Part shown: positions 1-64,000 of the stretch, piece after piece | Numbering within the stretch: the first letter of the stretch is position 1 | Layout of the letters: every line of letters begins with the position of its first letter | Assembly: GCA_012728375.1 (NCBI GenBank) | Contig: JAAYFF010000039.1 | Location: forward strand, 1 to 64,000 | DNA length: 64,000 nucleotides | Reading direction: 5' to 3' | Origin: Bacillota bacterium | Lineage (GTDB): Bacteria; Bacillota; Dethiobacteria; DTU022; UBA8154 | Position numbers and translations under genes: made by a program | The notes under the pieces: generated by a model | Seen by the model: the letters and a program-made list of their open reading frames with translations, nothing else | Told to the model about the DNA's origin: nothing | The model's database searches: none

Positions 1-216
1 AACTCGGCAGAGCACTAAGGATGATCGGTTTTGAGATGGATATTTTCACAAAGCCAAGAGCTCCTTAAAATGGCACCTATTGCCATATGCTGGTAAACAG
101 AAATTATGATTTTTTATGCCAAAGGGTGCGGAAAATGAGTTATATAATGACGAAAGCCCGCATTTCTGATATTTCCTTTTGCTCAATACAAAAAGTTACC
201 AAAGGAGGAAAAACCT
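1..216. other. Upstream region of the sensor kinase gene
   Basis: No gene is recognised here. A possible end of an upstream reading frame (five codons, then TAA at 16-18) is too short to identify. A TATAAT hexamer lies at 143-148, a plausible -10 for the kinase gene, but no convincing -35 is seen 17 bases upstream. A strong ribosome binding site, AAAGGAGG, is at 201-208. Confidence 0.4.
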
Positions 217-1026
217 TTGGAAGAACTTTCCTCGTCGGCACTGAAAACAGAACTTTTCCTGATCTGCCGTATAAATCCCACATTTACTATTAATAAAAAA
301 CTGGAAACTTCTTTAAAACATACTTTGCAAACTTCCGTGGATTCGCTTGAATTCCGACGTGCCGGCCTGTTTTTGCTCCGAGACGGAAAACCGCCCGCTT
401 GCTGGCAGGCAATAAAGGATTTAGAGCCCGGCTGTAAAAATACCGGTAACATGCCTGAAGCCGACCGTTGGCTGCAATTGTGCAATGAAGTTACTTCCCG
501 GAATAGTAATGATTACAAATACTTAGAACGTTTTCGCCCCGTCATTTCCACTACTCTTCCCATCATTCTTAAAGCAGGCGATCCTGTCGGTACTATGGAA
601 ATCGGCATCTTTGATACCGATCTGCCAAATGCGCGGTACATGCTCTCTAAAGCCGTCTCTCTAGGCAGGCATATTGCTGATATAATTCAAGAATCGCTAT
701 TTCAGAGACAAAAGGGGCGGAACCTTAGAAAACTGGCTCTTTGGTTAGAAATGGTTAATACAATCAGCTCCACCCTGGATATCCGGCAAGTTCTGCATAT
801 CGTTGCTCAACTTACGGCAGATTTGTTTTCCGCGAAAAGCTGTATTTATCTACTTGATGAAAAAGATGGGACGCTCATTCCTGCCGTTGCCGTAGGAAGC
901 TTTGATCCGGTCTTAAAAAAAAATTTAAAGCCTTGCAGGGAACTCTCCCTTTCCCCGCAATTAGGCGCGCTATTAAAACCCAACAACCTGTTCTCGTTAC
1001 ACCTCAAAACAAGCATCGCCTTCTAA
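217..1026 (+). CDS. Sensor histidine kinase, N-terminal part (frameshifted)
   Basis: This is the N-terminal sensor part of a cytoplasmic two-component kinase; no signal peptide or membrane segment is seen. The TTG start at 217 follows AAAGGAGG with normal spacing. Residues 1-165 form a poorly recognised, possibly GAF-like region. From about residue 180 a typical GAF domain begins (VNTISSTLDIRQVLHIV, then CIYLLDE). Family resemblance ends near residue 235, at a run of nine A (915-923). Beyond it this frame gives about 35 unrelated residues to the stop, while the GAF domain continues in the -1 frame. The real product is therefore probably one protein of about 568 residues covering 217-1922. A programmed slip, a real mutation or a sequencing indel could each explain the break. 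The ligand is unknown. Confidence 0.75.
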   Translation: MEELSSSALKTELFLICRINPTFTINKKLETSLKHTLQTSVDSLEFRRAGLFLLRDGKPPACWQAIKDLEPGCKNTGNMPEADRWLQLCNEVTSRNSNDYKYLERFRPVISTTLPIILKAGDPVGTMEIGIFDTDLPNARYMLSKAVSLGRHIADIIQESLFQRQKGRNLRKLALWLEMVNTISSTLDIRQVLHIVAQLTADLFSAKSCIYLLDEKDGTLIPAVAVGSFDPVLKKNLKPCRELSLSPQLGALLKPNNLFSLHLKTSIAF

Positions 1027-1922
1027 CAGAAAAAATTATTAATGAATTCGGATATTATTGGATGGTCCTGACTCCCATCCTCAGTAAAAATAAAACCATT
1101 GGCATTATGCAGGTAGACCGGCAGACAAACGCATTCGATCGGGAAGATACGGAAATTATTTTTGCCATTTCGCGAGCTACAGGCATCGCTCTGGAAAATG
1201 CCAGGCTGATTGAGATGCTGGAACAAAAAGAAGCACTTTTGCACCAGTTGGTCAACAAACTGATTACGGCACAGGAAGACGAGCGCAAACGTCTTGCTGC
1301 AGACCTGCACGACGGCATTATTCAGTCCCTCATAGCCATCTGGTATCGATTGCAGCGTATTACACCTGCAGAAGGAGATAACCCCCAAGAGTGGTTTGGT
1401 GAAATTTCTAATTTAACCAATGTATTAGGCGAACAAATTCAAGAGATAAGGCGGATCTTGTATGACCTCCGCCCTATTATCCTGGATAATTACGGCTTGA
1501 TTCCGGCCATAGAATCATACGTCAATGCCCTCCAGGATCAAGAAAAGCTCCCTATTGAATTAGCTATTCACGGAAAAAAATGCAAACTGGATTCAAAAGT
1601 TGAAATCACTTTCTTTCGCATTCTCCAGGAAGCTCTAACAAATGTTTTAAAACATGCCCGGGCAACCAAAGTTAAAGTTACGCTGACAGTTTTAGGAAAT
1701 GAAGCAACGCTTGTAATCGAAGATAATGGAACAGGAATAAAGAACTCTTCGCCGGATGCACGACCCAAATATCCCAGGTTGGGATTGGCCAGCATACAAG
1801 AACGCGCCCTTCTACTAGGCGGTGTTTGTCATATTACTTCAAAACCCGGAAAAGGAACACAAATATTTGTTAAGATTCCCATTACGCAGATGCTTTGCAA
1901 GGAGGATTCAAAATGTCAATAA
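933..1922 (+). CDS. Sensor histidine kinase, C-terminal part (HisKA_3/HATPase)
   Basis: This is the catalytic half of the kinase. It holds the end of a GAF domain (to about residue 95), a coiled linker, a HisKA_3 dimerisation domain with the phospho-acceptor in ERKRLAADLHDG, and a HATPase domain with an N box (LQEALTNVLKHA) and G boxes (DNGTGI, GLASIQERA). This is the NarX/DegS/NreB class, which pairs with NarL-type regulators; one follows directly. No ribosome binding site precedes the nominal TTG at 933, which is really an internal Leu codon, so this part is expected only as a continuation of the frame starting at 217. Its stop overlaps the regulator start, suggesting coupled translation. 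The signal sensed is not evident. Confidence 0.85.
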   Translation: MQGTLPFPAIRRAIKTQQPVLVTPQNKHRLLTEKIINEFGYYWMVLTPILSKNKTIGIMQVDRQTNAFDREDTEIIFAISRATGIALENARLIEMLEQKEALLHQLVNKLITAQEDERKRLAADLHDGIIQSLIAIWYRLQRITPAEGDNPQEWFGEISNLTNVLGEQIQEIRRILYDLRPIILDNYGLIPAIESYVNALQDQEKLPIELAIHGKKCKLDSKVEITFFRILQEALTNVLKHARATKVKVTLTVLGNEATLVIEDNGTGIKNSSPDARPKYPRLGLASIQERALLLGGVCHITSKPGKGTQIFVKIPITQMLCKEDSKCQ

Positions 1923-2617
1923 AACTCCTAATTGTCGACGACCATCCCATGGTAAGGGAAGGATTATCAACTATGCTGAATACTTGTGAAGAAATAAATG
2001 TTATCGGCAGCTGCAGCAATAGTAATGATGCAATTCGAGCAGCCCTTGATCTGGAACCTGATATTATCTTGATGGATATTAAAATGGAGGGAATAAATGG
2101 AATTGAAACAACGCGCCTCATTCTTGAGCAAAAGCCCGCCATTAAAGTAATAGTTCTCACAGTTTTTGAAGATACGGAATCCATCCGCCTGGCACTGCAA
2201 GCAGGAGCTGTCGGATATGTATTAAAACAGGTTTCCAGAGAAAAGCTGCTGGAAACTATTAAAAAAGTCTATCAGGGGGAAACAGTAATCGATCCTTTAG
2301 TTTTACAACGCATTATTCATGACTATGCCCGGTTAAGCAAAAGGGTTGCCGATATGCAGGAAGATCGGCAGGAAGGATCTGCACAAGAGAAAGACATTAA
2401 TTTAACTCCGAGGGAACAGGAGATACTTCTTCATCTGGTTAAAGGGCTAACAAATAAAGAAATATCTGCGGCAACAAACTTGGCAGTAGATACGGTAAAA
2501 ACACATCTGCGAAATATTTTTCGTAAACTGGGAGTAAAAAATAGAACCCAGGCTATTTCCCGGGCTATAAAAATCTCTAAAAACTCACAAAGCAATCTTT
2601 GTTTTTTTAACAAGTAA
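1913..2617 (+). CDS. NarL/FixJ-family response regulator
   Basis: This is a DNA-binding response regulator, partner of the preceding kinase. The receiver domain (residues 1-120) has the acidic pair D9-D10, phospho-acceptor D55 (LMDIKM), a switch Thr in VIVLTVFED and the conserved Lys in YVLKQVS. A LuxR-type helix-turn-helix occupies about residues 160-225 (LTPREQEILLHLVKGLTNKE). The ATG at 1913 is preferred over an upstream in-frame TTG because AAGGAGG lies directly before it. It overlaps the kinase end by ten bases. The gene stops four bases before the convergent tsf stop, and no terminator fits between them. Targets are unknown. Confidence 0.92.
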   Translation: MSIKLLIVDDHPMVREGLSTMLNTCEEINVIGSCSNSNDAIRAALDLEPDIILMDIKMEGINGIETTRLILEQKPAIKVIVLTVFEDTESIRLALQAGAVGYVLKQVSREKLLETIKKVYQGETVIDPLVLQRIIHDYARLSKRVADMQEDRQEGSAQEKDINLTPREQEILLHLVKGLTNKEISAATNLAVDTVKTHLRNIFRKLGVKNRTQAISRAIKISKNSQSNLCFFNK

Positions 2618-2621
2618 AAAA

Positions 2622-3239
2622 CTATTCGGTTTTCGCATCGGTCTCCAGGCTCTCACCCATCTCAAAACGAACAAAGCGGCGAATAACAATATTTTCTCCG
2701 ATTTTGGCAATCTTTTCCGTAAGCAAGTCTTTAATCGAAATATCAGGATTTTTAACAAAAGACTGTTCCATTAAACAATTTTCCTGGTAAAATTTTTCTA
2801 TACGTCCCGCTACGATTTTCTCAACTATTTTTTCCGGCTTTCCTTCATTTAAAGCTTGCTTTCTTAAAATTTCCTTCTCTTTTTCCAGGTCCTCTTGCGG
2901 AACATCATCTTTGCTTAAGTACGCAGGGTTTGTAGCTGCCACCTGTAAACAAATATCCCTGACAAAAGTTCTAAATTCTTCATTTCTGGCAACAAAATCT
3001 GTTTCACAATTTACTTCTACAAGGACCCCTACCTTTCCGCCCAAGTGGATGTACGAATCAACAATGCCCTGCTTGACCGCTCTGTCTGCTCTCTTGGCAG
3101 CTTTGGCAAGGCCCCTTTCACGAAGAAGATTAATGGCCTTTTCCTTATCGCCGCCGGCTTCTTGCAGAACTTTTTTGCATTCCATCATACCGGCACCTGT
3201 TATCTCACGGAGTTCCTTGACCATTTCAGCAGTTATCAT
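2622..3239 (-). CDS. tsf: Elongation factor Ts
   Basis: EF-Ts is the nucleotide exchange factor that releases GDP from EF-Tu. The N-terminal UBA-like domain (residues 1-40, with [15 protein letters not shown]) and the TDFV motif that contacts EF-Tu (residues 80-83) are intact. At 205 residues it is the short form common in Clostridia and Thermus, with one core subdomain rather than the two of the 283-residue E. coli protein. It is the second gene of an rpsB-tsf operon, 49 bases after rpsB. The usual followers pyrH and frr are absent; a convergent response regulator gene ends four bases away. Confidence 0.97.
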
Positions 3240-3288
3240 TCTTTAGCACTTCCTTTATATATAAAATAATTTTCCCCGTTTAACTACC

Positions 3289-4119
3289 TTACACCGTATT
3301 TTCTTCACTTTCCGTATCAGAAATACCATCTTCATCAGCAAGGACGCTTTCATTATCATCTTTAATTTCTTCCTGTTCCTCAATATTATTCCCTTCTTGA
3401 TCGGAAGACTCGTTTTGTTCATCTTCAGCCATTTGCTTTCCCTGCTTACCTTCCAAGACCGCGTCGGCTATCTTGGATGTAATTAAACGAACCGCTCTAA
3501 TAGCATCGTCATTTCCGGGTATTATATAATCAACTTCATCGGGATCACAATTTGTATCAACGATAGCGACAATAGGAATCTCAAGTTTTCGGGCTTCTGC
3601 GATAGCTATTTTTTCTTTGCGCGGATCTACAATAAATACTGCAGAAGGGATGTCTTTCATGTGTCTTATTCCGCCTAAAAACTTCAATAATTTTTCCTTT
3701 TCATGATTAAGTTTAATTACTTCCTTCTTGGGAAGTAGTTCAAAACGGTCTTCCTCTTCCATTTTTTCCAGCTCATTTAAACGATCAATTCTCTTGCGAA
3801 TAGTACTAAAATTAGTCAGCATCCCGCCCAGCCAGCGCTGGTTAACAAACGGCATCTCGCAACGAATCGCCTCTTCCTGAATGGACTCCTGCGCTTGCTT
3901 TTTTGTCCCGACAAAAAGTATCGTCTCTCCCTGCAAAGCCAGTTCTTTAACGAAATTATAAGCCACATCCATCAGCCGGACGGTTTTCTGCAGATCAATA
4001 ATATAGATACCGTTCCGCTCCGTAAAAATAAATGGTCTCATTTTGGGATTCCAACGCCTGGTTTGGTGACCGAAATGAACACCTGATTCCAGTAATTGCT
4101 TCATCGATACAACAGCCAT
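3289..4119 (-). CDS. rpsB: 30S ribosomal protein S2
   Basis: S2 is a small-subunit protein that joins late in 30S assembly. The conserved start [18 protein letters not shown] and the middle segments RWLGGMLTN and IVDTNCDPD identify it. The ATG at 4119 is chosen over an in-frame start 39 bases upstream because AAAGGAGGT sits directly before it. The protein has 276 residues, against roughly 230-240 for most S2. The extra length is a strongly acidic C-terminal tail of about 50 residues rich in Glu, Asp, Gln and Asn, a tail type seen in some Clostridia. It is the first gene of rpsB-tsf, behind its own promoter and a hairpin leader. Confidence 0.97.
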
Positions 4120-4146
4120 TTTTTTACCTCCTTTGGTTTGAGCCTC

Positions 4147-4204
4147 CGCCAGCTTCATTAGTTATAAAGAACTCCGGGAGCACCTCTTTATAATTCCTCT
4201 GGCG
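4147..4204 (-). promoter_or_regulatory. Structured rpsB leader hairpin
   Basis: In the rpsB 5' leader, CGCCAG (4199-4204 on the - strand) can pair with CTGGCG (4147-4152), and TTATAAAGA with TCTTTATAA (4162-4170 with 4185-4193), a perfect 9 bp inner helix with an asymmetric internal loop. The element ends about 28 bases before the ATG and just upstream of the ribosome binding site. S2-binding autoregulatory leaders are known before rpsB in other bacteria. An equivalent role here is inferred from position and pairing only. Confidence 0.6.
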
Positions 4205-4224
4205 TGCGTTTTTAAGCCGGTGAT

Positions 4225-4253
4225 AGTATAACACAGGTTAAAAAAAATAGCAA
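4225..4253 (-). promoter_or_regulatory. Promoter of rpsB-tsf
   Basis: On the - strand TTGCTA (4248-4253) is followed after 17 bases by TATACT (4225-4230), a good vegetative sigma-A type promoter. It would give a leader of about 100 bases before the rpsB ATG. Confidence 0.7.
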
Positions 4254-4300
4254 CAGAGCAGGATTTCATACCGGATTCGGCAAAACTTCTTTCAAATTGG

Positions 4301-4324
4301 AAAGCAGCCGTTTGAGGCTGCTTT
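4301..4324 (-). terminator. Terminator after codY
   Basis: A 9 bp perfect stem AAAGCAGCC/GGCTGCTTT with a 6-base loop lies just after codY and upstream of the rpsB promoter. The T tract on the - strand is short, so efficiency is uncertain. Confidence 0.6.
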
Positions 4325-4341
4325 TATTCGTTGGTGCCGTA

Positions 4342-5142
4342 TTATTTATGATACGACTTTTTCTTTTTTGCCAGTTGGTCTAACAAATACGGATTTAATA
4401 CCTTGATATAAGTACCCTTCATCCCTAAAGACCGGGATTCTATTACTCCTGCACTTTCAAATTTCCTCAAGGCATTGACAATTACTGATCTTGTAATTCC
4501 TAATTGATCGGCAATTTTACTCGCAACGAGAAGCCCCTCTTCACCGTCGAGTTCTTCAAAAATGTGCTCGACCGCTTCCAGTTCAGAATACGAAAGGGTT
4601 CCTATAGCAAGCTGGACTATGGCTTTATTCCGTGCCTCTTCTTCAATTTTCTCTGCCCTTGCCCTTAAAATCTCCATTCCCACTACTGTTGCCCCATTCT
4701 CCGCCAGGATAAGATCCTCGGCTTCAAATAATTCGGCAAAACGGGCTAAAAGCAGTGTCCCCAGCCTTTTTCCTCCCCCGATAATTGGAACGACGGTTAC
4801 CAGCTTATTTGTAAAAAGACAATTTTCAGAATGAAGGAAAACACAGTCATTTGTTTTTTGCGCTAGATTAACCCTTGTTTCATCATCCCTTAACAGAAAA
4901 TCGTTGTACCTTTCCGGAAATTCACCGTTTTTAAGCACTTGACTGACCATTAATTCGCATTCAAATTCGTCAACAAGTGCATAACCAAGAATTTTTCCGT
5001 CCCGGTTGGCAATATAAACATTTGCCTGAATAACATTCTTTAAAACCTCTGATACTTCAAAAAAATCAACTCTTTGCCCCGCAGTTTTTTGTAAAATTTT
5101 GTTAATACGGCGTGTCTTCTCTAACAATGGGGAAGTAATCAT
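4342..5142 (-). CDS. codY: GTP-sensing global regulator CodY
   Basis: CodY is the Firmicutes repressor that responds to GTP and branched-chain amino acids and controls nutrient-limitation genes. The N-terminal GAF-type effector domain spans about residues 1-155. The C-terminal winged helix-turn-helix includes [20 protein letters not shown] and the conserved end [11 protein letters not shown]. The ATG at 5142 is chosen because GAGGTG precedes it by six bases; an upstream GTG would overlap that site. The length of 266 residues is normal. It is the last gene of dprA-topA-trmFO-xerC-hslVU-codY, the usual place in Firmicutes. The nearby citramalate synthase gene is a plausible target, but no CodY box was established. 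Confidence 0.97.
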
Positions 5143-5206
5143 CTCTTTCACCTCATTCTCAATTTTTCGTAAAATAATATCTTACTCAGGGAAGTTTACC
5201 CTAAAA

Positions 5207-6643
5207 TTATAGTATATATCTACTTAAATCTTTATTTTTAACAATTTCTTTTAATTTATTCTTCACATACTCTCGAGTAATAACAATTTTTTGGCCTTTT
5301 AATTCTGGTGCATAAAAAGACACTTCTTCAAGAATTTTTTCCAGGACGGTATGCAAACGTCTCGCACCAATGTTCTCCATTTCCTCGTTCAATAAACTGG
5401 ATATATTTGCGATTTCTTCAATTCCTTCTTCGCTGAACTCTATATTCACCCCCTCAGTGGCCAAGAGAGCAGTATATTGTTTTAATAAAGCATTTTCTGT
5501 CTCGGTCAATATTTTTGAAAAATCCTCACTGGACAAATTTTGCAGCTCTACCCTTATGGGAAATCTACCTTGCAACTCGGGAATAAGATCAGACGGTTTT
5601 GAAAAGTGAAAAGCACCTGCAGCTATAAAAAGTATATAATCCGTTTTCACAGGTCCATATTTCGTCATCACCGTCGATCCTTCAACTATTGGCAGAATGT
5701 CTCTTTGTACTCCTTCTCTGGAAACGTCGGGCCCGCCTTTTGGATTTCCGCCTCCGACAATTTTATCAATTTCATCAATGAAAACAATACCCGATTGTTC
5801 CGCTTTTTCAATAGCTTCGCTGACTACTTCATCCATATTAATTAGTTTTTCGCTTTCCTCCTGAATGAGGATTTTACGGGCTTGTTTTAACGGCAGTTTC
5901 TTTTTTCTTTTTTTCCGCGGTAAAATATTACCAAAAAAATCCTGAATATTTACCCCGATCTCATCCGCCCCTAAACCTGAAAAAAGATCCATCATGGGAG
6001 CGTTGAATGGAAGGCGGTCTTCAATTTCTACTTCAACGATCATGTTTTCTAATTCGCCTTTTTGCAATCTTTCTCTCATTAAACGCCTTTCTTCTTCCCG
6101 GGAACCCCTAAATAAATCATTCTGCCCTTCTTCTGCGGGGGGCTTTTCCGGACGAACCCCGGAGGCAGCTTGAAAGAGCATGTCAAAGGGATTGGCTGTA
6201 GATTTACTCGTTTTGCCGGAAGGGACCAACAAATCCAACAGCCTTTCCTCTGCAATCTCGGAGGCTTTTTTCTCTATTGCTTTTGTTTTTTCTTCTTTGA
6301 CAATTCGTACTGAAGATTCGACTAAGTCTCTAATAATTGAATCCACATCGCGGCCCACATACCCAACTTCAGTAAATTTGGTAGCCTCCACCTTAACAAA
6401 GGGAGAATTAACCATCTTGGCCAGTCTTCGGGCAATTTCGGTTTTTCCAACGCCAGTGGGACCAATCATAATAATGTTTTTGGGAGTTATTTCATCTTTA
6501 ATTTTTCCCTGTAAAATTCTTCGGCGGTAACGATTTCTTAAAGCAACGGCAACACTTTTTTTGGCATCTTGCTGGCCAATAATATATTTGTCAAGCTCCT
6601 CAACAATCTTGCGGGGAGTTAATTCTTCTTCCGAATACAACAT
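5207..6643 (-). CDS. hslU: HslU (ClpY) ATPase subunit
   Basis: HslU is the hexameric AAA+ unfoldase that feeds proteins into the HslV peptidase. Walker A GPTGVGKT is at residues 61-68, Walker B is [10 protein letters not shown], and the I domain lies between them (about residues 110-240, charged and rich in Lys/Glu). The C-terminal end [10 protein letters not shown]-type tail (here KDLSRYIL), which docks into HslV, is conserved. AGGAGGT lies about 12 bases before the ATG. The gene follows hslV after 52 bases and precedes codY. Confidence 0.97.
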
Positions 6644-6695
6644 CTAAGCTAAAATACCTCCTACAGTAACTTTCAAAAATCAGGCTTTAACTAAT

Positions 6696-7226
6696 TTAAA
6701 TTTCCTCAACAGTAATATTTTCATTCGTGTAAACACAAATTTCGGAAGCAATTAAAAGGGAACGCATAACAATTTCCGACGGGGTAAGCTCTGTATTCCT
6801 TACCAGAGCCCTCGCCGCAGCAAGGGCAAAAGCTCCCCCGGAGCCTATTGCCGCAATCCCGTCATCGGGTTCAATTACCTCGCCGGTACCGGATAAAACT
6901 AATAAGGCATCAGCCGAGGCTACAACTAATAACGCCTCCAATCTTCTTAAATAACGATCGGTTCTCCATTCCTTCGCAAGTTCAACAGCAGCCCGGCGCA
7001 AATTTCCACCAGTATTTTCCAAATGCCTTTCAAACTTATCAAAAAGAGTAAAGGCATCGGCAACCGACCCGGCAAAACCTGCCAAAACCCGATCATTATA
7101 TAGCTTCCTTACCTTTCTGGCCTGGTGTTTCATAATAATACTTTCTGAAAACGTAACCTGGCCGTCACCTGCAATAGCAACTTTATTATCTTTTTTTACA
7201 GCGAGAATGGTTGTGGCTTTAAACAA
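6696..7226 (-). CDS. hslV: HslV (ClpQ) protease subunit
   Basis: HslV is the proteasome-related threonine peptidase of the HslUV machine. The conserved start [20 protein letters not shown] gives a four-residue propeptide followed by the Thr-Thr whose first Thr becomes the catalytic N-terminus. GDGQVTF and the [11 protein letters not shown] segment are typical. The TTG at 7226 fits the GAGG site (eight bases) and family length better than a second TTG six bases upstream. The protein has 176 residues. Confidence 0.95.
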
Positions 7227-7281
7227 TAGCAAAACCTCGCAATATTTACAATTTATAGAAGTTTTTGATAATTTACCAACC

Positions 7282-8178
7282 TCATGCTCGGGGATGGGTT
7301 TTTAAATAGGTCCTTTTTAATTCATCCTTAGTAATATGCGTATATATTTGGGTAGTAGAAATTGAGGCATGACCTAAGAGATCTTGTACTATTCTGAGAT
7401 CAGCCCCGGCATTAAGCATATGGCTGGCAAAAGAATGGCGCAAAGCATGAGGGCTTACCTGAGATCCTAAGCCGATTCTTGCACTATATTTCGACAATAT
7501 ACGCCGTACACTTCTATCCGATAATCTCTGTCCAAGCTTGTTTAAAAAAAGTGCGTCTTCCTGCCTTTCCGGCTCACATTTCTTTTCCAGCTCGGGACGA
7601 CCATTCCTCAGATAAACGGCCACCGCCTGCCTCGCATATTTCCCAATCGGAACAATTCTTTCTTTCGTTCCTTTGCCCAAAATCCTGAGGAAACCGTCTT
7701 CCATATCAACATCGGCAAGATTTAAGCCCGTCAGTTCGCTTACCCTTACTCCTGAACCGTATAAAATTTCTAAAATAGCCCTGTCCCGTAAGCCCAGAAC
7801 AGAACCCTTTTCAGGTGCTTCTAAAAGTTCCAGAACCTCATCGGGATAAAGAAATACGGGCAAACGTTTATCTTTTTTTGGCGTAGATACTATTTCCCAT
7901 GAATTACCGCTAAGAACGCCTTCCTTTTTTAAATAGCGTAAAAAAGCTCTCACAGCGGATATTTTCCTGGCAATCGTACTACGTGAATAATGCTGTTCTT
8001 TTAATAGAGCAAGAAAATGTCTCAAAATAGGGTAATTTAAGCTTTGGACCGAATACCCCTGTGAATCAAGAAAACGAAAAAACTGCGCTATATCCCTTTC
8101 ATAACCCTTAATAGTCAATGCAGCAGCATTTTTTTGGATTTTCATAAATAACTTAAATTTTTCGAGATAACTAACCAT
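7282..8178 (-). CDS. xerC: Tyrosine recombinase XerC
   Basis: XerC is a site-specific recombinase that resolves chromosome dimers at dif together with a partner. The SAM-like N-terminal core-binding domain covers residues 1-90. The catalytic domain has the full set R145 ([10 protein letters not shown]), K172 (GKGTKER), H244 and R247 (HALRHSF), H270 (LLGHAS) and nucleophile Y279 (TTQIYTHI). The length of 298 residues is normal. Its place between trmFO and hslV matches codV of Bacillus, so it is the housekeeping enzyme rather than a mobile-element integrase. Confidence 0.96.
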
Positions 8179-8218
8179 AGCCCTAACCTTGTTTTACATA
8201 TTAGCACAGGGAAACTTA

Positions 8219-9535
8219 TTATGCAAGCAATAAATGGTATTTTTTTTGAAAACTCAACAAGTTCTCTAAACTTCTTTTTGCAAATAATTCTTTTCGAACC
8301 TTTTTGGGAAATACAGGCGAAAGATGGGAAAAAAGACCGAAATTTATATTCATAGGCTGAAAAGTACGGAAATCTGCAGTTGTTATATAATTTGTCAAAG
8401 CCCCCAGAGCTGTTACAGCAGGAAAAATCAGCGGATCTTCACCCTTTAAAAACCGGTAGGCATTAATCCCTGCCACCAAGCCCGTCGCAGCCGACTCTAC
8501 ATAACCTTCTACACCGGTGATCTGCCCTGCCCAAAAAATATCCGGATGCTCTCTCATTTGCAGAGTTGGCTTCAGCAAAAGAGGAGAGTTTATAAAAGTA
8601 TTCCGATGCATAACCCCAAAACGAACGAACTGGGCCTTTTCAAGCCCCGGAATTAAACGGAAAATGCGTTTCTGTTCGGGCCATTTCAGGCGGGTTTGAA
8701 ATCCAACCATATTGTAAAGAGTGCCCTCCCTGTTGTCCTTTCGAAGCTGGACAACGGCATACGGCTGTTTGCCGCTGCGCGGATCAGTTATTCCTACCGG
8801 TTTTAACGGCCCGTATCGAAGCGTATCCTCTCCCCTTTTTGCCAGCACTTCAATAGGCATACAGCCTTCAAACAAAATTTCCTCCTCAAATTCCTTCCTT
8901 GGGGCGACTTCCCCTTCACAAAGTTCCCTGCGGAACAATTCATATTCTTCCTTGCTCATAGGGCAGTTCAAATAATCATCTCCGCCCTTTCCGTATCTGG
9001 AAGCAAAAAAAACTTTGTCCGGATTAATGGATTCGTAAGTGACGATGGGAGCCGCAGCATCGTAAAAGTAAAGATTGCCGAGGCCGGTAAACGATTCCAG
9101 ACAGCGGACCAAGGCTTGTGAAGTAAGGGGTCCCGTGGCAATAATAACGGGCCGCGTCTTTGGCAAAGCATCTACCTCTTCGCAGCGGATCTCGATCAGG
9201 GAGTTTTCCTGGAGATACCTCGTTACCCTGCGGGCAAAATCATCCCTGTCGACGGCAAGGGCGCCTCCTGCAGGAATCCGGGCTTCAAGGGCGCATTTAA
9301 TAATTAAAGAGTTAAGTTGCCGCATTTCTTCTTTCAGCAAACCGACAGCGTTCTGTAGCGAAATAGCCCGCAGTGAGTTGCTGCAAACGAGTTCGGCAAA
9401 ATACCCGCTCTGATGAGCAGGAGTCATTTTCTGCGGTCTCATTTCATAAAGAATTACTTTGACCCCTCTGCAGGCAATTTGCCAAGCTGCCTCAGATCCG
9501 GCAAGTCCGGCGCCGATAACCGTTACTTTTTCCAT
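8219..9535 (-). CDS. trmFO: tRNA (uracil-54,C5) methyltransferase, folate/FAD-dependent TrmFO
   Basis: TrmFO makes the T of the T loop in tRNA (m5U54), using methylene-tetrahydrofolate as carbon donor and FADH2 as reductant. It starts with the FAD-binding motif VTVIGAGLAGSEAAW. The family segments MTPAHQSGYFAELVCSNSLR and WAGQITGVEGYVESAATG are clear. The ATG at 9535 is chosen over an upstream start because the N-terminal fold begins there and GAGGTGG precedes it. It overlaps the end of topA by 13 bases, so translation is probably coupled. Confidence 0.96.
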   Translation of the reverse strand: MEKVTVIGAGLAGSEAAWQIACRGVKVILYEMRPQKMTPAHQSGYFAELVCSNSLRAISLQNAVGLLKEEMRQLNSLIIKCALEARIPAGGALAVDRDDFARRVTRYLQENSLIEIRCEEVDALPKTRPVIIATGPLTSQALVRCLESFTGLGNLYFYDAAAPIVTYESINPDKVFFASRYGKGGDDYLNCPMSKEEYELFRRELCEGEVAPRKEFEEEILFEGCMPIEVLAKRGEDTLRYGPLKPVGITDPRSGKQPYAVVQLRKDNREGTLYNMVGFQTRLKWPEQKRIFRLIPGLEKAQFVRFGVMHRNTFINSPLLLKPTLQMREHPDIFWAGQITGVEGYVESAATGLVAGINAYRFLKGEDPLIFPAVTALGALTNYITTADFRTFQPMNINFGLFSHLSPVFPKKVRKELFAKRSLENLLSFQKKYHLLLA

Positions 9536-11616
9536 TGTTTTTCTTCCACCTCTTGTACCTCTTGAAAACCGCATTCTTTATTGCTGCAGCGAATAATATT
9601 GTTTCCGTTGCGCCGTTTTTTTTCTACCATAAAGCTGCCGCACCGGGGACATTTTTTATCGACCGGCTTATCCCAGGAAACAAATTTACAACTGGGATAG
9701 TTATTACATCCATAAAAAAGTTTCTTGTTTTTTGTCCTTCGTTCCACTATTTGCCCCTGACACAGAGGACATTCAACCCCTGTATTTGCTTTTGGCCGCA
9801 TCGTAAAACGGCACTCCGGAAAACCGGGGCAAGCTAAAAAAGTCCCATAGCGGCCATATTTTTTTACCAAGTTTTTACCGCAAAGGGGGCATATTTCTTC
9901 CGTCTTTTCGTCCTCAAGCCCGATTTTTTCCATTTTTTCAGAGGCAACTCGTAAACGGGCCAGAAAAGGTTTATAAAAATCCTCGAGAACCCGCAAACCT
10001 GGATATTGTCCGGATTCAACCTTATCCAGTTTATTTTCCAGTTGTGCGGTGAAATCAACGTCAATAATCTCCGGAAAAAATTCTTTCATTATATCAACAA
10101 TAATAAAGCCCAGCTCAGTCGGCTTAAAAACTTTTTCCTCCTTTAAGACATAACCTCTGCTCTGGATGGTTTCAATAATGGGAGAATAGGTACTGGGCCT
10201 GCCGATTCCCTTGTTTTCCAGCATTTTAACCAAAGACGCCTCTGTATACCTAGCGGGAGGCTGTGTATAATGCTGTTCCGGCTGTAAGGCATGCAGCTCC
10301 AGTAGCTGTCCCTCTTGAAGATGAGGGATACGTTTCTCCTTTTCTTTATCTTCCTTTTCATTGTAGATAACGGTAAAGCCGGGAAACTTTAACGTTGAAC
10401 CGCTTGCTTTGAAAAGATAGCTTCCAGCGCTGATATCTGCTTTTACTTGTTCCAGCAACGCTGCCGCCATTTGGCTGGAGACAAACCGTTCCCAGATAAG
10501 TTTATACAATTTATACTGGTCCCTGGTCAGAAAATTCTTCATTTTTTCCGGTTCTCTGAAAACCGAGGTCGGCCGGATAGCCTCATGGGCCTCCTGTGCG
10601 CCCTTGGTAGCGACAAAACTCCTGGTTTTTTCAGGTAAAAAATCAACGCCGAATTTTTCGGCAATATATTTTTCCGCCTCTTCCCGGGCAACAGTAGAAA
10701 TTTTTGTAGCATCAGTTCTCATATAGGTTATTAAACCAACAGCCTCTTTTTTGGGGCCTATTTCAACTCCTTCATAAAGCTGCTGTGCCAAAAACATGGT
10801 TCTTTTTGTGGTAAACCCAAGCCTTGTGGAAGCATCCTGTTGCAGGGAGCTTGTTGTAAACGGGGGCAGGGAATTGCGCTTTCTTTCCTTTACCGTTATT
10901 TTTTTAACAAGGTAGGAACATCCTTCCAGCTGCTTCAAAATATCTTTTACTTGAGACTCCTCAGCAAGCTTTATTTTTTTATCTTTGCCAAAAAATTTTG
11001 CTTCAAATAGTTCACCGCTTAATGGTTCTTTAAAGACGCCTGTAATAGTCCAATATTCTTCCGGGATAAAGTCCTGAATTTCCTTTTCCCTGTCGCAGAT
11101 TAAGCGGACTGTCACGGATTGCACTCTTCCGGCACTGAGCCCTTTGCGCACCTTATCCCAGAGCAGGGGACTAATCATATACCCAACCAAACGATCAAGA
11201 ATCCGCCGTGCCTGTTGGGCTTCAATTTTATTAAAGTCCAGCGGTTGTGGATTTAAAAATGCATTTTCAATGGTCGGTTTAGTAATTTCGTGAAATTTGA
11301 CCCTGCACGGAATATCCGCAGAAAGACCCAGGCAATTACTTAAGTGCCAGCTTATGGCCTCCCCTTCCCTGTCAGGGTCTGTAGCCAGAAAGATATTCTC
11401 TGCTTTTTTGCCGGCATCCTTTAGCTCTTTGAGAATTTTCCCTTTTCCTCTGATTGTAATGTATTTGGCTTTAAACCCATTCTCCGGATCAATCCCCAGA
11501 TGGCTTTTGGGCAGATCCACCAGATGCCCCATAGAAGCCTTTACCTGATATTTTTTTCCCAGAAATTTGCTGATCGTCCTGGCTTTAGTCGGGGACTCCA
11601 CAATAACCAGATCCAT
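9523..11616 (-). CDS. topA: DNA topoisomerase I
   Basis: This type IA topoisomerase relaxes negative supercoils. The TOPRIM domain (residues 1-115) has the Mg-binding DPDRE at 80-84. The catalytic Tyr is Y298 in LITYMRTDATK. The C-terminus carries three four-Cys zinc ribbons (CPLCGKNL...CPGFPEC, CPLCQGQI...CNNYPSC, CPRCGSFM...CSNKEC) that help DNA binding. The length of 697 residues is normal. It lies between dprA and trmFO, as in Bacillus. Confidence 0.98.
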   Translation of the reverse strand: MDLVIVESPTKARTISKFLGKKYQVKASMGHLVDLPKSHLGIDPENGFKAKYITIRGKGKILKELKDAGKKAENIFLATDPDREGEAISWHLSNCLGLSADIPCRVKFHEITKPTIENAFLNPQPLDFNKIEAQQARRILDRLVGYMISPLLWDKVRKGLSAGRVQSVTVRLICDREKEIQDFIPEEYWTITGVFKEPLSGELFEAKFFGKDKKIKLAEESQVKDILKQLEGCSYLVKKITVKERKRNSLPPFTTSSLQQDASTRLGFTTKRTMFLAQQLYEGVEIGPKKEAVGLITYMRTDATKISTVAREEAEKYIAEKFGVDFLPEKTRSFVATKGAQEAHEAIRPTSVFREPEKMKNFLTRDQYKLYKLIWERFVSSQMAAALLEQVKADISAGSYLFKASGSTLKFPGFTVIYNEKEDKEKEKRIPHLQEGQLLELHALQPEQHYTQPPARYTEASLVKMLENKGIGRPSTYSPIIETIQSRGYVLKEEKVFKPTELGFIIVDIMKEFFPEIIDVDFTAQLENKLDKVESGQYPGLRVLEDFYKPFLARLRVASEKMEKIGLEDEKTEEICPLCGKNLVKKYGRYGTFLACPGFPECRFTMRPKANTGVECPLCQGQIVERRTKNKKLFYGCNNYPSCKFVSWDKPVDKKCPRCGSFMVEKKRRNGNNIIRCSNKECGFQEVQEVEEKQWKK

Positions 11617-11628
11617 TGAACACCTCCG

Positions 11629-12735
11629 CTATATTCTCATATAATATTTTCCTGGAAGCTGCCTTATTTTACCGCTTAGCTCCAACTCCAGCAGCAGAAC
11701 GGATACCTCGGCAGGGTTTCTTTTGCTCTGGATGATGATCTCTTCCATCAAAACGGGCTCATATGGAATAAACTCGAGCAACTCGTTTTCTTTTATATCC
11801 GCTATCTGCCGGTAAGGCTCTGTTTCCCCGCGCTTTTCTTCATTATTTTTAAGGGGAATGATAATTTCTTCCAGGATGTCTTCGACCGTTTCCACAAGCT
11901 TTGCGCCTTCTTTTAAAAGTTTATGACATCCTCTGCTGAAAGGGCTTCCTATTCCACCGGGAACTGCAAAAACTTCTCGCCCCTGTTCTAGGGCAAAACC
12001 CGCTGTAATAAGAGAACCGCTTTTACCGGTCGCTTCCACAACCAGTGTTCCAAGTGCAAGTCCACTAATGATCCGGTTTCTTTGAGGAAAATGTTGTGGC
12101 AGTGGCTCGGTGCCGGGTGGAAATTCGCTGATAACTACGCCATTATCTGCAATTCTTTTTTTTAAATCACGATTTTCTGCCGGATAACAAATATCCACAC
12201 CGCAACCTAAAACAGCCGCTGTTTTTCCTCCCTTTTCCAAAGCCCCCCTGTGAGCCCATGTATCAATACCCCTTGCCATACCGCTGACTATCGTTAAACC
12301 ATAGTCTGCTAATTTTGCAGCAAATTTATAAGCGATTTCTTTGCCATAGACTGTATGCCGCCTGCTGCCCACGATAGCCAGGCAGGAATTTTGTAAAACG
12401 CCGATATCACCTTGGAAATAAAGTACAGGCGGAGGATCGTAAATTTCTTTAAGCAAAAGCGGATAACCCGGTTCATCCCATGTCACTATGGAGATATTTT
12501 TCTCCGCAACCTCCTCCCAAGCCCGGTCCGGGTCAATTTTGGAACGCTCCTTTAAAAATTTTTCCGTTAAGGAAGGCCCAAAGTTATCAAGACAGAGAAG
12601 ATCTTCTTTTGAAGCCCTCCAAGCTTCAAAAGGCGTTTTAAAATAATCAAGAAGACTTTTTATTCTTCTTGGCCCAAGAGAGGGAATCAATTTTAGGGCG
12701 TGATAATATTTTTTATTCTTCTCTTCCTGAGGCAC
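11629..12735 (-). CDS. dprA: DNA-processing protein DprA (Smf)
   Basis: DprA loads RecA onto incoming single-stranded DNA during natural transformation and is widely conserved even in non-competent bacteria. A helical SAM-like N-terminus (residues 1-70, LIPSLGPRRIKSLL) precedes the Rossmann-fold domain with GSRRHTVYG, IVSGMARGIDTWAH, PQRNRIISGLA and EVFAVPG. A DprA winged helix ends the protein. The GTG at 12735 is chosen because AAAGGAG lies seven bases before it; an upstream TTG has no such site. Together with the UvrD-like helicase and dinB it adds to the DNA-repair content, but no competence genes are visible. Confidence 0.95.
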   Translation of the reverse strand: MPQEEKNKKYYHALKLIPSLGPRRIKSLLDYFKTPFEAWRASKEDLLCLDNFGPSLTEKFLKERSKIDPDRAWEEVAEKNISIVTWDEPGYPLLLKEIYDPPPVLYFQGDIGVLQNSCLAIVGSRRHTVYGKEIAYKFAAKLADYGLTIVSGMARGIDTWAHRGALEKGGKTAAVLGCGVDICYPAENRDLKKRIADNGVVISEFPPGTEPLPQHFPQRNRIISGLALGTLVVEATGKSGSLITAGFALEQGREVFAVPGGIGSPFSRGCHKLLKEGAKLVETVEDILEEIIIPLKNNEEKRGETEPYRQIADIKENELLEFIPYEPVLMEEIIIQSKRNPAEVSVLLLELELSGKIRQLPGKYYMRI

Positions 12736-12800
12736 CGGTAGCTCCTTTCCAATAAAGAAAATATTGAAGCGGCTTAAAATTAGAAAGCCGCAACGCAAGC

Positions 12801-14063
12801 TTAAAGTGTAATGTCTTCATCGTAGTTCACATTGTCATACTCAAGAATCCGGTTTTCCCACGTCCTGATCAATAATTTATTAGCTCCCATGGAAACCAGA
12901 TATTCAGCCAGCATCGGTGTTTTCCCATACCCGCGCGGCGCATTGACAATATATGTGGGAATTGCTAAACCGGAGGTATAACCTCTCAGCTTTTCCATTA
13001 TCTCTATACCTTCTTCCACGCGGGTGCGAAAGTGACTGGTCCCTTTAACACCCTTGGCATGAAAAATATAATAAGGCCTAACCATTATCTTGAGAAGTTC
13101 CTGGTTTAACTTGCGCATCAGAAAGGGATGATTGTTTATCCCTCTTAATAAAACTGCCTGGTTACCAAGGTTAATGCCGCATCTTGCCAGGGCAAAACAG
13201 GCGTCCCGGGCGTCGGGGGTAATTTCGATGGGATGATTAAAATGAGTATTAATATAAAGGGGCAAGTGACGGTTTAAAACCTCACAAAGCTCCGGTGTAA
13301 TGCGGTACGGCAGAGTAACCGGAACTCTTGTCCCCAGCCTTTTCATCTCCACATGGGGAATCTGCTCAAGCTCGGTTAAAATCCAATCAAGAGTCTTGTC
13401 CGAAAGCATCAGGCTATCTCCCCCGGTAAGAAGCACATCCCTGATTTCTTCGTTGTCTGCAATATACTGCAGTGCTGCTTTAAGGCTATCCCGGGAGGTA
13501 TGGCGATCCACCTCGCCGATGTTTCTTCTTCTCTGGCAATGACGGCAGTAGCTGGCGCACTGGTTGGTTACATTAATGATCAGGCGGTCCGGATAACGCC
13601 TTGTAACAGCGGGGGCAGGAGAAGTAAACTCTTCAAACATGGGGTCCAGAACACCATGTTCATCCTCATATTCCTGTATAGAAGGTATCGATTGAAGGAA
13701 AACAGGGTGTTTCTCCATCTCCTCGGGATCAATCAGGCTAAGATAATAGGGAACCAATCCCCAGCGAAATTTACTCCCCACCAGAGAAATTTCTTCAAGT
13801 TTGCTGGAAGAAAGTTCAAGAAGCCGGCTTACAGTATCAATATCCTGAATCCGGTTCTTGATCTGCCATCTCCAGTCTCTCCATTTGTTTTCCGAGACAC
13901 CGTAAATGCTGCGGATCTTCTCCTGCCTCTTCTTAATTTTTTCCCATTCCGTGAAGCCTGTTCGGACTGTTTTACTGAATGCCAGATAGTCCTTAATGCT
14001 TTCCTTTAATTCATCGGCCCGTTTTAAGGCGTACTCTTTAGGTATTTTTTTATCACCGGGCAT
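12801..14063 (-). CDS. eam: Glutamate 2,3-aminomutase-like radical SAM/PLP enzyme (KamA family)
   Basis: This enzyme moves an amino group from C2 to C3 of an amino acid using a 4Fe-4S cluster, S-adenosylmethionine and PLP. The cluster motif is C169-x3-C173-x2-C176 and the PLP Lys is K381 (GYGKTP). In lysine 2,3-aminomutase two Asp bind the substrate side chain (D293 and D330 in the clostridial enzyme). The aligned residues here are K337 (FHAKGVKGTSHF) and N374 (YIVNAP), also 37 residues apart. This Lys/Asn pair is the signature of glutamate 2,3-aminomutase, so the likely product is beta-glutamate, a compatible solute. It has its own possible promoter, shielded from the pan operon by a strong terminator. 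Lysine mutase activity is the less likely alternative. Confidence 0.82.
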   Translation of the reverse strand: MPGDKKIPKEYALKRADELKESIKDYLAFSKTVRTGFTEWEKIKKRQEKIRSIYGVSENKWRDWRWQIKNRIQDIDTVSRLLELSSSKLEEISLVGSKFRWGLVPYYLSLIDPEEMEKHPVFLQSIPSIQEYEDEHGVLDPMFEEFTSPAPAVTRRYPDRLIINVTNQCASYCRHCQRRRNIGEVDRHTSRDSLKAALQYIADNEEIRDVLLTGGDSLMLSDKTLDWILTELEQIPHVEMKRLGTRVPVTLPYRITPELCEVLNRHLPLYINTHFNHPIEITPDARDACFALARCGINLGNQAVLLRGINNHPFLMRKLNQELLKIMVRPYYIFHAKGVKGTSHFRTRVEEGIEIMEKLRGYTSGLAIPTYIVNAPRGYGKTPMLAEYLVSMGANKLLIRTWENRILEYDNVNYDEDITL

Positions 14064-14119
14064 TGTATCACTTCCAAATTCAAGACCTAACTTGTAACAC
14101 TTTTCTTAATAGCTAAACT

Positions 14120-14148
14120 ATTATAACATATTTTAAAAAAAGATTAAA
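14120..14148 (-). promoter_or_regulatory. Possible promoter of the aminomutase gene
   Basis: TATAAT on the - strand (14120-14125) is preceded after 17 bases by a weak TTTAAT (14143-14148) that lies inside the panD terminator stem. The -10 is perfect and the -35 is poor, so the call is tentative. Confidence 0.4.
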
Positions 14149-14178
14149 CCAGTATTTTGCTCAATACTGGTTTAATCT
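14141..14178 (-). terminator. Strong intrinsic terminator of the pan operon
   Basis: A perfect 16 bp inverted repeat (14141-14156 with 14163-14178) has a six-base loop and is followed on the - strand by a run of seven T. It lies 22 bases after the panD stop and ends the pantothenate operon. Confidence 0.92.
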
Positions 14179-14200
14179 AGCTGTTAATTTTTGGCATAAG

Positions 14201-14566
14201 TTATTCTCCACTGGCAATCCCCGTTACTCTATTCTTTTCATCAACAAAAACAATTTTGGGGCTAAAGCCGGACAGCTCTTCCGGAGAGTAATGAGCATAG
14301 CTAATAATAATCACCGTATCTCCTGGTTGGACCAGGCGGGCAGCTGCGCCGTTAAGGCAGATATCACCTTTTCCCCGTTCACCGGAAATAACATAAGTTT
14401 CCAGGCGGGCACCGTTATTGTTGTTGACAACCTGGACTCTCTCAAAGGGAAGGATATCCGCCTTTTCCATGAGGTCTTCGTCTATGGTTATGCTCCCCAT
14501 ATAGTTTAAATTTGCATCAGTCACGGTTGCTCTGTGAATTTTTGACTTACACATAAACCGCCACAA
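14201..14566 (-). CDS. panD: Aspartate 1-decarboxylase
   Basis: PanD converts aspartate to beta-alanine for pantothenate synthesis. It is made as a proenzyme that cleaves itself to form a pyruvoyl group. The TTG at 14566 after GGAGGTG gives a 121-residue protein in which the cleavage site Gly24-Ser25 (NYMGSITID) falls at the family position. KSKIHRAT and the [13 protein letters not shown] segment are typical. It is the last gene of panG-panB-panC-panD, four bases after panC and before a strong terminator. Confidence 0.96.
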
Positions 14567-14570
14567 AGTC

Positions 14571-15416
14571 TTACACCTCCACAAAAATATTATCTATTAG
14601 ACGGGTCGTCCCAAATTTAACCGCAACTGCCACAAGACATTGTCCATTAATCAAATCAAGCGGCTTCAGTTCTTTTGTATCTACGATCTCCAGGTAGTCG
14701 ATAACAGCACCTTTTGCCGTACAAATTACCTCCCCCATTTTTTTTCGAATAACATGCGTGTCTTTTTCACCGCTCTCCACAAGTTCCTTGGCCAGCAAAA
14801 GGCTCTTGTAGAGCACAGTAGCTTCCTTCCGTTCCTCTGAAGTTAAATATTGATTGCGGGAACTCATGGCCAGTCCATCCGGCTCCCTTACCGTAGGAAG
14901 CACAATTAAATCCAGATCCATATTCAAATCGGTTACCATTTTTTTCAAAACTAAAGCCTGCTGGGCATCTTTCTGACCAAAATAAGCCTTGCTCGGGGAA
15001 ACCAGATTGAAAAGCTTGGCAACTACGGTAGTAACCCCGCGAAAATGCCCCGGCCTTGATGCACCGCAAAGGCCTTCGGTTAAGCGCTCCACATCAATAA
15101 ATGTAGCATATCCTTGCGGATACATATCTTTAGAAGAGGGTACAAAAAGCAAATCACAACCTGCCGAGCGGGCAAGCTCCCTATCCCTTTCCAGATCACG
15201 GGGATATCGTTCAAAATCTTCCCCAACACCAAATTGCAGGGGATTGACAAAAATGCTTACTACCACAAAATCATTTTCCAAACTGGCCCTTCTAATTAAA
15301 GACAGGTGCCCCTCATGGAGAAAACCCATCGTCGGAACAAAACCGACGGTCATTCCTTTTTTCTTTACCCCTTTAATTATCTCTCTAATAGTATCAGGTT
15401 TTGTTATAACTTGCAA
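14571..15416 (-). CDS. panC: Pantothenate synthetase
   Basis: PanC joins pantoate and beta-alanine using ATP. The adenylate-forming HIGH-type motif is in [13 protein letters not shown]. The conserved FVNPLQFG and the KMSKS-like region AMSSRNQYL are present. The length of 281 residues is normal. The TTG at 15416 follows GAGGTG by seven bases; a nearby ATG is out of frame. The gene is 22 bases after panB and four bases before panD. Confidence 0.97.
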
Positions 15417-15438
15417 ACCATGTCACCTCTTTAAAAGG

Positions 15439-16281
15439 TTATTCTGCCAGTATTCCGGCCAAAATTTCTTCAGACATGGTATAACTATGTTTTTCTTCGG
15501 GGAAAGAACCGCCTTTTACCTCTGAAATGTAGTCAGAGACACCTTTGAACATCAGGTCCCGAGCTGAAGCATACTGCTTGACGAATTTTGCTTTTTTACC
15601 TGTATAAAGGCCCATCATATCATGAAAAACCAAAACCTGGCCATCGCAGTATTTCCCGGCACCGATACCAATGACGGGGATCGATAATTTTCCGGTAATG
15701 ATTTTTGCCAGTTGCCACGGGACGCATTCCAGGACTACCATAAACGCTCCGGCTTTTTCCAGGAGCAAAGCATCTTCAATTATTTTCCTGGCCGCTTCCG
15801 GATCTTTCCCCTGGACTTTATACCCTCCCAGTTTCCCTACTAACTGAGGTGTCAGTCCAAGGTGACCGACAACCGGAATACCTGTTTCTGTCATTCTTTT
15901 AACCGCGGCGGCAATCTCCGATCCGCCTTCAACCTTTACGCCCTGCGCTCCGGTTTCCTTAATTATCCTACCCGCATTTTTCAGCGCCTCTTCAACGCTA
16001 ACCTGGTAAGTTAAAAAAGGCATGTCAATAATAACAAAAGCCCTTTCGCTTCCCCTGACAACCGCTTTGCCATGGTGAATCATTTCGTCAAGGGTAACTG
16101 AAAGGGTATCCTTATAGCCCAGTACTACGTTTCCGAGAGAATCGCCCACAAGAATCGTCTCCACTCCGGCTTCATCAAGCAATTGTGCAGTAGGGTAGTC
16201 GTAGGCAGTAATCATCGTAATCTTTTCTTTTTTTTGCTTCATTTCTTTCAAAGTCAGGGTAGTAAACCTTTTATCGCCCAC
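15439..16281 (-). CDS. panB: Ketopantoate hydroxymethyltransferase
   Basis: PanB adds a hydroxymethyl group from methylene-tetrahydrofolate to 2-ketoisovalerate to make ketopantoate. ITAYDYPTAQLLDEAG, ILVGDSLGNVVLG (metal-binding Asp) and IGIGAGKYCDGQVLV identify it. The GTG at 16281 follows AAGGAGG. It overlaps the preceding dehydrogenase by 11 bases, which points to one transcript and linked function. Confidence 0.97.
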   Translation of the reverse strand: MGDKRFTTLTLKEMKQKKEKITMITAYDYPTAQLLDEAGVETILVGDSLGNVVLGYKDTLSVTLDEMIHHGKAVVRGSERAFVIIDMPFLTYQVSVEEALKNAGRIIKETGAQGVKVEGGSEIAAAVKRMTETGIPVVGHLGLTPQLVGKLGGYKVQGKDPEAARKIIEDALLLEKAGAFMVVLECVPWQLAKIITGKLSIPVIGIGAGKYCDGQVLVFHDMMGLYTGKKAKFVKQYASARDLMFKGVSDYISEVKGGSFPEEKHSYTMSEEILAGILAE

Positions 16282-17155
16282 TTTGAAAACCTCCTTGCAA
16301 CAAAGTTTTAAACTCCTTTTCCTCGGCTTCGTTTAATGCTCCCTTCCTTACCGCCAGGCCGGCGGTGTAAAGCCCCAGTTGCTTATAAACGGGGACCAGC
16401 TCTGGGAGCAGAGCCTCCATTTTGGCAAGGTGAGATCGAATTGTAGGAAAATCCCCCCGGGCGATAGGGCCGGTTAAAGCCTTTTTAGGACCTATCTCCT
16501 TAATATTATGCAGAGTACTGTAAATTAAGGGGGAAAGCGCTTCAAATGCTTTTTCAGCAGGAATACCCATTAAAACAAAACATTGTAAAGCCATATCCAT
16601 CAAAGAAACCAGGTAATTACAGGCCATACATGCTGCGGCGTGGTACAGCTCTTTCATTTCAGTTGGAATAAAAATCATTTTTCCTTCCAATGCGTCAACC
16701 AGGTCCCTTGCCGCTGCAAAACTTTCCTCGTCCCCCTCCACTGCAAAAAAAGTACCCGGAAGGCTGCGCAGGCCTTCCTCCAGGGCGGGAAACGTTTGCA
16801 GGGGGTGAAAAGAAAGGGCGTAAGCGCCCTCCTGGCGTGCGGGGGAGAGAATATTTGAACTATGCGCTCCGCTGGTATGCAAAACAACCTGTCCTTTTCG
16901 AAAACCTCCCCTGGCAGCAATCAGCACACAAACATCTTCAATGACGCGATCAGGTGTTGTTAAAAAAACAATCTCCGCTTCCCTGGCCGCCAATTCAGGC
17001 TGTCGATAGAAAGGGCATCCCAGTAGATCAGCCGCCTTTTTCCCACTATCATCCGTTCGACAAACCGCGCCTGTTATCTGGTATCCCTTTTTCTTTAAAG
17101 CATAACCAATTACTTTCCCGACATTTCCGGCCCCAATAACGGCAAGCTTTTTCAT
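16271..17155 (-). CDS. Rossmann/DUF2520 dehydrogenase, probable ketopantoate reductase
   Basis: The protein (294 residues) has an N-terminal NAD(P)-binding Rossmann domain (LAVIGAGNVGKVIGYAL) and a C-terminal all-helical DUF2520 domain related to 6-phosphogluconate dehydrogenase folds. Placed first in an operon with panB, panC and panD, and overlapping panB, it most likely reduces ketopantoate to pantoate. That step otherwise lacks a gene here. An alternative ketopantoate reductase family called PanG is known from other bacteria, and this protein appears to be of that general type, but the assignment is inference. The ATG at 17155 is preferred because the Rossmann motif starts three residues later; longer forms add an unrelated tail. 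Confidence 0.78.
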   Translation of the reverse strand: MKKLAVIGAGNVGKVIGYALKKKGYQITGAVCRTDDSGKKAADLLGCPFYRQPELAAREAEIVFLTTPDRVIEDVCVLIAARGGFRKGQVVLHTSGAHSSNILSPARQEGAYALSFHPLQTFPALEEGLRSLPGTFFAVEGDEESFAAARDLVDALEGKMIFIPTEMKELYHAAACMACNYLVSLMDMALQCFVLMGIPAEKAFEALSPLIYSTLHNIKEIGPKKALTGPIARGDFPTIRSHLAKMEALLPELVPVYKQLGLYTAGLAVRKGALNEAEEKEFKTLLQGGFQSGR

Positions 17156-17186
17156 CACACCAATCCTTATGCCTGGAAATAAATAT

Positions 17187-17330
17187 GCCCTCCTGCTGCG
17201 GCAAGAAGGCACATCTCATTCCCTCTGTACCTTCCGTCCCAGTCCTCTTCGGCTCCAGGCAGAATCAATATAGAAAGAAAAACCTCTTCTTGTATCTATC
17301 ACCGGGTGCAGGACTGAAGTTCCCACCCCA
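17187..17330 (-). promoter_or_regulatory. Possible structured leader of the pantothenate operon
   Basis: About 170 bases lie between the probable transcription start and the first pan gene. On the - strand CAGTCCT near the 5' end can pair with AGGACTG about 70 bases later. A 10 bp hairpin GCCTTCTTGC-CGCA-GCAGGAGGGC (17187-17210, including G-U pairs) sits 31 bases before the ATG and is followed by a T-rich stretch. An attenuator or pathway-sensing RNA is possible; 'pan' RNA motifs are known before panB in some Firmicutes, but a match was not established. Confidence 0.4.
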
Positions 17331-17334
17331 CGAT

Positions 17335-17363
17335 ATTTTACCATGCCTTTTAGGCCTTTGCAA
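17335..17363 (-). promoter_or_regulatory. Promoter of the pantothenate operon
   Basis: On the - strand TTGCAA (17358-17363) and TAAAAT (17335-17340) are separated by 17 bases, in the gap between the M42 peptidase gene and the pan operon. Confidence 0.65.
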
Positions 17364-17390
17364 TAAGTTTAATGTTTTTTTTGAGGCCTT

Positions 17391-18392
17391 TTACCATTTA
17401 TCTTTTAAAAGCTCAACCAAGAGAGAGAATCCGCCCTCAATATCATTAAGATCCACCATCTCTCCGGGAGTATGGATATACCGGCAAGGAATAGAAAGGG
17501 CGCCGCTGGGCACTCCTTCCCTGGAAAGGTGGATGCTGCCGGCATCAGTCCCGCCCCGTTCCAGAACTTCGAGCTGAAAAGGAACATTTATCCTTTCTGC
17601 TGCCCGGATCATTCGCTGCACGACAGTTGGGTGGCAGATCACCGAAGAATCTTTAATTTTTATCGCGGGTCCCTTTCCAAGAGCCAGATCCATTTTAAAC
17701 TCCGGCTCAGGGGTATCACCCGTTCTGGTCACATCAACTGCCAGGGCATAATCGGGATTAAGCCGGTAGGAAACGGTTCTGGCTCCCCGCAAGCCCACTT
17801 CTTCCTGCGCGGTAAAAACAAAATATACTTCATTGGGTAAAGAAGCAGGGAGATTCTTTAAAACTTGAAGCAGCAGGGCGCAACCGGCGCGATTATCCAA
17901 AGACTTGGCGGTTACCCGTGGCCCCATGTGGTGAAAAGAGGGATAAAAGGTCGCGGTTTCTCCGATTTTTACCCTTTCCAAAGCTTCATCTTTGCTTTTT
18001 GCCCCAATATCAATATAAAACCTGTTAATGCCCGCAGTTTCTTTTTCCTTCAACTTTTCCCGGCCAATGATCCCTGCTGTTCCATTGTCGAAGATAACCT
18101 TTGTACCGGAAAGGATCTCGTTATTTACCCCGCCCACCGGGCTGAAGCGTAAAAAACCGTTCTCCTCGATAAAGGTAACCATCAGTCCAATCTCGTCCAT
18201 ATGCGCGGCAAGTAAAATCTTTTTCCCATCCGGGTTTCTTTTGACAACGATCAAATTGCCAAGAGCGTCCACAAACAGCTCATCGCCGTAAGCTTCCGCT
18301 TCTTTCCTGATAAAGGAACGAATTTTTTCCTCGCTACCCGACGGGCCGGATAGACCTGTCAGATCCTCCACTAATTTTAATAGCTCCGTCAT
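17391..18392 (-). CDS. M42-family metallo-aminopeptidase (paralogue 1 of 3)
   Basis: A cytoplasmic zinc/cobalt aminopeptidase of the glutamyl aminopeptidase/TET family, which trims peptides. Metal ligands are visible in order: His of AAHMDEIGLM, Asp of KSLDNRAGC, Glu-Glu of TAQEEVGLRG, Asp of LAVDVTRTGD and His of RYIHTPGEM. The ATG at 18392 is chosen because AAAGGGG lies upstream and family similarity begins there, though spacing is a little long. The protein has 333 residues. It is the third gene of a run of three paralogues with four- to ten-base gaps or overlaps, so it probably forms mixed or specialised TET-like particles with its neighbours. Exact specificity cannot be read. Confidence 0.9.
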   Translation of the reverse strand: MTELLKLVEDLTGLSGPSGSEEKIRSFIRKEAEAYGDELFVDALGNLIVVKRNPDGKKILLAAHMDEIGLMVTFIEENGFLRFSPVGGVNNEILSGTKVIFDNGTAGIIGREKLKEKETAGINRFYIDIGAKSKDEALERVKIGETATFYPSFHHMGPRVTAKSLDNRAGCALLLQVLKNLPASLPNEVYFVFTAQEEVGLRGARTVSYRLNPDYALAVDVTRTGDTPEPEFKMDLALGKGPAIKIKDSSVICHPTVVQRMIRAAERINVPFQLEVLERGGTDAGSIHLSREGVPSGALSIPCRYIHTPGEMVDLNDIEGGFSLLVELLKDKW

Positions 18393-18396
18393 TTTA

Positions 18397-19422
18397 TTAA
18401 ACCAACCCCTTTCCAGCAACCGATCTGATAAACCCTCCGGTTATTTCAACCAAGTTTCTTAAATCATCGAGGTTTATTAATGAGGCGGAGGAATGAAGAT
18501 AGCGGCAGGGAGTAGAGATTACCCCCGTCATTGTTCCGCCCCGGGCTTGAGAGATAGCTCCCGCATCGGTAAAATTGCCCAAAAAACGGCGAAATTGATA
18601 AGGTCTTTTTTCCTCTTCAGCTACCTCTATTAATCGCTCCAGCAAACGGGGATGGGTAATTACCGAGTCGTCCTTGAGCGTAAAAGCCGGCCCCTTTCCC
18701 AGGACAGTAGCAGTGTCATGCTCTTTAACTTCCGCCACATCGGCTGCGGCAGTAGTCTCAATTACAAGGGCAATCTTGGGGTTAACGCGGTAGGCAGCTA
18801 CTTTTGCACCGCGCATGCCGATTTCCTCCTGTACTGTAAAAACAGCAGTAAATCCGCAATCATGCTTTCTGCTCAGCAATTCCAGAAGTGCAGCGCAGCC
18901 GGCACGATTATCCAGTGCTTTTCCTTTAAAAACGTTTCCCCAAATCTCCGCCTTTGTATCAAAGGAAACAAAATCGCCCGGCTTAACTACTTTCTCGGCC
19001 TCTTCCTTATTTTTTGCACCGATATCAATGTACAGTTCATCGACAGTCAAAGCCTTTTCCCGCTCTCCCTTTTTTTGTAAATGGATTGCTTTCGACCCGA
19101 TAACTCCGGGGATGCCTTCCTTTCCTATCCTTACCGGTTTGCTGATCAGGCTTCTTTCATCGATGCCCCCGACCTTGTAAAAGCGCAGGTGGCCGCTTTT
19201 TTCCACAGATGATACCATCAAACCCACTTCATCCATATGGGCAGTAATCATCAGCCCCGGATCTTCATTTTTCCTCTGCCCTTCTTTGAGGGCAAAAAGG
19301 TTACCCATTGAATCGGTAAAATGTTTTATCCCCATCTCCAAAAGTTTTTCCCGGACAAAGTTTCTTACCTTTGTTTCGTCTCCGGAAACACCGTGTCTTT
19401 CAGACAGCTCTTTTAAAAACAT
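18397..19422 (-). CDS. M42-family metallo-aminopeptidase (paralogue 2 of 3)
   Basis: Middle member of the M42 run, 341 residues. It keeps His (ITAHMDEVGLM), Asp (KALDNRAGC), Glu-Glu (TVQEEIGMRG) and His (RYLHSSASL). The fourth ligand position has Glu (LVIETTAAAD) where both neighbours have Asp; Glu occurs in some M42 subfamilies, so this suggests a different substrate class rather than loss of activity. GGAGGG lies before the ATG, which overlaps the upstream paralogue by ten bases. Confidence 0.9.
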   Translation of the reverse strand: MFLKELSERHGVSGDETKVRNFVREKLLEMGIKHFTDSMGNLFALKEGQRKNEDPGLMITAHMDEVGLMVSSVEKSGHLRFYKVGGIDERSLISKPVRIGKEGIPGVIGSKAIHLQKKGEREKALTVDELYIDIGAKNKEEAEKVVKPGDFVSFDTKAEIWGNVFKGKALDNRAGCAALLELLSRKHDCGFTAVFTVQEEIGMRGAKVAAYRVNPKIALVIETTAAADVAEVKEHDTATVLGKGPAFTLKDDSVITHPRLLERLIEVAEEEKRPYQFRRFLGNFTDAGAISQARGGTMTGVISTPCRYLHSSASLINLDDLRNLVEITGGFIRSVAGKGLV

Positions 19423-20465
19423 GACAAACCCTCCACAAAAGAACGGCTTAAATCAGCAATAAAGTAAGCCAGCAATCTGCCGGCGCTCCTGATATCTTCC
19501 AGATCAAGGAGCTCAACCGATGTATGCATATAACGCAAAGGGATAGAAAGGAGTCCTGCAGGAACACCTTCCAGGCTTACTTGAATAGCCCGGGCATCAG
19601 TTCCTGTCGGTCCGGGTGAGAAGTCCTTCTGAACAGGCAACTGATATTCACGGGCTGTTTCATGCAATTTTTCAGCAATCCGGGGATGAATATTCGGCCC
19701 GTAAGTTATAACCGGACCTTTTCCCAGGGGCGATACTTCATGTTCTGCAGCTCCGGGAAAAGAACCGTGGCAGACATCAATGGCGATGCCGAGGTCAGGG
19801 GCAATCCCGAAAGTTGAAACGACCGCCCCCCTTGTTCCGACCTCTTCCTGAACCGAGGCCACCATGAAAACTTCGGCCCTGTGGCGAAGCCGGGCAAGCT
19901 CTGTGGCGCACTGCCATAAAACAGCCACGCCGGCCCTGTCATCCAGGGCTTTTCCCGCCCTGCACTCTCCCTGCAGGGAAAGAAAATTTCTTCTTATTGC
20001 AGCAACAGTTCCAACGGGAACTTTTTCGCGCAACTCCTCCTTTGGAAGGCCTGTATCAATAAACAGATCCTCCATCTTAACCGCTTTGCCTTTTTCTTTT
20101 TCTTTCTGCAGATGCGCGGGCTTGAAGCCAATTAATCCGTATACCGGCTCCCGCCCGTAAAGGGTAACCTCCTGGCCGGGTAAAGTGCGCGGATCGAAGC
20201 CTCCAAGGGAAGTAAATTTTAAAAAGCCCTTCTCATCCATCATGGTAACCATTAAACCAATTTCGTCCATATGGGCACAGAGCATCACCCTTGGGGGATC
20301 CTCTCCCCTTCCTCTTTTATAAAAAAAACAATTACCCAGGTTGTCTTTTTTAACTTCATCGACAAGGGGCGAAAAAGCCCCGGCCAGAAAACTGCCAAGC
20401 GCGTCCTCATATCCTGAAACCCCGTCTTTTTGGCTTATTTCCTGCAAAAAGGAATGCAAATTCAT
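19413..20465 (-). CDS. M42-family metallo-aminopeptidase (paralogue 3 of 3)
   Basis: First gene of the M42 run, 350 residues. Ligands: His (LCAHMDEIGLM), Asp (KALDDRAGV), Glu-Glu (SVQEEVGTRG), Asp (IAIDVCHGSF) and His (RYMHTSVEL). GGGAGGG precedes the ATG. The three proteins are clearly related but far from identical, so the duplications are old. No signal peptide is seen, so the role is intracellular peptide breakdown, fitting an amino-acid or peptide-using anaerobe. Confidence 0.9.
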   Translation of the reverse strand: MNLHSFLQEISQKDGVSGYEDALGSFLAGAFSPLVDEVKKDNLGNCFFYKRGRGEDPPRVMLCAHMDEIGLMVTMMDEKGFLKFTSLGGFDPRTLPGQEVTLYGREPVYGLIGFKPAHLQKEKEKGKAVKMEDLFIDTGLPKEELREKVPVGTVAAIRRNFLSLQGECRAGKALDDRAGVAVLWQCATELARLRHRAEVFMVASVQEEVGTRGAVVSTFGIAPDLGIAIDVCHGSFPGAAEHEVSPLGKGPVITYGPNIHPRIAEKLHETAREYQLPVQKDFSPGPTGTDARAIQVSLEGVPAGLLSIPLRYMHTSVELLDLEDIRSAGRLLAYFIADLSRSFVEGLSCF

Positions 20466-20546
20466 CCTGCGACCCTCCCATAGAATCCCTAAAAATGTCG
20501 GCAGATAATAAAGCTGTTTCGGTTAGTATCCGACTTCTTCTAAAGT

Positions 20547-21650
20547 TTATCCAAACGGTTTTTGTTTTTCCAGAGCATTCCGCAGCCCGGAAGTAAGCCG
20601 GTAAACTTTTTCCGCCTGAGCTTCGCTTAAAGTTGCGGTTCCGCAGCTCGGCGTAATCATATACTGCTTTCTAAGCAACTCCGCTGCAACTCCCCTTTTA
20701 GAAAGGCGTTCGATTCCATGAAAAAATTTCTCTTGCAAAGTAGCGATTTCTTCACTTTCAACAGCAGTTCCCGAGGTTGGGACCAGACCCCAGGCCAGAA
20801 CACCGCCTCTTTTTAAAAAAGAATCAGCTTCTTCAGCATAAACCAAGAGGGAGTCAAAATATGCATATGCATCAAAATTGACAATATCAAAAGGAAGGTT
20901 AAAAAGAACAGACCAGTCAACCCCTGAACAACAATGGACTCCTGCAATACCTCCTTCCTCCCGGATGGCAAGAATAATTTCCTCCAGGCTGGCGGAAATA
21001 TCCTCGGCCGAAAGGGATGCATATGCTGATTGCCCAAATGAAAGCAGAGCCGGCTCATCAAGAAAGATAACCACCGGAAGTGAAAACTTTTTTAAGGCTC
21101 TGATCTGAAACCTGGCCTGCAAGGCTAAACTTTTAACAAGAATATCGCGCAAATTATTGTGATAAAAAGAAGCCTTTCCATCCCCTGAAGTTACCTGTAA
21201 ACCAAGAGAAAGGGGTCCGCTGACCTGCCCCTTAATAAAAAGAGGTTTTACTATTTGAGAAGACCAATCTTCCTCTAAAAATGAATAAAAACCTCTGGCC
21301 CCGTTGCGGGGAAAAGCGAATAACTCAATAACCCGCTCTTCGTTCTCTGCACCCTCCTGGGCTTCAAGATAGAGCTCATAAAAGGCTTGCTCCCTTTCCG
21401 GCCAGTCCTCTTCCATATCATAAAAAAAAAGGGCTTCCCCCTTTTTTAACCCCATAATTTTTAATTTAATCAGCGGGGCTAAATACTGCCTGGCAAAACC
21501 TTCTTCACCACCAAGCCTCGGCAGCTGCGGCCAGTGGGGACCGCATAAAAGATTTTCTTTGATTAACTGGAGGGCTGCAGAAATCTCCTGATGAGGCATA
21601 CTGCCGATTCCTGTTGCAGAGCCGTAAAGAAATTCCTTCTCCGGGGACAT
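20547..21650 (-). CDS. MetE C-terminal-domain protein (zinc methyltransferase-like)
   Basis: A stand-alone TIM-barrel protein of 367 residues resembling the catalytic half of cobalamin-independent methionine synthase and uroporphyrinogen decarboxylase-like enzymes. Zinc-ligand positions resemble His-x-Cys (GVHCCSG) and a late Cys (ITPSCGTATLSE). The third MetE ligand, a Glu, may be replaced by Asp in IVNFDAYAY. The folate-binding N-terminal half of MetE is missing. Such core proteins can take methyl groups from corrinoid proteins to make methionine; that role is a guess here. The ATG at 21650 follows GGGAGGT by eight bases. It lies 36 bases after cimA, probably in the same transcript. Confidence 0.72.
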   Translation of the reverse strand: MSPEKEFLYGSATGIGSMPHQEISAALQLIKENLLCGPHWPQLPRLGGEEGFARQYLAPLIKLKIMGLKKGEALFFYDMEEDWPEREQAFYELYLEAQEGAENEERVIELFAFPRNGARGFYSFLEEDWSSQIVKPLFIKGQVSGPLSLGLQVTSGDGKASFYHNNLRDILVKSLALQARFQIRALKKFSLPVVIFLDEPALLSFGQSAYASLSAEDISASLEEIILAIREEGGIAGVHCCSGVDWSVLFNLPFDIVNFDAYAYFDSLLVYAEEADSFLKRGGVLAWGLVPTSGTAVESEEIATLQEKFFHGIERLSKRGVAAELLRKQYMITPSCGTATLSEAQAEKVYRLTSGLRNALEKQKPFG

Positions 21651-21686
21651 AGCAATCGACCTCCCGTCCAATCGTAAAACTTTGCT

Positions 21687-23339
21687 CTATTTTGCTTCAA
21701 TGCGCTCTTCCTGCCAGGCCAGCTCCTGTAAGGCCTTTCTAACTTCCTCCACAGAGGAGCTGCGATCGCAGAGCAGCCCGTATTCAATACTGTCGACCAA
21801 AGCTATCCAGCTGGCTTCAATAATATTTTCAGAAACACCCACTGTCCCCCATTTCTTCTTTTCGTTCTGCGAGGTAATTAGAACCCTTACCCTTGCAGCT
21901 GTACCGTCTTTTCCATCCATAACCCGAACTTTATAATCGATTAATTTCATTTTCTTAATTTCAGGATAAAATTCTTCCAGCGCTTTGCGCAAAGCATTAT
22001 CCATAGCGTTAACCGGGCCGTTTCCCTCCGCAGCCGTGTGGACAATGCGGTTTCCTACCCTGACTTTAATGGTGGCTTCAACGTAAAGCTCTTCTCCCTG
22101 CCTCTGCTTATCAACAATAATACGAATCCCCTCAAGTTTAAAAAGGGGTTTATACGTGTTTAACGTCTTCCAGATCAGCAATTCAAAAGACCCGTCAGCG
22201 CCTTCAAACTGGTATCCTTCATGCTCCATCTTTTTAAGATTGTTTAAAACTTCTCTCGCTTCGGGCAAATTGTTCTTAAGGAGCTCTATTTTATTTTCCC
22301 TGGCTTTAAAAAGGATATTGCTTTTTCCGGCCAATTCCGAGACGAGCACTCTTCTTCTGTTTCCCACTTCTTCAGGATTGGCATGCTCGTATGTTTGCGT
22401 ATGCTTTGTTACCGCATCAACGTGAATACCGCCTTTATGGGTAAAAGCATTTCTTCCGACGTAAGGCTGGTTATCCTGAGGGATCATATTAGCCAGCTCC
22501 GCGACAATCTTGGACATTTTGGTAAGCTTCTTCAACTGCCAGGGCTTTAATTTCTGGAAATTAAGCTTGAAGTGAATATTGGGTATAATAACGCAGAGGT
22601 CCGCGTTGCCGCATCGTTCCCCATAGCCGTTAATTGTTCCCTGAACGTGAACAGCACCGCTTTGCAGGGCAATTATCGAATTGGCAATTCCCATTCCGCT
22701 ATCATTATGGGCATGGATTCCCAGGGGAATATCCAGCTCTTTTTTTACTTCCTGTATAATCTTCTGGACATCAAGGGGCATTGTTCCGCCATTAGTGTCG
22801 CATAAAACCACGGTATCAGCTCCGTTTTCCGCTGCCACCCTGATGGTATCCAGTGTATAGCGCGGATTGCTTCGATATCCGTCAAAAAAATGTTCTGCAT
22901 CAAAAATAACTCTGCGGCCCTTCTTTTTCAAGTAAAAAACTGTATCACCAATCATGGCCAAATTTTCTTCCATTGTGGTGCCCAGAGCATGAGAAACATG
23001 AAAATCCCAGCTCTTGCCGACCACGGTAACCACCGGCGTCCTGGCTTCCAACAAGGCTCTGACATTGTCATCGGAGGAAACATCGGAATGCGGACGCCTG
23101 GTACTGCCGAAAGCAGCTATTTTAATCTGCTGAAGGGGTATCTCTTGAATACGGCTGAAAAACTCCATATCCTTAGGGTTTGAACCCGGCCATCCACCCT
23201 CAATACAATCGATCCCCATCTCATCCAGCAGTTTAACAATCTGAATTTTATCTGCAACAGAAAAGGAAATTCCTTCTCTCTGGGCGCCGTCCCGCAATGT
23301 TGTATCATAAATTTCTACACTTTTAATAGGCGTTACCAT
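21687..23339 (-). CDS. cimA: (R)-citramalate synthase
   Basis: CimA condenses pyruvate and acetyl-CoA to citramalate, opening a threonine-independent route to isoleucine. The HMGL-like catalytic barrel has EIYDTTLRDGAQREG near residue 10 and the metal-binding IHAHNDSGMGIAN. A LeuA-type dimer/regulatory domain at the C-terminus (from about residue 400) provides feedback control. The length of 550 residues matches the long CimA form. The ATG at 23339 is ten bases after GGAGG; an upstream TTG is too close to that site. A good promoter lies upstream. 2-Isopropylmalate or homocitrate synthase are less likely given the long form and sequence pattern. Confidence 0.9.
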   Translation of the reverse strand: MVTPIKSVEIYDTTLRDGAQREGISFSVADKIQIVKLLDEMGIDCIEGGWPGSNPKDMEFFSRIQEIPLQQIKIAAFGSTRRPHSDVSSDDNVRALLEARTPVVTVVGKSWDFHVSHALGTTMEENLAMIGDTVFYLKKKGRRVIFDAEHFFDGYRSNPRYTLDTIRVAAENGADTVVLCDTNGGTMPLDVQKIIQEVKKELDIPLGIHAHNDSGMGIANSIIALQSGAVHVQGTINGYGERCGNADLCVIIPNIHFKLNFQKLKPWQLKKLTKMSKIVAELANMIPQDNQPYVGRNAFTHKGGIHVDAVTKHTQTYEHANPEEVGNRRRVLVSELAGKSNILFKARENKIELLKNNLPEAREVLNNLKKMEHEGYQFEGADGSFELLIWKTLNTYKPLFKLEGIRIIVDKQRQGEELYVEATIKVRVGNRIVHTAAEGNGPVNAMDNALRKALEEFYPEIKKMKLIDYKVRVMDGKDGTAARVRVLITSQNEKKKWGTVGVSENIIEASWIALVDSIEYGLLCDRSSSVEEVRKALQELAWQEERIEAK

Positions 23340-23408
23340 CCACAAGAACCTCCACAGGCATCAACGTAATAATAATTAAAAAGATATTATAAGGTAATAA
23401 TTAGAGAT

Positions 23409-23437
23409 ATTATACTATAAGCCATTTAAGGTGTCTA
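23409..23437 (-). promoter_or_regulatory. Promoter of cimA
   Basis: On the - strand TAGACA (23432-23437), a 17-base spacer and a perfect TATAAT (23409-23414) give a leader of about 65 bases before cimA. Confidence 0.7.
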
Positions 23438-23567
23438 CCGCGGCCTAGCAAAAAAGGCATATTATTGAGATCCCATCTTACTGAAAAAGTTTCCTAAGAA
23501 GAACTTGCATAGTTGGATTTTGAAAGGAAAAGCTATAAACGAACCAGCAAGCGAAAGGAGGGATATT

Positions 23568-23801
23568 GTGCAAGGCACAAGAACATCGATCCGCAATATT
23601 GGAAAAGCAGAGTTTATGTCCCTTTTTCATCAGTATCAGGGTGAATCGCTCTGCTCAAAAAAACTAAACTTTTACAGCAACCAGTGTCAGGACCCGACGA
23701 TGAAAAACATTATTAATCAGATGAGCAGCCAGTGCCAGGAACGGGCAAACCGCCTGGCCTCACTCTTACAGGAAGCTGGAGGCAGCCAGTTTCTCTCCTA
23801 A
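23568..23801 (+). CDS. Small protein beside a coat gene, unknown
   Basis: A 77-residue, Gln/Ser-rich, largely helical protein starting at a GTG seven bases after AAAGGAGG. No domain is recognised with confidence. It has three Cys (SLCSKK, NQCQDP, SQCQER) and ends without a membrane segment. It lies 27 bases before a CotF-type coat gene with an equally strong ribosome binding site, followed by a terminator. The pair looks like a two-gene sporulation operon, so a coat or spore-associated role is inferred. Confidence 0.7.
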   Translation: MQGTRTSIRNIGKAEFMSLFHQYQGESLCSKKLNFYSNQCQDPTMKNIINQMSSQCQERANRLASLLQEAGGSQFLS

Positions 23802-23828
23802 AAAGCAAAACAAGAAAGGAGGTTGACA

Positions 23829-24068
23829 ATGCAATACCAACAACTTACGGACAAGGATATAGCCGGCGATATTTTAACGAATGTCAAGTATATGTCTCAA
23901 GGATATATGCACGCGATTCTGGAATCCCAGGATCAACACTTAAGACAAACATTTAAGGATTTTCACGATCAGTGTTTAAATGATCAGTACAGGATCTTCC
24001 AGGTGATGAATCAAAACGGATGGTATAAAGTTCCCATGATCCTCGATGAAAGCAGGCAAAATATTTAG
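23829..24068 (+). CDS. CotF-family spore coat protein
   Basis: A 79-residue protein matching the small CotF/YhcQ-type coat family: a helical DILTNVKYMSQGYMHAI region, a QLRxxF-like middle and the C-terminal MNQNGWYKVP typical of the family. The ATG at 23829 follows AAAGGAGGTTGAC. It indicates an endospore former. It ends just before an intrinsic terminator. A mother-cell sigma (sigma-K or sigma-E) would be expected, but no promoter was recognised with confidence. Confidence 0.85.
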   Translation: MQYQQLTDKDIAGDILTNVKYMSQGYMHAILESQDQHLRQTFKDFHDQCLNDQYRIFQVMNQNGWYKVPMILDESRQNI

Positions 24069-24120
24069 CAGACTTTAGTATAACGACATCCGGCTTTTAG
24101 AGGCGTTACCAAAGTTCTTC

Positions 24121-24153
24121 AAGCAACCCGCATAAAAAGCGGGTTGCTTTTTA
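24121..24153 (+). terminator. Terminator after the coat operon
   Basis: A perfect 11 bp stem AAGCAACCCGC/GCGGGTTGCTT with a 7-base loop is followed by a T run on the + strand. Confidence 0.9.
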
Positions 24154-24267
24154 ATCTTCTTTAAAATCATAATAATTATAAGACCTTCTTGAAAAAAAAA
24201 GGATTTTTCTTTATTTTGGAGAAGACTGATAAGATGTTCCTATTTTTTTGGTGAAAGGGGACTATCT

Positions 24268-25074
24268 TTGTTTTTCATCGGGACAGCAGGTTTCAGCTAC
24301 CGGGACTGGGTGGGACCGTTTTATCCGCAGGGTACAACTTCTGAAAAGATGTTTGAATTATATGCGAAGGAATTTTCTTTTGTAGAAATTAATTCTACCT
24401 ATTACCGCCTGCCTCACTGGAAAATGATCGATTCCCTGGAAAAGAAATCCCCTCCTGGTTTTCAATTTGTTTTTAAAACACATAAATCCATTACCCACGA
24501 GAGAAGCGCTGATTCTTTTGATAACTGCCGGTCAATGTGCCAAGCTCTAAAGCCCGTTATTTGTGCAGAAAAAATAGGAGGAATACTGGCCCAATTCCCT
24601 TATTCTTTCCGGAATAACGAAGAAAACCGCAACTATATTCTGAGTCTGAAAGAAATAGTGGAGCCCATTCCCCTTATCCTTGAATTTCGCCGCTTTGAAT
24701 GGCAAACCCCTCCTGTGTATTCATTTCTGCGGCAAAACAACATTGCCTATGCCTGTGTTGACGAGCCGCAATTAAAAGGATTAATGAAACCTGCAATCGT
24801 TAAAACATCTGCTGTTTTCTACCTGCGCTTTCACGGCCGCAACCGCGCAAAATGGTGGAACCATGAAAAACCGTATGAAAGGTACGACTACCTTTACAGC
24901 CGGGACGAACTTCAAGAGTGGGCTCTTGACCTTAAAAAAATTTTACAAAAAGACGGAACCTTTTTTATCTCCTTCAACAACCATTACCAGGCCCAGGCAG
25001 TCATAAATGCCCGCATGATGACAACAATTCTCAAAGAGGTGCTCAATAATGAAGGAGCTTGCCCGAATTTTTAG
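24268..25074 (+). CDS. DUF72 (YecE) family protein
   Basis: A 268-residue TIM-barrel-like protein of the widespread DUF72 family, whose reaction is not established. Typical elements are FIGTAGFSYRDWVGPFYP at the N-terminus, FVEINSTYYRLP, FQFVFKTHKSITHE, and late WALDLKKIL and FNNHYQAQA. The TTG at 24268 follows AAAGGGG by seven bases. It overlaps the following helicase gene by 26 bases, so the two are translated together. A link to DNA repair is only suggested by that neighbour. Confidence 0.88.
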   Translation: MFFIGTAGFSYRDWVGPFYPQGTTSEKMFELYAKEFSFVEINSTYYRLPHWKMIDSLEKKSPPGFQFVFKTHKSITHERSADSFDNCRSMCQALKPVICAEKIGGILAQFPYSFRNNEENRNYILSLKEIVEPIPLILEFRRFEWQTPPVYSFLRQNNIAYACVDEPQLKGLMKPAIVKTSAVFYLRFHGRNRAKWWNHEKPYERYDYLYSRDELQEWALDLKKILQKDGTFFISFNNHYQAQAVINARMMTTILKEVLNNEGACPNF

Positions 25075-27025
25075 AAATAGTACTGATTGGTACAAGAGAT
25101 TAAAAAAAGAATTAAACCCTGAACAATATTTTTTTGTTACGCACAACAGCCCGGCAATTCTTGGAATTGCCGGGCCCGGGTCCGGCAAAACCAGAGCTCT
25201 TACCTACCGGGTTGCCCACCTTTTGTATGAGAATGTTCCCCCGGGAAGGATCCTTTTAGTTACATTTACCAATAAAGCCGCGCAAGAAATGAAAAAGCGG
25301 GTTAAAGAAATTCTGGGGTATTTGCCCGAAGGTCTTTGGGCAGGAACGTTCCACAGCATCGGTGCCAGAGTTCTCAGACGTCATGCGCGCCTTACAGGAA
25401 GGGAAGCAAATTTTTCCATCCTTGATGAAGACGACAGAGAAAGGATGTTAAAATCAATTCTTGCTTCGTTAATACCTAAACCCGCGGCAAAAGAAAAGAA
25501 CTTTTTTAAAAAAGGAGCAGCCGGGAAAATACTAAGCTTGAGCAGAAATTCAAATTCCCCCCTCGATTTTTTTATCAAAGAAAACAATCCGGAAATGATA
25601 GATTATATACCCCTTTTTCAGCAATTGGAGGTTCTTTATGAAGAAAAAAAACGCCTTGCCAATGCCTTTGACTTTGACGACCTTCTGATACAATGGTTAA
25701 GGCTTCTGCAGGAAAACGAGCACCTTAAAAAATATTACCAGGAAAAATTTGCACATATACTTGTTGATGAATACCAGGATACAAATGCCGTTCAAGATCG
25801 GCTTGTCCTTTTGCTGGGGGAAAAAAGCTCCATTTGCCTGGTTGGAGACGACGCCCAGTCCATATATAGCTTTCGCTGTGCTGAAATAGGGAATATCCTT
25901 CGTTTCCCGAATCATAAACCGTCTTGCACGGTCATTAAACTAGTGCACAATTATCGCAGTATCCCGGAGATTCTTGAACTGGCCAATTGTTCCATAGCTC
26001 AAAATAAAAACCAGTTTCCCAAAGAACTTTATACAACCCGCCCACCAGGACAAAAGCCTCAGGTGTTTTTAGCCAGAGATAACCTTGAAGAAGCTCACTT
26101 TGTTGCCGATAAAATTATAGAGCTTTATAATAAAGGAGAAGAGTTGAGCCAGATCGCAGTTTTATACCGCAGCTCCTACCTCTCTCAGGAATTAGAAATG
26201 GCCTTGCTGAAAAGAGCAATCCCTTATCTTACTTTTGGCGGCTTGAAGTTTCTCCAAAGAGCACATATTAAGGATATCATCGCCTGGCTAAAAATTATTG
26301 AAAATCCCCGGGACGAGCTCTCATGGCAGCGAGTAGCCCTGATGCATGGAGGAATAGGCGAAGCTACATTTCAGGAAATCTGGACCCTTCTGCGCCCCTT
26401 CCCCAACCCGCTGGAAGCAGCGGTCCAGGGAAAAGTATCGCCCAGGAGAGGGGCAAAGGGATGGAAAACATTAACCTCTACTCTCCGCCGGCTAATTAGC
26501 GAAGGAAATGAGAATGTTTCCCGCTTAATTCAAGTAATTATGGAAAGCCCTTACAAAGATTACCTTTTAAGTAAATATCCGGAGGATTACCTTGAAAGAA
26601 GCCTGGGGATAGAACGGATGGCAGCCTATGGGGCGCGTTTCGGTTCGCTCCAGGAATTTTTGGAGTCTCTCTTGCTGGAAGAAACCCTTATTATTGACAG
26701 CGTAAAAGAAGAAAATCCGGAAAGCGATTACCTGACCCTTTCTACAATACACAGCGCCAAAGGAAAGGAATGGAAAACCGTTTTCCTTATCGGGCTAAAC
26801 GAAGGAAGATTTCCTTCACCCTCAGGCCTGAAGAATATTGATGAAGAAAGACGGCTCTTTTATGTTGCGGTAACCAGGGCCAAGGACAACCTTTTCCTGA
26901 CCTGCGCAGAGGAAGATTTCCGGGGTTGGGGAAGTTTTATCGGCGGTCCGTCTGTTTTTCTCAAAGAACTGCCCTTGCACTGTTATGAATGCTCCGTGCA
27001 GATGAATCAAGACTTCTTCAGATAA
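25049..27025 (+). CDS. UvrD/PcrA-like superfamily 1 DNA helicase
   Basis: An ATP-dependent 3'-5' DNA helicase of the UvrD/Rep/PcrA family (658 residues, slightly shorter than PcrA at about 720-740). Walker A is GPGSGKTRAL near residue 42, motif Ia VTFTNKAAQEMKKR, Walker B VDEYQDTNAVQ, motif III GDDAQSIYSFR, motif V LSTIHSAKGKEW and motif VI YVAVTRAKDN. The ATG at 25049 has AGAGGTG upstream and lies inside the DUF72 gene end. The PcrA-specific C-terminal tail is reduced, so it may be a second, specialised family member rather than the main PcrA. Confidence 0.92.
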   Translation: MKELARIFRNSTDWYKRLKKELNPEQYFFVTHNSPAILGIAGPGSGKTRALTYRVAHLLYENVPPGRILLVTFTNKAAQEMKKRVKEILGYLPEGLWAGTFHSIGARVLRRHARLTGREANFSILDEDDRERMLKSILASLIPKPAAKEKNFFKKGAAGKILSLSRNSNSPLDFFIKENNPEMIDYIPLFQQLEVLYEEKKRLANAFDFDDLLIQWLRLLQENEHLKKYYQEKFAHILVDEYQDTNAVQDRLVLLLGEKSSICLVGDDAQSIYSFRCAEIGNILRFPNHKPSCTVIKLVHNYRSIPEILELANCSIAQNKNQFPKELYTTRPPGQKPQVFLARDNLEEAHFVADKIIELYNKGEELSQIAVLYRSSYLSQELEMALLKRAIPYLTFGGLKFLQRAHIKDIIAWLKIIENPRDELSWQRVALMHGGIGEATFQEIWTLLRPFPNPLEAAVQGKVSPRRGAKGWKTLTSTLRRLISEGNENVSRLIQVIMESPYKDYLLSKYPEDYLERSLGIERMAAYGARFGSLQEFLESLLLEETLIIDSVKEENPESDYLTLSTIHSAKGKEWKTVFLIGLNEGRFPSPSGLKNIDEERRLFYVAVTRAKDNLFLTCAEEDFRGWGSFIGGPSVFLKELPLHCYECSVQMNQDFFR

Positions 27026-27101
27026 TCTGGACACACCTCCTGCAAAAGGAATGTCCTCTGAGCAGTTACATTATTATTATTCTTTTAATGAGGGAAGCAC
27101 T

Positions 27102-27803
27102 GTGATTCCAAAAAAAATGTTTCGTGAGAATGAGCGTATCGAAGTTTTCGATGAAATTGAAAATGTTTATTACAAAAGCATTATTCAAGAAGTTAACCGG
27201 GATAATATTGCCATCGGCGTTCCCATGGGAAACCAAGGGCAGCTCTTATTATACAAAAACCAAATTCGAACTTTTAGAATTATTTATAAAGATGCACATT
27301 ATTATTTTAAAAGCAAAGTCCTGGGGCGTAAAAAAAGCAACAACCTTTTACTTTTTTTAATTGCCTGGCCTGCAGAGTTAAAACGAATTCAGCAACGAGC
27401 TTTTTTCCGGTTTCCCTGTTCTTTTGAAATTTTTTATTGGATTCTGCCGGCTGAGGAGGAAAAAAGCATACGAGAAAACAAGTTGCCTTTTGAAGAACTG
27501 GTTGAACCTCTCGGTCCGCCCGAAAAAGGCCTGATGGCGGATATTAGCGGCGGCGGGCTTCAATTGGTGGCAAGTCATGAGATTCTCAAAGGTAGCATTC
27601 TGGCCTTACGTCTTCCATTATTTAGCAAGAAAGAAAAAAGAACATTTGAATTATTGGGAAAAATTGTCTGGGTAAAACCCCCCTATAATGAAACAGCAAG
27701 ACAACATCGCCACGCTGTTGAATTTATGGATATTGAAGAAAAGCTTAGAGAAGAAATTATTCGTTTTATTTTTATCTTATCCCGGGAAAGAGTTCGCTCT
27801 TAG
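27102..27803 (+). CDS. PilZ-domain c-di-GMP receptor (YcgR/YpfA-like)
   Basis: A 233-residue protein with an N-terminal YcgR-like domain and a C-terminal PilZ domain. The cyclic di-GMP binding motifs are present: RxxxR at R99-R103 (QQRAFFRF) and DxSxxG at D147-G152 (ADISGGG). Such proteins slow flagella or change surface behaviour when c-di-GMP is high. The GTG at 27102 is chosen because GAGGGA lies six bases upstream; an ATG at 27051 has its only AAAGGA directly abutting. No flagellar genes are in the window, although in Bacillus they follow codY. Confidence 0.88.
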   Translation: MIPKKMFRENERIEVFDEIENVYYKSIIQEVNRDNIAIGVPMGNQGQLLLYKNQIRTFRIIYKDAHYYFKSKVLGRKKSNNLLLFLIAWPAELKRIQQRAFFRFPCSFEIFYWILPAEEEKSIRENKLPFEELVEPLGPPEKGLMADISGGGLQLVASHEILKGSILALRLPLFSKKEKRTFELLGKIVWVKPPYNETARQHRHAVEFMDIEEKLREEIIRFIFILSRERVRS

Positions 27804-27829
27804 AGCAACTCATTTCTTTATAAAAAGAG

Positions 27830-27875
27830 AAGCGGCTTGTCCGGCAGTAGACATGCCCCGCCATCAAAGCCGCTT
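27830..27875. terminator. Terminator between convergent pilZ and cupin genes
   Basis: AAGCGGCTT and AAGCCGCTT (27830-27838, 27867-27875) form a 9 bp stem around a 28-base loop that can fold further. A T tract follows on the - strand, so it chiefly ends the hcp operon. Confidence 0.65.
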
Positions 27876-27895
27876 GCTTCACTGCTTCATTATGT

Positions 27896-28228
27896 CTAAG
27901 ATTTAATCATAACAAGCATCATTTTAAATCTTTCCGTTGCCTTGAGGGCGTGAGGTTCCCCGGCCGGCATGACGATCACATCTCCTGCCTGAAGGTGGTA
28001 GGACTTTCCGGAAATGATTATTTCAGCATTTCCCTCCAAAATGTTTACCAAGGCATCGAAAGGGGCTGTATGCTCGCTTAGTCCCTGCCCCTTATCGAAG
28101 GCAAATAGTGTTATTGTTCCGGTTTTCTTGTTAATAATTTCCCGGCTAACAATAGAACCATCCTGGTATTCCACAAACTCCAGCAATTTTACCGGTTGCT
28201 TAAGCAACCCGGATTTTTCATTTTCCAT
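27896..28228 (-). CDS. Small cupin-domain protein
   Basis: A 110-residue single-domain cupin with the barrel pattern HTAPFDALVNILEG, then AGDVIVMPAGEPHAL. Only two His are at metal positions, so metal binding is uncertain. It is the third gene of rrf2-hcp-cupin, 19 bases after hcp and with GAGGAGG before the ATG. Small cupins of this type often accompany Rrf2 regulators and hybrid cluster proteins in anaerobes. A role in nitrosative or oxidative stress is inferred from that company; its reaction is unknown. Confidence 0.85.
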   Translation of the reverse strand: MENEKSGLLKQPVKLLEFVEYQDGSIVSREIINKKTGTITLFAFDKGQGLSEHTAPFDALVNILEGNAEIIISGKSYHLQAGDVIVMPAGEPHALKATERFKMMLVMIKS

Positions 28229-28247
28229 TTTCTTTCCTCCTCATAAA

Positions 28248-29882
28248 TTATTTGCTTTTTAAAATTTCAGCCAGATCTTCATCTGGAGTAGAGATAGGCT
28301 TTACTTCGAAATTCTTAACAAGTATTTCCAGGACATTAGGGCTGATAAAAGCAGGAAGGCTCGGGCCAAGACGAATATTTTTAATCCCCAGATGAAAAAG
28401 CGTCAGCAAGACAGCAACAGCCTTTTGCTCATACCAAGAAAGGATCATGGAAAGAGGAAGATCGTTAACGCCGCAGTTAAAAGCTTTGGCGAGGGCTACG
28501 GCAACTTGAACCGCTGAATAGGCATCATTGCATTGACCCATGTCCAGCAATCTGGGAATACCTCCGATATCACCCATCTCCTTATCAAAGAAACGGAATT
28601 TGCCACAGCCAAGGGTCAGCACCACGGCATCCCGTGGAACTTTTTCTACAAATTCGCTGTAATAACTGCGTCCCAGCTTGGCCCCATCGCATCCCGCCAC
28701 CAGGAAGAAATGTTTTAAAGCACCTGTTTTAACGGCTTCAACAATCTTGTCAGCCACACCAAGGACCGCATCGCGGGCAAAACCTACCATAACACTGCCC
28801 CGATCCTCATCAGCTGCAAAACCCGGCAAAGACAGCGCTTTTTCAATGGCCGGGGCAAAATTTTCCCCTTCCAGATGCGTTACTCCAGGCCAGCCGACCA
28901 TCGCGGTGGTAAAAATATTGTCAAAGTAAGAACCTTTGGGCTCCTGAATACAATTTGTCGTCATCACGATTGCTCCGGGAAACTCGGAAAATTCTTTCTT
29001 CTGGTTGTGCCAGGCTGTCCCGAAATGCCCGTAAAAATGCTCGTACTTTTTCAATTCAGGATATCCGTGCGCGGGGAGCATTTCCCCATGCGTATAAACA
29101 TAAATGCCCCGGTCCTTAGTTTGCTCTAAAATTATCTTTAAATCTTTCAGGTCATGGCCCGAAACCAGAAGACACTTGCCTTTTTTATGCCCAAGGGGGA
29201 CTCTTGTTGGAACCGGATGGCCAAAAGAGCCTGTATTACCCGCATCAAGAAGTTCCATAGCCCTCAGGTTAACCTCGCCGCATTTGAGAACAAGGCCGAT
29301 CCACTCATCCAGTGTAAAATCCCCGCCTGCCAGCGCGGACAATGCTTCATGAAGAAAGGCATAAACCGCATCATCTTCCTGCCCCAGCAATGCGGCATGG
29401 TGTGTATAAGCCGCTACTCCTTTAATGCCAAATAACAATATCTGCTGGAGCGAGCGGATATCCTCCGCGGCTTCGCTGTCCCAGGGATAACCCGTATCTT
29501 CACCCTGTTTTATAAGTTCTTCCAGGGTACCTGCCGCTTTAAAGGATGCTGAAGGATGTGTAAAATCCACCTTTCCACCGGCTTTTCCAACCTTTTCCCT
29601 GAGGATTTCTCTCAGTTCCGTGCATCTCTTGATAAAACCCTCAAACCTGGCTGCATCAAAATTGACATTTGTTAATGTAGCAAAAAGGCTTTCACAAGTA
29701 AAATGATTGACCTTCGCATCCGTAAGGCCACATTTTCTCCCCTCCACGGCATAAAGGGAAAGACCTTTGAGGGCATGGATAAGCAAATCCTGCAGAGCGG
29801 CTACTTCAGGATTTTTCCCGCAGACTCCCCTAACTGTACACCCCGTTCCCCTGGCTGTTTGTTCACATTGATGGCAAAACAT
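28248..29882 (-). CDS. hcp: Hybrid cluster protein (hydroxylamine reductase)
   Basis: HCP is a cytoplasmic iron-sulfur protein acting in nitrosative-stress defence; it can reduce hydroxylamine and nitric oxide. N-terminal C3-x2-C6-x8-C15-x5-C21 fits the class I (strict anaerobe) cluster pattern. Later ligands are seen in GHDLKDLK, MLPAHGYPEL, MTTNCIQEP, AGCDGAKLGRSYY and TLGCGKFR. The length of 544 residues is normal. Its ATG shares one base with the rrf2 stop (TGATG), so the two are coupled. No hcr reductase gene is present. Confidence 0.97.
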   Translation of the reverse strand: MFCHQCEQTARGTGCTVRGVCGKNPEVAALQDLLIHALKGLSLYAVEGRKCGLTDAKVNHFTCESLFATLTNVNFDAARFEGFIKRCTELREILREKVGKAGGKVDFTHPSASFKAAGTLEELIKQGEDTGYPWDSEAAEDIRSLQQILLFGIKGVAAYTHHAALLGQEDDAVYAFLHEALSALAGGDFTLDEWIGLVLKCGEVNLRAMELLDAGNTGSFGHPVPTRVPLGHKKGKCLLVSGHDLKDLKIILEQTKDRGIYVYTHGEMLPAHGYPELKKYEHFYGHFGTAWHNQKKEFSEFPGAIVMTTNCIQEPKGSYFDNIFTTAMVGWPGVTHLEGENFAPAIEKALSLPGFAADEDRGSVMVGFARDAVLGVADKIVEAVKTGALKHFFLVAGCDGAKLGRSYYSEFVEKVPRDAVVLTLGCGKFRFFDKEMGDIGGIPRLLDMGQCNDAYSAVQVAVALAKAFNCGVNDLPLSMILSWYEQKAVAVLLTLFHLGIKNIRLGPSLPAFISPNVLEILVKNFEVKPISTPDEDLAEILKSK

Positions 29883-30328
29883 CAGTTCACTTCCTCCCTT
29901 TTATTATTATTTGCCGCCACCGGCTGCTGATCAGCAACCAGATCGGCAAAAGTCTCCTTTTTTAACTCCGCAAGCATGGCCTCCTGAGCCCGTTTTAAAA
30001 CGCGATGCACCGGGCAAAAGGCCATATTCGGACAATAACCGGACTCCGTTAGACAAACATTGAGCCCCAATTTACCTTCCGTTACCGTAAGTACATCCGC
30101 GATGGTAATCTTATCGGGAGAAACAGCCAGGTACACTCCCCCGTGACTTCCCCGCTGAGTTGTCACCAACCCTGCCCGGGCCAGCAGCTGAATTGTTTTT
30201 GTTAAAAAGACTTCCGGGATATCCTGTTTCTGAGATATATCCCTGGTCTGAAGAATAGTTCCCGGAGGAACCTTGGACAGTTCGATGAGCGTCCGGATAG
30301 CATATTCCGTTCGGCGTGTGATCTGCAT
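29882..30328 (-). CDS. Rrf2-family Fe-S transcriptional regulator
   Basis: A 148-residue winged-helix regulator (ITRRTEYAIRTLIELSK, then LLARAGLVTTQRGSHGGVYLA). Three Cys at 92, 99 and 105 (VCLTESGYCPNMAFC) are placed as in NsrR/IscR, where they hold a 4Fe-4S or 2Fe-2S cluster. As first gene of an operon with hcp, an NO-sensing NsrR-like repressor is the best guess. The ATG at 30328 is nine bases after AGGAG; an earlier ATG abuts that site. Confidence 0.9.
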   Translation of the reverse strand: MQITRRTEYAIRTLIELSKVPPGTILQTRDISQKQDIPEVFLTKTIQLLARAGLVTTQRGSHGGVYLAVSPDKITIADVLTVTEGKLGLNVCLTESGYCPNMAFCPVHRVLKRAQEAMLAELKKETFADLVADQQPVAANNNKREEVN

Positions 30329-30373
30329 TTTTTGCATACTCCTAACTGGACTAATTGTATCCTATTTATCCTT

Positions 30374-30402
30374 ATTTTACTTTACCTTTTTCCCTTTGTC
30401 AA
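30374..30402 (-). promoter_or_regulatory. Promoter of rrf2-hcp-cupin
   Basis: On the - strand a perfect TTGACA (30397-30402), 17 bases and TAAAAT (30374-30379). About 20 bases downstream an imperfect dyad GGATACAATTAGTCC lies just before the ribosome binding site and could be the Rrf2 operator; this is inference. Confidence 0.8.
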
Positions 30403-30585
30403 TACAAAATTATTTGAATACCATAATTTTTTTCTTGTTAGTTTTTTTATAAAGTTAGTTTTTAAAATCCCTGCTATGAGAAGAATTTTTTTGGATATGG
30501 GAAAATTAGTAACGCTCTCTTGAGAATCGGCTGTCTATTGTAATAAAATACAGACTGGAAAAGTTTTTGTTGGAGATAAAAACAT

Positions 30586-31503
30586 ATGAAACAAAGGCAA
30601 CTAATTACGATAATAGGAACTTTCTTGTTGCTGAGCGGAATTGCTGTTGGATTCCTGGGACCTCTCGAAATGTATTGTTTTTATTTATTTTCTGAAGGTG
30701 GACGTTTTAGTTATGAGGGTTTTGGATTCGGCTCATTTATGTTTGGCAACATTGCAAGTCAGATAATTGGCTATTACTTGCTTGCTACAGTGCTTATTAT
30801 CGTCGGTTATGGACACTTAAAATTGCGGAGATGGGCCAGAAAGCTTTCACTTGCTCTGTTGCAGTTCTGGCTGGTAATCGGTGCACCTTTAATCATTGTG
30901 ATATTTTTCATACTGGCAGCAACGAAAAAATTGTCTTATACAGTTGCTGTATTTACGCTTTTAGTTCTCGGGCTGGCTTATTTTGTGCTACCTGGGCTGC
31001 TTATTAAATTTTATAATAGTCAAAAAGGTAAAGAAATTTTTAGTACGGAAGACGTTAAAGATTATTGGACTGATAATATATCCCCTCAAGTATTGGCGCT
31101 AAGCTTTTTGTATTTTTTCTATATTATCATGTTGCATATACTGATACTTTTTCAAGGGATTTATCCTGTCTTCGGGGTATTGGTATATGGTCTTGACGGG
31201 ATATTTTTGCTTGATATTTCAATAATGTGTTTAGTATGTCTCATTTGGGGAACGCTGCAGCTAAAATTGTGGGCATGGTGGGGAGGGGTGTTTTTTTTAG
31301 GATTATTTGCAATATCCACAGTAGTAACCCTACTAAAAACTAATTATGCCAATTTGTTATCAATCCTTTCATTCCCGCCGGCGGAAATGAATATCTTACA
31401 AGAATTACCTATACAGGGTTATCATTTGGCTGTTTTAGCAGGAATACCGCTTTTTTTAACTTTAATTATAGCTATACTATCAAAACCCTCTTTTAAGAAA
31501 TAA
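30586..31503 (+). CDS. Polytopic membrane protein, unknown
   Basis: A 305-residue integral membrane protein with about eight hydrophobic segments (roughly residues 8-28, 60-78, 90-112, 118-140, 165-190, 195-220, 225-250, 280-300). A hydrophilic loop with KGKEIFSTEDVKDYW lies near 145-165. No family was recognised. The coding sequence is noticeably richer in A and T than its neighbours, and it stands alone between a divergent rrf2 operon and yjbQ, which fits a transferred or lineage-specific gene. The ATG has GGAG about 12 bases upstream. Confidence 0.75.
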   Translation: MKQRQLITIIGTFLLLSGIAVGFLGPLEMYCFYLFSEGGRFSYEGFGFGSFMFGNIASQIIGYYLLATVLIIVGYGHLKLRRWARKLSLALLQFWLVIGAPLIIVIFFILAATKKLSYTVAVFTLLVLGLAYFVLPGLLIKFYNSQKGKEIFSTEDVKDYWTDNISPQVLALSFLYFFYIIMLHILILFQGIYPVFGVLVYGLDGIFLLDISIMCLVCLIWGTLQLKLWAWWGGVFFLGLFAISTVVTLLKTNYANLLSILSFPPAEMNILQELPIQGYHLAVLAGIPLFLTLIIAILSKPSFKK

Positions 31504-31526
31504 AAAAAGGAAAGGATGATAGCAAA

Positions 31527-31943
31527 ATGCAGACAATCATCAAAATACCGACAAATCGCCGCGAGGAGCTTATCGATATTACTTCGGAAATTGAAAGGGT
31601 AGTCAGGGAAGCAAAAGTTCAATACGGCCTGGTCAATATTTATGTGCGCGGGGCGACGGCTGCCATCATGATTCAAGAAAACTGGGACCAGAGCGTGCAG
31701 ACCGACGTGTTAAATTTTCTCCGCCGGATCATCCCCCGGGGCGTATGGGAACACGACCGGCAGGACGGAAACGGCGACGCGCACCTGAAATCAGGCCTCA
31801 TCGGCCCCAGCGAAACAGTCCCCATAATTAATTTCGTGCCGGGCCTTTCCACCTGGCAAAATATTTATCTATGCGAATTTGACGGGCCCAGGGCAAGTCG
31901 CGAAATCGTCATTACTGTCCTTGCCTTGCCGGACCGGGTTTAA
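31527..31943 (+). CDS. yjbQ: YjbQ/UPF0047 family protein
   Basis: A 138-residue member of the YjbQ family, with the characteristic GNGDAHLKSGLIG (metal/active-site His), TVPIINFVPGLSTWQNIYLCEFDGPR. E. coli YjbQ can weakly replace thiamin phosphate synthase, but its true reaction is not settled. The first conserved His of the usual HTTAAL stretch is absent here (VRGATAAI). The ATG follows AAAGGATGAT. It lies 23 bases after the membrane protein gene. Confidence 0.88.
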   Translation: MQTIIKIPTNRREELIDITSEIERVVREAKVQYGLVNIYVRGATAAIMIQENWDQSVQTDVLNFLRRIIPRGVWEHDRQDGNGDAHLKSGLIGPSETVPIINFVPGLSTWQNIYLCEFDGPRASREIVITVLALPDRV

Positions 31944-32014
31944 ACTCTTTGTTTTGCAACAAAAGTATCCGACCCGGTGAACCCGGCCGATTCAACTTTC
32001 CGGTCCGAAAAAAA

Positions 32015-33793
32015 TCAACTGTTATGGGAATCAAAAGCGCTAGTCCACTGACCGGCTCTTTCAATAATGGTTTTGGGATATCCGAGATATTCTAAAAGCT
32101 TAATGGCATTGCTTGAGGTACAAATTCCTTCCTGTATGTGGTAATTAAATTCCAAACCTTCCCGATCAACTTTATTTGTAAAATGATAGGATAAATAATT
32201 ATCCTTTAACCAGAAGGCCAAATCCAGATCATGGGTCGCTACAATCGTCAGAGCGTTTTTCCGGGAAAGATATTCCAAAATTGCCCTGGAGGCAGCTAAA
32301 CGCTCCAGGTAGTTTGTTCCGGAAAGTACTTCATCAATGAGACATAATGAGGGGAACTCAAAATCAGAAGCAAGAATTAACTTTAGCAGCCTTTCCGCTT
32401 CCGTAAAGTAAAAGCTTTTCCCTTCACCAATGTCATCTGATTTACTAATGGATGAAATAACCCGGAAAAAACTGCCCAAGTATTTTTTGGCCAGGCATGT
32501 ACAAATTGTTTGCGCAAAAAGAGCGTTTACCCCCACGGTTCTTAAAAAAGTTGATTTGCCGGACATATTGGAGCCGGTTATGAGCAATCCGTTTTTTTCT
32601 TTTACTATGATAGAATTGGAGACTGCCTTCTCCACAAGGGGGTGAATCGCCTCCTGCATCTCCAAGTAAATGGCACCCTTTACGAACTGAGGCTCCGCAT
32701 AATATTCAAGGCTTTGCCTGTAAGAAGCAATGGACTGCAGGGCATCCAGTTCCCCTACAATTAAATAGATTTCTTTCAGCTCATCTCTATTTTTTCTAAT
32801 CTCCCGCAATGCGGAATAAAAACTTCTTACTTCCAAAAGGAAAAAAATCTTCAAGTATTCAAGAAATATATCTTCTGGGGAAGTTCCTGTCTCACCGAAA
32901 AGAAACTTGGTTTTATGAAGTATTTTTCCGGTGGCGGCAGAAGCTTTTTTTAACCTGTCCTGATAATGCTCGACACCGGATTGCTTTAATTTGCTTAGAC
33001 TTCCGGCTGTTCGAAGTAAGCTGGACAAGTAGGATATTGCAGGCAACTCGGGATGGATTTCCCTGCTTAAGCGATAATGAATATAAGTATTTAAGCTGAA
33101 CAATCCCGTGATCAAAAGGAAGGCATTAATACCTAAGATTAGAGGAGTTGCTAAAGAAAGTAACGCTATCATAGCCAAAAAGGAATAAATAATAAAAAAT
33201 CGGTTATTGGGCGGTAAATTACCCCATAGCAGTTCTGTAATAGCATTTGATTTCTGCCTGTCCAGCTTGGCAAGCAGGAACTGGATTTTTTCTCTTAATT
33301 CTCTGTCTCCCTGAAGTAAGCTAATTATTTCCGCCCTTTTCTGAAGCTCCTCTTCTTTATGAGAAGGAGTTCTTAAGATACTATATAGAACGGACTCGCC
33401 AGGAGTACTATAAGTCCGATCAAGTTTGCAAAAAATTCCATTGAGGTTTAGATCCGTCCAGGTCTGATCATCAACAATATAATGTTCAAAATCCTCGTTT
33501 GAAAGGTAGCGGAATAATCTGGCAATTTCGTTGAAATCCCTGCTCCTTGCATTTTCTTTTCCCCACTTTTCTCTAAGTTCAAGTTTAAAACGTAAAGCCT
33601 GCAGCTTCCTGTGAAAGAGAAACGAAATGAATGCCGGCAAGATTGCCGGTAAAACTCCGATAAAATAAAGAGCATTAATGAAATAACCTAAAAAAAATAC
33701 ACTTCCTGTCAGCAAGATAGAAAACGCTAATAAAATAACAAACTTTTTCTTATAATTTTTAATAATGCCAGGTATAGCGTCATCCATCGGCAA
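32015..33793 (-). CDS. Membrane-anchored MutS-like ATPase
   Basis: A 592-residue protein with only the lever/clamp and ATPase parts of MutS. The N-terminus has two membrane segments (about residues 17-60) and a second hydrophobic pair lies near 195-240. The C-terminal ATPase has Walker A TGSNMSGKST, signature-like ISKSDDIGEGKSFYF, Walker B CLIDEVLSGTN and the His switch VATHDLD. The mismatch-recognition domain is missing, as is the Smr nuclease of MutS2. Such proteins are widespread but their job is unknown. The TTG at 33793 follows GAAGGGA by seven bases; an ATG six bases later is possible. Confidence 0.88.
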   Translation of the reverse strand: MPMDDAIPGIIKNYKKKFVILLAFSILLTGSVFFLGYFINALYFIGVLPAILPAFISFLFHRKLQALRFKLELREKWGKENARSRDFNEIARLFRYLSNEDFEHYIVDDQTWTDLNLNGIFCKLDRTYSTPGESVLYSILRTPSHKEEELQKRAEIISLLQGDRELREKIQFLLAKLDRQKSNAITELLWGNLPPNNRFFIIYSFLAMIALLSLATPLILGINAFLLITGLFSLNTYIHYRLSREIHPELPAISYLSSLLRTAGSLSKLKQSGVEHYQDRLKKASAATGKILHKTKFLFGETGTSPEDIFLEYLKIFFLLEVRSFYSALREIRKNRDELKEIYLIVGELDALQSIASYRQSLEYYAEPQFVKGAIYLEMQEAIHPLVEKAVSNSIIVKEKNGLLITGSNMSGKSTFLRTVGVNALFAQTICTCLAKKYLGSFFRVISSISKSDDIGEGKSFYFTEAERLLKLILASDFEFPSLCLIDEVLSGTNYLERLAASRAILEYLSRKNALTIVATHDLDLAFWLKDNYLSYHFTNKVDREGLEFNYHIQEGICTSSNAIKLLEYLGYPKTIIERAGQWTSAFDSHNS

Positions 33794-33949
33794 TAATGCT
33801 TCCCTTCGATAAAAATTGCGTAACTGCTCAGAGGTTAATATATTTTACTACAAATTTAAAATTTTTTATACCTACCTGCTAATCCCTTATCATGGTTTCA
33901 AATTTACCAAAAGACAATCATTTTTAGAGCAAATTATCCGAATGTATGA

Positions 33950-33978
33950 TTGCGTTTTTTGGTGCCTCTTGCTATAAT
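33950..33978 (+). promoter_or_regulatory. Promoter of the Y-family polymerase gene
   Basis: TTGCGT (33950-33955), 17 bases, then a perfect TATAAT (33973-33978). It overlaps the LexA-type box region just downstream. Confidence 0.8.
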
Positions 33979-33982
33979 AATA

Positions 33983-33994
33983 GAACATAGGTTC
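33983..33994 (+). promoter_or_regulatory. LexA (SOS) operator
   Basis: GAACATAGGTTC fits the Gram-positive SOS box GAAC-N4-GTTC exactly. It sits five bases after the -10, where bound LexA would block transcription of dinB. Confidence 0.85.
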
Positions 33995-34019
33995 TATATT
34001 GCGGAGGCGCAAAAACTCT

Positions 34020-35258
34020 ATGAACAGTTCCAGGGTTATCCTTCTGGCTGATATGGAGTCATTTTATGCCAGCGTGGAAGTTGCCGAAAACCCCTCCCTT
34101 AGGGGAAAGCCCGTTGTGGTTTGCGGGGACCCGGAACGCCGCCACGGGGTCGTCCTGGCGGCGACCAAAGAAGCCAAAGCATTCGGCATTAAGACCGGTA
34201 TGACTGCCGGCGAATGCGCAAAACTCTGCCCAAACGCGGTCTATGTCCGCCCCCACATGCATAAGTATATCGAAACTTCACTGGCCCTCACGCGGATCTT
34301 CGAAGAGTTTACCGACCGGATTTCTCCTTACTCCATTGACGAACAGTTCCTGGAGATAACAGGATGCGAGAAGCTATGGGGCAATCCGGAAACAACAGCT
34401 CTGCGAATTATAGATAAAATATGGAAAACAATGGGCATCCGCTGCCGAATTGGTATAGGGGAAAATCCCCTGCAGGCTAAAATGGCCTGCGATTGTTTTG
34501 CCAAGAAAAACGGAAAAGGAATTTTTCGGCTTTCTCACAAAAATTATGCCGATTATACCTGGCCTCTCCCAATCAGAAACCTTTTCGGTGTGGGGAACCG
34601 CATGGAGAGAAACCTGTTCAACATCGGAGTCAGGACTATCAGGCACCTTGCTCTTCTCCCCAGGGAAAGATTGAAAGCCCGCTGGGGAATAAACGGAGAA
34701 ATACTCTGGCTTAACGCTCACGGGATTGACTACTCTACAATAAAACCGCCCGGCGGGGAAGAGCACCGGAAGGGAGTCGGGCATTCCATAACCCTGCCCC
34801 GTGATTACAGGCGCAAAGAAGAAATCGATACAGTTCTGCTGGAAATCACTGAAGAAGTCTGTCGCAGGACCAGAAAATTCAACAAGGTAGGCCGCGTTGT
34901 AAACGTCTATTGCCGGGGAGCGGACTTTGATCTGCCCACGGGCTTTTCCCGTCAAAAACGGCTGCCTGAACCCACCGCGACGACTATGGAAGTATATCCC
35001 TTTGCCCGGAAAATATTTTATGAACACTGGGACCGGAGGCCCGTCAGGACCTTGGGCGTAAGCCTGACGGGTTTAATGGACTTTAAAGAACTGCAGCTTT
35101 CCCTTTTGGAGGATAAAGAAAAAAAAGTAGCCCTCAGCCGGGCTATGGATCTAATCCGCAACCGATTCGGTATCACCAGTTTGTTCAGGCTATCATCGTT
35201 AACTCCCGGAGGCCTGCTCTTTGAAAGGGCAAATAAAATCGGCGGCCACGAGGCATAG
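34020..35258 (+). CDS. dinB: Y-family translesion DNA polymerase
   Basis: A lesion-bypass polymerase of the DinB/UmuC superfamily (412 residues). The catalytic palm has LLADMESFYASVE (first acidic residue) and SPYSIDEQFLE (second acidic pair). The little-finger region carries the GVGHSITLPRDY and VYCRGADFDLP segments. The pattern is nearer to the Bacillus YqjW/UvrX branch than to E. coli Pol IV. A clear SOS box and promoter precede it. GGAGG is 12 bases before the ATG at 34020; an upstream TTG would overlap that site. Confidence 0.9.
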   Translation: MNSSRVILLADMESFYASVEVAENPSLRGKPVVVCGDPERRHGVVLAATKEAKAFGIKTGMTAGECAKLCPNAVYVRPHMHKYIETSLALTRIFEEFTDRISPYSIDEQFLEITGCEKLWGNPETTALRIIDKIWKTMGIRCRIGIGENPLQAKMACDCFAKKNGKGIFRLSHKNYADYTWPLPIRNLFGVGNRMERNLFNIGVRTIRHLALLPRERLKARWGINGEILWLNAHGIDYSTIKPPGGEEHRKGVGHSITLPRDYRRKEEIDTVLLEITEEVCRRTRKFNKVGRVVNVYCRGADFDLPTGFSRQKRLPEPTATTMEVYPFARKIFYEHWDRRPVRTLGVSLTGLMDFKELQLSLLEDKEKKVALSRAMDLIRNRFGITSLFRLSSLTPGGLLFERANKIGGHEA

Positions 35259-35332
35259 CTCGGGCTTGACGGCAATTTGAATATTTGCCCGGAAAATCGC
35301 TCTAAAAACCATTATTCTTTAATGACGCCTTG

Positions 35333-36760
35333 TCATTTGTCTTTCCGGCCATCCTTTCCGGCTTTTTTTTGTACGGCAGCCCTGAGGGCTTCCGGCGTAT
35401 TCATGATTTTTCCCTTTTGCACATCGGTCAGCAAGCTGTTTAAGATTTTTCCTACTATTGGTCCGGCGCCGGTTTTTTTCACAATGTCATCTCCGGAAAT
35501 CTTCAATTCGTAAGGATAAAACGTCAAACCGGAGGCGATTTTCGGAAACTGGGAAAGCAAGAAATGAAAATAAAATGAAGATGTTTCCCTGCCCTTGGAG
35601 GCATCATCAGCCCTGCCCAGTAAAAACAACTGCTGCGCGGCTTCCATAAACTCCTGGCGATTGGGAAAATCCCGGGATCTTTTAAATGCCCACCTGATTA
35701 ATCCTTGATGGTCCGCGGGCGGCAAATTGCGATGATTTTTAATCAGCCAGACAATCCGCTGAACATATCTCCGGGGCACTTTTAACCTTCCCAGTATTCT
35801 TTGTGCCATCTCGGCGCCGACAAGGTGGTGTCCCCGGTCGGAGAGCTCACCACGCTTGTTAAGGGTTCTGACTCCCGGTCTCCCCTTGGCAACATCGTGT
35901 AGGAGAGCAGCCCAGCGCAAGATATGAACAGGAGGTGCTTCATCTACTGTCCTAAAAATATGAGTTAAAACATCATAGCGGTGATAGCGGGGATTTTGGG
36001 GCACGCCATTTAGTTGCATAATTTCCGGCAAAAAGTCAACCCGTATCTTTTTATCTCCTTCTTTTGCAGAGCACGACAGCCCCAGCACTCCCGTATCAAT
36101 CAGCAGCTTTAGCCCCGGTGAAGGCTTTGGGGCTAAAAGAATTTTTTCAAATTCATCTCTCACTCTTTCCACAGAGAGGTCCCGGAATCGCTGTTGAATA
36201 TCCGGATCCGACATCGCTGTTGGTATCGTTTCCTCCAGGTCAAAACCTGTCTGTACCACAAACCGGGAGGCCCGCAAAATTCTGAGCGGATCTTCCAGAA
36301 AACGGTTTTTAGGGCTTCCAATGCAGCGTATAACTCCATTTCGAATATCATCGATGCCGCCGAAAGGATCTATCAAGCGTCCGTCTTTATCCATAGCTAC
36401 TGCATTCATGGTGAAATCACGGCGAGCCAAGTCCTGGTAAAGATCGCCGACAAAAGTAACCGTCTCAGGCCGGTGCGGGTCTTTCCCGTAATTCTCAGTC
36501 CGCATTGAGGCCACCTCAAATTTTTCCTTACCGATGACAATATGAATAATTCCAAAAGCCTCGCCATACTTCCGTACTTTCCAGCCCGCCTCCAATGCTG
36601 CGGAGATAATCTGTTCAGGCTTCCGGTCGGTAACAAAATCATAATCCACAGGCTGTCTGGACATAAGCAAGTCCCGGACGCAGCCGCCAACAAGGTAGCA
36701 CTCATATCCTCCCCGAGATATTCTCTCCATAATTTCTTTAGGGAGCTGAGGCAAAAGCAA
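35333..36760 (-). CDS. cca: CCA tRNA nucleotidyltransferase / poly(A) polymerase family
   Basis: Class II nucleotidyltransferase that adds or repairs the CCA end of tRNA. The NT domain has YLVGGCVRDLL and VDYDFVT (catalytic Asp pair), then RRDFTMNAVAMD and DPLRILRASRF. An HD domain (LLHDVAKG, HHLVGAEMA) follows at about residue 270, making the long HD-type form. The start is uncertain: the TTG at 36760 has AGGAG ten bases upstream and gives a family-like N-terminus, while an ATG at 36823 adds a Lys/Asn-rich tail without a ribosome binding site. It is convergent with dinB. Confidence 0.88.
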   Translation of the reverse strand: MLLPQLPKEIMERISRGGYECYLVGGCVRDLLMSRQPVDYDFVTDRKPEQIISAALEAGWKVRKYGEAFGIIHIVIGKEKFEVASMRTENYGKDPHRPETVTFVGDLYQDLARRDFTMNAVAMDKDGRLIDPFGGIDDIRNGVIRCIGSPKNRFLEDPLRILRASRFVVQTGFDLEETIPTAMSDPDIQQRFRDLSVERVRDEFEKILLAPKPSPGLKLLIDTGVLGLSCSAKEGDKKIRVDFLPEIMQLNGVPQNPRYHRYDVLTHIFRTVDEAPPVHILRWAALLHDVAKGRPGVRTLNKRGELSDRGHHLVGAEMAQRILGRLKVPRRYVQRIVWLIKNHRNLPPADHQGLIRWAFKRSRDFPNRQEFMEAAQQLFLLGRADDASKGRETSSFYFHFLLSQFPKIASGLTFYPYELKISGDDIVKKTGAGPIVGKILNSLLTDVQKGKIMNTPEALRAAVQKKAGKDGRKDK

Positions 36761-36874
36761 TAAGCCCACTCTCCTGTCATCCTTATTCTTATTTGCAAAC
36801 TTATTCTTAGAGAGTACAGTCATTATGATACATTACATTTTTTTTTAAAAAAAGGGTAATTCTTTTCAAAATAC

Positions 36875-36903
36875 TTGACGAACCATATTTTTTTCGAGAT
36901 AAT
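36875..36903 (+). promoter_or_regulatory. Promoter of dctP
   Basis: TTGACG (36875-36880), 17 bases and GATAAT (36898-36903). The transcript would have a leader of about 170 bases to dctP. The 36761-37079 gap holds nothing else recognised; a GGGGGGATAA stretch lies near 36995. Confidence 0.7.
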
Positions 36904-37079
36904 TGAATATAGCCATAATTTAAACATGAAAGATATTTCTGCTAATAGTTGCTGCCTAATACTTTGCTTTTGTTCTTTAGATAGAGATTTAAAGGGGGGA
37001 TAAGCTCAAAAATTTTTTCATTTTTCAATCTTGTCTTAAAAGTTTACAACATTAAATTACAGGAGGTTGACAGTTAATT

Positions 37080-38234
37080 ATGAGAAAAGGCTTTTGGTTA
37101 ATTTTCTTGGTGCTGTGTCTTGTGCTGGCTTCAGTATGCGGTTGCGCTTCAAAACAGGAAGGAACCGTTTCGCCTGAATCACAAACAGAAGGAGAAGAAG
37201 AAAGCGTTGCTGCTGAAAAAGTAACTTTGAGGTTTGCTAACTATTTTGCCGGGGAAAGCGGCCCGGGCAAAATCGGACAGGAGTTTGCGGACGACATCAA
37301 GGAGTTAACCGACGGCAGGGTGGAGATTGAGTACTATCCCGGCGGGATGCTGCTCACCGCAGATAAAATGTATGACGGTGTTATGCAAGGAATTGCTGAT
37401 ATCGGCCTTTCCAATCTTTCTTATACATTTGGCAGGTTCAAGGTTACCGAAGTAATGGATCTGCCCATCGGTTTTCCCAATGCATGGGTCTCAAATCATG
37501 TCGCTTCAGATTTTCTAAAAGAATTCAAACCTGAGGAGTTTAAAGATACACATGTTCTCACTCTTCATACTTCCCCGCCGAATAACATTATTACTGTATC
37601 AAAACCCGTTAAAAAACCTGAAGATCTTAAAGGGATGATTCTGCGGGCTCCCGGATATATCGGCCAACTGGTGGAGGCTCTGGGTGGAACCCCCCGTAAC
37701 GTGCCCATGCCGGAAGCCTATGACAATCTGGCCAAAGGGGTACTTGAAGGGCTGTTGATACCGTATGAAACGACAATTACATTCCGCTATGGAGAGGTTA
37801 CCAATCATGTGACCGAAGTCTGGCCTTTAGGCCAAGTATATACCTTCTATCTCGTCATGAACAAAGATACCTGGAATAAGTTATCCCCGGATATCCAGGA
37901 GATAATTAGCAACTATATTGAGGAAGAATTTCAGGAAAAGCTGGCCCAAATGTGGAACCGGATAGATATAGATGGAAAACAATACGCTATAGATTCAGGT
38001 TATACCATTACGGAAATTCCAGCCGAAGAAATCGACAAATGGATAGGGCTGTCCGAAAAAGTTCTTGATAAATACATTGAAAAAATGGTGTCAAATGGTT
38101 ATTCCCAAGATGAAGTTCAAGGCTGGATCAGCTTTATAAAAGAACGTATTGCATACTGGTCTGCCAAGCAAAAGGAACTGGGGATTAAATCTGCAACCGG
38201 CGATAAGGAAGTTCTTTACGAATTTAAGCAATAA
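37080..38234 (+). CDS. dctP: TRAP transporter substrate-binding lipoprotein (DctP family)
   Basis: The extracytoplasmic solute-binding protein of a TRAP transporter, which imports organic acids such as dicarboxylates using ion gradients. A hydrophobic signal segment (residues 5-19) ends in a Cys-rich VCGCAS where lipidation is likely, followed by a Glu/Ser-rich linker (25-45). The DctP fold is shown by LRFANYFAGESGPG, IEYYPGGML and AYDNLAKGVLEGLL, and by the usual Arg in MILRAPG that binds a carboxylate. The length of 384 residues is normal. GGAGG precedes the ATG. Its permease genes lie convergent downstream, on the other strand. Confidence 0.93.
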   Translation: MRKGFWLIFLVLCLVLASVCGCASKQEGTVSPESQTEGEEESVAAEKVTLRFANYFAGESGPGKIGQEFADDIKELTDGRVEIEYYPGGMLLTADKMYDGVMQGIADIGLSNLSYTFGRFKVTEVMDLPIGFPNAWVSNHVASDFLKEFKPEEFKDTHVLTLHTSPPNNIITVSKPVKKPEDLKGMILRAPGYIGQLVEALGGTPRNVPMPEAYDNLAKGVLEGLLIPYETTITFRYGEVTNHVTEVWPLGQVYTFYLVMNKDTWNKLSPDIQEIISNYIEEEFQEKLAQMWNRIDIDGKQYAIDSGYTITEIPAEEIDKWIGLSEKVLDKYIEKMVSNGYSQDEVQGWISFIKERIAYWSAKQKELGIKSATGDKEVLYEFKQ

Positions 38235-38366
38235 GCCTGAAATTCGTTTTGCGATTGGCTGCCGGCTGTTTTGAGGATAATGTATTAAAGCCGGCAGCTT
38301 AATCCATTTTTGCTGATAAATAAGGAATTACATGGTTGAAAGAATTAGTTTTTTAGTACAAAAAGC

Positions 38367-38404
38367 AACCCCAAAACACCTATATTTAAAAGGGTTTTGG
38401 GGTT
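38367..38404. terminator. Bidirectional terminator between dctP and dctM
   Basis: AACCCCAAAAC pairs with GTTTTGGGGTT (11 bp) plus three inner pairs after a bulged A. T-rich tracts flank both sides, serving both convergent TRAP transcripts. Confidence 0.88.
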
Positions 38405-38479
38405 ATTTGTTTTACTTTAAAGTATAAGATAAAGACAAATGCAGTGGTAATTTTAGACTATCCTATCCTTCCATAATGA

Positions 38480-39472
38480 CTAATATTTTGCGAATTCCGC
38501 CAGGAAAAGGGCGAGTTTCGGAAAAGCTATCACTAGTGCTGTGGTAATCAGGATACTTCCCAAAAACGGAAATATCCCTTTAAATATTCTTTCTAAAGGA
38601 GTTTCAGGTGATATAGATTTAATCACATAGACGTTTACCCCCACAGGCGGCGTGATTACTCCCAGGGTACCCATCAGGACGATAATCACCCCAAACCAAA
38701 TCGGATCAAAACCCAAACGAATAACAACGGGGAAGATAACCGGAACGAGGAGGGTGATCAGGGGCATAACGTCCATGAAACATCCTCCGATTAAAAAGAT
38801 CAGCACAATAACAGCCATAATCGCATTGGGATGCAAAGGAAGCCCTTGGACCCAATCAGCAATAATAAAGGGTATGGTTGTTACAGCCATAAAACGTCCA
38901 AAGATCGTTGCCCCGGCTATGAGGCAGATGATCATGGTAGCAGTGCGCAACCCATCCTGGGTAAATTCTACAAATCTTTTCCATGTCACCTCACGCCTTA
39001 TCAAGCCGATTAGCAGCGCACCCGCCGCACCGATGCTGCCGGCTTCCACTGGGCTGAACCACCCCAGGAACAACCCGCCGATCACCAGGAGAAAAAGCGC
39101 CAAAGCTTCAAGGGCCTGCACGGAGGCCTTGACTTTTTCTCTCCAGCCAATTGGTTCCCCCGGCGGTCCCATACTTGGGTTAAGGCGGCAGATCAAATAA
39201 ACGGTTATAGAAAAAAACAGGGTCAGTATCAGCCCGGGAATAACACCTGACACAAAAAGTTTTCCTATGGACTGCTCTGTAATATACCCATAAACAATAA
39301 AAACAGTGCTGGGAGGAATAAGGATGCCAAGTGTTCCGCCGGAGGCCACGGTACCGGTAGCTAGGGTATCGTCATAGCCATACCTCTTCATTTCGGGTAA
39401 TACAATTCTTCCCATAGTAGCTGCCGTAGCGGAAGTAGAACCGCAGATCGCGGCGAAACCGGCACAGCCCAA
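38480..39472 (-). CDS. dctM: TRAP transporter large permease DctM, C-terminal part (frameshifted)
   Basis: This is the larger part of the 12-segment DctM permease. It resumes at GCAGFAAICGSTSATAATMG and includes GGTLGILIPPS, FSPVEAGSIGAAGALLIG and TPPVGVNVYVIKS, all typical of DctM, with about nine hydrophobic segments. The nominal TTG start has no ribosome binding site; the frame is open upstream and matches the family back to the break at the C5/G5 run at 39491-39495. One extra G there, or a -1 slip, would join it to the preceding part into a normal protein of about 430 residues. A broken gene would leave the transporter inactive. Confidence 0.85.
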   Translation of the reverse strand: MGCAGFAAICGSTSATAATMGRIVLPEMKRYGYDDTLATGTVASGGTLGILIPPSTVFIVYGYITEQSIGKLFVSGVIPGLILTLFFSITVYLICRLNPSMGPPGEPIGWREKVKASVQALEALALFLLVIGGLFLGWFSPVEAGSIGAAGALLIGLIRREVTWKRFVEFTQDGLRTATMIICLIAGATIFGRFMAVTTIPFIIADWVQGLPLHPNAIMAVIVLIFLIGGCFMDVMPLITLLVPVIFPVVIRLGFDPIWFGVIIVLMGTLGVITPPVGVNVYVIKSISPETPLERIFKGIFPFLGSILITTALVIAFPKLALFLAEFAKY

Positions 39473-39486
39473 TATTGTTGCAATCC

Positions 39487-39783
39487 CTAGCCCCCGCGCA
39501 GATCACCTACCATTTTATAGGCAGCCTTGTAAAGTCTATCGCCAATACCGGCGATGAAAGCAAATGAGCCCATGAGCACAAACATAGTGATCGCGCTAAG
39601 CGAGTAGGAATAAAATTGTCCAAAAAAATCTCTCGCCAGGAGACTTGCCCCTGTTGACCATGACACTATGTAGCTAAACCCAATCATGCCGGAAAGCGCC
39701 ATGGCAAAAGCAATGGGCATTCTCAGGAAAAAAAGGATCAGAAGAAGGATGATACCGGCAATACCGCTTTCAACTGGACTCAT
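39487..39783 (-). CDS. dctM: TRAP transporter large permease DctM, N-terminal part (frameshifted)
   Basis: The first 98 residues of DctM: MSPVESGIAGIILLLILFFL, RMPIAFAMALSGMIGF and the ITMFVLMGSFAFIAGIGD segment. The ATG at 39783 follows GAGGTGACAAG and overlaps the end of dctQ by 14 bases, as usual for TRAP operons. It ends at a TAG within AYKMVGDLRGG, where intact DctM would continue as GLGIATILGCAGFA in the -1 frame. Whether this is a mutation or a sequencing error cannot be told here. Confidence 0.82.
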   Translation of the reverse strand: MSPVESGIAGIILLLILFFLRMPIAFAMALSGMIGFSYIVSWSTGASLLARDFFGQFYSYSLSAITMFVLMGSFAFIAGIGDRLYKAAYKMVGDLRGG

Positions 39784-40276
39784 TCTTGTCACCTCTTCCT
39801 TTAAAATAAAGCAATATTTCATTTACATAGTACAATGATGCTACAGCTGCGCAAAAAGCGATAACATGGGCAAAGGGATAAAAGGGAATATATGCTGAGG
39901 AACTGATCTCCCCGGCACTTTTGAGCGATATGCCATACATACAGCTTTGCCAAGCAAGTATAGCAAAAAAAACAAACCCGAGAATTGAAATAAAAAAATG
40001 GATATTCTTCTGCACACGCTCCGACAGCCACGAAACAAAGAGTTCGATGTCGATATGGCGTTTAAAAAACAAGCCCACGGTAATAGCGCAGGAAATTGCT
40101 ATTATTTGTCCAAAACCGACTATTTCTATTGCACCCCGAAGGGGGGATAAGAAAACCTTGGCACCAATTACATCGATAACAGTTGCCAACATCATTAAAA
40201 GCACACCGGCTATACCAACCCATTCCAACTTTTTCGCCAGATTTTCAATGTAAAACCCGAATTGTTTATGTTTCAA
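39770..40276 (-). CDS. dctQ: TRAP transporter small permease DctQ
   Basis: The 168-residue small membrane subunit of the TRAP transporter, with four hydrophobic segments (about 13-35, 50-68, 88-106, 130-150) and the family motif FKRHIDIELFVSWLSE. The TTG at 40276 is eight bases after AAGGAGG; a longer form would start without such a site. It overlaps dctM. A good promoter lies about 265 bases upstream. Confidence 0.9.
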   Translation of the reverse strand: MKHKQFGFYIENLAKKLEWVGIAGVLLMMLATVIDVIGAKVFLSPLRGAIEIVGFGQIIAISCAITVGLFFKRHIDIELFVSWLSERVQKNIHFFISILGFVFFAILAWQSCMYGISLKSAGEISSSAYIPFYPFAHVIAFCAAVASLYYVNEILLYFKGRGDKNESS

Positions 40277-40535
40277 ATTAGCAACCTCCTTGGCGATAAT
40301 GCATGCCCAAGAACCAGCATTCAATTAATTGTCGCAGGAATCCAAAGTAATCCCATATCCCTTAAATAGCTACCATTATTTTTTTATATACCTTCCCCCC
40401 TATTTCTGTTCTTTGAAGTTTTCTCTTTTTTCATTTCATTTTTCTTCCCCCCCTTAGTCATGTAACATACTTGGACTATATCTTGCCAATTATCAATCAT
40501 TTTGTAAATGACTTTAATATCAGAATTATTCATAA
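40277..40535 (-). promoter_or_regulatory. Long leader of dctQM
   Basis: Untranslated stretch between the dctQM promoter and dctQ. It holds two purine-rich GGGGGGAA tracts and a two-codon ATG AAA TGA reading frame behind one of them. No clear fold or known riboswitch was recognised. Confidence 0.4.
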
Positions 40536-40539
40536 AGAG

Positions 40540-40568
40540 ATTATCCCACAAATAGTCAGTCTTGTCAA
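40540..40568 (-). promoter_or_regulatory. Promoter of dctQM
   Basis: On the - strand a perfect TTGACA (40563-40568), 17 bases and GATAAT (40540-40545), nearly the same hexamers and spacing as the dctP promoter on the other side, which suggests matched expression. Confidence 0.75.
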
Positions 40569-40639
40569 ACAATTACCTGTAATTATGTTTTTTAAGAGAG
40601 GAAATTTGCACCCGGAACTTTTCCGCCGGAGAATAAAAT

Positions 40640-40668
40640 CTCCCTATGTATGGCAAATACATAGGGAG
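40640..40668 (-). terminator. Terminator after rnhB
   Basis: A perfect 12 bp stem CTCCCTATGTAT/ATACATAGGGAG with a five-base loop. The - strand continues with ATTTTATTCT. It ends the long housekeeping transcript. Confidence 0.9.
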
Positions 40669-40697
40669 GTTACAGCTTAACACCAATTCAGTACAAA

Positions 40698-41486
40698 TTA
40701 AAGCAAACGAAAAGTCCTGCGGTGCAGTTCTGAGAGACCTAAGGATCTAATAGCTTTGCGGTGTTCGGGAGTAGGGTACCCCTTATTTTTGGCAAAACCG
40801 TAGCCGGGGTAAAGCTGTTCATATTTTTCCATCAGGCGGTCCCTTGTGACCTTGGCGACAATTGATGCGGCAGCAATGGAAAGGCAGAGCCTGTCCCCGC
40901 CTTTAATCGCCTCCTGAGGAAAATCAATTTCGGGTATACGAAAGCCGTCGGTAAGAATAAAGTCGGGTTGGGGCCTTAACTGTTCAACTGCCAGTTTCAT
41001 CGCTTCCAGGGAAGCTTTGTGGATATTGATTTTGTCGATAATATCCGCGTTTACAATGCCCAGGCCTACAGCAGTTGAACGGGCCAGAATTGTCTGGTAA
41101 AGCGTTTCCCGCTTTTGTGGTGAAAGCTGCTTGGAATCGCTAATACCCTCCCAGGTTAAGAGATCTGCTTTATGGCCCAGAACGACAGCAGCAGCTACTA
41201 CAGGGCCGGCAAGGGGGCCCCTTCCGGCCTCGTCTACCCCTGCAACAATCAGGCAGCCTTTTTTATACAGCTCTTCTTCCTTGCTGTTCATTTCTGCAAG
41301 CCGTTTTTTTTCCTGCAGAAGTTGTTTTTTGCGCCTCAGGTATTGGGCCAGCAATTCCCTTACTCCGGCGCGCCGGTCTTCCCGCAGTAAAACGATTTCC
41401 TCTTCCGTAAGGTTGCCCGCGGATAAAACGTAATGCCGGATTTGCTCTATTGTCAAGGTTGAAAAAAAAGAATACTCCTTCTTCAC
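40698..41486 (-). CDS. rnhB: Ribonuclease HII
   Basis: RNase HII removes ribonucleotides from DNA and cuts RNA in RNA-DNA hybrids. The catalytic acidic residues are in GVDEAGRGPLAGP, ILTDGF and the SIAAASIVAKVTRD segment. A 75-residue helical N-terminal extension, as in Bacillus RnhB, precedes the core. The GTG at 41486 overlaps the rbgA stop (GTGA). Last gene before the terminator at 40640. Confidence 0.96.
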   Translation of the reverse strand: MKKEYSFFSTLTIEQIRHYVLSAGNLTEEEIVLLREDRRAGVRELLAQYLRRKKQLLQEKKRLAEMNSKEEELYKKGCLIVAGVDEAGRGPLAGPVVAAAVVLGHKADLLTWEGISDSKQLSPQKRETLYQTILARSTAVGLGIVNADIIDKINIHKASLEAMKLAVEQLRPQPDFILTDGFRIPEIDFPQEAIKGGDRLCLSIAAASIVAKVTRDRLMEKYEQLYPGYGFAKNKGYPTPEHRKAIRSLGLSELHRRTFRLL

Positions 41487-42313
41487 TGCAAAGGCCTTTC
41501 CAGGGTGATCGGGCCGAGAATCCCTCTTCGAAAGTCGCTAAGAATAAGCTGGCTTGTTTTAAAAATATCTACTTCTCCCCCTTTACTAAAACACCCCCTG
41601 GCTTTTCCTATCCCGGCTATAATTTCGGAGCAATTTTTTATTTCCGGTTCTAAAGAATAGAGGTCCAGCAAAATCCTGGTTGTTTTTTCCCGGGCCAAAA
41701 ATTGCTCCACCAGCCACCCGGCTGCCCTTTCCACATCAAAGGAGCCCGGAGCAAGGGAGCCGATAGCGCCGAGTAAAAGGATGCTCTGTTCATTCCTGAG
41801 AAAGGGGGACAAAAAACCTGGAGTGTCCAGCAGATCCCATCCTGCCCGGAGTTTTATCCACTGGGGCCCCCTCGTTATCCCTGGCGTGTTTCCCGTCCTT
41901 GCAGCGGACTTTTGTACTAACCGGTTAATAATCGTAGATTTGCCCACATTGGGAATTCCGACTACCATCAAACGAAAGGGCCTTTTAAACCTAGTCGAAC
42001 GCGGGCGGAGCGATTCCAGAAGCCTCTCCATCCGAATAATATCCGCTTTTCTTTTAGCATTAAAAGCTAAAACGGGCCACTCTCCGGCTAAAAAATTTAA
42101 CCAGTAACCCGTTATTTCCTGTTCTGCAAGATCGGTTTTGTTTAAAACGATAATCCTTCTTTTAGAACCGAGCATTTTCCGCAAGCGGGGATTGCGGCTG
42201 GTTACGGGTAAGCGGGCATCCAGCACCTCGATAACAAGATCAACCAGTGCCAAATTCTCCCGGAGCCTGTTTTCCTCCTTTATCGAAAATCCTGATATTT
42301 GCCTTTTCCCCAT
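41483..42313 (-). CDS. rbgA: Ribosome biogenesis GTPase YlqF/RbgA
   Basis: A circularly permuted GTPase required for late 50S assembly. The permuted order G4 (LNKTDL), then G1 (VVGIPNVGKSTI), G3 (LLDTPG) is clear, followed by an RNA-binding helical domain. The usual N-terminal WFPGHM is missing; the protein starts MGKRQISGF. Two ATGs six bases apart share one GGAG; the second (42313) has the better spacing. It sits between lepB and rnhB as in Bacillus. Confidence 0.93.
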   Translation of the reverse strand: MGKRQISGFSIKEENRLRENLALVDLVIEVLDARLPVTSRNPRLRKMLGSKRRIIVLNKTDLAEQEITGYWLNFLAGEWPVLAFNAKRKADIIRMERLLESLRPRSTRFKRPFRLMVVGIPNVGKSTIINRLVQKSAARTGNTPGITRGPQWIKLRAGWDLLDTPGFLSPFLRNEQSILLLGAIGSLAPGSFDVERAAGWLVEQFLAREKTTRILLDLYSLEPEIKNCSEIIAGIGKARGCFSKGGEVDIFKTSQLILSDFRRGILGPITLERPLQ

Positions 42314-42344
42314 GCACATTATGCTCCAATTCCTGGTAGGTTGT

Positions 42345-42893
42345 CTAATCGCAATTTAAAAGCCGGCTGTGGAAAGGTGGCCAGAAGACTACAACTGCCT
42401 TCCCTTTAACCTTTTTCCGGGATACATAGCCCACAGCCGGGTCACGGCTATCCATACTGTTCCCCCGGTTATCTCCCAGAACAAAGATATGCCCTTCGGG
42501 TACCTTCACGGGGCCAAAATTCATCATCTGGCAGTCTTTAAGGTAAGGTTCATCCAGAACAACACCGTTAACAAACACCTGATTGTCGGATATTTCCACA
42601 GTATCCCCTTCTACAGCGATAACCCTTTTAATAAAATCCCTCTGCGGCGAAAAGCTAAATACAATGATATCGCCCTTCTCAGGCTCTTTAAAAAAGTACG
42701 TAGCCTTATTAACAATAAGACGCTCGTGGTTTTGTAAAGTCGGGTACATGGAACTTCCCTCTACCAAGAATACCTCAAAAAGAAACAGCCTGATAAAAAT
42801 GGCGATAACAATGGCCAGCACAATAGATCTGGTCCATTCTTTCGCCTCCTTAATCAAAGCCTTTTTTCTGTTTTCTTTGGTACTGTTCTCCAT
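42345..42893 (-). CDS. lepB: Signal peptidase I
   Basis: Cleaves signal peptides from exported proteins at the outer face of the membrane. One membrane segment (about residues 24-44) precedes the catalytic domain with Ser48 (EGSSMYPTL) and Lys89 (RDFIKRVIA). Box E, GDNRGNSMDSRDPAVG, is intact. The length of 182 residues is typical for Gram-positive single-segment SPase I. Confidence 0.97.
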   Translation of the reverse strand: MENSTKENRKKALIKEAKEWTRSIVLAIVIAIFIRLFLFEVFLVEGSSMYPTLQNHERLIVNKATYFFKEPEKGDIIVFSFSPQRDFIKRVIAVEGDTVEISDNQVFVNGVVLDEPYLKDCQMMNFGPVKVPEGHIFVLGDNRGNSMDSRDPAVGYVSRKKVKGKAVVVFWPPFHSRLLNCD

Positions 42894-42928
42894 AATATAA
42901 ATCTCGGTCCCCTAACGGCAAGTACAAC

Positions 42929-43279
42929 TTAGTACTTCAGTTCTTTTATTCTCGCAGCTTTTCCTCTCAGATTTCTTAAATAGTAAAGTTTCGAACGCCT
43001 TACTCTGCCCCTTCGCACAATTTCCACTTTTTCAATCTTAGGGGAATGAATGGGAAATGAACGTTCCACCCCAACGCCGTAGGAAACGCGGCGGACAGTA
43101 AAAGACTCGGCAAGTCCGCTTCCCTTTACTTTAATAACGACACCCTCAAAAACCTGTATTCTTTCCCGGTTTCCCTCAATAACCTTAAAATAAACCCTTA
43201 CAGTATCGCCAGGGGAAAACTTAGGAAATTGTTCTTTATCCTTTAAGTACTCTTTTTCAGCAGACCTGATTAAATCCAT
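42929..43279 (-). CDS. rplS: 50S ribosomal protein L19
   Basis: L19 lies at the 30S-50S interface. [20 protein letters not shown], the VQVFEGVVI-type segment and the end [15 protein letters not shown] identify it. The length of 116 residues is normal. AAAGGAG precedes the ATG. It follows trmD by 71 bases. Confidence 0.98.
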
Positions 43280-43350
43280 TTTCCCGATGCTCCTTTTGAC
43301 AAATTATTCTCATCAACATCAAACTTCCAAGACTTGGCCCCTTTATTGTT

Positions 43351-44043
43351 TTAAAGCTGCTTCTTTTTCAATATCTCCGGGCGCTTTTCCAGCGTTCGGC
43401 GCCTGGCTTCCTCATAGCGCCAATGCTTAATAAGTTCATGATTGCCGGAAAGCAAGACTTCCGGAACAGTCATTCCCTCGTAATTCCTGGGACGGGTATA
43501 CTGGGGATATTCCAGCATTCCGCCGGAAAAAGACTCCTCTTCTAATGAAGCTGCGTTTAAAACCCCGGGGATAAGCCTGACTACTGCATCAACTAAAACC
43601 ATTGCCGGCAGTTCACCGCCTGTAAGCACATAATCCCCGATGGAGATCTCTTCCTGTGCCAGATAACGGTGCACTCTTTCGTCAACCCCTTCGTAACGGC
43701 CACAAAGCACAATTAAATGTTTACTTCGGCTGAGCTGTTTTGCTTTATCCTGGTTTAAAAGTTCTCCCCGGGGGGACATCAAAATGACCCGGCAGGAATC
43801 CGGGTCCTTACCTTTGCCTTTTAAAAACTTCACCGCTTCAAAAAAAGGTTCCGGTTTCATTACCATCCCCGCCCCGCCCCCATAGGGAGTATCATCTACC
43901 CTGCGGTGTTTATCTGCACTAAAATCCCGGAGATCACTTACCCTGATTGTCACCAGGTTCTTTTCTACCGCTCTTTTTATTATGCTTTCTCCAAAAACTC
44001 CCGCAAACATGGCAGGAAAAATAGAAACAATATCAATTAACAT
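43351..44043 (-). CDS. trmD: tRNA (guanine-37,N1) methyltransferase
   Basis: TrmD makes m1G37 next to the anticodon and prevents frameshifting. The SPOUT knot binds S-adenosylmethionine through [12 protein letters not shown] and [27 protein letters not shown] and the C-terminal [10 protein letters not shown] are typical. The length of 230 residues is normal. Confidence 0.98.
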
Positions 44044-44062
44044 AACGCATCACAATTTTTTC

Positions 44063-44590
44063 CTAATCAACCAGACCGGGAGGCAGTTTTACAAGCAAGT
44101 ACCCCTTTTCCGGGTTAATCTCTCTAATAACGGTTTTTAGAGCTGGGATCAAAATCTGTTTTCTTTTTTCCTTACCATCTTTTCCGGGATTAATAACATA
44201 TACATCATTACTCCCGGTTTTCAAAATATCTTCAACTATGCCCAGCTCTTGTCCTTCCGCGGTAATAGCTTTAAGGCCGATGATCTGATCAAAATAATAG
44301 ATCCCTTCCGGCAGTGGTATACGTTCGGATAGAGGTATTTTGACCATCATTCCGGTTAGTGCAGCGGCATCGTCCCTGGTCCGGCAATCTTCAAAGTGCA
44401 GTACCCATGAGTACTTATGAATAAAAGCTTTTTTAACAACTTTAAACCCGCGAAAATTCTTCCCTTCCAGCAGAACTTTCTTTAAAAGATAGCAACGTTC
44501 GAGAAAATCAGAGTAAGGATATACCTTTACTTCGCCTTTTACACCAAAGGGAGCAACAATTTTTCCAATGGTCACCAATTCAGAAGTCAT
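44063..44590 (-). CDS. rimM: 16S rRNA processing protein RimM
   Basis: RimM helps mature the 3' domain of 16S rRNA and binds S19. The N-terminal barrel has IGKIVAPFGVKGEVKV; the PRC barrel has YYFDQIIGLKA and IVEDILKTGSNDVYVI. The length of 175 residues is normal. It lies 20 bases before trmD. Confidence 0.96.
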   Translation of the reverse strand: MTSELVTIGKIVAPFGVKGEVKVYPYSDFLERCYLLKKVLLEGKNFRGFKVVKKAFIHKYSWVLHFEDCRTRDDAAALTGMMVKIPLSERIPLPEGIYYFDQIIGLKAITAEGQELGIVEDILKTGSNDVYVINPGKDGKEKRKQILIPALKTVIREINPEKGYLLVKLPPGLVD

Positions 44591-44599
44591 CTCAATTTC

Positions 44600-44830
44600 C
44601 TACTGAATGATTTCCACCATAACCCTTTTATTTTCTTTAATTGCTGCAGCATTTACGACGGTACGGATTGCTTTGGCAATACGGCCCTGCTTACCGATAA
44701 CTTTACCCATATCCTCCTGTGCAACCCGGAGTTCCAGGATTACAGAGCGCTCACCTTCAACTTGTGTTACATCTACTTGTTCAGGATAATCGACCAGAGC
44801 TTTGGCAATGTATTCCACTAATTCCTTCAT
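44600..44830 (-). CDS. khpA: KH-domain RNA-binding protein KhpA (YlqC)
   Basis: A 76-residue single KH domain with the loop [13 protein letters not shown] that binds RNA. In Firmicutes KhpA works with KhpB and affects cell division and mRNA. It lies between rpsP and rimM as in Bacillus, but the ylqD gene found there is absent. Confidence 0.95.
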
Positions 44831-44855
44831 AATTATCTTCAGCTCCTGTACTCAA

Positions 44856-45104
44856 TTATTTGATCTGGAATTCGGCCTTAGCAAATAAAGCCTTGACTGT
44901 ATCTGAAGGTTGTGCACCTTTAGAAAGCCAATCTCTTGCCTTTTCGGTGTCAATTTTAATAGTTGAGGGATCTGTTGTAGGGTTATAGTATCCTATCTCC
45001 TCAATAAACCTGCCGTCCCTGGGAGCTCTGGAATCAGCAACGACAATACGATAAAATGGCTTTTTTTTCGCTCCCATCCTTTTTAACCTGATACGAACCG
45101 GCAA
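44856..45104 (-). CDS. rpsP: 30S ribosomal protein S16
   Basis: An 82-residue S16 with [24 protein letters not shown] and IEEIGYYNP. The start is TTG (TTG CCG GTT) after AGGAGGTG, unusual for a ribosomal protein but forced by the site and family start. Confidence 0.97.
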
Positions 45105-45154
45105 AACGAAACACCTCCTAATTTTTTACTTATTCTTAGCCTCAATTTCCTTTT

Positions 45155-46504
45155 TTATTTAAAAGGGAATAAACCCCTTTTCTTGCGAAACCGCCCTTTT
45201 TCCAATGCGCCGAATTGCTTAAAGAGTTTTTTCATCTGCTCAAACTGTTTTAAAAGCCGGTTAACATCCTGAACGGAAGTACCGCTTCCAAGGGCAATGC
45301 GGCGTTTTCTGCTGCTGTTGATGATTTCCGGTTGCTGTCTTTCTTCCCTGGTCATAGATTTAATCATGGCTTCAACGCGGTACAGCTGTTTTTCATCCAG
45401 GGAAAGGTTTTTTAAATTTTTACCCATGGTATTAAAACCGGGAACCATCTCCAATAAATTTTCCAGAGGCCCCATCTTCTTAACTTGCTGGAGCTGTTCC
45501 AGAAAATCTTCAAGGGTTAGAGACTGATTCCGAAGTTTTTTCTGAAGTTCGCGGCTTTTTTCCTGATCCACAAACTCCTGGGCTTTTTCAATGAGCGAGA
45601 GAACATCTCCCATGCCCAGTATTCTGGAGGCCATTCTATCCGGAAAAAACGGCTCAAAAGCTTCAATTTTTTCGCCAAAAGCTGCAAATTTAACCGGACA
45701 ACCCGTTACCTGCCGGACGGAAAGGGCTGCCCCTCCCCGGGTATCACCATCGAGTTTTGTGAGAATAATCCCGGTCAATCCCAGCCGTTCGTGAAAAGAC
45801 CGCGCCACATTGACAGCATCTTGCCCGGTCATGGCATCAACCACCAACAAAATTTCCAGTGGAACTACCCTTTCTTTGATTCTCTGCAGCTCGCCCATAA
45901 GTTCTTCATCAATATGAAGCCTGCCGGCGGTATCAATTAGCACGTAATTGTTACCGTTGCGCTCTGCCTCTTGCAATGCCTGCCCGGCAATTTTAACCGG
46001 ATCGTCCTTACCAATGCTAAAAACGGGAATACCGGCTCCCTGACCAAGAATTTCAAGCTGTTCAATTGCTGCCGGGCGATACACATCCCCGGCAACCAGA
46101 AGCGGGTTGGAGCCGTTCTTTTTTAGATAGAGAGCAAGTTTGGCGGCGGTTGTCGTTTTTCCGGAACCCTGCAAGCCCACCAGCATTATTGCTCCCGGAG
46201 AATTCCCATGTCCGGGAGCAGCAATTTTGCTCTGGGTTTCTCCCATCAACTTCACAAGCTCTTCATGAACGATTTTGACCACCGTTTGTCCGGGAGTAAG
46301 GCTTTGCAACACGTCCGCGCCCACAGCCCTATTTTTCAGGGAAGCCACAAAATCTTTGACAACCTTGTAGTTCACGTCGGCTTCCAGCAGGGCCAGCCGG
46401 ACTTCCCGCAAGGCGAGGTCCACATCTTTCTCGCTGAGCTTGCCTTTTTTCCTTAACTTGCGGAAGGTTTCCTGTAATTTTTCTGATAATCCGCTAAATA
46501 ACAA
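45155..46504 (-). CDS. ffh: Signal recognition particle protein Ffh
   Basis: The GTPase subunit of the signal recognition particle, which binds 4.5S/6S RNA and signal peptides. N domain residues 1-90; G domain with VGLQGSGKTTTAAKLA, DTAGRLHIDEELM and TKLDGDTRGGAALS; Met-rich M domain from about residue 295. The length of 449 residues is normal. The TTG at 46504 is essentially forced, since the only in-frame stop lies shortly upstream and the family start (LFSGLSEKLQ) follows. Its ribosome binding site is 26 bases away, with a hairpin between. Confidence 0.97.
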   Translation of the reverse strand: MLFSGLSEKLQETFRKLRKKGKLSEKDVDLALREVRLALLEADVNYKVVKDFVASLKNRAVGADVLQSLTPGQTVVKIVHEELVKLMGETQSKIAAPGHGNSPGAIMLVGLQGSGKTTTAAKLALYLKKNGSNPLLVAGDVYRPAAIEQLEILGQGAGIPVFSIGKDDPVKIAGQALQEAERNGNNYVLIDTAGRLHIDEELMGELQRIKERVVPLEILLVVDAMTGQDAVNVARSFHERLGLTGIILTKLDGDTRGGAALSVRQVTGCPVKFAAFGEKIEAFEPFFPDRMASRILGMGDVLSLIEKAQEFVDQEKSRELQKKLRNQSLTLEDFLEQLQQVKKMGPLENLLEMVPGFNTMGKNLKNLSLDEKQLYRVEAMIKSMTREERQQPEIINSSRKRRIALGSGTSVQDVNRLLKQFEQMKKLFKQFGALEKGRFRKKRGLFPFK

Positions 46505-46512
46505 ATTAGTTA

Positions 46513-46537
46513 CCCGGATGTACCGGGACTACCTCCT
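46513..46537 (-). promoter_or_regulatory. Ribosome binding site and spacer hairpin of ffh
   Basis: AGGAGGT (46531-46537) is too far from the ffh TTG (26 bases). A GC-rich hairpin CCCGG-TACAT-CCGGG (46513-46527) lies between; when folded it leaves an effective gap of about 11 bases. Confidence 0.6.
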
Positions 46538-46540
46538 TTT

Positions 46541-46882
46541 TTAACTATCCAGCAGAACTCTTCTGACGATATTACATATTCTTTCAAGATCATGGGGAGT
46601 CAATTCAGAATTGGCCAGTATGTCCAGTATTTCCTGTCCTTCTTTTTTTCTCTGAAGGTAGGCTTCATAAAGCTTAAGTTTCGCTTCCCATCTTTCCAGC
46701 GCACCGACGGCCCGGGACAAAATATCATGAACAGCCTGCCTGGTAATATTTAACTGATCAGCAATCTCACCCAAAGACAGGTTTTCTTTATAGTACATCT
46801 CCATGATATTTTTTTGCTTTTTGGTCAGCAACTGATCATAAAAATCAATCAGGAAATTAATTCTGTTTACCTTCTCTAACAT
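46541..46882 (-). CDS. ylxM: YlxM/UPF0122 helix-turn-helix protein
   Basis: A 113-residue protein with a sigma-70 region 4-like fold (MEMYYKENLSLGEIADQLN, ITRQAVHDILSRA). In streptococci YlxM binds SRP components. It lies between ftsY and ffh, its standard position. Confidence 0.94.
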   Translation of the reverse strand: MLEKVNRINFLIDFYDQLLTKKQKNIMEMYYKENLSLGEIADQLNITRQAVHDILSRAVGALERWEAKLKLYEAYLQRKKEGQEILDILANSELTPHDLERICNIVRRVLLDS

Positions 46883-46924
46883 TTATACACCAATCCTGCT
46901 GTAAAGTAAAGACCCTTTACATTT

Positions 46925-47830
46925 TTAAGCCAGCAAAGCTTCTGCAAAAGCCGCGGGATTAAAGGGATGCAGGTCTTCTTTCTTTTCCCCCACCCCGATC
47001 ATCTTGACAGGGATTCCTGTCAGTTCTTTGACGGCGATAACAATCCCTCCTCTGGCCGTCCCGTCAAGCTTTGTTAATACAATACCCGAAACGGGAATTG
47101 CCTCCTGAAACAACTTAGCTTGGGCGATACCGTTCTGTCCGGTTGTTGCGTCAAGGACCAGTAGAGTTTCATGGGGAGCATCGGGGACAACTTTGCCAAT
47201 GACGCGGTAAATTTTTTTTACTTCCTCAATTAAATTTTTTTTGGTATGCAGCCGGCCAGCAGTATCGCAAAGCAAAACATCCGCCTCCCTGGAAACCGCT
47301 GCATTTACCGCATCAAAAATAACGGCCGACGGATCCCCTCCGGTCTGGTGCTTTATAACTCCCGCGCCCGTAACCTCGGCCCAATGTTCCAATTGTTCGA
47401 TCGCCGCAGCACGAAAAGTATCCCCTGCAGCGAGCAACACCTTTTTTCCTTCCTTTGAAAAAGAGTAAGCCATTTTTGCAATTGTCGTGGTTTTGCCTAC
47501 CCCGTTAACCCCGAGCAAAAGGTATACTGCCGGCGGGGATACAGGGACTCTCAGCGTAATATCTTCCTTGCTGCCCATCATTTCCGCTATTAATTCCTTT
47601 AATAGCGATTTTGCTGCTTCTGTCTCTTTAATTTTACTATCCTTTACTTTTTCTCTCAGCATGGAGTTAATTCTCAGAGATGTCTCCACACCCACATCAG
47701 CAGAGATTAAAATTTCTTCAAGTTCATCATAAAATTCTTCAGTTATTTCTCCTTTGACAAAAAGGTCTTCAAATTTGTTTTTAAGGGCTTCCCTTGTTTT
47801 CTGTAAACCTTTCTTTAAAAAATTGAACAT
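46925..47830 (-). CDS. ftsY: SRP receptor FtsY
   Basis: The membrane-associated GTPase that docks SRP-ribosome complexes. NG domain with LLGVNGVGKTTTIAKMA, DTAGRLHTKKNLIEE and TKLDGTARGG. It lacks the long acidic A domain of E. coli (301 residues), as usual in Firmicutes. The ATG at 47830 follows AGGGTGAG; an overlapping GTG nine bases earlier is possible. Confidence 0.96.
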   Translation of the reverse strand: MFNFLKKGLQKTREALKNKFEDLFVKGEITEEFYDELEEILISADVGVETSLRINSMLREKVKDSKIKETEAAKSLLKELIAEMMGSKEDITLRVPVSPPAVYLLLGVNGVGKTTTIAKMAYSFSKEGKKVLLAAGDTFRAAAIEQLEHWAEVTGAGVIKHQTGGDPSAVIFDAVNAAVSREADVLLCDTAGRLHTKKNLIEEVKKIYRVIGKVVPDAPHETLLVLDATTGQNGIAQAKLFQEAIPVSGIVLTKLDGTARGGIVIAVKELTGIPVKMIGVGEKKEDLHPFNPAAFAEALLA

Positions 47831-47835
47831 AACTC

Positions 47836-50800
47836 TCACCCTGCTTTTTTTGTTAAATTTAATGATAATACCTTGGAAATCCCTTGTTCTTCCATTGTTA
47901 CCCCATAGAGCACGTCCGCCGCCTCCATCGTCCTTTGGCGATGAGTAATGAGAATAAACTGTGTTTGCTGGGAATACCTTTTTAGTAAAGCGATAAACCT
48001 CTCAATGTTGCTCTCATCCAGCGAAGAGTCTATCTCATCCAAAACGCAGAAAGGAGCAGGTTTATACTCTAGTACAGAGAACAGCAGGGCAATAGATGTT
48101 AAAGCCTTTTCGCCGCCGGACAGCAAAGAGATGTTTTGCAGCTTTTTCCCGGGTGGTTGGGCAATAATTTCAATACCTGATTCCAGCACTTTTTCCGGAT
48201 CCGTCAATCTTAAAAAAGCCTGCCCGCCGCCAAAAAGCCCCGTAAAGATATTAAGAAAATTTTTTTCTACAGTATGTAATGTCTGCAAAAAACGCTTTTC
48301 CATTTCCCTATCAAGTTCCGCCATAACTTTGCGCATTCCTTTTTCCCCGTGCAAAAGATCCCTCAGCTGGTTTTCAAGAAACAGTATTCTTTCCTTAAGT
48401 CTTTCATATTCTTCAATTGCACCGCTGTTAACTTCGCCCAGAGCCCGTATCCGTTCAGCTATGACATCTCTATCCTTTTGTAATTGTTCCTCTTTTTCGT
48501 TTACTTCAAAATGAGCGGCAGATGACAGATCGAGACCGTATTTTCCCAGATAATGCTCTCTTAAATAGCGGCTTTCTTCCATAAGTTGAGCCTTCTCAAG
48601 GTTTAACTGGTAATAACGCCTTTCGGCTCTTTCCAGAGACCTTTGTTCCTTCTCCTTTTCAAGTTCCAACTCCTCTTTAGCCCGCCGGATAGAAGCCAGC
48701 TCCCGCGAAAGCCGGCTGAGGACATTTTCTTCCTGTTTCAACTCCTGCTCTTCTTCCCCTAATTTTTTAGCCAGGTCCTTTTCCTCTATTTCCAATTTTT
48801 CTATCTCTGCAAAAGCCTTCTTTTGCTCCTCAGACAGGGTGCCAATAAGGATGGCAAGGCGTTCCTTCTCCTGGGATTGCCGCCTGATCAGCTCCTGGCA
48901 GGCACTTTCTTTTTCCTGCAGGGCAGAAAATTTAATGCGAACTTCTGTGAGTTCTTCTTCCAACCTTCTAATTTCGTTTTCTTCTTGGCTAACCAGTCGT
49001 CCTGCCTGTGTTAATTCCCTTCCGGTTCTTTCCAGCGTTTCCCGGTTCTCCTTGAGTTCTAAAAGAATTCTTTGACCTTTTTCTTTTAACAGACCATATT
49101 TAACCTCTACAGAAGTTCCTTCTTCCTCCAGCTCTCTTAATTCTCCGGCAATTCTTTCCTGACCGATGCGGCAGTTTTCCAGCTGCCTCCTTATTTCAGG
49201 CATTTCCCTTTCGTTTGCCTTTTGTTTCAAAGCAAGAAAATCCAATTCTTCTCCAAGGGAAGTAAGTTTTTTACTGCCTGCAATAAGCTCATTTTTCTCT
49301 TTCTCCAGGCGTTTTTCCAGTATTTCTATTTCTTGTTGCAGGGAGGCCAACCCTCTTTTTCTCTGCAGAAAGCCTAAACGTTCCCTGGAATGCAAACCTC
49401 CGGAGATAGCGCCTCCCGGTGTAAGCATCTCCCCGTCCAGTGTAACAATTCTCCAGCCTCCCCTGTCCTTCCGCAAAATTTGCAGGGCAGTTTTTAGATC
49501 TCTGGCTACAAGTACTCCTCCCAATAGATAGTCAACGGCCTTTTTAAATTTGTTCGATATGGCAACTATTTTGGAAGCAACCCCCAGAAGTCCCTCAATC
49601 CCCTGCGGAATTTCCCTTTGTACAGGAGTCTTCAGTAAATTTAATGGTAAAAAAGTAGCTCTTCCGGCTTTCTTTTCTTTTAAAAAGGCAATTGCCTCCC
49701 GGGCTGCCCTGTCATCTTCTACAACAATAAACTGTAGCGAAGCACCGAGAGCTACTTCGATAGCTCTTTCGTATTCCTGACTTACATTAATTAAATTTGC
49801 TACCGGTCCGTAAATCCCTTTTAAAGAAGCCCCCCCGCCGGCTGCGTGCATAACAGCCCTTACTCCACCTGCATAGGAAAGAAATTCCTCTTCATTTTCC
49901 CGCAAAAGCTTTAAGCGGCCTTTCTTTTTTTCCAATTCACGGAGAAGCTCTGCATACTTTTCTTTCTGTTCTTCACAGCGCTTGGAAAAATCATCATAAC
50001 GCTTCTTCTGCATTTGAAATTCTTTTTCCAGATCTTTTTCTTCCGCTTTCAGCCTGGCAAGAACGCCCCGAAAAGTTTTTTCCTCGTTCCTCCACTTTTC
50101 AGCTTCCTGATTTTTGGCCTCCTGCTTTTTTTTAATCTCACTTATTCTTTCATTTAGCTCATGACAACGCTGCTCATTGTCCTGCGCCGCCTGCTCCAAT
50201 ACAGCTCCCCTAGAACGGAGTTCCGTCAGCTGTTCTTTTAGTTTTTCCCGGGAGGCGGCAAGGCTCTCCCTCTGCAAGGATTTTATCCGGGCCTGCACCT
50301 GAGCAGCTCTCTGTCCGGTAAGCTCTTGCTCTTTCAGGACCTTTTGCAGTACTTCTTTGTTTTCCCGCAAAGTGTTTTCTATTCCATCAAGGCGCAACCG
50401 CACTTCCTGGACAGCCTCTTTTTTTAAAATATTTTTTTCCCGGGCAAACTTTTTTTGTTCCTGAACCAGGCTGAGAGCCTGGCGTAATTTTCCTGCTTCA
50501 ACCTGCCTGAACTGAACGTTATTTCTTTTTTCCTCCAGTTCCTGATAAGTTTGCTCTTCATCTTGGGCAAGACGTCCCGCATTGTCGAGGATTTTTTGCA
50601 AATTTGCTTTTTTCCCCTGCAGTAATTCTTTTATTCTTTCCGATTCTCCTTCAACCTTGGCAATGGAGCTCCTGTTTCTTTCCCATCGAAGCTCAAAAAG
50701 TTTTCGCTCCTTCTCCTTAAGCTGCTGCTGAAAAGCCAGGTATTTTCTGGCCAGCTCAGCTTCCTGGGATAAGTTATTTTGCCGGTTCTTCAGCTCTGCC

Positions 50801-51384
50801 AGAAGATCTTCCAAACGGATCATATTTCTTTTTGTCTCTTCCAACCTGGAACCGGTCTCTTTCTTCTTTTGTTTATATTTATGAATCTCGGCAGCTTCCT
50901 CAAATAATTCCCTCCGCTCCTCCGGCTTGGCATTAATAATTTGCTCTACTCTTCCTTGGCCGATAAGGGAGTAAGTCTCGGTACCTATTCCCGTATCCCA
51001 AAAAATTTCAAAAATATCTTTCAGGCGGCAGGGGGTTTTATTCAAGTAGTACTCCCCTTCCCCCGAGCGGTACATCCTTCTGGTAATAACAACCTCGTGG
51101 TAATCAAGGGGCAAGCACTTATTTACATCATCCAGAACAAGCGAAACTTCGGCAAAGTTCAGCGCCTTTCGCTGTGCAGTTCCATTAAACAGCAGGTCCT
51201 CCATTTTTGACCCGCGCATTAACTTTGCACTTTGTTCTCCCAAGCCCCACCTGATCGCGTCCACCAAATTACTTTTCCCGCATCCGTTTGGCCCCACTAT
51301 GGCTGTAATACCCTGAGAAAAGTTTAATTCGACCTTTTCTGAGAAGGATTTAAAACCAACTATTTCCAATGACTTTAAGTACAT
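47836..51384 (-). CDS. smc: Chromosome segregation ATPase SMC
   Basis: A 1182-residue SMC that compacts and separates chromosomes with ScpA and ScpB. Walker A is GPNGCGKS (31-38). Two long coiled coils flank a hinge near residues 510-620 (GIYGPVANLI, then ARDLKTALQIL). The C-terminal signature LLSGGEKALTSIALLF and Walker B FCVLDEIDSSLDESN complete the head. A terminator-like hairpin lies between rnc and smc, but ftsY follows within six bases. Confidence 0.98.
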   Translation of the reverse strand: MYLKSLEIVGFKSFSEKVELNFSQGITAIVGPNGCGKSNLVDAIRWGLGEQSAKLMRGSKMEDLLFNGTAQRKALNFAEVSLVLDDVNKCLPLDYHEVVITRRMYRSGEGEYYLNKTPCRLKDIFEIFWDTGIGTETYSLIGQGRVEQIINAKPEERRELFEEAAEIHKYKQKKKETGSRLEETKRNMIRLEDLLAELKNRQNNLSQEAELARKYLAFQQQLKEKERKLFELRWERNRSSIAKVEGESERIKELLQGKKANLQKILDNAGRLAQDEEQTYQELEEKRNNVQFRQVEAGKLRQALSLVQEQKKFAREKNILKKEAVQEVRLRLDGIENTLRENKEVLQKVLKEQELTGQRAAQVQARIKSLQRESLAASREKLKEQLTELRSRGAVLEQAAQDNEQRCHELNERISEIKKKQEAKNQEAEKWRNEEKTFRGVLARLKAEEKDLEKEFQMQKKRYDDFSKRCEEQKEKYAELLRELEKKKGRLKLLRENEEEFLSYAGGVRAVMHAAGGGASLKGIYGPVANLINVSQEYERAIEVALGASLQFIVVEDDRAAREAIAFLKEKKAGRATFLPLNLLKTPVQREIPQGIEGLLGVASKIVAISNKFKKAVDYLLGGVLVARDLKTALQILRKDRGGWRIVTLDGEMLTPGGAISGGLHSRERLGFLQRKRGLASLQQEIEILEKRLEKEKNELIAGSKKLTSLGEELDFLALKQKANEREMPEIRRQLENCRIGQERIAGELRELEEEGTSVEVKYGLLKEKGQRILLELKENRETLERTGRELTQAGRLVSQEENEIRRLEEELTEVRIKFSALQEKESACQELIRRQSQEKERLAILIGTLSEEQKKAFAEIEKLEIEEKDLAKKLGEEEQELKQEENVLSRLSRELASIRRAKEELELEKEKEQRSLERAERRYYQLNLEKAQLMEESRYLREHYLGKYGLDLSSAAHFEVNEKEEQLQKDRDVIAERIRALGEVNSGAIEEYERLKERILFLENQLRDLLHGEKGMRKVMAELDREMEKRFLQTLHTVEKNFLNIFTGLFGGGQAFLRLTDPEKVLESGIEIIAQPPGKKLQNISLLSGGEKALTSIALLFSVLEYKPAPFCVLDEIDSSLDESNIERFIALLKRYSQQTQFILITHRQRTMEAADVLYGVTMEEQGISKVLSLNLTKKAG

Positions 51385-51415
51385 GATTTACTCCCGCCTG
51401 AAACAATTAAAAGAA

Positions 51416-51462
51416 AACCTGCCGTCTCACCTGCTTCGCAAAGTAAGCAGTTCTAGCAGGTT
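51416..51462 (-). terminator. Terminator or attenuator between rnc and smc
   Basis: Nested pairing: AACCTGC with GCAGGTT outside and CTGCTT with AAGCAG inside, followed on the - strand by TTCTTTTAATT. Read-through may still feed smc. Confidence 0.7.
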
Positions 51463-51470
51463 CTATTCTC

Positions 51471-52226
51471 TTACATTTTTTTCATCTTCGTGAAAGAAAC
51501 GGTATTTTCCTTCTTGCCCAGAAAAAGATTCCTAATTTCTCCGAAGTTAGCCCAAGCATCATTTGCTGCCGCTTGCTCCGCTTCTTTCTTACTTTTTCCC
51601 GCACCCTTCCCTACCACTTCATTTTCCATTTTAACAACTGCTTTAAAAGTCCTGTCATGGGGCGGCCCAAATTCACATACTATCTCATAAACAGGAGTTT
51701 TCCCAAATAATGACTGACATTTTTCCTGAAGAATTGTTTTATAATCTGTCAGCGGCAAAACCCCTTCTTTAACCGCTTGCAATACCGGGCTAAAAAGCTT
51801 GATAATAAGTTCTTTTGCTTTGGAGTAGCCATGGTCCAAGAATAAAGCACCCACCAGAGCCTCCAGAGCATCCGCGAGCAAAGAAGGTTTCTCCGAGCCA
51901 CCGCTTAAAAGTTCTCCTTTTCCCAATTTCAGGTACGAACCCAGCTTTAAATCTCTTGCAACTGCGGCAAGAGATTTCTCATTAACCACCTGGTGGCACA
52001 TCAGGGTTAACTTTCCTTCAGGATAGTCCGGGAAAGCTTTAAAGAAATACTCGGAAATAACCAGCTCCAACACGGCATCTCCCAAAAATTCCAGCCGTTC
52101 ATTGTTTTTTGAATCCTGAGTTTCATAAGCATAAGAAGAATGCGTCAGTGCTTCCTGATAAAGGTTATAATTCTGCACCGGCCATTCGAGCGCCCTTAAA
52201 AAATCTTCAATTTCCCTGGACGGCAA
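51471..52226 (-). CDS. rnc: Ribonuclease III
   Basis: RNase III cuts double-stranded RNA, including rRNA precursors. The catalytic signature NERLEFLGDAVLELV and the second-site DALEALVGALFLD are intact. A double-stranded RNA binding domain covers about residues 160-235 (GAGKSKKEAEQAAA). The TTG at 52226 follows AAGGAGG at somewhat long spacing. It lies between fabF and smc, the usual Firmicutes order. Confidence 0.97.
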   Translation of the reverse strand: MPSREIEDFLRALEWPVQNYNLYQEALTHSSYAYETQDSKNNERLEFLGDAVLELVISEYFFKAFPDYPEGKLTLMCHQVVNEKSLAAVARDLKLGSYLKLGKGELLSGGSEKPSLLADALEALVGALFLDHGYSKAKELIIKLFSPVLQAVKEGVLPLTDYKTILQEKCQSLFGKTPVYEIVCEFGPPHDRTFKAVVKMENEVVGKGAGKSKKEAEQAAANDAWANFGEIRNLFLGKKENTVSFTKMKKM

Positions 52227-52235
52227 AATAAAAAT

Positions 52236-53486
52236 TTAATCCTCCTTAGGTGAATGAAATGCTTTGACCAGCAGACAGGCATTGGTTCCTCCAAAGCCAA
52301 ACGAATTGGAAAGAGCCACATTGATCTCCCTTTTGCATGGTTTATTGGGAACGTAAAAAAGGTCGCAGTCCGGATCTGCAAACTCATAATTAATAGTTGG
52401 AGGGATGATTCCATGTTTTATGCTCAGAAGGGTGGCTACCATCTCCACACCTCCGGCAGCACCGAGCAAATGGCCGGTCATTGATTTTGTTGAACTGATC
52501 GCCAATTTATAAGCATGCTCACCAAATAACCTCTTGATAGCCAGGGTTTCCGTTCTATCATTGTATTGGGTTGATGTACCGTGGGCATTGATATAATCTA
52601 CACTTTCCGGAGCGAGCGAGGCATCCTTCAAAGCCCTTTCCATGCAAAGGTAAGCCCCATTCCCTTGGGTATCGGGTGCGGTTACATGATAGGCATCTCC
52701 CGACATTCCATAGCCCGCTATTTCTCCATAGATACCGGCGTTCCTGGCCAGAGCGCTCTCCAGTGTCTCAAGTATTAAAACCCCGGCCCCCTCACCGATG
52801 ACAAAACCGTCTCTATGTAAATCAAAAGGACGGGAGGCTTTTTCCGGCTCGCTGTTTCTGGTAGACATAGCCCTCATTGCACTAAAACCGGCAAAAGCTA
52901 TCGATGTCAATGGAGCTTCAGCCCCTCCGGCAATCATAATATCCGCATCGCCCCGTTTAATAATCCGGAAAGCCTCTCCCAAGGCATGGGTTCCGCTCGC
53001 ACAGGCTGTTACAATAGTTGAATTGGGTCCCCGAATCCCGTAAACAATTGAGATATAACCCGCAGCTATATTGGCAATCATCATGGGAACAAGAAAGGGG
53101 CTGACGCGCCGGGGCCCCTTCTCCTGGAGAATTTTCAGCTGTGCTTCAATGGTGCCGATACCACCCACGCCGGAACCAATGATCACGCCGACTTTATTCT
53201 TATCCTCCACTTTATCAAAATCAAGAGACGCATCACTTATCGCCATTGAAGCAGCAGCCAGGGCAAAATGGGTAAAACGGTCCATTTTTTTAATATCCCG
53301 TTTTTCCATATAATCTTCCGGGTTAAAATCTTCCACTACCGCAGCAATTTGTGAAGCATAGTCCTTAAATTGTTCAACCCTTTTGATGCCGCTTCTGCCC
53401 TTTAGAAGATTTTCCCAGTATTCCTCTTTTGTCTTGCCGATCGGTGTAATCACACCCACCCCGGTTACTACTACCCTGCGCTCCAA
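52236..53486 (-). CDS. fabF: 3-oxoacyl-ACP synthase II
   Basis: FabF elongates acyl-ACP. The condensing triad is C162 (VTACASGTHA), His of INAHGTSTQYND and His of KSMTGHLLGAAG. The TTG at 53486 gives MERRVVVTGVGVITP, the family start, eight bases after GAGG. 416 residues. Confidence 0.97.
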   Translation of the reverse strand: MERRVVVTGVGVITPIGKTKEEYWENLLKGRSGIKRVEQFKDYASQIAAVVEDFNPEDYMEKRDIKKMDRFTHFALAAASMAISDASLDFDKVEDKNKVGVIIGSGVGGIGTIEAQLKILQEKGPRRVSPFLVPMMIANIAAGYISIVYGIRGPNSTIVTACASGTHALGEAFRIIKRGDADIMIAGGAEAPLTSIAFAGFSAMRAMSTRNSEPEKASRPFDLHRDGFVIGEGAGVLILETLESALARNAGIYGEIAGYGMSGDAYHVTAPDTQGNGAYLCMERALKDASLAPESVDYINAHGTSTQYNDRTETLAIKRLFGEHAYKLAISSTKSMTGHLLGAAGGVEMVATLLSIKHGIIPPTINYEFADPDCDLFYVPNKPCKREINVALSNSFGFGGTNACLLVKAFHSPKED

Positions 53487-53517
53487 ATGCTGCACCTCAT
53501 CTCAGATACTATCTTAC

Positions 53518-53748
53518 TTAGGAAATCTGATTTTCTATGTAGCTGACAATATCCCCGACCGTTTTAATTTTTTCTACTTCTTCATCGGAGATCTCCAAAT
53601 TAAATTCCTCTTCCAAAGCCATGACTAATTCGACTACGTCCAGGGAATCAGCATCAATATCCTCAAAAGTTGTATCCATGTCCAATTGCTCCTCATCCAC
53701 ATCGAGCTGTTCGGAAATTAAACTCTTTACTTTTTCGAATACTTCCAA
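53518..53748 (-). CDS. acpP: Acyl carrier protein
   Basis: A 76-residue acidic carrier with the phosphopantetheine Ser in [18 protein letters not shown]. The TTG at 53748 follows GGAGGTG; upstream extension is not family-like. It lies 40 bases after fabG. CoA for its activation comes from the pathway also encoded here (panBCD, coaE). Confidence 0.97.
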
Positions 53749-53788
53749 ATCTAGCACCTCCCTCCAGCAAAGAATTTCTGCTATAATA

Positions 53789-54532
53789 TTACAGGGCAAG
53801 GCCCCCGTCGACTGATATCACAGCTCCGGTTATATAAGCGGCACCCTGGGCTAAAAAAAGAACGACCTCGGCTATCTCTTCAGGCTTTCCGTATCTTTCC
53901 AAGGAAATGTGCGATAACACTCTTTCCTTCACCGCATCCGGCAAAGTTTCCGTCATTTCCGTTTCAATAAAACCCGGAGCTATTGCATTGACTGTTATTG
54001 CCCTCTTACCGAGTTCCTTGGCCAGAGATTTTGTAAAAGCAATCACTCCTCCCTTTGCAGCAGCATAATTTGCCTGTCCGCTGTTTCCCGTCAACCCGGC
54101 AATGGAAGAAATATTGATAATCCGGCCACCGCTTTTCTGTTTCAACAAAGGTTTGAGGATTGCTTTACAACAATTAAACATTCCTTTAAGATTGGTATCT
54201 ATCACTAGATCCCAATCTTCCTCTCTCATTAATGCCAGCAGGTTATCCCTTCTAACCCCGGCATTATTAACTAGTATATCAATTCTTCCAAAATGATCAA
54301 GTGCAGCCTTTACCATTTTCTCACATTCTGCATAAACGGTAACATCGGCCTGGACAAGTAAACCCCTTCCCCCGATCTCTTCGATTTTTTTTAATACTTC
54401 CGCGGCCGCCGCAGTTTCCCGGTTATAATTAATAACCACCGCAGCCCCGGCCTGGGCAAGAGTCAGGACGATTTCTTTTCCGATGCCCCGGGAGCCGCCG
54501 GTTACAATGGCAACTTTCCCCTGCAAAGTCAC
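53789..54532 (-). CDS. fabG: 3-oxoacyl-ACP reductase
   Basis: NADPH-dependent short-chain dehydrogenase of fatty-acid synthesis. TGGSRGIG cofactor loop, NNAG, and catalytic Ser-Tyr-Lys (ISSIAG, YAAAK). The GTG at 54532 overlaps the fabD stop. 247 residues. Confidence 0.97.
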
Positions 54533-55470
54533 AGTTTAACCTCCTCCAGATGATTTAAAAGTTTCTGCAAGGTTTCCCGGTCTTGAACATTGACTGCCCG
54601 AACATCTTTGTTTATTTTTTTCATAAACCCCGTTAAAGTTCGGCCCGGTCCAACTTCCACAAAGAAATTATAGCCGTCCTTGATAAGAAGCTCAATGGAG
54701 CTTTCCCATAAAACAGGGCTAAAGACCTGTTTTACCAAAGAAGCTTTGATTTCTTGCGGTTCGCTTATGTACTGGGCATTGATATTGGCCACAAAAGAGA
54801 TGGCGGGCTTTTTGAAAGGAACATTTTCCAATAATAAAGCCATCTTATCTTCGATACAGGTTAACAACCGGCTGTGGAAAGGTGCACTAACCGAGAGCAT
54901 AACTGCTCTGGCTTTTTTCTTTTTCGCCAGGCGGCAAGCCTCTTCCAGGGCTTCCCTGTACCCGGCAATAACAATTTGTCCCGGACAGTTAAAGTTAACA
55001 GGCTCCACATGGCCAAAAGGGAGAGCCTCGCGACATATTGAAGCAACTTCATCGGAACTTAAACCTAAAATAGCAGCCATGCCGCCCTTTCCGTCAGGGA
55101 CGGCCTCCTGCATATAAATAGCTCTTTTTTGAACCAGGGGAAGTGCATCGGCAAAAGTTAAGGCTCCTGCGCATACGAGTGCGCTGTACTCTCCCAAACT
55201 TAAGCCCGCTGTCCCGTCCGGGAAAAGTCCCCGCTCCCGGAGGACGGCTAATATCGCTATACTGGTTGTCAGTATCGCGGGTTGAGTAATCTCTGTACGG
55301 CGCAGTTGCTGTTCGTCTCCGAAAAAAATAATATTGCTTAACCCTATACCAAGAATATCGTCAGCTTCTTCAAATACTCTCCTGGCTCCAGCGGATATCT
55401 CCGCCAGATCTTTGCCCATTCCTCTATATTGTGACCCTTGTCCCGGGAAAATAAAAGCGCACTTTACCAT
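54529..55470 (-). CDS. fabD: Malonyl-CoA:ACP transacylase
   Basis: Transfers malonyl from CoA to ACP. The active Ser is in AGLSLGEYSA, the Arg in VQKRAIYMQ and the His in SAPFHSRLL. FIFPGQGSQYRGMG at the N-terminus is typical. 313 residues. Confidence 0.97.
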   Translation of the reverse strand: MVKCAFIFPGQGSQYRGMGKDLAEISAGARRVFEEADDILGIGLSNIIFFGDEQQLRRTEITQPAILTTSIAILAVLRERGLFPDGTAGLSLGEYSALVCAGALTFADALPLVQKRAIYMQEAVPDGKGGMAAILGLSSDEVASICREALPFGHVEPVNFNCPGQIVIAGYREALEEACRLAKKKKARAVMLSVSAPFHSRLLTCIEDKMALLLENVPFKKPAISFVANINAQYISEPQEIKASLVKQVFSPVLWESSIELLIKDGYNFFVEVGPGRTLTGFMKKINKDVRAVNVQDRETLQKLLNHLEEVKL

Positions 55471-55505
55471 TTGTTATCCCTCGCAATACAGCTTAATAGT
55501 AACAG

Positions 55506-56495
55506 CTACCAATTCAGCACTGCAGCCCCCCAGGTTAATCCCGCGCCAAAGGATACCAGAGCAAGAAGATCTCCCTGCTTGATCTTTCCTTCTTCCAGGG
55601 CTTCGTCCAGTACAACGGGAATTGTTGCTGAAGACATATTGCCATAGCGCTGAATATTGATTAAAACTTGCTCTTCACTTAAACCGAGCCTTTTGCAGGC
55701 TGCATTAATTATCCGGACATTGGCTTGATGAGGGGCGATATAGGTTAAATCGGACGTTTTTTTGCCGCACATCTCCAGGACATTGAGAGTGGATTCGACC
55801 ATAATTTTAACGGCAAATTTAAAAATTTCAGGCCCGTTCATTTTTATGTAGTGGCCTCTTTCTTGCAGTGTCTTCAGCGTGGCCGGGCGTTTTGACCCTC
55901 CGGCCGGAATTTCGAGCAATTCTGCCTTTGAACCATCAGAATACATTTTGGAAGCCAGTATTCCCCTACCCTCCTCAACAGGTTGCATAACCACCGCCCC
56001 GGCCCCGTCGCCGAAAAGCACACAAGTACGTCGATCCGTCCAATCAACGACCGGCGAAAGAGTATCTACTCCGATTAGGAGAATATTTTTTGCCGCGCCG
56101 GTCTCTATGAACTGCTGGCCGACAGTAAGCCCGTACAGAAAACCGGTACACCCGGCGGCCAGATCAAAAGCTGCTGCCCTGTGCGCATTGAGTCTCGCCT
56201 GAACCAAACATGCTGAAGATGGAAGAGGCTGGTCGGGAGTGACCGTGGCGACGATCAATATGTCAATTTCCTCCGGTTTTAAACCCGCCCTTTCCAGAGC
56301 TATCCGCGCCGCAATTTCCGAAAGGCTTGAGTTTGTTTCCTCTCCGCTGATGATCCGTCTCTCTTTAATTCCCGATCTGGCTGTTATCCATTCATCACTG
56401 GTTTCTACTATATATTCCAGGTCATAGTTGGTTAATCTGACTACCGGAAGAGCTTTTCCCGTTGATACGATCCCAGCCTTTTTACGGGCTCTCAT
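55506..56495 (-). CDS. fabH: 3-oxoacyl-ACP synthase III
   Basis: FabH starts fatty acids by condensing acyl-CoA with malonyl-ACP. Cys in AAGCTGFLYGL, His in APHQANVRI and an Asn in the FGNMSS-like RYGNMSSATIP loop complete the active site. 329 residues. The ATG overlaps the plsX stop by four bases (ATGA). Confidence 0.97.
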   Translation of the reverse strand: MRARKKAGIVSTGKALPVVRLTNYDLEYIVETSDEWITARSGIKERRIISGEETNSSLSEIAARIALERAGLKPEEIDILIVATVTPDQPLPSSACLVQARLNAHRAAAFDLAAGCTGFLYGLTVGQQFIETGAAKNILLIGVDTLSPVVDWTDRRTCVLFGDGAGAVVMQPVEEGRGILASKMYSDGSKAELLEIPAGGSKRPATLKTLQERGHYIKMNGPEIFKFAVKIMVESTLNVLEMCGKKTSDLTYIAPHQANVRIINAACKRLGLSEEQVLINIQRYGNMSSATIPVVLDEALEEGKIKQGDLLALVSFGAGLTWGAAVLNW

Positions 56496-57499
56496 TCCAG
56501 CACCCCCTTCAGAGTCTTTTCCAATTCCTCTTCTATTTTTATATTTGTCCTTTTTTCAGCAAAAAGACGGGCATGTTTCAGCAAAGCCTGGGTGATTGCT
56601 CTCCTTTTCGAAGCACCGTGACATTTTATACAAATCCCGTTTACGCCGATCAGCATTGCACCTCCGTATTCCGATTCATCCAATCTGGTATAAATTTTTT
56701 GTAAAGTAGGCAAAAACATGGCGGAAACGTTGGAATCCTTTTGAAATTCGTTTTTTAAATAGGTAAAGATATACTCCGCAAACCCCTCATAGGCTTTTAA
56801 AAAAACATTGCCCACAAAACCGTCACAAATAAGTATATCGGTTTTATCATGAAAAAGATCTTTGGCTTCCAAATTGCCGATAAAATTAAAAGACAAATTT
56901 TCTTTAAATAACTGATATGTTTTCTTTATTTTGGCATTCCCTTTATTATCTTCTATACCAACATTTAAAAGGGCAATACGCGGGTTCGGTTTGCCCAAAA
57001 CATCCTGAGCATAAACTTTACCCATTTGAGCGTATTGCCAAAGGTGTTCCGGTTTGGGATCCATATTTGCCCCGACATCCAGGATTACAATATTGTCCCC
57101 TGTAAAGGTGGGGCACTCCGTCAGAAGGGCAGGTCTTTTAATACCCCTTAATCTTCCCAGAAACAATAAACCGCCGGCCATGAGCGCTCCAGTGCTGCCG
57201 GCGCTGAGAACAGCGTCCGCATGCCCGGAACGGACTAATTGCAAGGCGGTAACCATTGAAGATTTTCTTTTGCGACGAATGGCAAGCCCAGGATCTTCAT
57301 TATTGCCAATCACTTCATCAGCATGAACAATAACAACACGGCTTGAACATGTCTTCCGGTCAATAGACTGCTTAATTGCTTCTTCCCGGCCAACCAGCAA
57401 TACTTTTAGATCTCCGGCTTGCTCAACGGCGTCAAGGGCTCCTCTTACAATTTCAACAGGGGCAAAATCACCACCCATTGCATCCACAGCTACCTGCAA
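56492..57499 (-). CDS. plsX: Phosphate acyltransferase PlsX
   Basis: PlsX converts acyl-ACP to acyl-phosphate for phospholipid synthesis. VAVDAMGGDFAP, SAGSTGALMA and CDGFVGNVFLK identify it. Tandem TTG codons at 57502 and 57499 follow AGGGG; the second matches the family start. The regulator gene fapR, often placed before plsX in Firmicutes, is absent; rpmF is the neighbour instead, as in E. coli. Confidence 0.95.
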   Translation of the reverse strand: MQVAVDAMGGDFAPVEIVRGALDAVEQAGDLKVLLVGREEAIKQSIDRKTCSSRVVIVHADEVIGNNEDPGLAIRRKRKSSMVTALQLVRSGHADAVLSAGSTGALMAGGLLFLGRLRGIKRPALLTECPTFTGDNIVILDVGANMDPKPEHLWQYAQMGKVYAQDVLGKPNPRIALLNVGIEDNKGNAKIKKTYQLFKENLSFNFIGNLEAKDLFHDKTDILICDGFVGNVFLKAYEGFAEYIFTYLKNEFQKDSNVSAMFLPTLQKIYTRLDESEYGGAMLIGVNGICIKCHGASKRRAITQALLKHARLFAEKRTNIKIEEELEKTLKGVLE

Positions 57500-57537
57500 C
57501 AAAACACCAACCCCTAAAGAAAAAAATAAAAACAAAT

Positions 57538-57563
57538 CCCGGGCAAGACAAAACTATCCCGGG
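57538..57563 (-). terminator. Terminator-like hairpin between rpmF and plsX
   Basis: A 6 bp all-GC stem (CCCGGG twice) with a 14-base loop, followed on the - strand by ATTTGTTTTTATTTTTTT. It may attenuate read-through from rpmF into plsX. Confidence 0.6.
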
Positions 57564-57575
57564 CTTTAAAAAAGA

Positions 57576-57749
57576 TTAAAGCTTGACGATTTCTTTTCCC
57601 TTATAATACCCGCAATGCCCGCAAATATGGTGGGGCAACTTGAATTCATGGCATTGGGGGCAGGAAACAAGCGCGGGCGCAGCCAGTTTCCAGTGGGTAC
57701 GCCGTTTATCTCTCCTTGTTTTGGACGTTCTTCTCTTCGGTACTGCCAA
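57576..57749 (-). CDS. rpmF: 50S ribosomal protein L32
   Basis: A 57-residue L32 with [19 protein letters not shown] and a zinc-binding CPQC...CGHCG pair. The TTG at 57749 follows GGAGGTG by eight bases and gives the family start. Confidence 0.96.
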
Positions 57750-57790
57750 CCTGAACACCTCCACATTCTTTTGATACAGCTATTAATTAT

Positions 57791-58321
57791 CTACTTTAAT
57801 AATTTCTTCAAAAGAGACCATCTCTGATCGATATTTTCATCTGTACAGGAGCAAAGGGATTTATTTCTGTCCTGACCGCAAATGGGACACAGACCTTTGC
57901 AGTCTTCACGGCATAAAATTTTTAGCGGCTGGGAGATAAAAAAAGAATGCTTGAAATACTCATCCAGCCTGAGGGATTCCCCTTTAAAAAGGTATTGCTC
58001 TTCATGTTCGCTACCGGCATACGGAACTCTTCCGCTTTCACCCGCCTGCAGGTGAATAAATTCTTCGCTAAACGATTCTTTCAGGGTGTAGTCGGTTTGT
58101 TCCAGGCAGCGGCTGCACTCGCCTGTAAGCTCCGTCTGCCAATTCCCTTTAATAAGAATCCGGTTATTCACATAGGCTGCTTTCAGGAAAACCTTCAAAA
58201 CCGGAAACTTACCATTCGGCCCTGGCGGCACTTTTATTTCCGGGTCCTTAATTTCTATCTCTCCATGATAATCTAAAAACCGCCCACCGGCCTTTTTTAA
58301 ATCAGGCACAAAAAGTTCCAC
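57791..58321 (-). CDS. yceD: YceD/DUF177 family protein
   Basis: A 176-residue protein of the family normally found before rpmF and tied to 23S rRNA or ribosome homeostasis. CSRCLEQ and the C-terminal CREDCKGLCPICGQDRN are characteristic and may bind metal. GTG start after AAGGGGG. Confidence 0.93.
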   Translation of the reverse strand: MELFVPDLKKAGGRFLDYHGEIEIKDPEIKVPPGPNGKFPVLKVFLKAAYVNNRILIKGNWQTELTGECSRCLEQTDYTLKESFSEEFIHLQAGESGRVPYAGSEHEEQYLFKGESLRLDEYFKHSFFISQPLKILCREDCKGLCPICGQDRNKSLCSCTDENIDQRWSLLKKLLK

Positions 58322-58401
58322 AATTCTACCCCCTTGGGAATCAAGCCTAATTATATATGAGGTTCAAGTTTTTTGTCAAGGAAATAGTTTTTATCAATTG
58401 T

Positions 58402-58806
58402 TTAATATGTGATGCCGTCAAATTCTTGAGCTTCCTCGCCGCTAAAGGAAATCATTATCCTGTTCGGAATACAGACAATACTCTCGTAATCGCGGCTGAT
58501 CCATCCGGTATGGGAACAAATTCCCCGCGGGCAATGGTCTTCGGGAAGGGGAAGCAGGCGCACCCTCCCCCGGCTGATCTCCAAGGTTGCAATATATTCG
58601 TCGTTTTTTCCATAGGGGAACTGTACAGTACTCATGGTTTGATCGTCAAAAGAGATTTCCTTAACAAAGTTGTTATTTACAAAAATTGAGATATATTTTT
58701 GTTCCCCTCGCGCATCCAGGCGATAATTAAAAAAAAATATTGCCAGGCTTAATACGAGAACGGACACAATTAATAATTTATCATAAAAGGTCAGTTTTAT
58801 GCGCAT
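58402..58806 (-). CDS. NusG domain II-containing membrane-anchored protein
   Basis: A 134-residue protein with one N-terminal membrane segment (residues 9-27) and an outward NusG-II domain, marked by LPEDHCPRGICSHTGWI and ESIVCIPNRIMI. Several conserved Cys suggest a disulfide or cofactor. Such proteins often accompany FMN-binding or electron-transfer (Rnf-type) proteins, but none is near here. Function unknown. Confidence 0.85.
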   Translation of the reverse strand: MRIKLTFYDKLLIVSVLVLSLAIFFFNYRLDARGEQKYISIFVNNNFVKEISFDDQTMSTVQFPYGKNDEYIATLEISRGRVRLLPLPEDHCPRGICSHTGWISRDYESIVCIPNRIMISFSGEEAQEFDGITY

Positions 58807-58828
58807 ACTCTTTATTCTCCCTTTTGCC

Positions 58829-59218
58829 TTACAAAGCTTTAACTTTCAGCTTATACGTGGCGCTTCCTATGGCGGTAAGGGCACCATTGTTGTAAATATG
58901 AACTTGTCCAAATGCCATTGAACTGCCCCTGTGAAGGATTTCTCCTTCAATATAGACCGTTCCTTCGGTTATTGCCCTTAAATAATTTACCTTTAATTCC
59001 ACTGTGGCAATGCCCCTTACTTTCCTATCCTGAAAAAGAGCGCATCCCAGGGCAGCATCGACTAAAGAGGCAATAACGCCGCCGTGCAATGTTCCCATAG
59101 GATTGGTCAGATTTTTATTATACTCCAGAACGAGACGGGCGCGCGGATATACTGCTTCCTCAACTTTGATCCCCAAAAGATGCATATAAGGAGAAGGCCC
59201 AATTATATTATTATCCAT
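58829..59218 (-). CDS. PaaI-family hotdog thioesterase
   Basis: A 129-residue single hotdog domain with the active segment NPMGTLHGGVIASLVDAALG and a typical VELKVNYLRA strand. Hydrolyses some acyl-CoA thioester; the substrate cannot be read from sequence. It is 22 bases before the NusG-II gene. Confidence 0.9.
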   Translation of the reverse strand: MDNNIIGPSPYMHLLGIKVEEAVYPRARLVLEYNKNLTNPMGTLHGGVIASLVDAALGCALFQDRKVRGIATVELKVNYLRAITEGTVYIEGEILHRGSSMAFGQVHIYNNGALTAIGSATYKLKVKAL

Positions 59219-59323
59219 ATTCTTTTTTGCCTTTCTTTTAACATTTTATCTATAGTCAAAGACTGCAAAATAAGCTACAATCACATTTATAGTTCCTATT
59301 TATAAGGAGGGTTAAAATAAACA

Positions 59324-59779
59324 TTGTTATTTCGCAAAGCAAGAATGTCCGATACTAAAGATATTGCTGCTCTGATTAATTTCTACGCGGAAAAGGGCGT
59401 CATGCTCCCCAGGACACTTCCTTCCATTTACCAGAGAATCAGGGATTTTACCTTAATTGAAGAAAATAACACAATTATCGCCGTGGGAAGCCTGCGCATC
59501 CTCTGGAACGACCTGGCGGAAATCTGTTCCCTGGCAGTTCGCCCCGAAAGCGTAAACCGTGGACTGGGTTCTTCCCTTGTAAAAAAAATGATTCAGGAAA
59601 GTAGAGAACTCGAAATAAAAAATATTTTCACACTGACTTATCAGCCGGTATTTTTTGAAAAGTGCGGTTTTAAAAGAATTAGTAAGGAAAGTTTGCCGCA
59701 AAAAGTATGGACGGAATGCGTTAACTGCCCTAAATTCCCGAACTGTGATGAGATCGCCTTAATTAAAAACATCGGTTAA
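59324..59779 (+). CDS. argA: N-acetylglutamate synthase, short GNAT type
   Basis: A 151-residue GNAT enzyme that acetylates glutamate to start arginine synthesis. The acetyl-CoA loop is [40 protein letters not shown] and the C-terminal [18 protein letters not shown] are the marks of the short N-acetylglutamate synthase family. The TTG at 59324 is 13 bases after AAGGAGG. It overlaps the convergent isocitrate dehydrogenase gene by four bases. Confidence 0.9.
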
Positions 59780-60783
59780 CTTCCGCTTTTTATTTTCCTT
59801 ATCACGGCACCGGTCATTTGAGAAGTCGTTGCCTCTCCTCCAAGGTCGTAAGTAACATCTTTTCTTTCAGCAATAACTTCCGCGAGGGCTTTTTCTATTT
59901 TTACGGCAATTTCGTTTTGCCCGAGATACTTTAACATTAAAACAACTGACAGCAGAATTGCCGTTGGATTAACTTTGTTTTGGCCGGCATACTTAGGAGC
60001 GCTGCCGTGGACGGGTTCGAAAATAGCCGCATTCTCACCAATATTTGCACCTGGTGCGACTCCGAGGCCTCCGACCAGCCCGGCGCAAAGATCGGAAATA
60101 ATATCACCGTAAAGGTTGGGCATCACCATGACGTCATAAAGGTGCGGCTTGCTGACCAATTGCATGCACATATTGTCCACAATGCGGTCCTCAAATTCAA
60201 TATCCGGATATTCTTTCGCCACCGCTCTGGCTACCTCCAGAAAAAGGCCGTCGGTGCATTTCATAATATTGGCCTTATGTACTGCCGTTACTTTCTTACG
60301 ATTTTCCCTCCTGGCATACTCAAAAGCAAAACGAACAATCCGTTCCGAACCCTTGCGGGTAATAATTTTAATACTTTCTGCCGCATCTTCCCCGACCATA
60401 TGTTCTATGCCGGCATAAAGGTCTTCCGTATTCTCCCGAACAACAACCAGATCAATATTGTCATAACGGCTCAGCACCCCTTGATAGGTCCTTGCCGGCC
60501 GAAGATTGACATAAAGATCCAGCTCTTTCCTCAAGGCCACGTTTATGCTCCTGAATCCGGTACCCACAGGGGTAGTAATAGGGCCTTTCAAGGCCACCTT
60601 ATTCCTACGAATGGAATTAAGGGTTTCCTCCGGCAAAACGCCCATTCCTTTTTCAAAGGCAGTCTGACCTGCATGCATGATTTCCCATTTAAGATCTGCA
60701 CCGGATGCTTCCAGAACCTCCAGAGCTGCAGACGTTAGCTCCGGCCCCGTTCCGTCACCGGGAATTACCGTTATCGTTTGCAT
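59776..60783 (-). CDS. icd: Isocitrate dehydrogenase, NAD type
   Basis: A 335-residue beta-decarboxylating dehydrogenase. [20 protein letters not shown] with the isocitrate-binding Ser and the [17 protein letters not shown] stretch point to isocitrate rather than isopropylmalate. The metal Asp are in [12 protein letters not shown]. The short length matches NAD-dependent clostridial enzymes. It feeds 2-oxoglutarate to glutamate, next to argA and within reach of the aminomutase. ATG after GGAGGAG. Confidence 0.9.
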
Positions 60784-60810
60784 AGTTGTCTCCTCCCATA
60801 TTTAGGGGTT

Positions 60811-61377
60811 TCAATATTCTCCGGAATATATCTGTTGGTAACGCATATACGTCTTTTCAACTTTCTTAATAAAGGACCGGGTCTCGGCAAACGGAATATC
60901 TTCCAAATTTTCCCTTTTACCGTCCCAAATTCCGTCATCAAGCCACCTTTTGACATGCCCTCTCCCACCGTTATAAGCTGCCAGTGCCGGATAAAGTTCA
61001 GCGTCAAACTGTTGGAGAAGATTATTAATGTACCAGGTCCCAAGTAAAATGTTAACAGAAGGGTCAAGAAGTTTTTCTTCAGAAAAACTTTCCAATCCAA
61101 GTTGCTCGGCAATCCAAAACCCTGTCTCAGGCATAATCTGCATTAATCCCTCCGCTCCTTTTTCTGACCTGGCCGTATGCTTAAAACTGCTTTCAACCCG
61201 GATAATTGAGACAATGAGCAAAGGATCTATTCCATATTTAGCTGCTTCTGAGACAATTATTTCCCTGTAGGGAAAAGGATAGACAAATCGGGCAATATTA
61301 TTCTGCTGGCTGAGCAAGATATACAAAAATAAAAGGAATAAAAAAAAGTAAAATAGCCTTTTTAATGCTTTTAACAA
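60811..61377 (-). CDS. Membrane-anchored lytic transglycosylase
   Basis: A 188-residue SLT-family enzyme with an N-terminal membrane segment (residues 8-23) and catalytic Glu in IIRVESSFKH. GLMQIMP and AYNGGRGHVKRW complete the fold. It cuts peptidoglycan glycan strands at the outer face. TTG start after GGGGTG. It lies between coaE and icd. Confidence 0.93.
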   Translation of the reverse strand: MLKALKRLFYFFLFLLFLYILLSQQNNIARFVYPFPYREIIVSEAAKYGIDPLLIVSIIRVESSFKHTARSEKGAEGLMQIMPETGFWIAEQLGLESFSEEKLLDPSVNILLGTWYINNLLQQFDAELYPALAAYNGGRGHVKRWLDDGIWDGKRENLEDIPFAETRSFIKKVEKTYMRYQQIYSGEY

Positions 61378-61426
61378 AAGAACACCCCGAATTTAATCTC
61401 CAGGTTTTCAGAATTTGAGCAGTCTT

Positions 61427-62053
61427 TTATCCTGATTCCTGTTTTTGATTTCTACCAAAAGCGGCCAATTTATCCCAAATCTGCTCTACTTGTTCCTGCA
61501 AGCAGGCTACAGGACCGTTATTATAAATAATAAAATCCGCAGCCTTAATTTTTTCTTGAACATCCATCTGAGATGCAATACGGCGTAGCGCTTCCTCCCG
61601 GACAAGACCGTCCCTTTTGCTTAACCTTTCAATCTGTATTTCTTTATCAGCAGCAACAACGAGGACAACATCCACATATTTATCCATCCCGACCTCAAAA
61701 AGAAGAGGGATATCCCAGACCTGAATTTTTCCAGGAAATTTTCGGGCAAACTCTTTGCTTTTAATGAAAAATAACTCTTCAATCCGTGGATGAGTAATGT
61801 TGTTTAACTTGCGCAGGGCCTCGCTGTCTGAAAAAACAAGGGATGCAATCTGCGCCCGATCCAGCAGCCCCCCATCCTTTAAAACCCTTTTTCCAAGCCA
61901 GGAAACGATATCAACCCAGGCCGGTTTCCCAGGCTCAACGATCTCCCTGGCTATTTGATCCCCATCAAGCAGCAGGGCACCTTTTGCCACAAGCATCCTT
62001 GCTACTGTTGATTTACCGCAGGCAATACCTCCGGTCAAGCCCACTTTAATCAA
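61427..62053 (-). CDS. coaE: Dephospho-CoA kinase
   Basis: CoaE phosphorylates dephospho-CoA in the last step of CoA synthesis. P-loop GLTGGIACGKST; WDIPLLFEVGMD and LSKRDGLVREEALRRIASQ are typical. The TTG at 62053 is chosen because AAGGATGG lies eight bases upstream; the ATG at 62065 has AAAGG directly abutting. Its usual partner mutM lies about 1.4 kb upstream, separated by ytaF and a small gene. Confidence 0.94.
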   Translation of the reverse strand: MIKVGLTGGIACGKSTVARMLVAKGALLLDGDQIAREIVEPGKPAWVDIVSWLGKRVLKDGGLLDRAQIASLVFSDSEALRKLNNITHPRIEELFFIKSKEFARKFPGKIQVWDIPLLFEVGMDKYVDVVLVVAADKEIQIERLSKRDGLVREEALRRIASQMDVQEKIKAADFIIYNNGPVACLQEQVEQIWDKLAAFGRNQKQESG

Positions 62054-62223
62054 AACTTTAACCATCCTTTTATAAAAAAAAAGCATTAAGATGCCTACCG
62101 CTTATAGTATATTCAAAACGGCCGGTAAAATCAATCTACCTGAGAGCTCATTAAAGCCTCTTTTCACCTTCCCTTTACTGCCGGCATACCCTATTAGAGC
62201 ATCAGGAAACTGAAGGTGATGTA

Positions 62224-62841
62224 ATGAAATTTTTTACTGCCTTATTGCTGGCCGCAGCTCTTAGTGCAGATGGTTTTGGTGTCGGTCTGGCTTATGGGAT
62301 CAGAAAGATTAAAGTCTCTTTTTTTTCTATACTATTAATTATTTTTTGTGCGGTTTTAGCTATGACGTTTTCTTTAATATTCGGTCAGTTGATTGCCGGC
62401 TTTATCCCGTATCATCTTACAAGTTTTTTCGGCGGCAGCATACTCGTCCTATTTGGTTTTTGGCAGCTGCTCGAAGGATTAAAAAAATATAAGGATAATC
62501 CTGTCCTGCTGACGATAAAACTGAAAACCTTTGGTTTGGTCCTGCAAATCATTCGTGAACCGGAAAATGCCGACATGGACAGATCGGGAGATATCAATTA
62601 CAAAGAGGCATTACTCCTGGGAATTGCCTTAAATATAGATGTTGCGGGAGTAGGCCTTGGAGCTGCTATGGCCGGCTATTCGTTCATATTAATACCTTTT
62701 GTCACAATAGGTTTATTTTTTGCATTATACTTGGGATTAATTATCGGGAAAAAATCTATCACAGGTTTTATCGGTAAAAAAGGATACATAATACCAGGAT
62801 TAGTATTAATGCTTTTAGGATTAATAAATTATATTCGCTAA
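62224..62841 (+). CDS. ytaF: Sporulation membrane protein YtaF
   Basis: A 205-residue, six-segment membrane protein of the MntP/LysE-like group. Two related halves carry LAAALSADGFGVGLAYG and GIALNIDVAGVGLGAAM. An acidic, EF-hand-like loop (ADMDRSGDINYKEA) between the halves could bind a metal. In Bacillus YtaF also lies near mutM and coaE. The ion moved is unknown. Confidence 0.92.
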   Translation: MKFFTALLLAAALSADGFGVGLAYGIRKIKVSFFSILLIIFCAVLAMTFSLIFGQLIAGFIPYHLTSFFGGSILVLFGFWQLLEGLKKYKDNPVLLTIKLKTFGLVLQIIREPENADMDRSGDINYKEALLLGIALNIDVAGVGLGAAMAGYSFILIPFVTIGLFFALYLGLIIGKKSITGFIGKKGYIIPGLVLMLLGLINYIR

Positions 62842-62881
62842 AACAAGGACCACAAATTACTACAAAATTCACAAAATACTA

Positions 62882-62910
62882 TTGACACGCTATCAATTTT
62901 GTTGTATATA
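62882..62910 (+). promoter_or_regulatory. Promoter of the structured leader and small membrane gene
   Basis: A perfect TTGACA (62882-62887), 17 bases and TATATA (62905-62910). Transcription would start near 62917 and run through a leader of about 200 bases. Confidence 0.75.
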
Positions 62911-62955
62911 TTGTACGAAGTTTAAAAATTTAATATCGTTACCCGGTCAAAGCTT

Positions 62956-63107
62956 TTATTGTGAAAACAATAATTGCGGAGTAAGTCATCTAAGTCCTTT
63001 TGGATATGATGTACTTATGTGAGAAGCGACTATCAGGGTGGATAGTTATTTTTGTGGCTATCCACTTTTTTATATTCAAAGGCTCACAAGTACAATCCAA
63101 AAGGAAG
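62956..63107 (+). promoter_or_regulatory. Long structured leader RNA of unknown class
   Basis: A first hairpin TTATTGT-GAAA-ACAATAA (62956-62973) has a GNRA tetraloop. A long second element follows (about 62995-63107): an 11 bp base stem TCCTTTTGGAT/ATCCAAAAGGA, then GTACTT/AAGTAC, GTGAG/CTCAC after a bulge, a large internal loop, and an apical 8 bp stem GTGGATAG/CTATCCAC. The base stem takes in AAAAGGA, part of the ribosome binding region. No known riboswitch class was recognised. Confidence 0.65.
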
Positions 63108-63119
63108 GGGGTGATTTAC

Positions 63120-63311
63120 TTGAAAAAAGTTATTGTACCGGCTGTTTGTGCGGTTCTGCTGGTTATTTTAATGAAATTCTCAGTTAATCCCCAAATTGAA
63201 ATAACCGGCATTATTTTTGCAGCAGCTATTGGTCTGTTGGTTGGTTCCTTAATAAACAAAATTATTTTTAAAAATAGAGAGGCAGAAAGTAACCATAAAG
63301 ATTCCATCTGA
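63120..63311 (+). CDS. Small two-segment membrane protein, unknown
   Basis: A 63-residue protein with two hydrophobic segments (about 4-19 and 27-46) and a charged C-terminus ending NREAESNHKDSI. The TTG at 63120 follows AGGGGGTGAT; longer forms would read through the leader hairpin and are rejected. Family unknown. It lies between ytaF and mutM, and has its own promoter and structured leader. Confidence 0.65.
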   Translation: MKKVIVPAVCAVLLVILMKFSVNPQIEITGIIFAAAIGLLVGSLINKIIFKNREAESNHKDSI

Positions 63312-63351
63312 AAAGTGTACGTGCAAAAAAAATCGATAACTGTAAACATCA

Positions 63352-63388
63352 ACTTAAAAGCTGCTTTTAACTGAAGCGGCTTTTAAGT
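63352..63388. terminator. Bidirectional terminator between the small membrane gene and mutM
   Basis: A 15 bp stem (63352-63366 with 63374-63388, one G-T pair) and seven-base loop between convergent genes. T tracts are short on both sides. Confidence 0.7.
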
Positions 63389-63460
63389 TTCCACGGTAAA
63401 AACTTTTGCAGAATTGCTGATATTTCGCTGTAATAACTAACAAGTAAAGAGCAAACCATT

Positions 63461-64000
63461 TCAAAAAACCTGGCAGGCGGGGCAAAAGTAGGTTCCCCGG
63501 CCCGCCACAACCCGGCGCACGATTACATGGCCACACCTTGGACAGGGTTCGTTTTCCCTGCGGTAGACCTTAAGCCGTTTTTGAAATTCTCCGGGGCGGC
63601 CGTAGGGATCCTGATAATTGGCCACACTGACACCCCCGTGCTCTATCCCTTCCTGAAGGACATTTTGAATAGACCGCCACAGATTAAGCTGCTCGCTAAA
63701 ATTTAAGGTTCCCACCCTGCGAGAAGGGTTTAAACAAGCCCGAAAGAGCGCTTCATCCGTATAAATATTTCCCAGACCGCTAAAGTTTTTTTGATCAAGG
63801 AGGAAAGTTTTTAAACGACTTTTGGGCTTCTTTTTTAGTCCCTCCAGGAAAAAATGAAAGCCGTGAACATCTTCTAAAAGATCGGGACCTAGCCGGGTCC
63901 GGTTAAACTTTTCCAACTCCCCTTTATCCCAGAGCCTGAATGTGGCAAATTTTCGTATATCACGAAAATGAAGCTCGCTGCCCCCTTCCAAAAAAAAGAC
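63461..64000 (-). CDS. mutM: Formamidopyrimidine-DNA glycosylase, 3' part (runs off the window)
   Basis: C-terminal two thirds of MutM/Fpg, which removes oxidised purines such as 8-oxoguanine. The frame is open to the window end, so the N-terminal catalytic Pro-Glu lies outside. FRDIRKFATFRLW, the helix-two-turn-helix DQKNFSGLGNIYTDEALF and the zinc finger CPRCGH...TYFCPAC are intact. It precedes coaE as in other Firmicutes (polA-mutM-coaE), here with ytaF and a small gene inserted. Confidence 0.95.
   Translation of the reverse strand, partial: VFFLEGGSELHFRDIRKFATFRLWDKGELEKFNRTRLGPDLLEDVHGFHFFLEGLKKKPKSRLKTFLLDQKNFSGLGNIYTDEALFRACLNPSRRVGTLNFSEQLNLWRSIQNVLQEGIEHGGVSVANYQDPYGRPGEFQKRLKVYRRENEPCPRCGHVIVRRVVAGRGTYFCPACQVF

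Follow-up and report, generated by a model that had tools for sequence, protein, structure and literature searches.

Three successive M42 aminopeptidase genes, here designated A, B and C in the direction of reading, were identified from the open reading frames on the minus strand of the window, a stretch of 64,000 nucleotides of contig JAAYFF010000039.1 from a Bacillota bacterium (assembly GCA_012728375.1). Comparison with other genomes identifies this triad as a conserved set of three predicted TET-type aminopeptidases that differ in their active-site chemistry. Our preferred interpretation, to which we assign a probability of about one half, is that the genes encode one ancient, co-inherited peptide-degradation system whose subunits likely join, at least partly, in mixed TET particles.

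The frames of A and B overlap, and C, counted from its ATG, begins 4 bp after B (Table 1); an alternative, longer C frame starting at a TTG at 18419 would overlap B. An overlap and a four-base gap had been described in a sequence-only reading of this DNA, which also proposed co-translation of the paralogues, and the overlapping frames support such close coupling. The three genes would be translated from one message in a coupled manner, and the subunits would therefore be produced at the same time and in comparable quantities. Upstream, on the same strand, lie a gene for a 374-residue protein (20547–21671) with no Pfam match at 1e-8 and an HMGL-like/LeuA_dimer gene (21687–23345) that probably encodes citramalate synthase. 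The triad is followed downstream by DUF2520, panB, panC and panD; a pan motif is located between the triad and DUF2520, and the pan genes thus appear to be under their own control. A scan for promoters and terminators gave counts that barely exceed the shuffled expectation and was given no weight. The genome (assembly of 2.38 Mb, 96% complete) contains no M42 genes besides A, B and C.

Table 1. Features of the M42 triad and its downstream boundary (positions in the window).
Feature	Position	Strand	Basis
Gene A: M42, TM1048 subfamily; M2 Asp, loop His, TET3-like pocket motifs	19413..20465	-	350 aa; PF05343 287 bits
Gene B: M42, TM1049 subfamily; M2 Glu, loop His	18397..19422	-	341 aa; PF05343 313 bits
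Gene C: M42, TM1050 subfamily; M2 Asp, short loop without His, TET2-like pocket motifs	17391..18392	-	333 aa; PF05343 305 bits
Overlap of A 3' end and B start, 10 nt	19413..19422	-	sequence
B Glu222 codon, M2 metal ligand position (A D230, C D220)	18757..18759	-	alignment
B His114 codon, active-site-loop histidine, PhTET2 His123 equivalent	19081..19083	-	invariant in B alignment
A His118 codon, active-site-loop histidine	20112..20114	-	alignment
C shortened loop, about 20 residues vs 26, without His	18015..18074	-	alignment; AlphaFold strand borders
Pan motif RF01749, regulatory element of downstream DUF2520-panBCD; triad boundary, outside the triad	17230..17329	-	46.7 bits, gathering 36.2

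All three proteins score far above the 23.2-bit cut-off of PF05343 (Peptidase_M42), and their pairwise identities of 36–40% bear out the earlier description of three related but divergent M42 genes. The catalytic and metal-binding set of His, Asp, Glu, Glu, Asp and His is complete in A and C, and B differs only by a Glu at metal position M2. On its sequence, B is counted as an M42 variant rather than a failed member because 2fvg and several single M42 genes also have Glu at this position. The best solved relative of A is the lysyl aminopeptidase TET3 (4x8i, 241 bits), and that of B is 2fvg, titled tm1049. The AlphaFold models of B (pLDDT 93.7) and C (pLDDT 95.4) display the monomer fold of TET, a self-compartmentalizing tetrahedral dodecamer, with a proteolytic and a PDZ-like domain, and Foldseek aligns both with chains of dodecameric TET particles (9qr6, 1y0r, 5ds0) at TM scores of about 0.9; the top match of the C model is TmPep1050 (4p6y, TM 0.94). 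The proteins lie outside the narrower functional families: A scores 265 bits against a cut-off of 700 for the archaeal lysyl aminopeptidase equivalog NF040822, although its pocket motifs resemble those of TET3, and A, B and C score 158, 168 and 167 bits against a cut-off of 469.7 for the glutamyl aminopeptidase equivalog TIGR03107.

Loci for phylogenetic analysis were taken from a search of genome contigs with B, of which 80 were kept from 119 confirmed, and from 20 regions of genomes of the class. Since the loci come partly from B-based searches, the sample favors loci having B. Complete triads in the order A-B-C were found at 64 of the collected loci. In the two trees calculated, one with FastTree and one with IQ-TREE (LG+R5, 211 sequences), the proteins of each subfamily form a group of their own with no mixing among A, B and C, with SH-aLRT/UFBoot values in the latter of 89.9/99 for A, 95.8/100 for B and 100/100 for C. 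The IQ-TREE tree also places one Thermotoga maritima chain inside each subfamily, namely 1vho (which we take to be TM1048) in A, 2fvg in B and 3isx in C, the last two being titled tm1049 and TM1050, respectively, in Foldseek; in the FastTree tree, 2fvg lies outside the smallest group containing all B proteins. Each gene of the window thereby falls into the matching subfamily of a triad of the TM1048–TM1050 type.

These trees indicate that the A, B and C subfamilies separated long ago and did not arise by a local duplication. A recent tandem duplication that left redundant copies would account for adjacent genes of one family, but it is very improbable and was rejected, as it is refuted by both the tree and the identities: A, B and C are 36–40% identical to each other, against 28–84%, mostly above 40%, to same-letter genes of other genomes, and they fall into distinct clades, each of which extends to Thermotoga.

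The T. maritima proteins TM1048, TM1049 and TM1050 (1vho, 2fvg, 3isx/4p6y) are the closest parallel, with one member in each subfamily, a Glu at M2 in TM1049 and no loop histidine in TM1050. They bear consecutive locus numbers and are listed together in a published source (PMC4517919); they are known here from PDB sequences, and their adjacency rests on the locus numbers. These proteins are often labelled endoglucanases, and TmPep1050 is the only one of the three for which a characterization was found.

Co-inheritance of the subfamilies was assessed by running one profile per subfamily over 199 genomes of the phylum at E≤1e-118. At this cut-off, 71 genomes contain A, B and C, two contain C only, one contains A and C, and 125 contain none, counts that depend on the profile thresholds and on the draft state of the genomes. 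Matches between 1e-105 and 1e-118 were excluded, being mostly a generic M42 gene matched by several profiles or cross-matches to a sister subfamily; divergent members escape the chosen cut-off, and the T. maritima C protein, at 387 bits, is near the limit. The whole triad is thus carried by 71 of the 74 C-bearing genomes, the other three being cases of contig ends, and of the 72 B genes, 71 are flanked in the same orientation by A on the upstream side and by C downstream. That the three genes recur with unchanged order in 71 genomes out of 199 shows that the arrangement is not due to chance.

A similar pattern is observed in Chloroflexota, where the B and C profiles at E≤1e-110 find C in 11 of 81 genomes and B in the same 11; ten of these have three tandem M42 genes, and the eleventh has A-B and C on separate contigs. 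All nine Chloroflexota loci with three M42 genes that were fetched were classed as A-B-C. Overall, triads occur in Clostridia, Tissierellia, Halanaerobiales, Desulfosporosinus, a Caldisericum genome and Anaerolineales. In 47 of 64 triads the frames of A and B share exactly 10 nt, and the B-C spacing fluctuates around zero. The flanks are partly kept, the upstream gene at 22 and the pan genes at 18–20 of the 64 loci.

The unit is not invariant. One Anaerolineales genome (L075) has A apart from B-C, and A and B are the only two M42 genes in four further genomes (reached through L077, L078, L082 and L093; Oscillospiraceae or other Clostridia records); since none of the four has a third such gene, C is dispensable. 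Among the genomes examined, C genes unaccompanied by A or B were limited to contig ends. B-like Glu enzymes also occur in archaea (L076, L081) with no triad nearby. Co-inheritance and the overlapping frames support mixed particles only indirectly, and it counts against the preferred interpretation that linked operon loss could suffice to produce the co-occurrence.

Metal ligands were compared in a first set of 65 triads, including that of the window, and in a second set of 57 further triads; after removal of two duplicates (one between the sets, one within the first), 120 distinct triads remain. The equivalents of His68, Asp70, Asp182, Glu212, Glu213 and His323 of Pyrococcus horikoshii TET2 (PhTET2) are intact in 65/65 A, 65/65 B and 64/65 C proteins of the first set. 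The M2 position, presumably Asp235 in PhTET2 numbering, is Asp in 65/65 A and 65/65 C and Glu in 63/65 B proteins of this set; no other ligand change was found in the second set, in which all ligands except Asp70 were recounted. For the 120 distinct triads, M2 is Asp in all A and all C proteins, and Glu in 109 and Asp in 11 B proteins. Ten of the Asp-type B proteins belong to Chloroflexota triads (L083, L092, L167–L174) and one to the phylum sample (L199). As a strict hallmark of B, Glu is weakened by the Asp-type proteins of the second set. It looks ancestral for the subfamily, with the Chloroflexota Asp as a return, because 2fvg and the archaeal neighbors of B have Glu.

The exchange of Asp for Glu in the middle gene, which the sequence-only reading had pointed out, is thus real but not peculiar to this gene; that interpretation is otherwise supported for the M42 identity, the coupling, the divergent active sites and the precedent for mixed TET particles, and the mixed particles of broadened specificity that it proposed are plausible. 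Both the near-universal Glu of the B subfamily and the missing loop histidine of C, described below, had escaped it.

The Glu could also mean that B is not an ordinary aminopeptidase and acts as a carboxypeptidase, dipeptidase or deacylase in the same compartment. In the related M20 family, carboxypeptidases and deacylases carry Glu at the equivalent position, and aminopeptidases carry Asp; a literature search on the meaning of Asp and Glu in clan MH, including DapE, gave no clear statement or confirmation. The uneven distribution of Glu among the subfamilies agrees with such a change of function. Against it, the 11 Asp-type B proteins keep the other active-site residues, the loop histidine is kept in 120/120 B proteins, and the Asp/Glu exchange occurs in other M42 lineages as well (L086, L096, L110) and may thus be tolerated without altering function. 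We consider a different activity of B unlikely. M42 enzymes of the Asp type are reported to have neither carboxypeptidase nor aminoacylase activity (PMC3511314), which has no bearing on B.

The second difference between the subfamilies concerns the mobile active-site loop. In PhTET2, the conserved His123 of this loop is reported to lower KM, and it may sit close to the active site of the neighboring subunit (PMC8993905). The loop histidine is found in 107/120 A, 120/120 B and 0/120 C proteins of the distinct triads. The loop has 26 residues in 64/65 A and 63/65 B proteins and about 20 in C, where a histidine occurs elsewhere within the loop stretch in 12 of 65 cases. In TM1050 the loop is of full length yet has no histidine; therefore, loss of the histidine and shortening of the loop are separable. 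The equivalent of Asp94, described as a loop contact in TET2 (PMC8993905), is lost in 62/65 C proteins, and PhTET3 also lacks it.

A heterodimer in which the loop histidine of A or B complements the C active site in trans was considered because the corresponding histidine of human DNPEP is reported to reach into the partner subunit and act from there, and the same has been suggested for TET2 (PMC3472314, PMC8993905). This arrangement was not adopted, given the loss of the Asp94 equivalent from most C proteins; it is also disfavored by the homodimer being the mixing unit of the PhTET particles and by the activity of TmPep1050 alone. It keeps some plausibility because PhTET3 is without Asp94 too and YtoP-YsdC is described as a paralogue dimer.

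We propose that the triad encodes three active two-metal TET-type aminopeptidases with different active sites that would trim cytosolic peptides. The pocket motifs of A (GPNI.P-like and PTGTDA) are as in PhTET3 and would favor basic residues, while those of C (KD.SVICHP and GGTDAGAIH) are as in PhTET2 and would favor neutral residues or Leu, and C has no loop histidine; the preference of B, with Glu at its catalytic M2 metal, is probably distinct. TmPep1050, a protein of the C type, is reported to prefer Leu (PMC3511314). The resemblance to TET2 and TET3 is confined to motifs: PhTET2 and PhTET3 cluster together in the IQ-TREE tree and not with C and A, respectively, and specificity is therefore not transferable by orthology, so such a transfer was rejected.

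Precedents exist for the assembly of M42 paralogues. The P. horikoshii pair, which comprises two paralogues of differing specificity in a clade of their own rather than three as here, is reported to form mixed particles from homodimers in 6:6 or 8:4 ratios, with differing specificities present at each apex (PMC4220976), and the mixed particles are stated to have been identified in vivo (PMC4745047). In Bacillus subtilis, a dimer of the bacterial paralogues YtoP and YsdC is reported from in-cell crosslinking and AlphaFold-Multimer (PMC10090944; PDB 9a5r). Because PhTET2 and PhTET3 mix and a YtoP-YsdC dimer is reported, we consider at least partial co-assembly of A, B and C somewhat likelier than its absence. 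The subunits would join, at least in part, as homodimers in mixed TET particles like those of PhTET2 and PhTET3, and a peptide freed from one site would meet other specificities in the same chamber. The B. subtilis chain 1vhe, presumably YsdC, falls outside A, B and C in the tree. Conservation at positions R217, R220, F224 and H248, which we take to be interface residues of PhTET2, was counted and given no weight, as known homododecamers also differ at these sites.

The main alternative is that the triad forms three separate homomeric TET particles of complementary specificity, the operon serving only co-regulation and dosage. Operon linkage by itself could give the pattern of 71 in 74, and solved M42 entries are mostly homomeric. 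C has no loop histidine and mostly no Asp94 equivalent, as expected if a C-C dimer evolved alone. TmPep1050 alone is reported to be an active aminopeptidase that elutes as a probable dimer (PMC3511314), and the title of a later paper names a dimer-dodecamer transition for it. This activity and the genomes with only A and B argue against an obligate mixed particle. On the other side, the P. horikoshii and B. subtilis pairs show mixing of M42 paralogues, and in the genomes examined C was found only together with A or B, apart from contig ends. Separate homomers are a serious possibility, which we hold at less than even odds.

A strict form of mixing is conceivable and rather improbable: a three-component TET of two AA, two BB and two CC homodimers, with each kind on opposite ridges of the tetrahedron, so that each of the four chambers would contain a single site of each type. 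Only 6 of the 729 ways of assigning homodimers to the six ridges place A, B and C at every apex, and these are one arrangement up to relabelling; with homodimers, all three at every apex would therefore force a 4:4:4 stoichiometry. In the 8:4 particle, PhTET3 homodimers are reported on opposite ridges (PMC4220976). If such a particle exists, labor would be divided within the chamber, B always having the loop histidine and its own metal-site chemistry, and C never having the histidine.

The M42 family and the T. maritima proteins are already known, and so are TET particles, both uniform and mixed. A search of the open-access literature, subscription journals being outside its scope, gave no account of the triad as a conserved unit or of its signatures. 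Most work on TET peptidases has dealt with the product of one gene at a time, and the mixed particles found described are one archaeal case in detail and one crosslinking case in B. subtilis. With members in at least four phyla (at least Bacillota, Chloroflexota, a Caldisericum genome and Thermotoga), the triad is a natural system for testing mixed assembly across many lineages. Additionally, it separates by natural variation the M2 carboxylate and the loop histidine, both thought to be important for TET catalysis, with one subfamily, C, devoid of the histidine in every triad examined. The finding also argues for re-annotating genes that are often named endoglucanase.

The 374-residue protein encoded next to the M42 aminopeptidase triad (genes A, B and C) has no Pfam match at 1e-8 and, as judged by eye, resembles a uroporphyrinogen decarboxylase/methionine synthase-like protein. 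Among 64 loci that carry the complete A-B-C set, 22 have a counterpart of its gene on the 5' side. On the other side, a DUF2520 gene is linked to the pantothenate genes in the order DUF2520-panB-panC-panD. The DUF2520 protein could have a role in pantothenate synthesis, perhaps as a ketopantoate reductase.

Features flanking the M42 triad
Feature	Position	Strand	Context
374-residue gene	20547-21671	-	Adjoins triad on upstream side
Promoter-like site	17363-17335	-	Immediately 5' of pan motif; such matches occur at about chance level in the stretch
pan motif (RF01749)	17230-17329	-	Immediately 5' of DUF2520-panB-panC-panD

Four genomes, reached via records of Oscillospiraceae or other Clostridia (loci L077, L078, L082 and L093), contain A and B without C, and no third M42 gene was found genome-wide in any of them.

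Absence of the active-site-loop histidine (equivalent to PhTET2 His123) is not confined to clade C. The aligned position also lacks histidine in two single archaeal M42 genes outside this clade (L102 and L106; Woesearchaeota and Aenigmatarchaeota). Tyrosine or another residue replaces it in A of four relatives of the window (L034, L117, L121 and L122), whereas the window's own A retains the histidine. In Chloroflexota triads L083 and L167-L174, B has Asp instead of Glu at the M2 metal ligand position and the loop histidine is lost from A, which leaves the histidine on B alone in these triads.

Follow-up and report, generated by a model that had tools for sequence, protein, structure and literature searches.

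The leader and its gene

The window, the whole stretch of 64,000 nucleotides analyzed here, contains on its forward strand an open reading frame (63120..63311) that starts with TTG behind AAGGGGGTGA and, as the first-pass annotation had it, encodes a 63-residue membrane protein with two transmembrane (TM) segments. This protein and its family, recognized by the signature MKK-I-P...NP...G-G-G..N..F, have no match in Pfam, NCBIfam or the PDB. A weak profile match at L126 turned out to be a true AtpZ, and as the small proteins match no family, kinship with AtpZ is not claimed. Within the taxonomic class of the window, the two-TM family is found in only the three genomes that carry the RNA described below, apart from one borderline match. 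An inverted repeat between the gene and mutM (63351..63389, +) is likely a terminator.

Upstream, TTGACA (62882-62887) and TATATA (62905-62910), separated by a 17-nt spacer, form a putative promoter (62882..62910, +); the pair is present as annotated, with the caveat that the −10 box agrees with TATAAT at 4/6 positions only and that a promoter scan of the leader did not list it. The leader that follows has a minimum free energy of −76.5 kcal/mol (z = −9.0), and none of 200 shuffles was as stable. The long four-helix element described for it in the first-pass annotation does equal this minimum-energy fold, but the fold conserved in relatives is a different, local one (62944-63047). Elsewhere in the window, at 17230-17329 (−), a pan motif (RF01749) scores above its gathering score and represents a separate candidate regulatory RNA.

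A conserved RNA with compensatory changes

The leader is genuine and has relatives, with which it makes up a conserved RNA class. A DNA search of 60 related genomes revealed two true homologues (L002 and L003), both of which precede the same small protein family, and a covariance model built from the three leaders (R1) found further members phylum-wide. A DNA pattern scan of genome contigs gave 36 loci, 35 of them genuine; one pattern match on a Bacteroidetes contig (L092) was not recognized by the covariance model and is attributed to chance. With a second model (R2), 24 of the 63 Syntrophomonas-class genomes proved to carry the RNA, and 16 of the sites were new (a weak second row, L099:3031-3094, was excluded). 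Altogether, covariance models and the DNA pattern yielded 55 sites, all in Bacillota (Syntrophomonas, Syntrophothermus, Tissierellia, Sedimentibacter, Lutispora and others), which are not 55 independent cases, as some come from closely related MAGs. In a Lutispora MAG (L089), two copies stand in tandem (1864-1967 and 2094-2196) before one small two-TM protein. Another contig (L125, 1-280) starts within what seem to be the 3′ strand of P2 and the terminator; directly behind lies the gene of a small two-TM protein, a weak relative of the one in the window.

The conserved aptamer, defined by covariance model matches and pair counts, spans 62944..63047 (+) and comprises a P1 base, P1a, P1b and P2. 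In the class, the order from 5′ to 3′ is CGGUCAAA, P1a with its GAAA loop, P1b with CUAAG...UANG, UGAGA, a short linker and P2 with the loop nGGGUG. The 5′ side of lower P1, CGGUCA (62944..62949, +), is invariant or nearly so among 39 aligned members; its GGUCA pairs with UGAGA (63020..63024, +, placed by the model-based alignment), in the window through U62947-A63022, C62948-G63021 and A62949-U63020. The same alignment shows that P1 of the window leads into a three-way junction. From there rise P1a (62952..62977, +), the GAAA-capped hairpin that had already been annotated (tetraloop 62963-62966), in which 9/9 pairs have changed on both sides, and P1b (62981..63018, +), in which compensatory changes surround an invariant internal motif (CUAAG, 62990-62994; UAUG, 63005-63008). 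We take this motif to be the 11-nt receptor for GAAA tetraloops, into which the loop of P1a probably docks. The P2 hairpin (63028..63047, +) carries the loop AGGGUG (63035-63040), and it is here that the Na+-I model RF03071 aligns in relatives.

The covariance search proposed in the first-pass annotation thus returned homologous leaders with compensatory changes. In a model-based alignment of 39 sequences, 89.7% of the cells pair, compared to 79.2% in shuffled and 32-43% in slid alignments, and 22 of the 32 pairs show double-sided changes; cells with double changes number 166 versus 59.6 in shuffles, a value reached by 0/500 shuffles. Such an alignment leans towards its own structure, and anchor-based counts, which serve as an independent check, agree: P1a pair i9-j3 forms in 35/39 members with six pair types, P1b x1-y1 in 39/39 and P2 inner2 in 38/39. 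These two approaches were used because GAGA was out of place for some of the sequences in the MAFFT alignment (A4).

Riboswitches of the c-di-GMP-I type likewise place a GAAA tetraloop and an 11-nt-type receptor in neighboring hairpins. Indeed, one member (L055) scores 27.9 bits against RF01051, but the gathering score is 35, the match tracks the shared loop and receptor, and the ligand-binding junction sequence ACGCAAAGC, conserved in c-di-GMP-I, is absent. No other scanned member was matched, and both P2 and the associated genes speak for Na+. We therefore did not assign the RNA to RF01051, and a divergent c-di-GMP-I riboswitch appears extremely improbable. The pattern scan demanded both the tetraloop and the receptor motif, and for this reason their co-occurrence was judged on the model-found members only; among these the association is weak, and a joint loss of both elements is suggestive only.

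Pairings mutually exclusive with the aptamer

In the window, the P2 loop and 3′ strand are consumed by a terminator-like hairpin with a U tract (63035..63073, +). This layout recurs in 50/55 members: the 3′ strand of P2 can also form a hairpin with downstream sequence, and behind this hairpin there is usually a U tract. In 5/55, a clear overlap is absent. P2 and the intrinsic terminator are thus mutually exclusive, as in Na+-I riboswitches, whose platform is a terminator overlapping P2 (PMC9337991).

A second alternative pairing involves the ribosome-binding site (RBS). The perfect 11-bp stem noted previously is present (62995-63005 with 63095-63105), adjoins the Shine-Dalgarno sequence (63105-63113), and sits inside a 26-nt inverted repeat through which the 5′ arm of P1b (62980..63005, +) is able to pair with the ribosome-binding region (63095..63120, +). 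This helix sequesters the RBS in the minimum-energy fold. It had been read as a core element of the leader, a view that we had to revise: it belongs to a competing fold and not to the conserved aptamer, and the hairpin in the middle of the helix is terminator-like. In the nine loci with small two-TM proteins, pairing of P1b with the RBS has z values of −2.6 to −8.0 against mononucleotide shuffles. Matched P1b and RBS partners pair more strongly than mismatched ones (16 of 100,000 permutations, a statistic that ignores relatedness), although at L077, L095 and L096 the locus's own RBS does not come first in the ranking, and L077 and L095 do not favor it. Judged from these sequences, the pairing looks co-evolved across the nine loci, and we read the helix as a second, translational OFF state.

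A leader in which the RBS helix and the terminator act without any ligand, as a thermosensor or a simple attenuator for the small membrane protein, would also fit a minimum-energy fold that hides the RBS and the presence of a terminator-like hairpin. However, the nucleotides conserved over the 55 sites form a compact aptamer, with unpaired loops and junctions included. Moreover, many unrelated genes are preceded by this RNA and have no need of the RBS helix. Both points make this explanation very unlikely. Of the two kinds of switch envisaged in the first-pass annotation, the temperature-responsive one is therefore unlikely, whereas the ligand-responsive one is well supported: homologous leaders at 55 sites, their compensatory changes, the mutual exclusion of aptamer and terminator, and genes linked to Na+ all speak for it.

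Relation to the Na+-I riboswitch and its genes

The first-pass annotation had left the leader unassigned. As far as Rfam is concerned, this is correct: no scanned member reaches any Rfam 15 gathering score, the leader in the window gave chance matches only, and cmscan did not report it as Sodium even at E ≤ 5. Nevertheless, the core can be assigned to the kind of the Na+-I riboswitch (DUF1646 motif, RF03071), of which 308 examples are known (PMC9337991). The lower P1 pattern cGGU-N...N-AG(A/G) is common to both: the window and nearly all members have CGGUC...GAGA where Na+-I has cGGUUG...CAAGA, so that CGGUCA matches cGGUUG and UGAGA is the counterpart of CAAGA or CAAGG. A short linker, a P2 with a 6-nt nGGGUG loop, and a terminator built from the 3′ strand of P2 are likewise shared. 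True Na+-I loci read cGGUUG...CAAGA-linker-GGCUUCURGGGUGGGAAGCC and the variant reads CGGUCA...UGAGA-linker-GGCUUACUGGGGUGGGUAGCC or -GACUAUCAGGGUGGAUAGCC. The differences are a C-G instead of a U-A as the second P1 pair, an often bulged P2 and the architecture of P1, which is one stem in Na+-I but in the variant branches at a three-way junction and carries the GAAA tetraloop and the 11-nt receptor.

Searches in both directions connect the two RNAs. RF03071 matches at variant sites are in register, if sub-threshold (18-23 bits in relatives, with no scanned member reaching the gathering score of 40.5 bits), and in a whole-genome search at E ≤ 1, 7 of the 14 matches were variant sites. A model confined to the 3′ module of true Na+-I, run over 256 kb, had variant P2s as its top 14 matches. 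Conversely, the variant model gave only six matches in 60 kb of loci that included Na+-I loci, and all six were Na+-I sites. A single-stem P1 was found in one member only (L122), which has 60 nt, a simple P1 (UCAAAGA/UCUUUGA) and a variant P2, and which bridges the variant to Na+-I. Since no scanned member reaches the gathering score and P1 of the window is not a single stem, we did not file the variant as a Na+-I member. RF03071 matches in the window's class (L023-L028) were weak and were set aside, and so were L131 and L133, where the conserved P2 is missing or the position lies within a coding sequence.

The genes downstream were counted by hand over the 55 sites. The targets were NhaD-type (19), NhaA (3), NhaC-type (1), DUF1646 (2), Na+/Ca2+ exchanger (1), Na+/Pi (1), a Na+-translocating decarboxylase (1), V-ATPase (1), KamA/Eam (4), DapB (1), TrkA (3), small two-TM proteins (10, at nine loci) and other or unclear genes (8). 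MadB is among the genes behind the RNA. The NhaD label is based on Pfam CitMHS/ArsB matches of the members scanned and the likeness of the rest; KamA at L067 is a 52-residue fragment called by its likeness to L075. Some targets (TrkA, CstA, NfeD, FapA, TRAP, CrcB) are not Na+-specific. The class as a whole is associated with Na+ and osmolyte genes; the target in the window is the two-TM protein without family match. At all four KamA/Eam sites (L067, L075, L120 and L122), the variant is followed by a c-di-AMP riboswitch, and this tandem is likely a two-input gate. Reported Na+-I targets include DapB, DUF1646, oxaloacetate decarboxylase, ATP synthase and antiporter genes, and a tandem Na+-I/c-di-AMP arrangement is reported in Dehalobacter (PMC9337991). 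The genes behind the variant are largely this Na+-I repertoire, with DUF1646, dapB, decarboxylase pumps and tandem c-di-AMP switches at aminomutase genes in common.

Conservation, covariation, mutually exclusive pairings, the core match and the gene associations, all derived from sequence analysis, argue that the leader is most probably a Na+-responsive ON switch and a structural variant of the Na+-I riboswitch. As the RNA precedes sodium pumps, osmolyte genes and tiny membrane proteins, it probably switches on sodium-stress genes, and the two-TM protein may have a role in Na+ stress. In our model, lower P1 (GGUCA...UGAGA) and the P2 loop (AGGGUG) would form the ion-binding core, steadied by docking of the P1a GAAA loop in the P1b receptor. 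Without Na+, the 3′ strand of P2 would pair downstream to give the intrinsic terminator, and in RNA that is read through, P1b could shut off translation by pairing with the RBS. In the presence of Na+, P1, P1b and P2 would be held, so that no terminator forms, the RBS stays free, and the 63-residue protein is made.

There is a small chance that the RNA has only its core in common with Na+-I and constitutes an ion riboswitch class of its own, or an aptamer with two inputs, with the junction as a second sensing site or the cause of a shifted specificity. It is also imaginable that a riboswitch on the same scaffold changed its specificity away from Na+ and binds another alkali ion (Li+) or a small molecule at the junction. 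The junction adds conserved nucleotides foreign to Na+-I (CAAA after GGU, GG after P1a, UGAGA), not all downstream genes are Na+ genes, and in nhaA-I, a similar class, specificity is known to have shifted between Na+ and Li+ (PMC9646797). That class (nhaA-I/Li+-I with Na+-II variants, RF03057) has a general two-stem layout similar to Na+-I, and its targets include nhaA, nhaD and DUF1646 (PMC9646797). Such a change of ligand is nonetheless unlikely: DUF1646, the Na+-translocating decarboxylase, V-ATPase, NhaD-type and NhaA genes and the tandem with c-di-AMP-type switches at KamA/Eam match the Na+-I repertoire, and matches of the nhaA-I model never fell on variant sites (0/11 in seven genomes).

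As a Na+-I variant, the RNA group appears to be previously unlisted and to keep the Na+-I core on a larger scaffold; we found no description of it in the open-access papers searched, a scope that does not support a claim of priority. It would carry the range of a rare riboswitch kind into further lineages, among them the Syntrophomonas class; of 10 genomes checked there, none had a Rfam Na+-I match above the cut-off. The RNA also marks the two-TM family as probably Na+-regulated. Apparently the same ion-binding core exists on two scaffolds with an intermediate form, which makes it possible to test directly how peripheral tertiary contacts tune an aptamer for a monovalent ion.

Two further observations concern nhaD-type loci. 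At L117 (1501-1598, −), the same core with a differently built P1, without GAAA loop and receptor, lies upstream of an nhaD-type gene. Furthermore, an orphan family of one-TM proteins with about 34-36 residues (MEELT.QVKKELFRT..W...) is encoded directly 3′ of the riboswitch, often before an nhaD-type gene, at L073 (6547-6648), L068 (4269-4370), L070 (3307-3408) and, about 70 bases past the riboswitch, L112.
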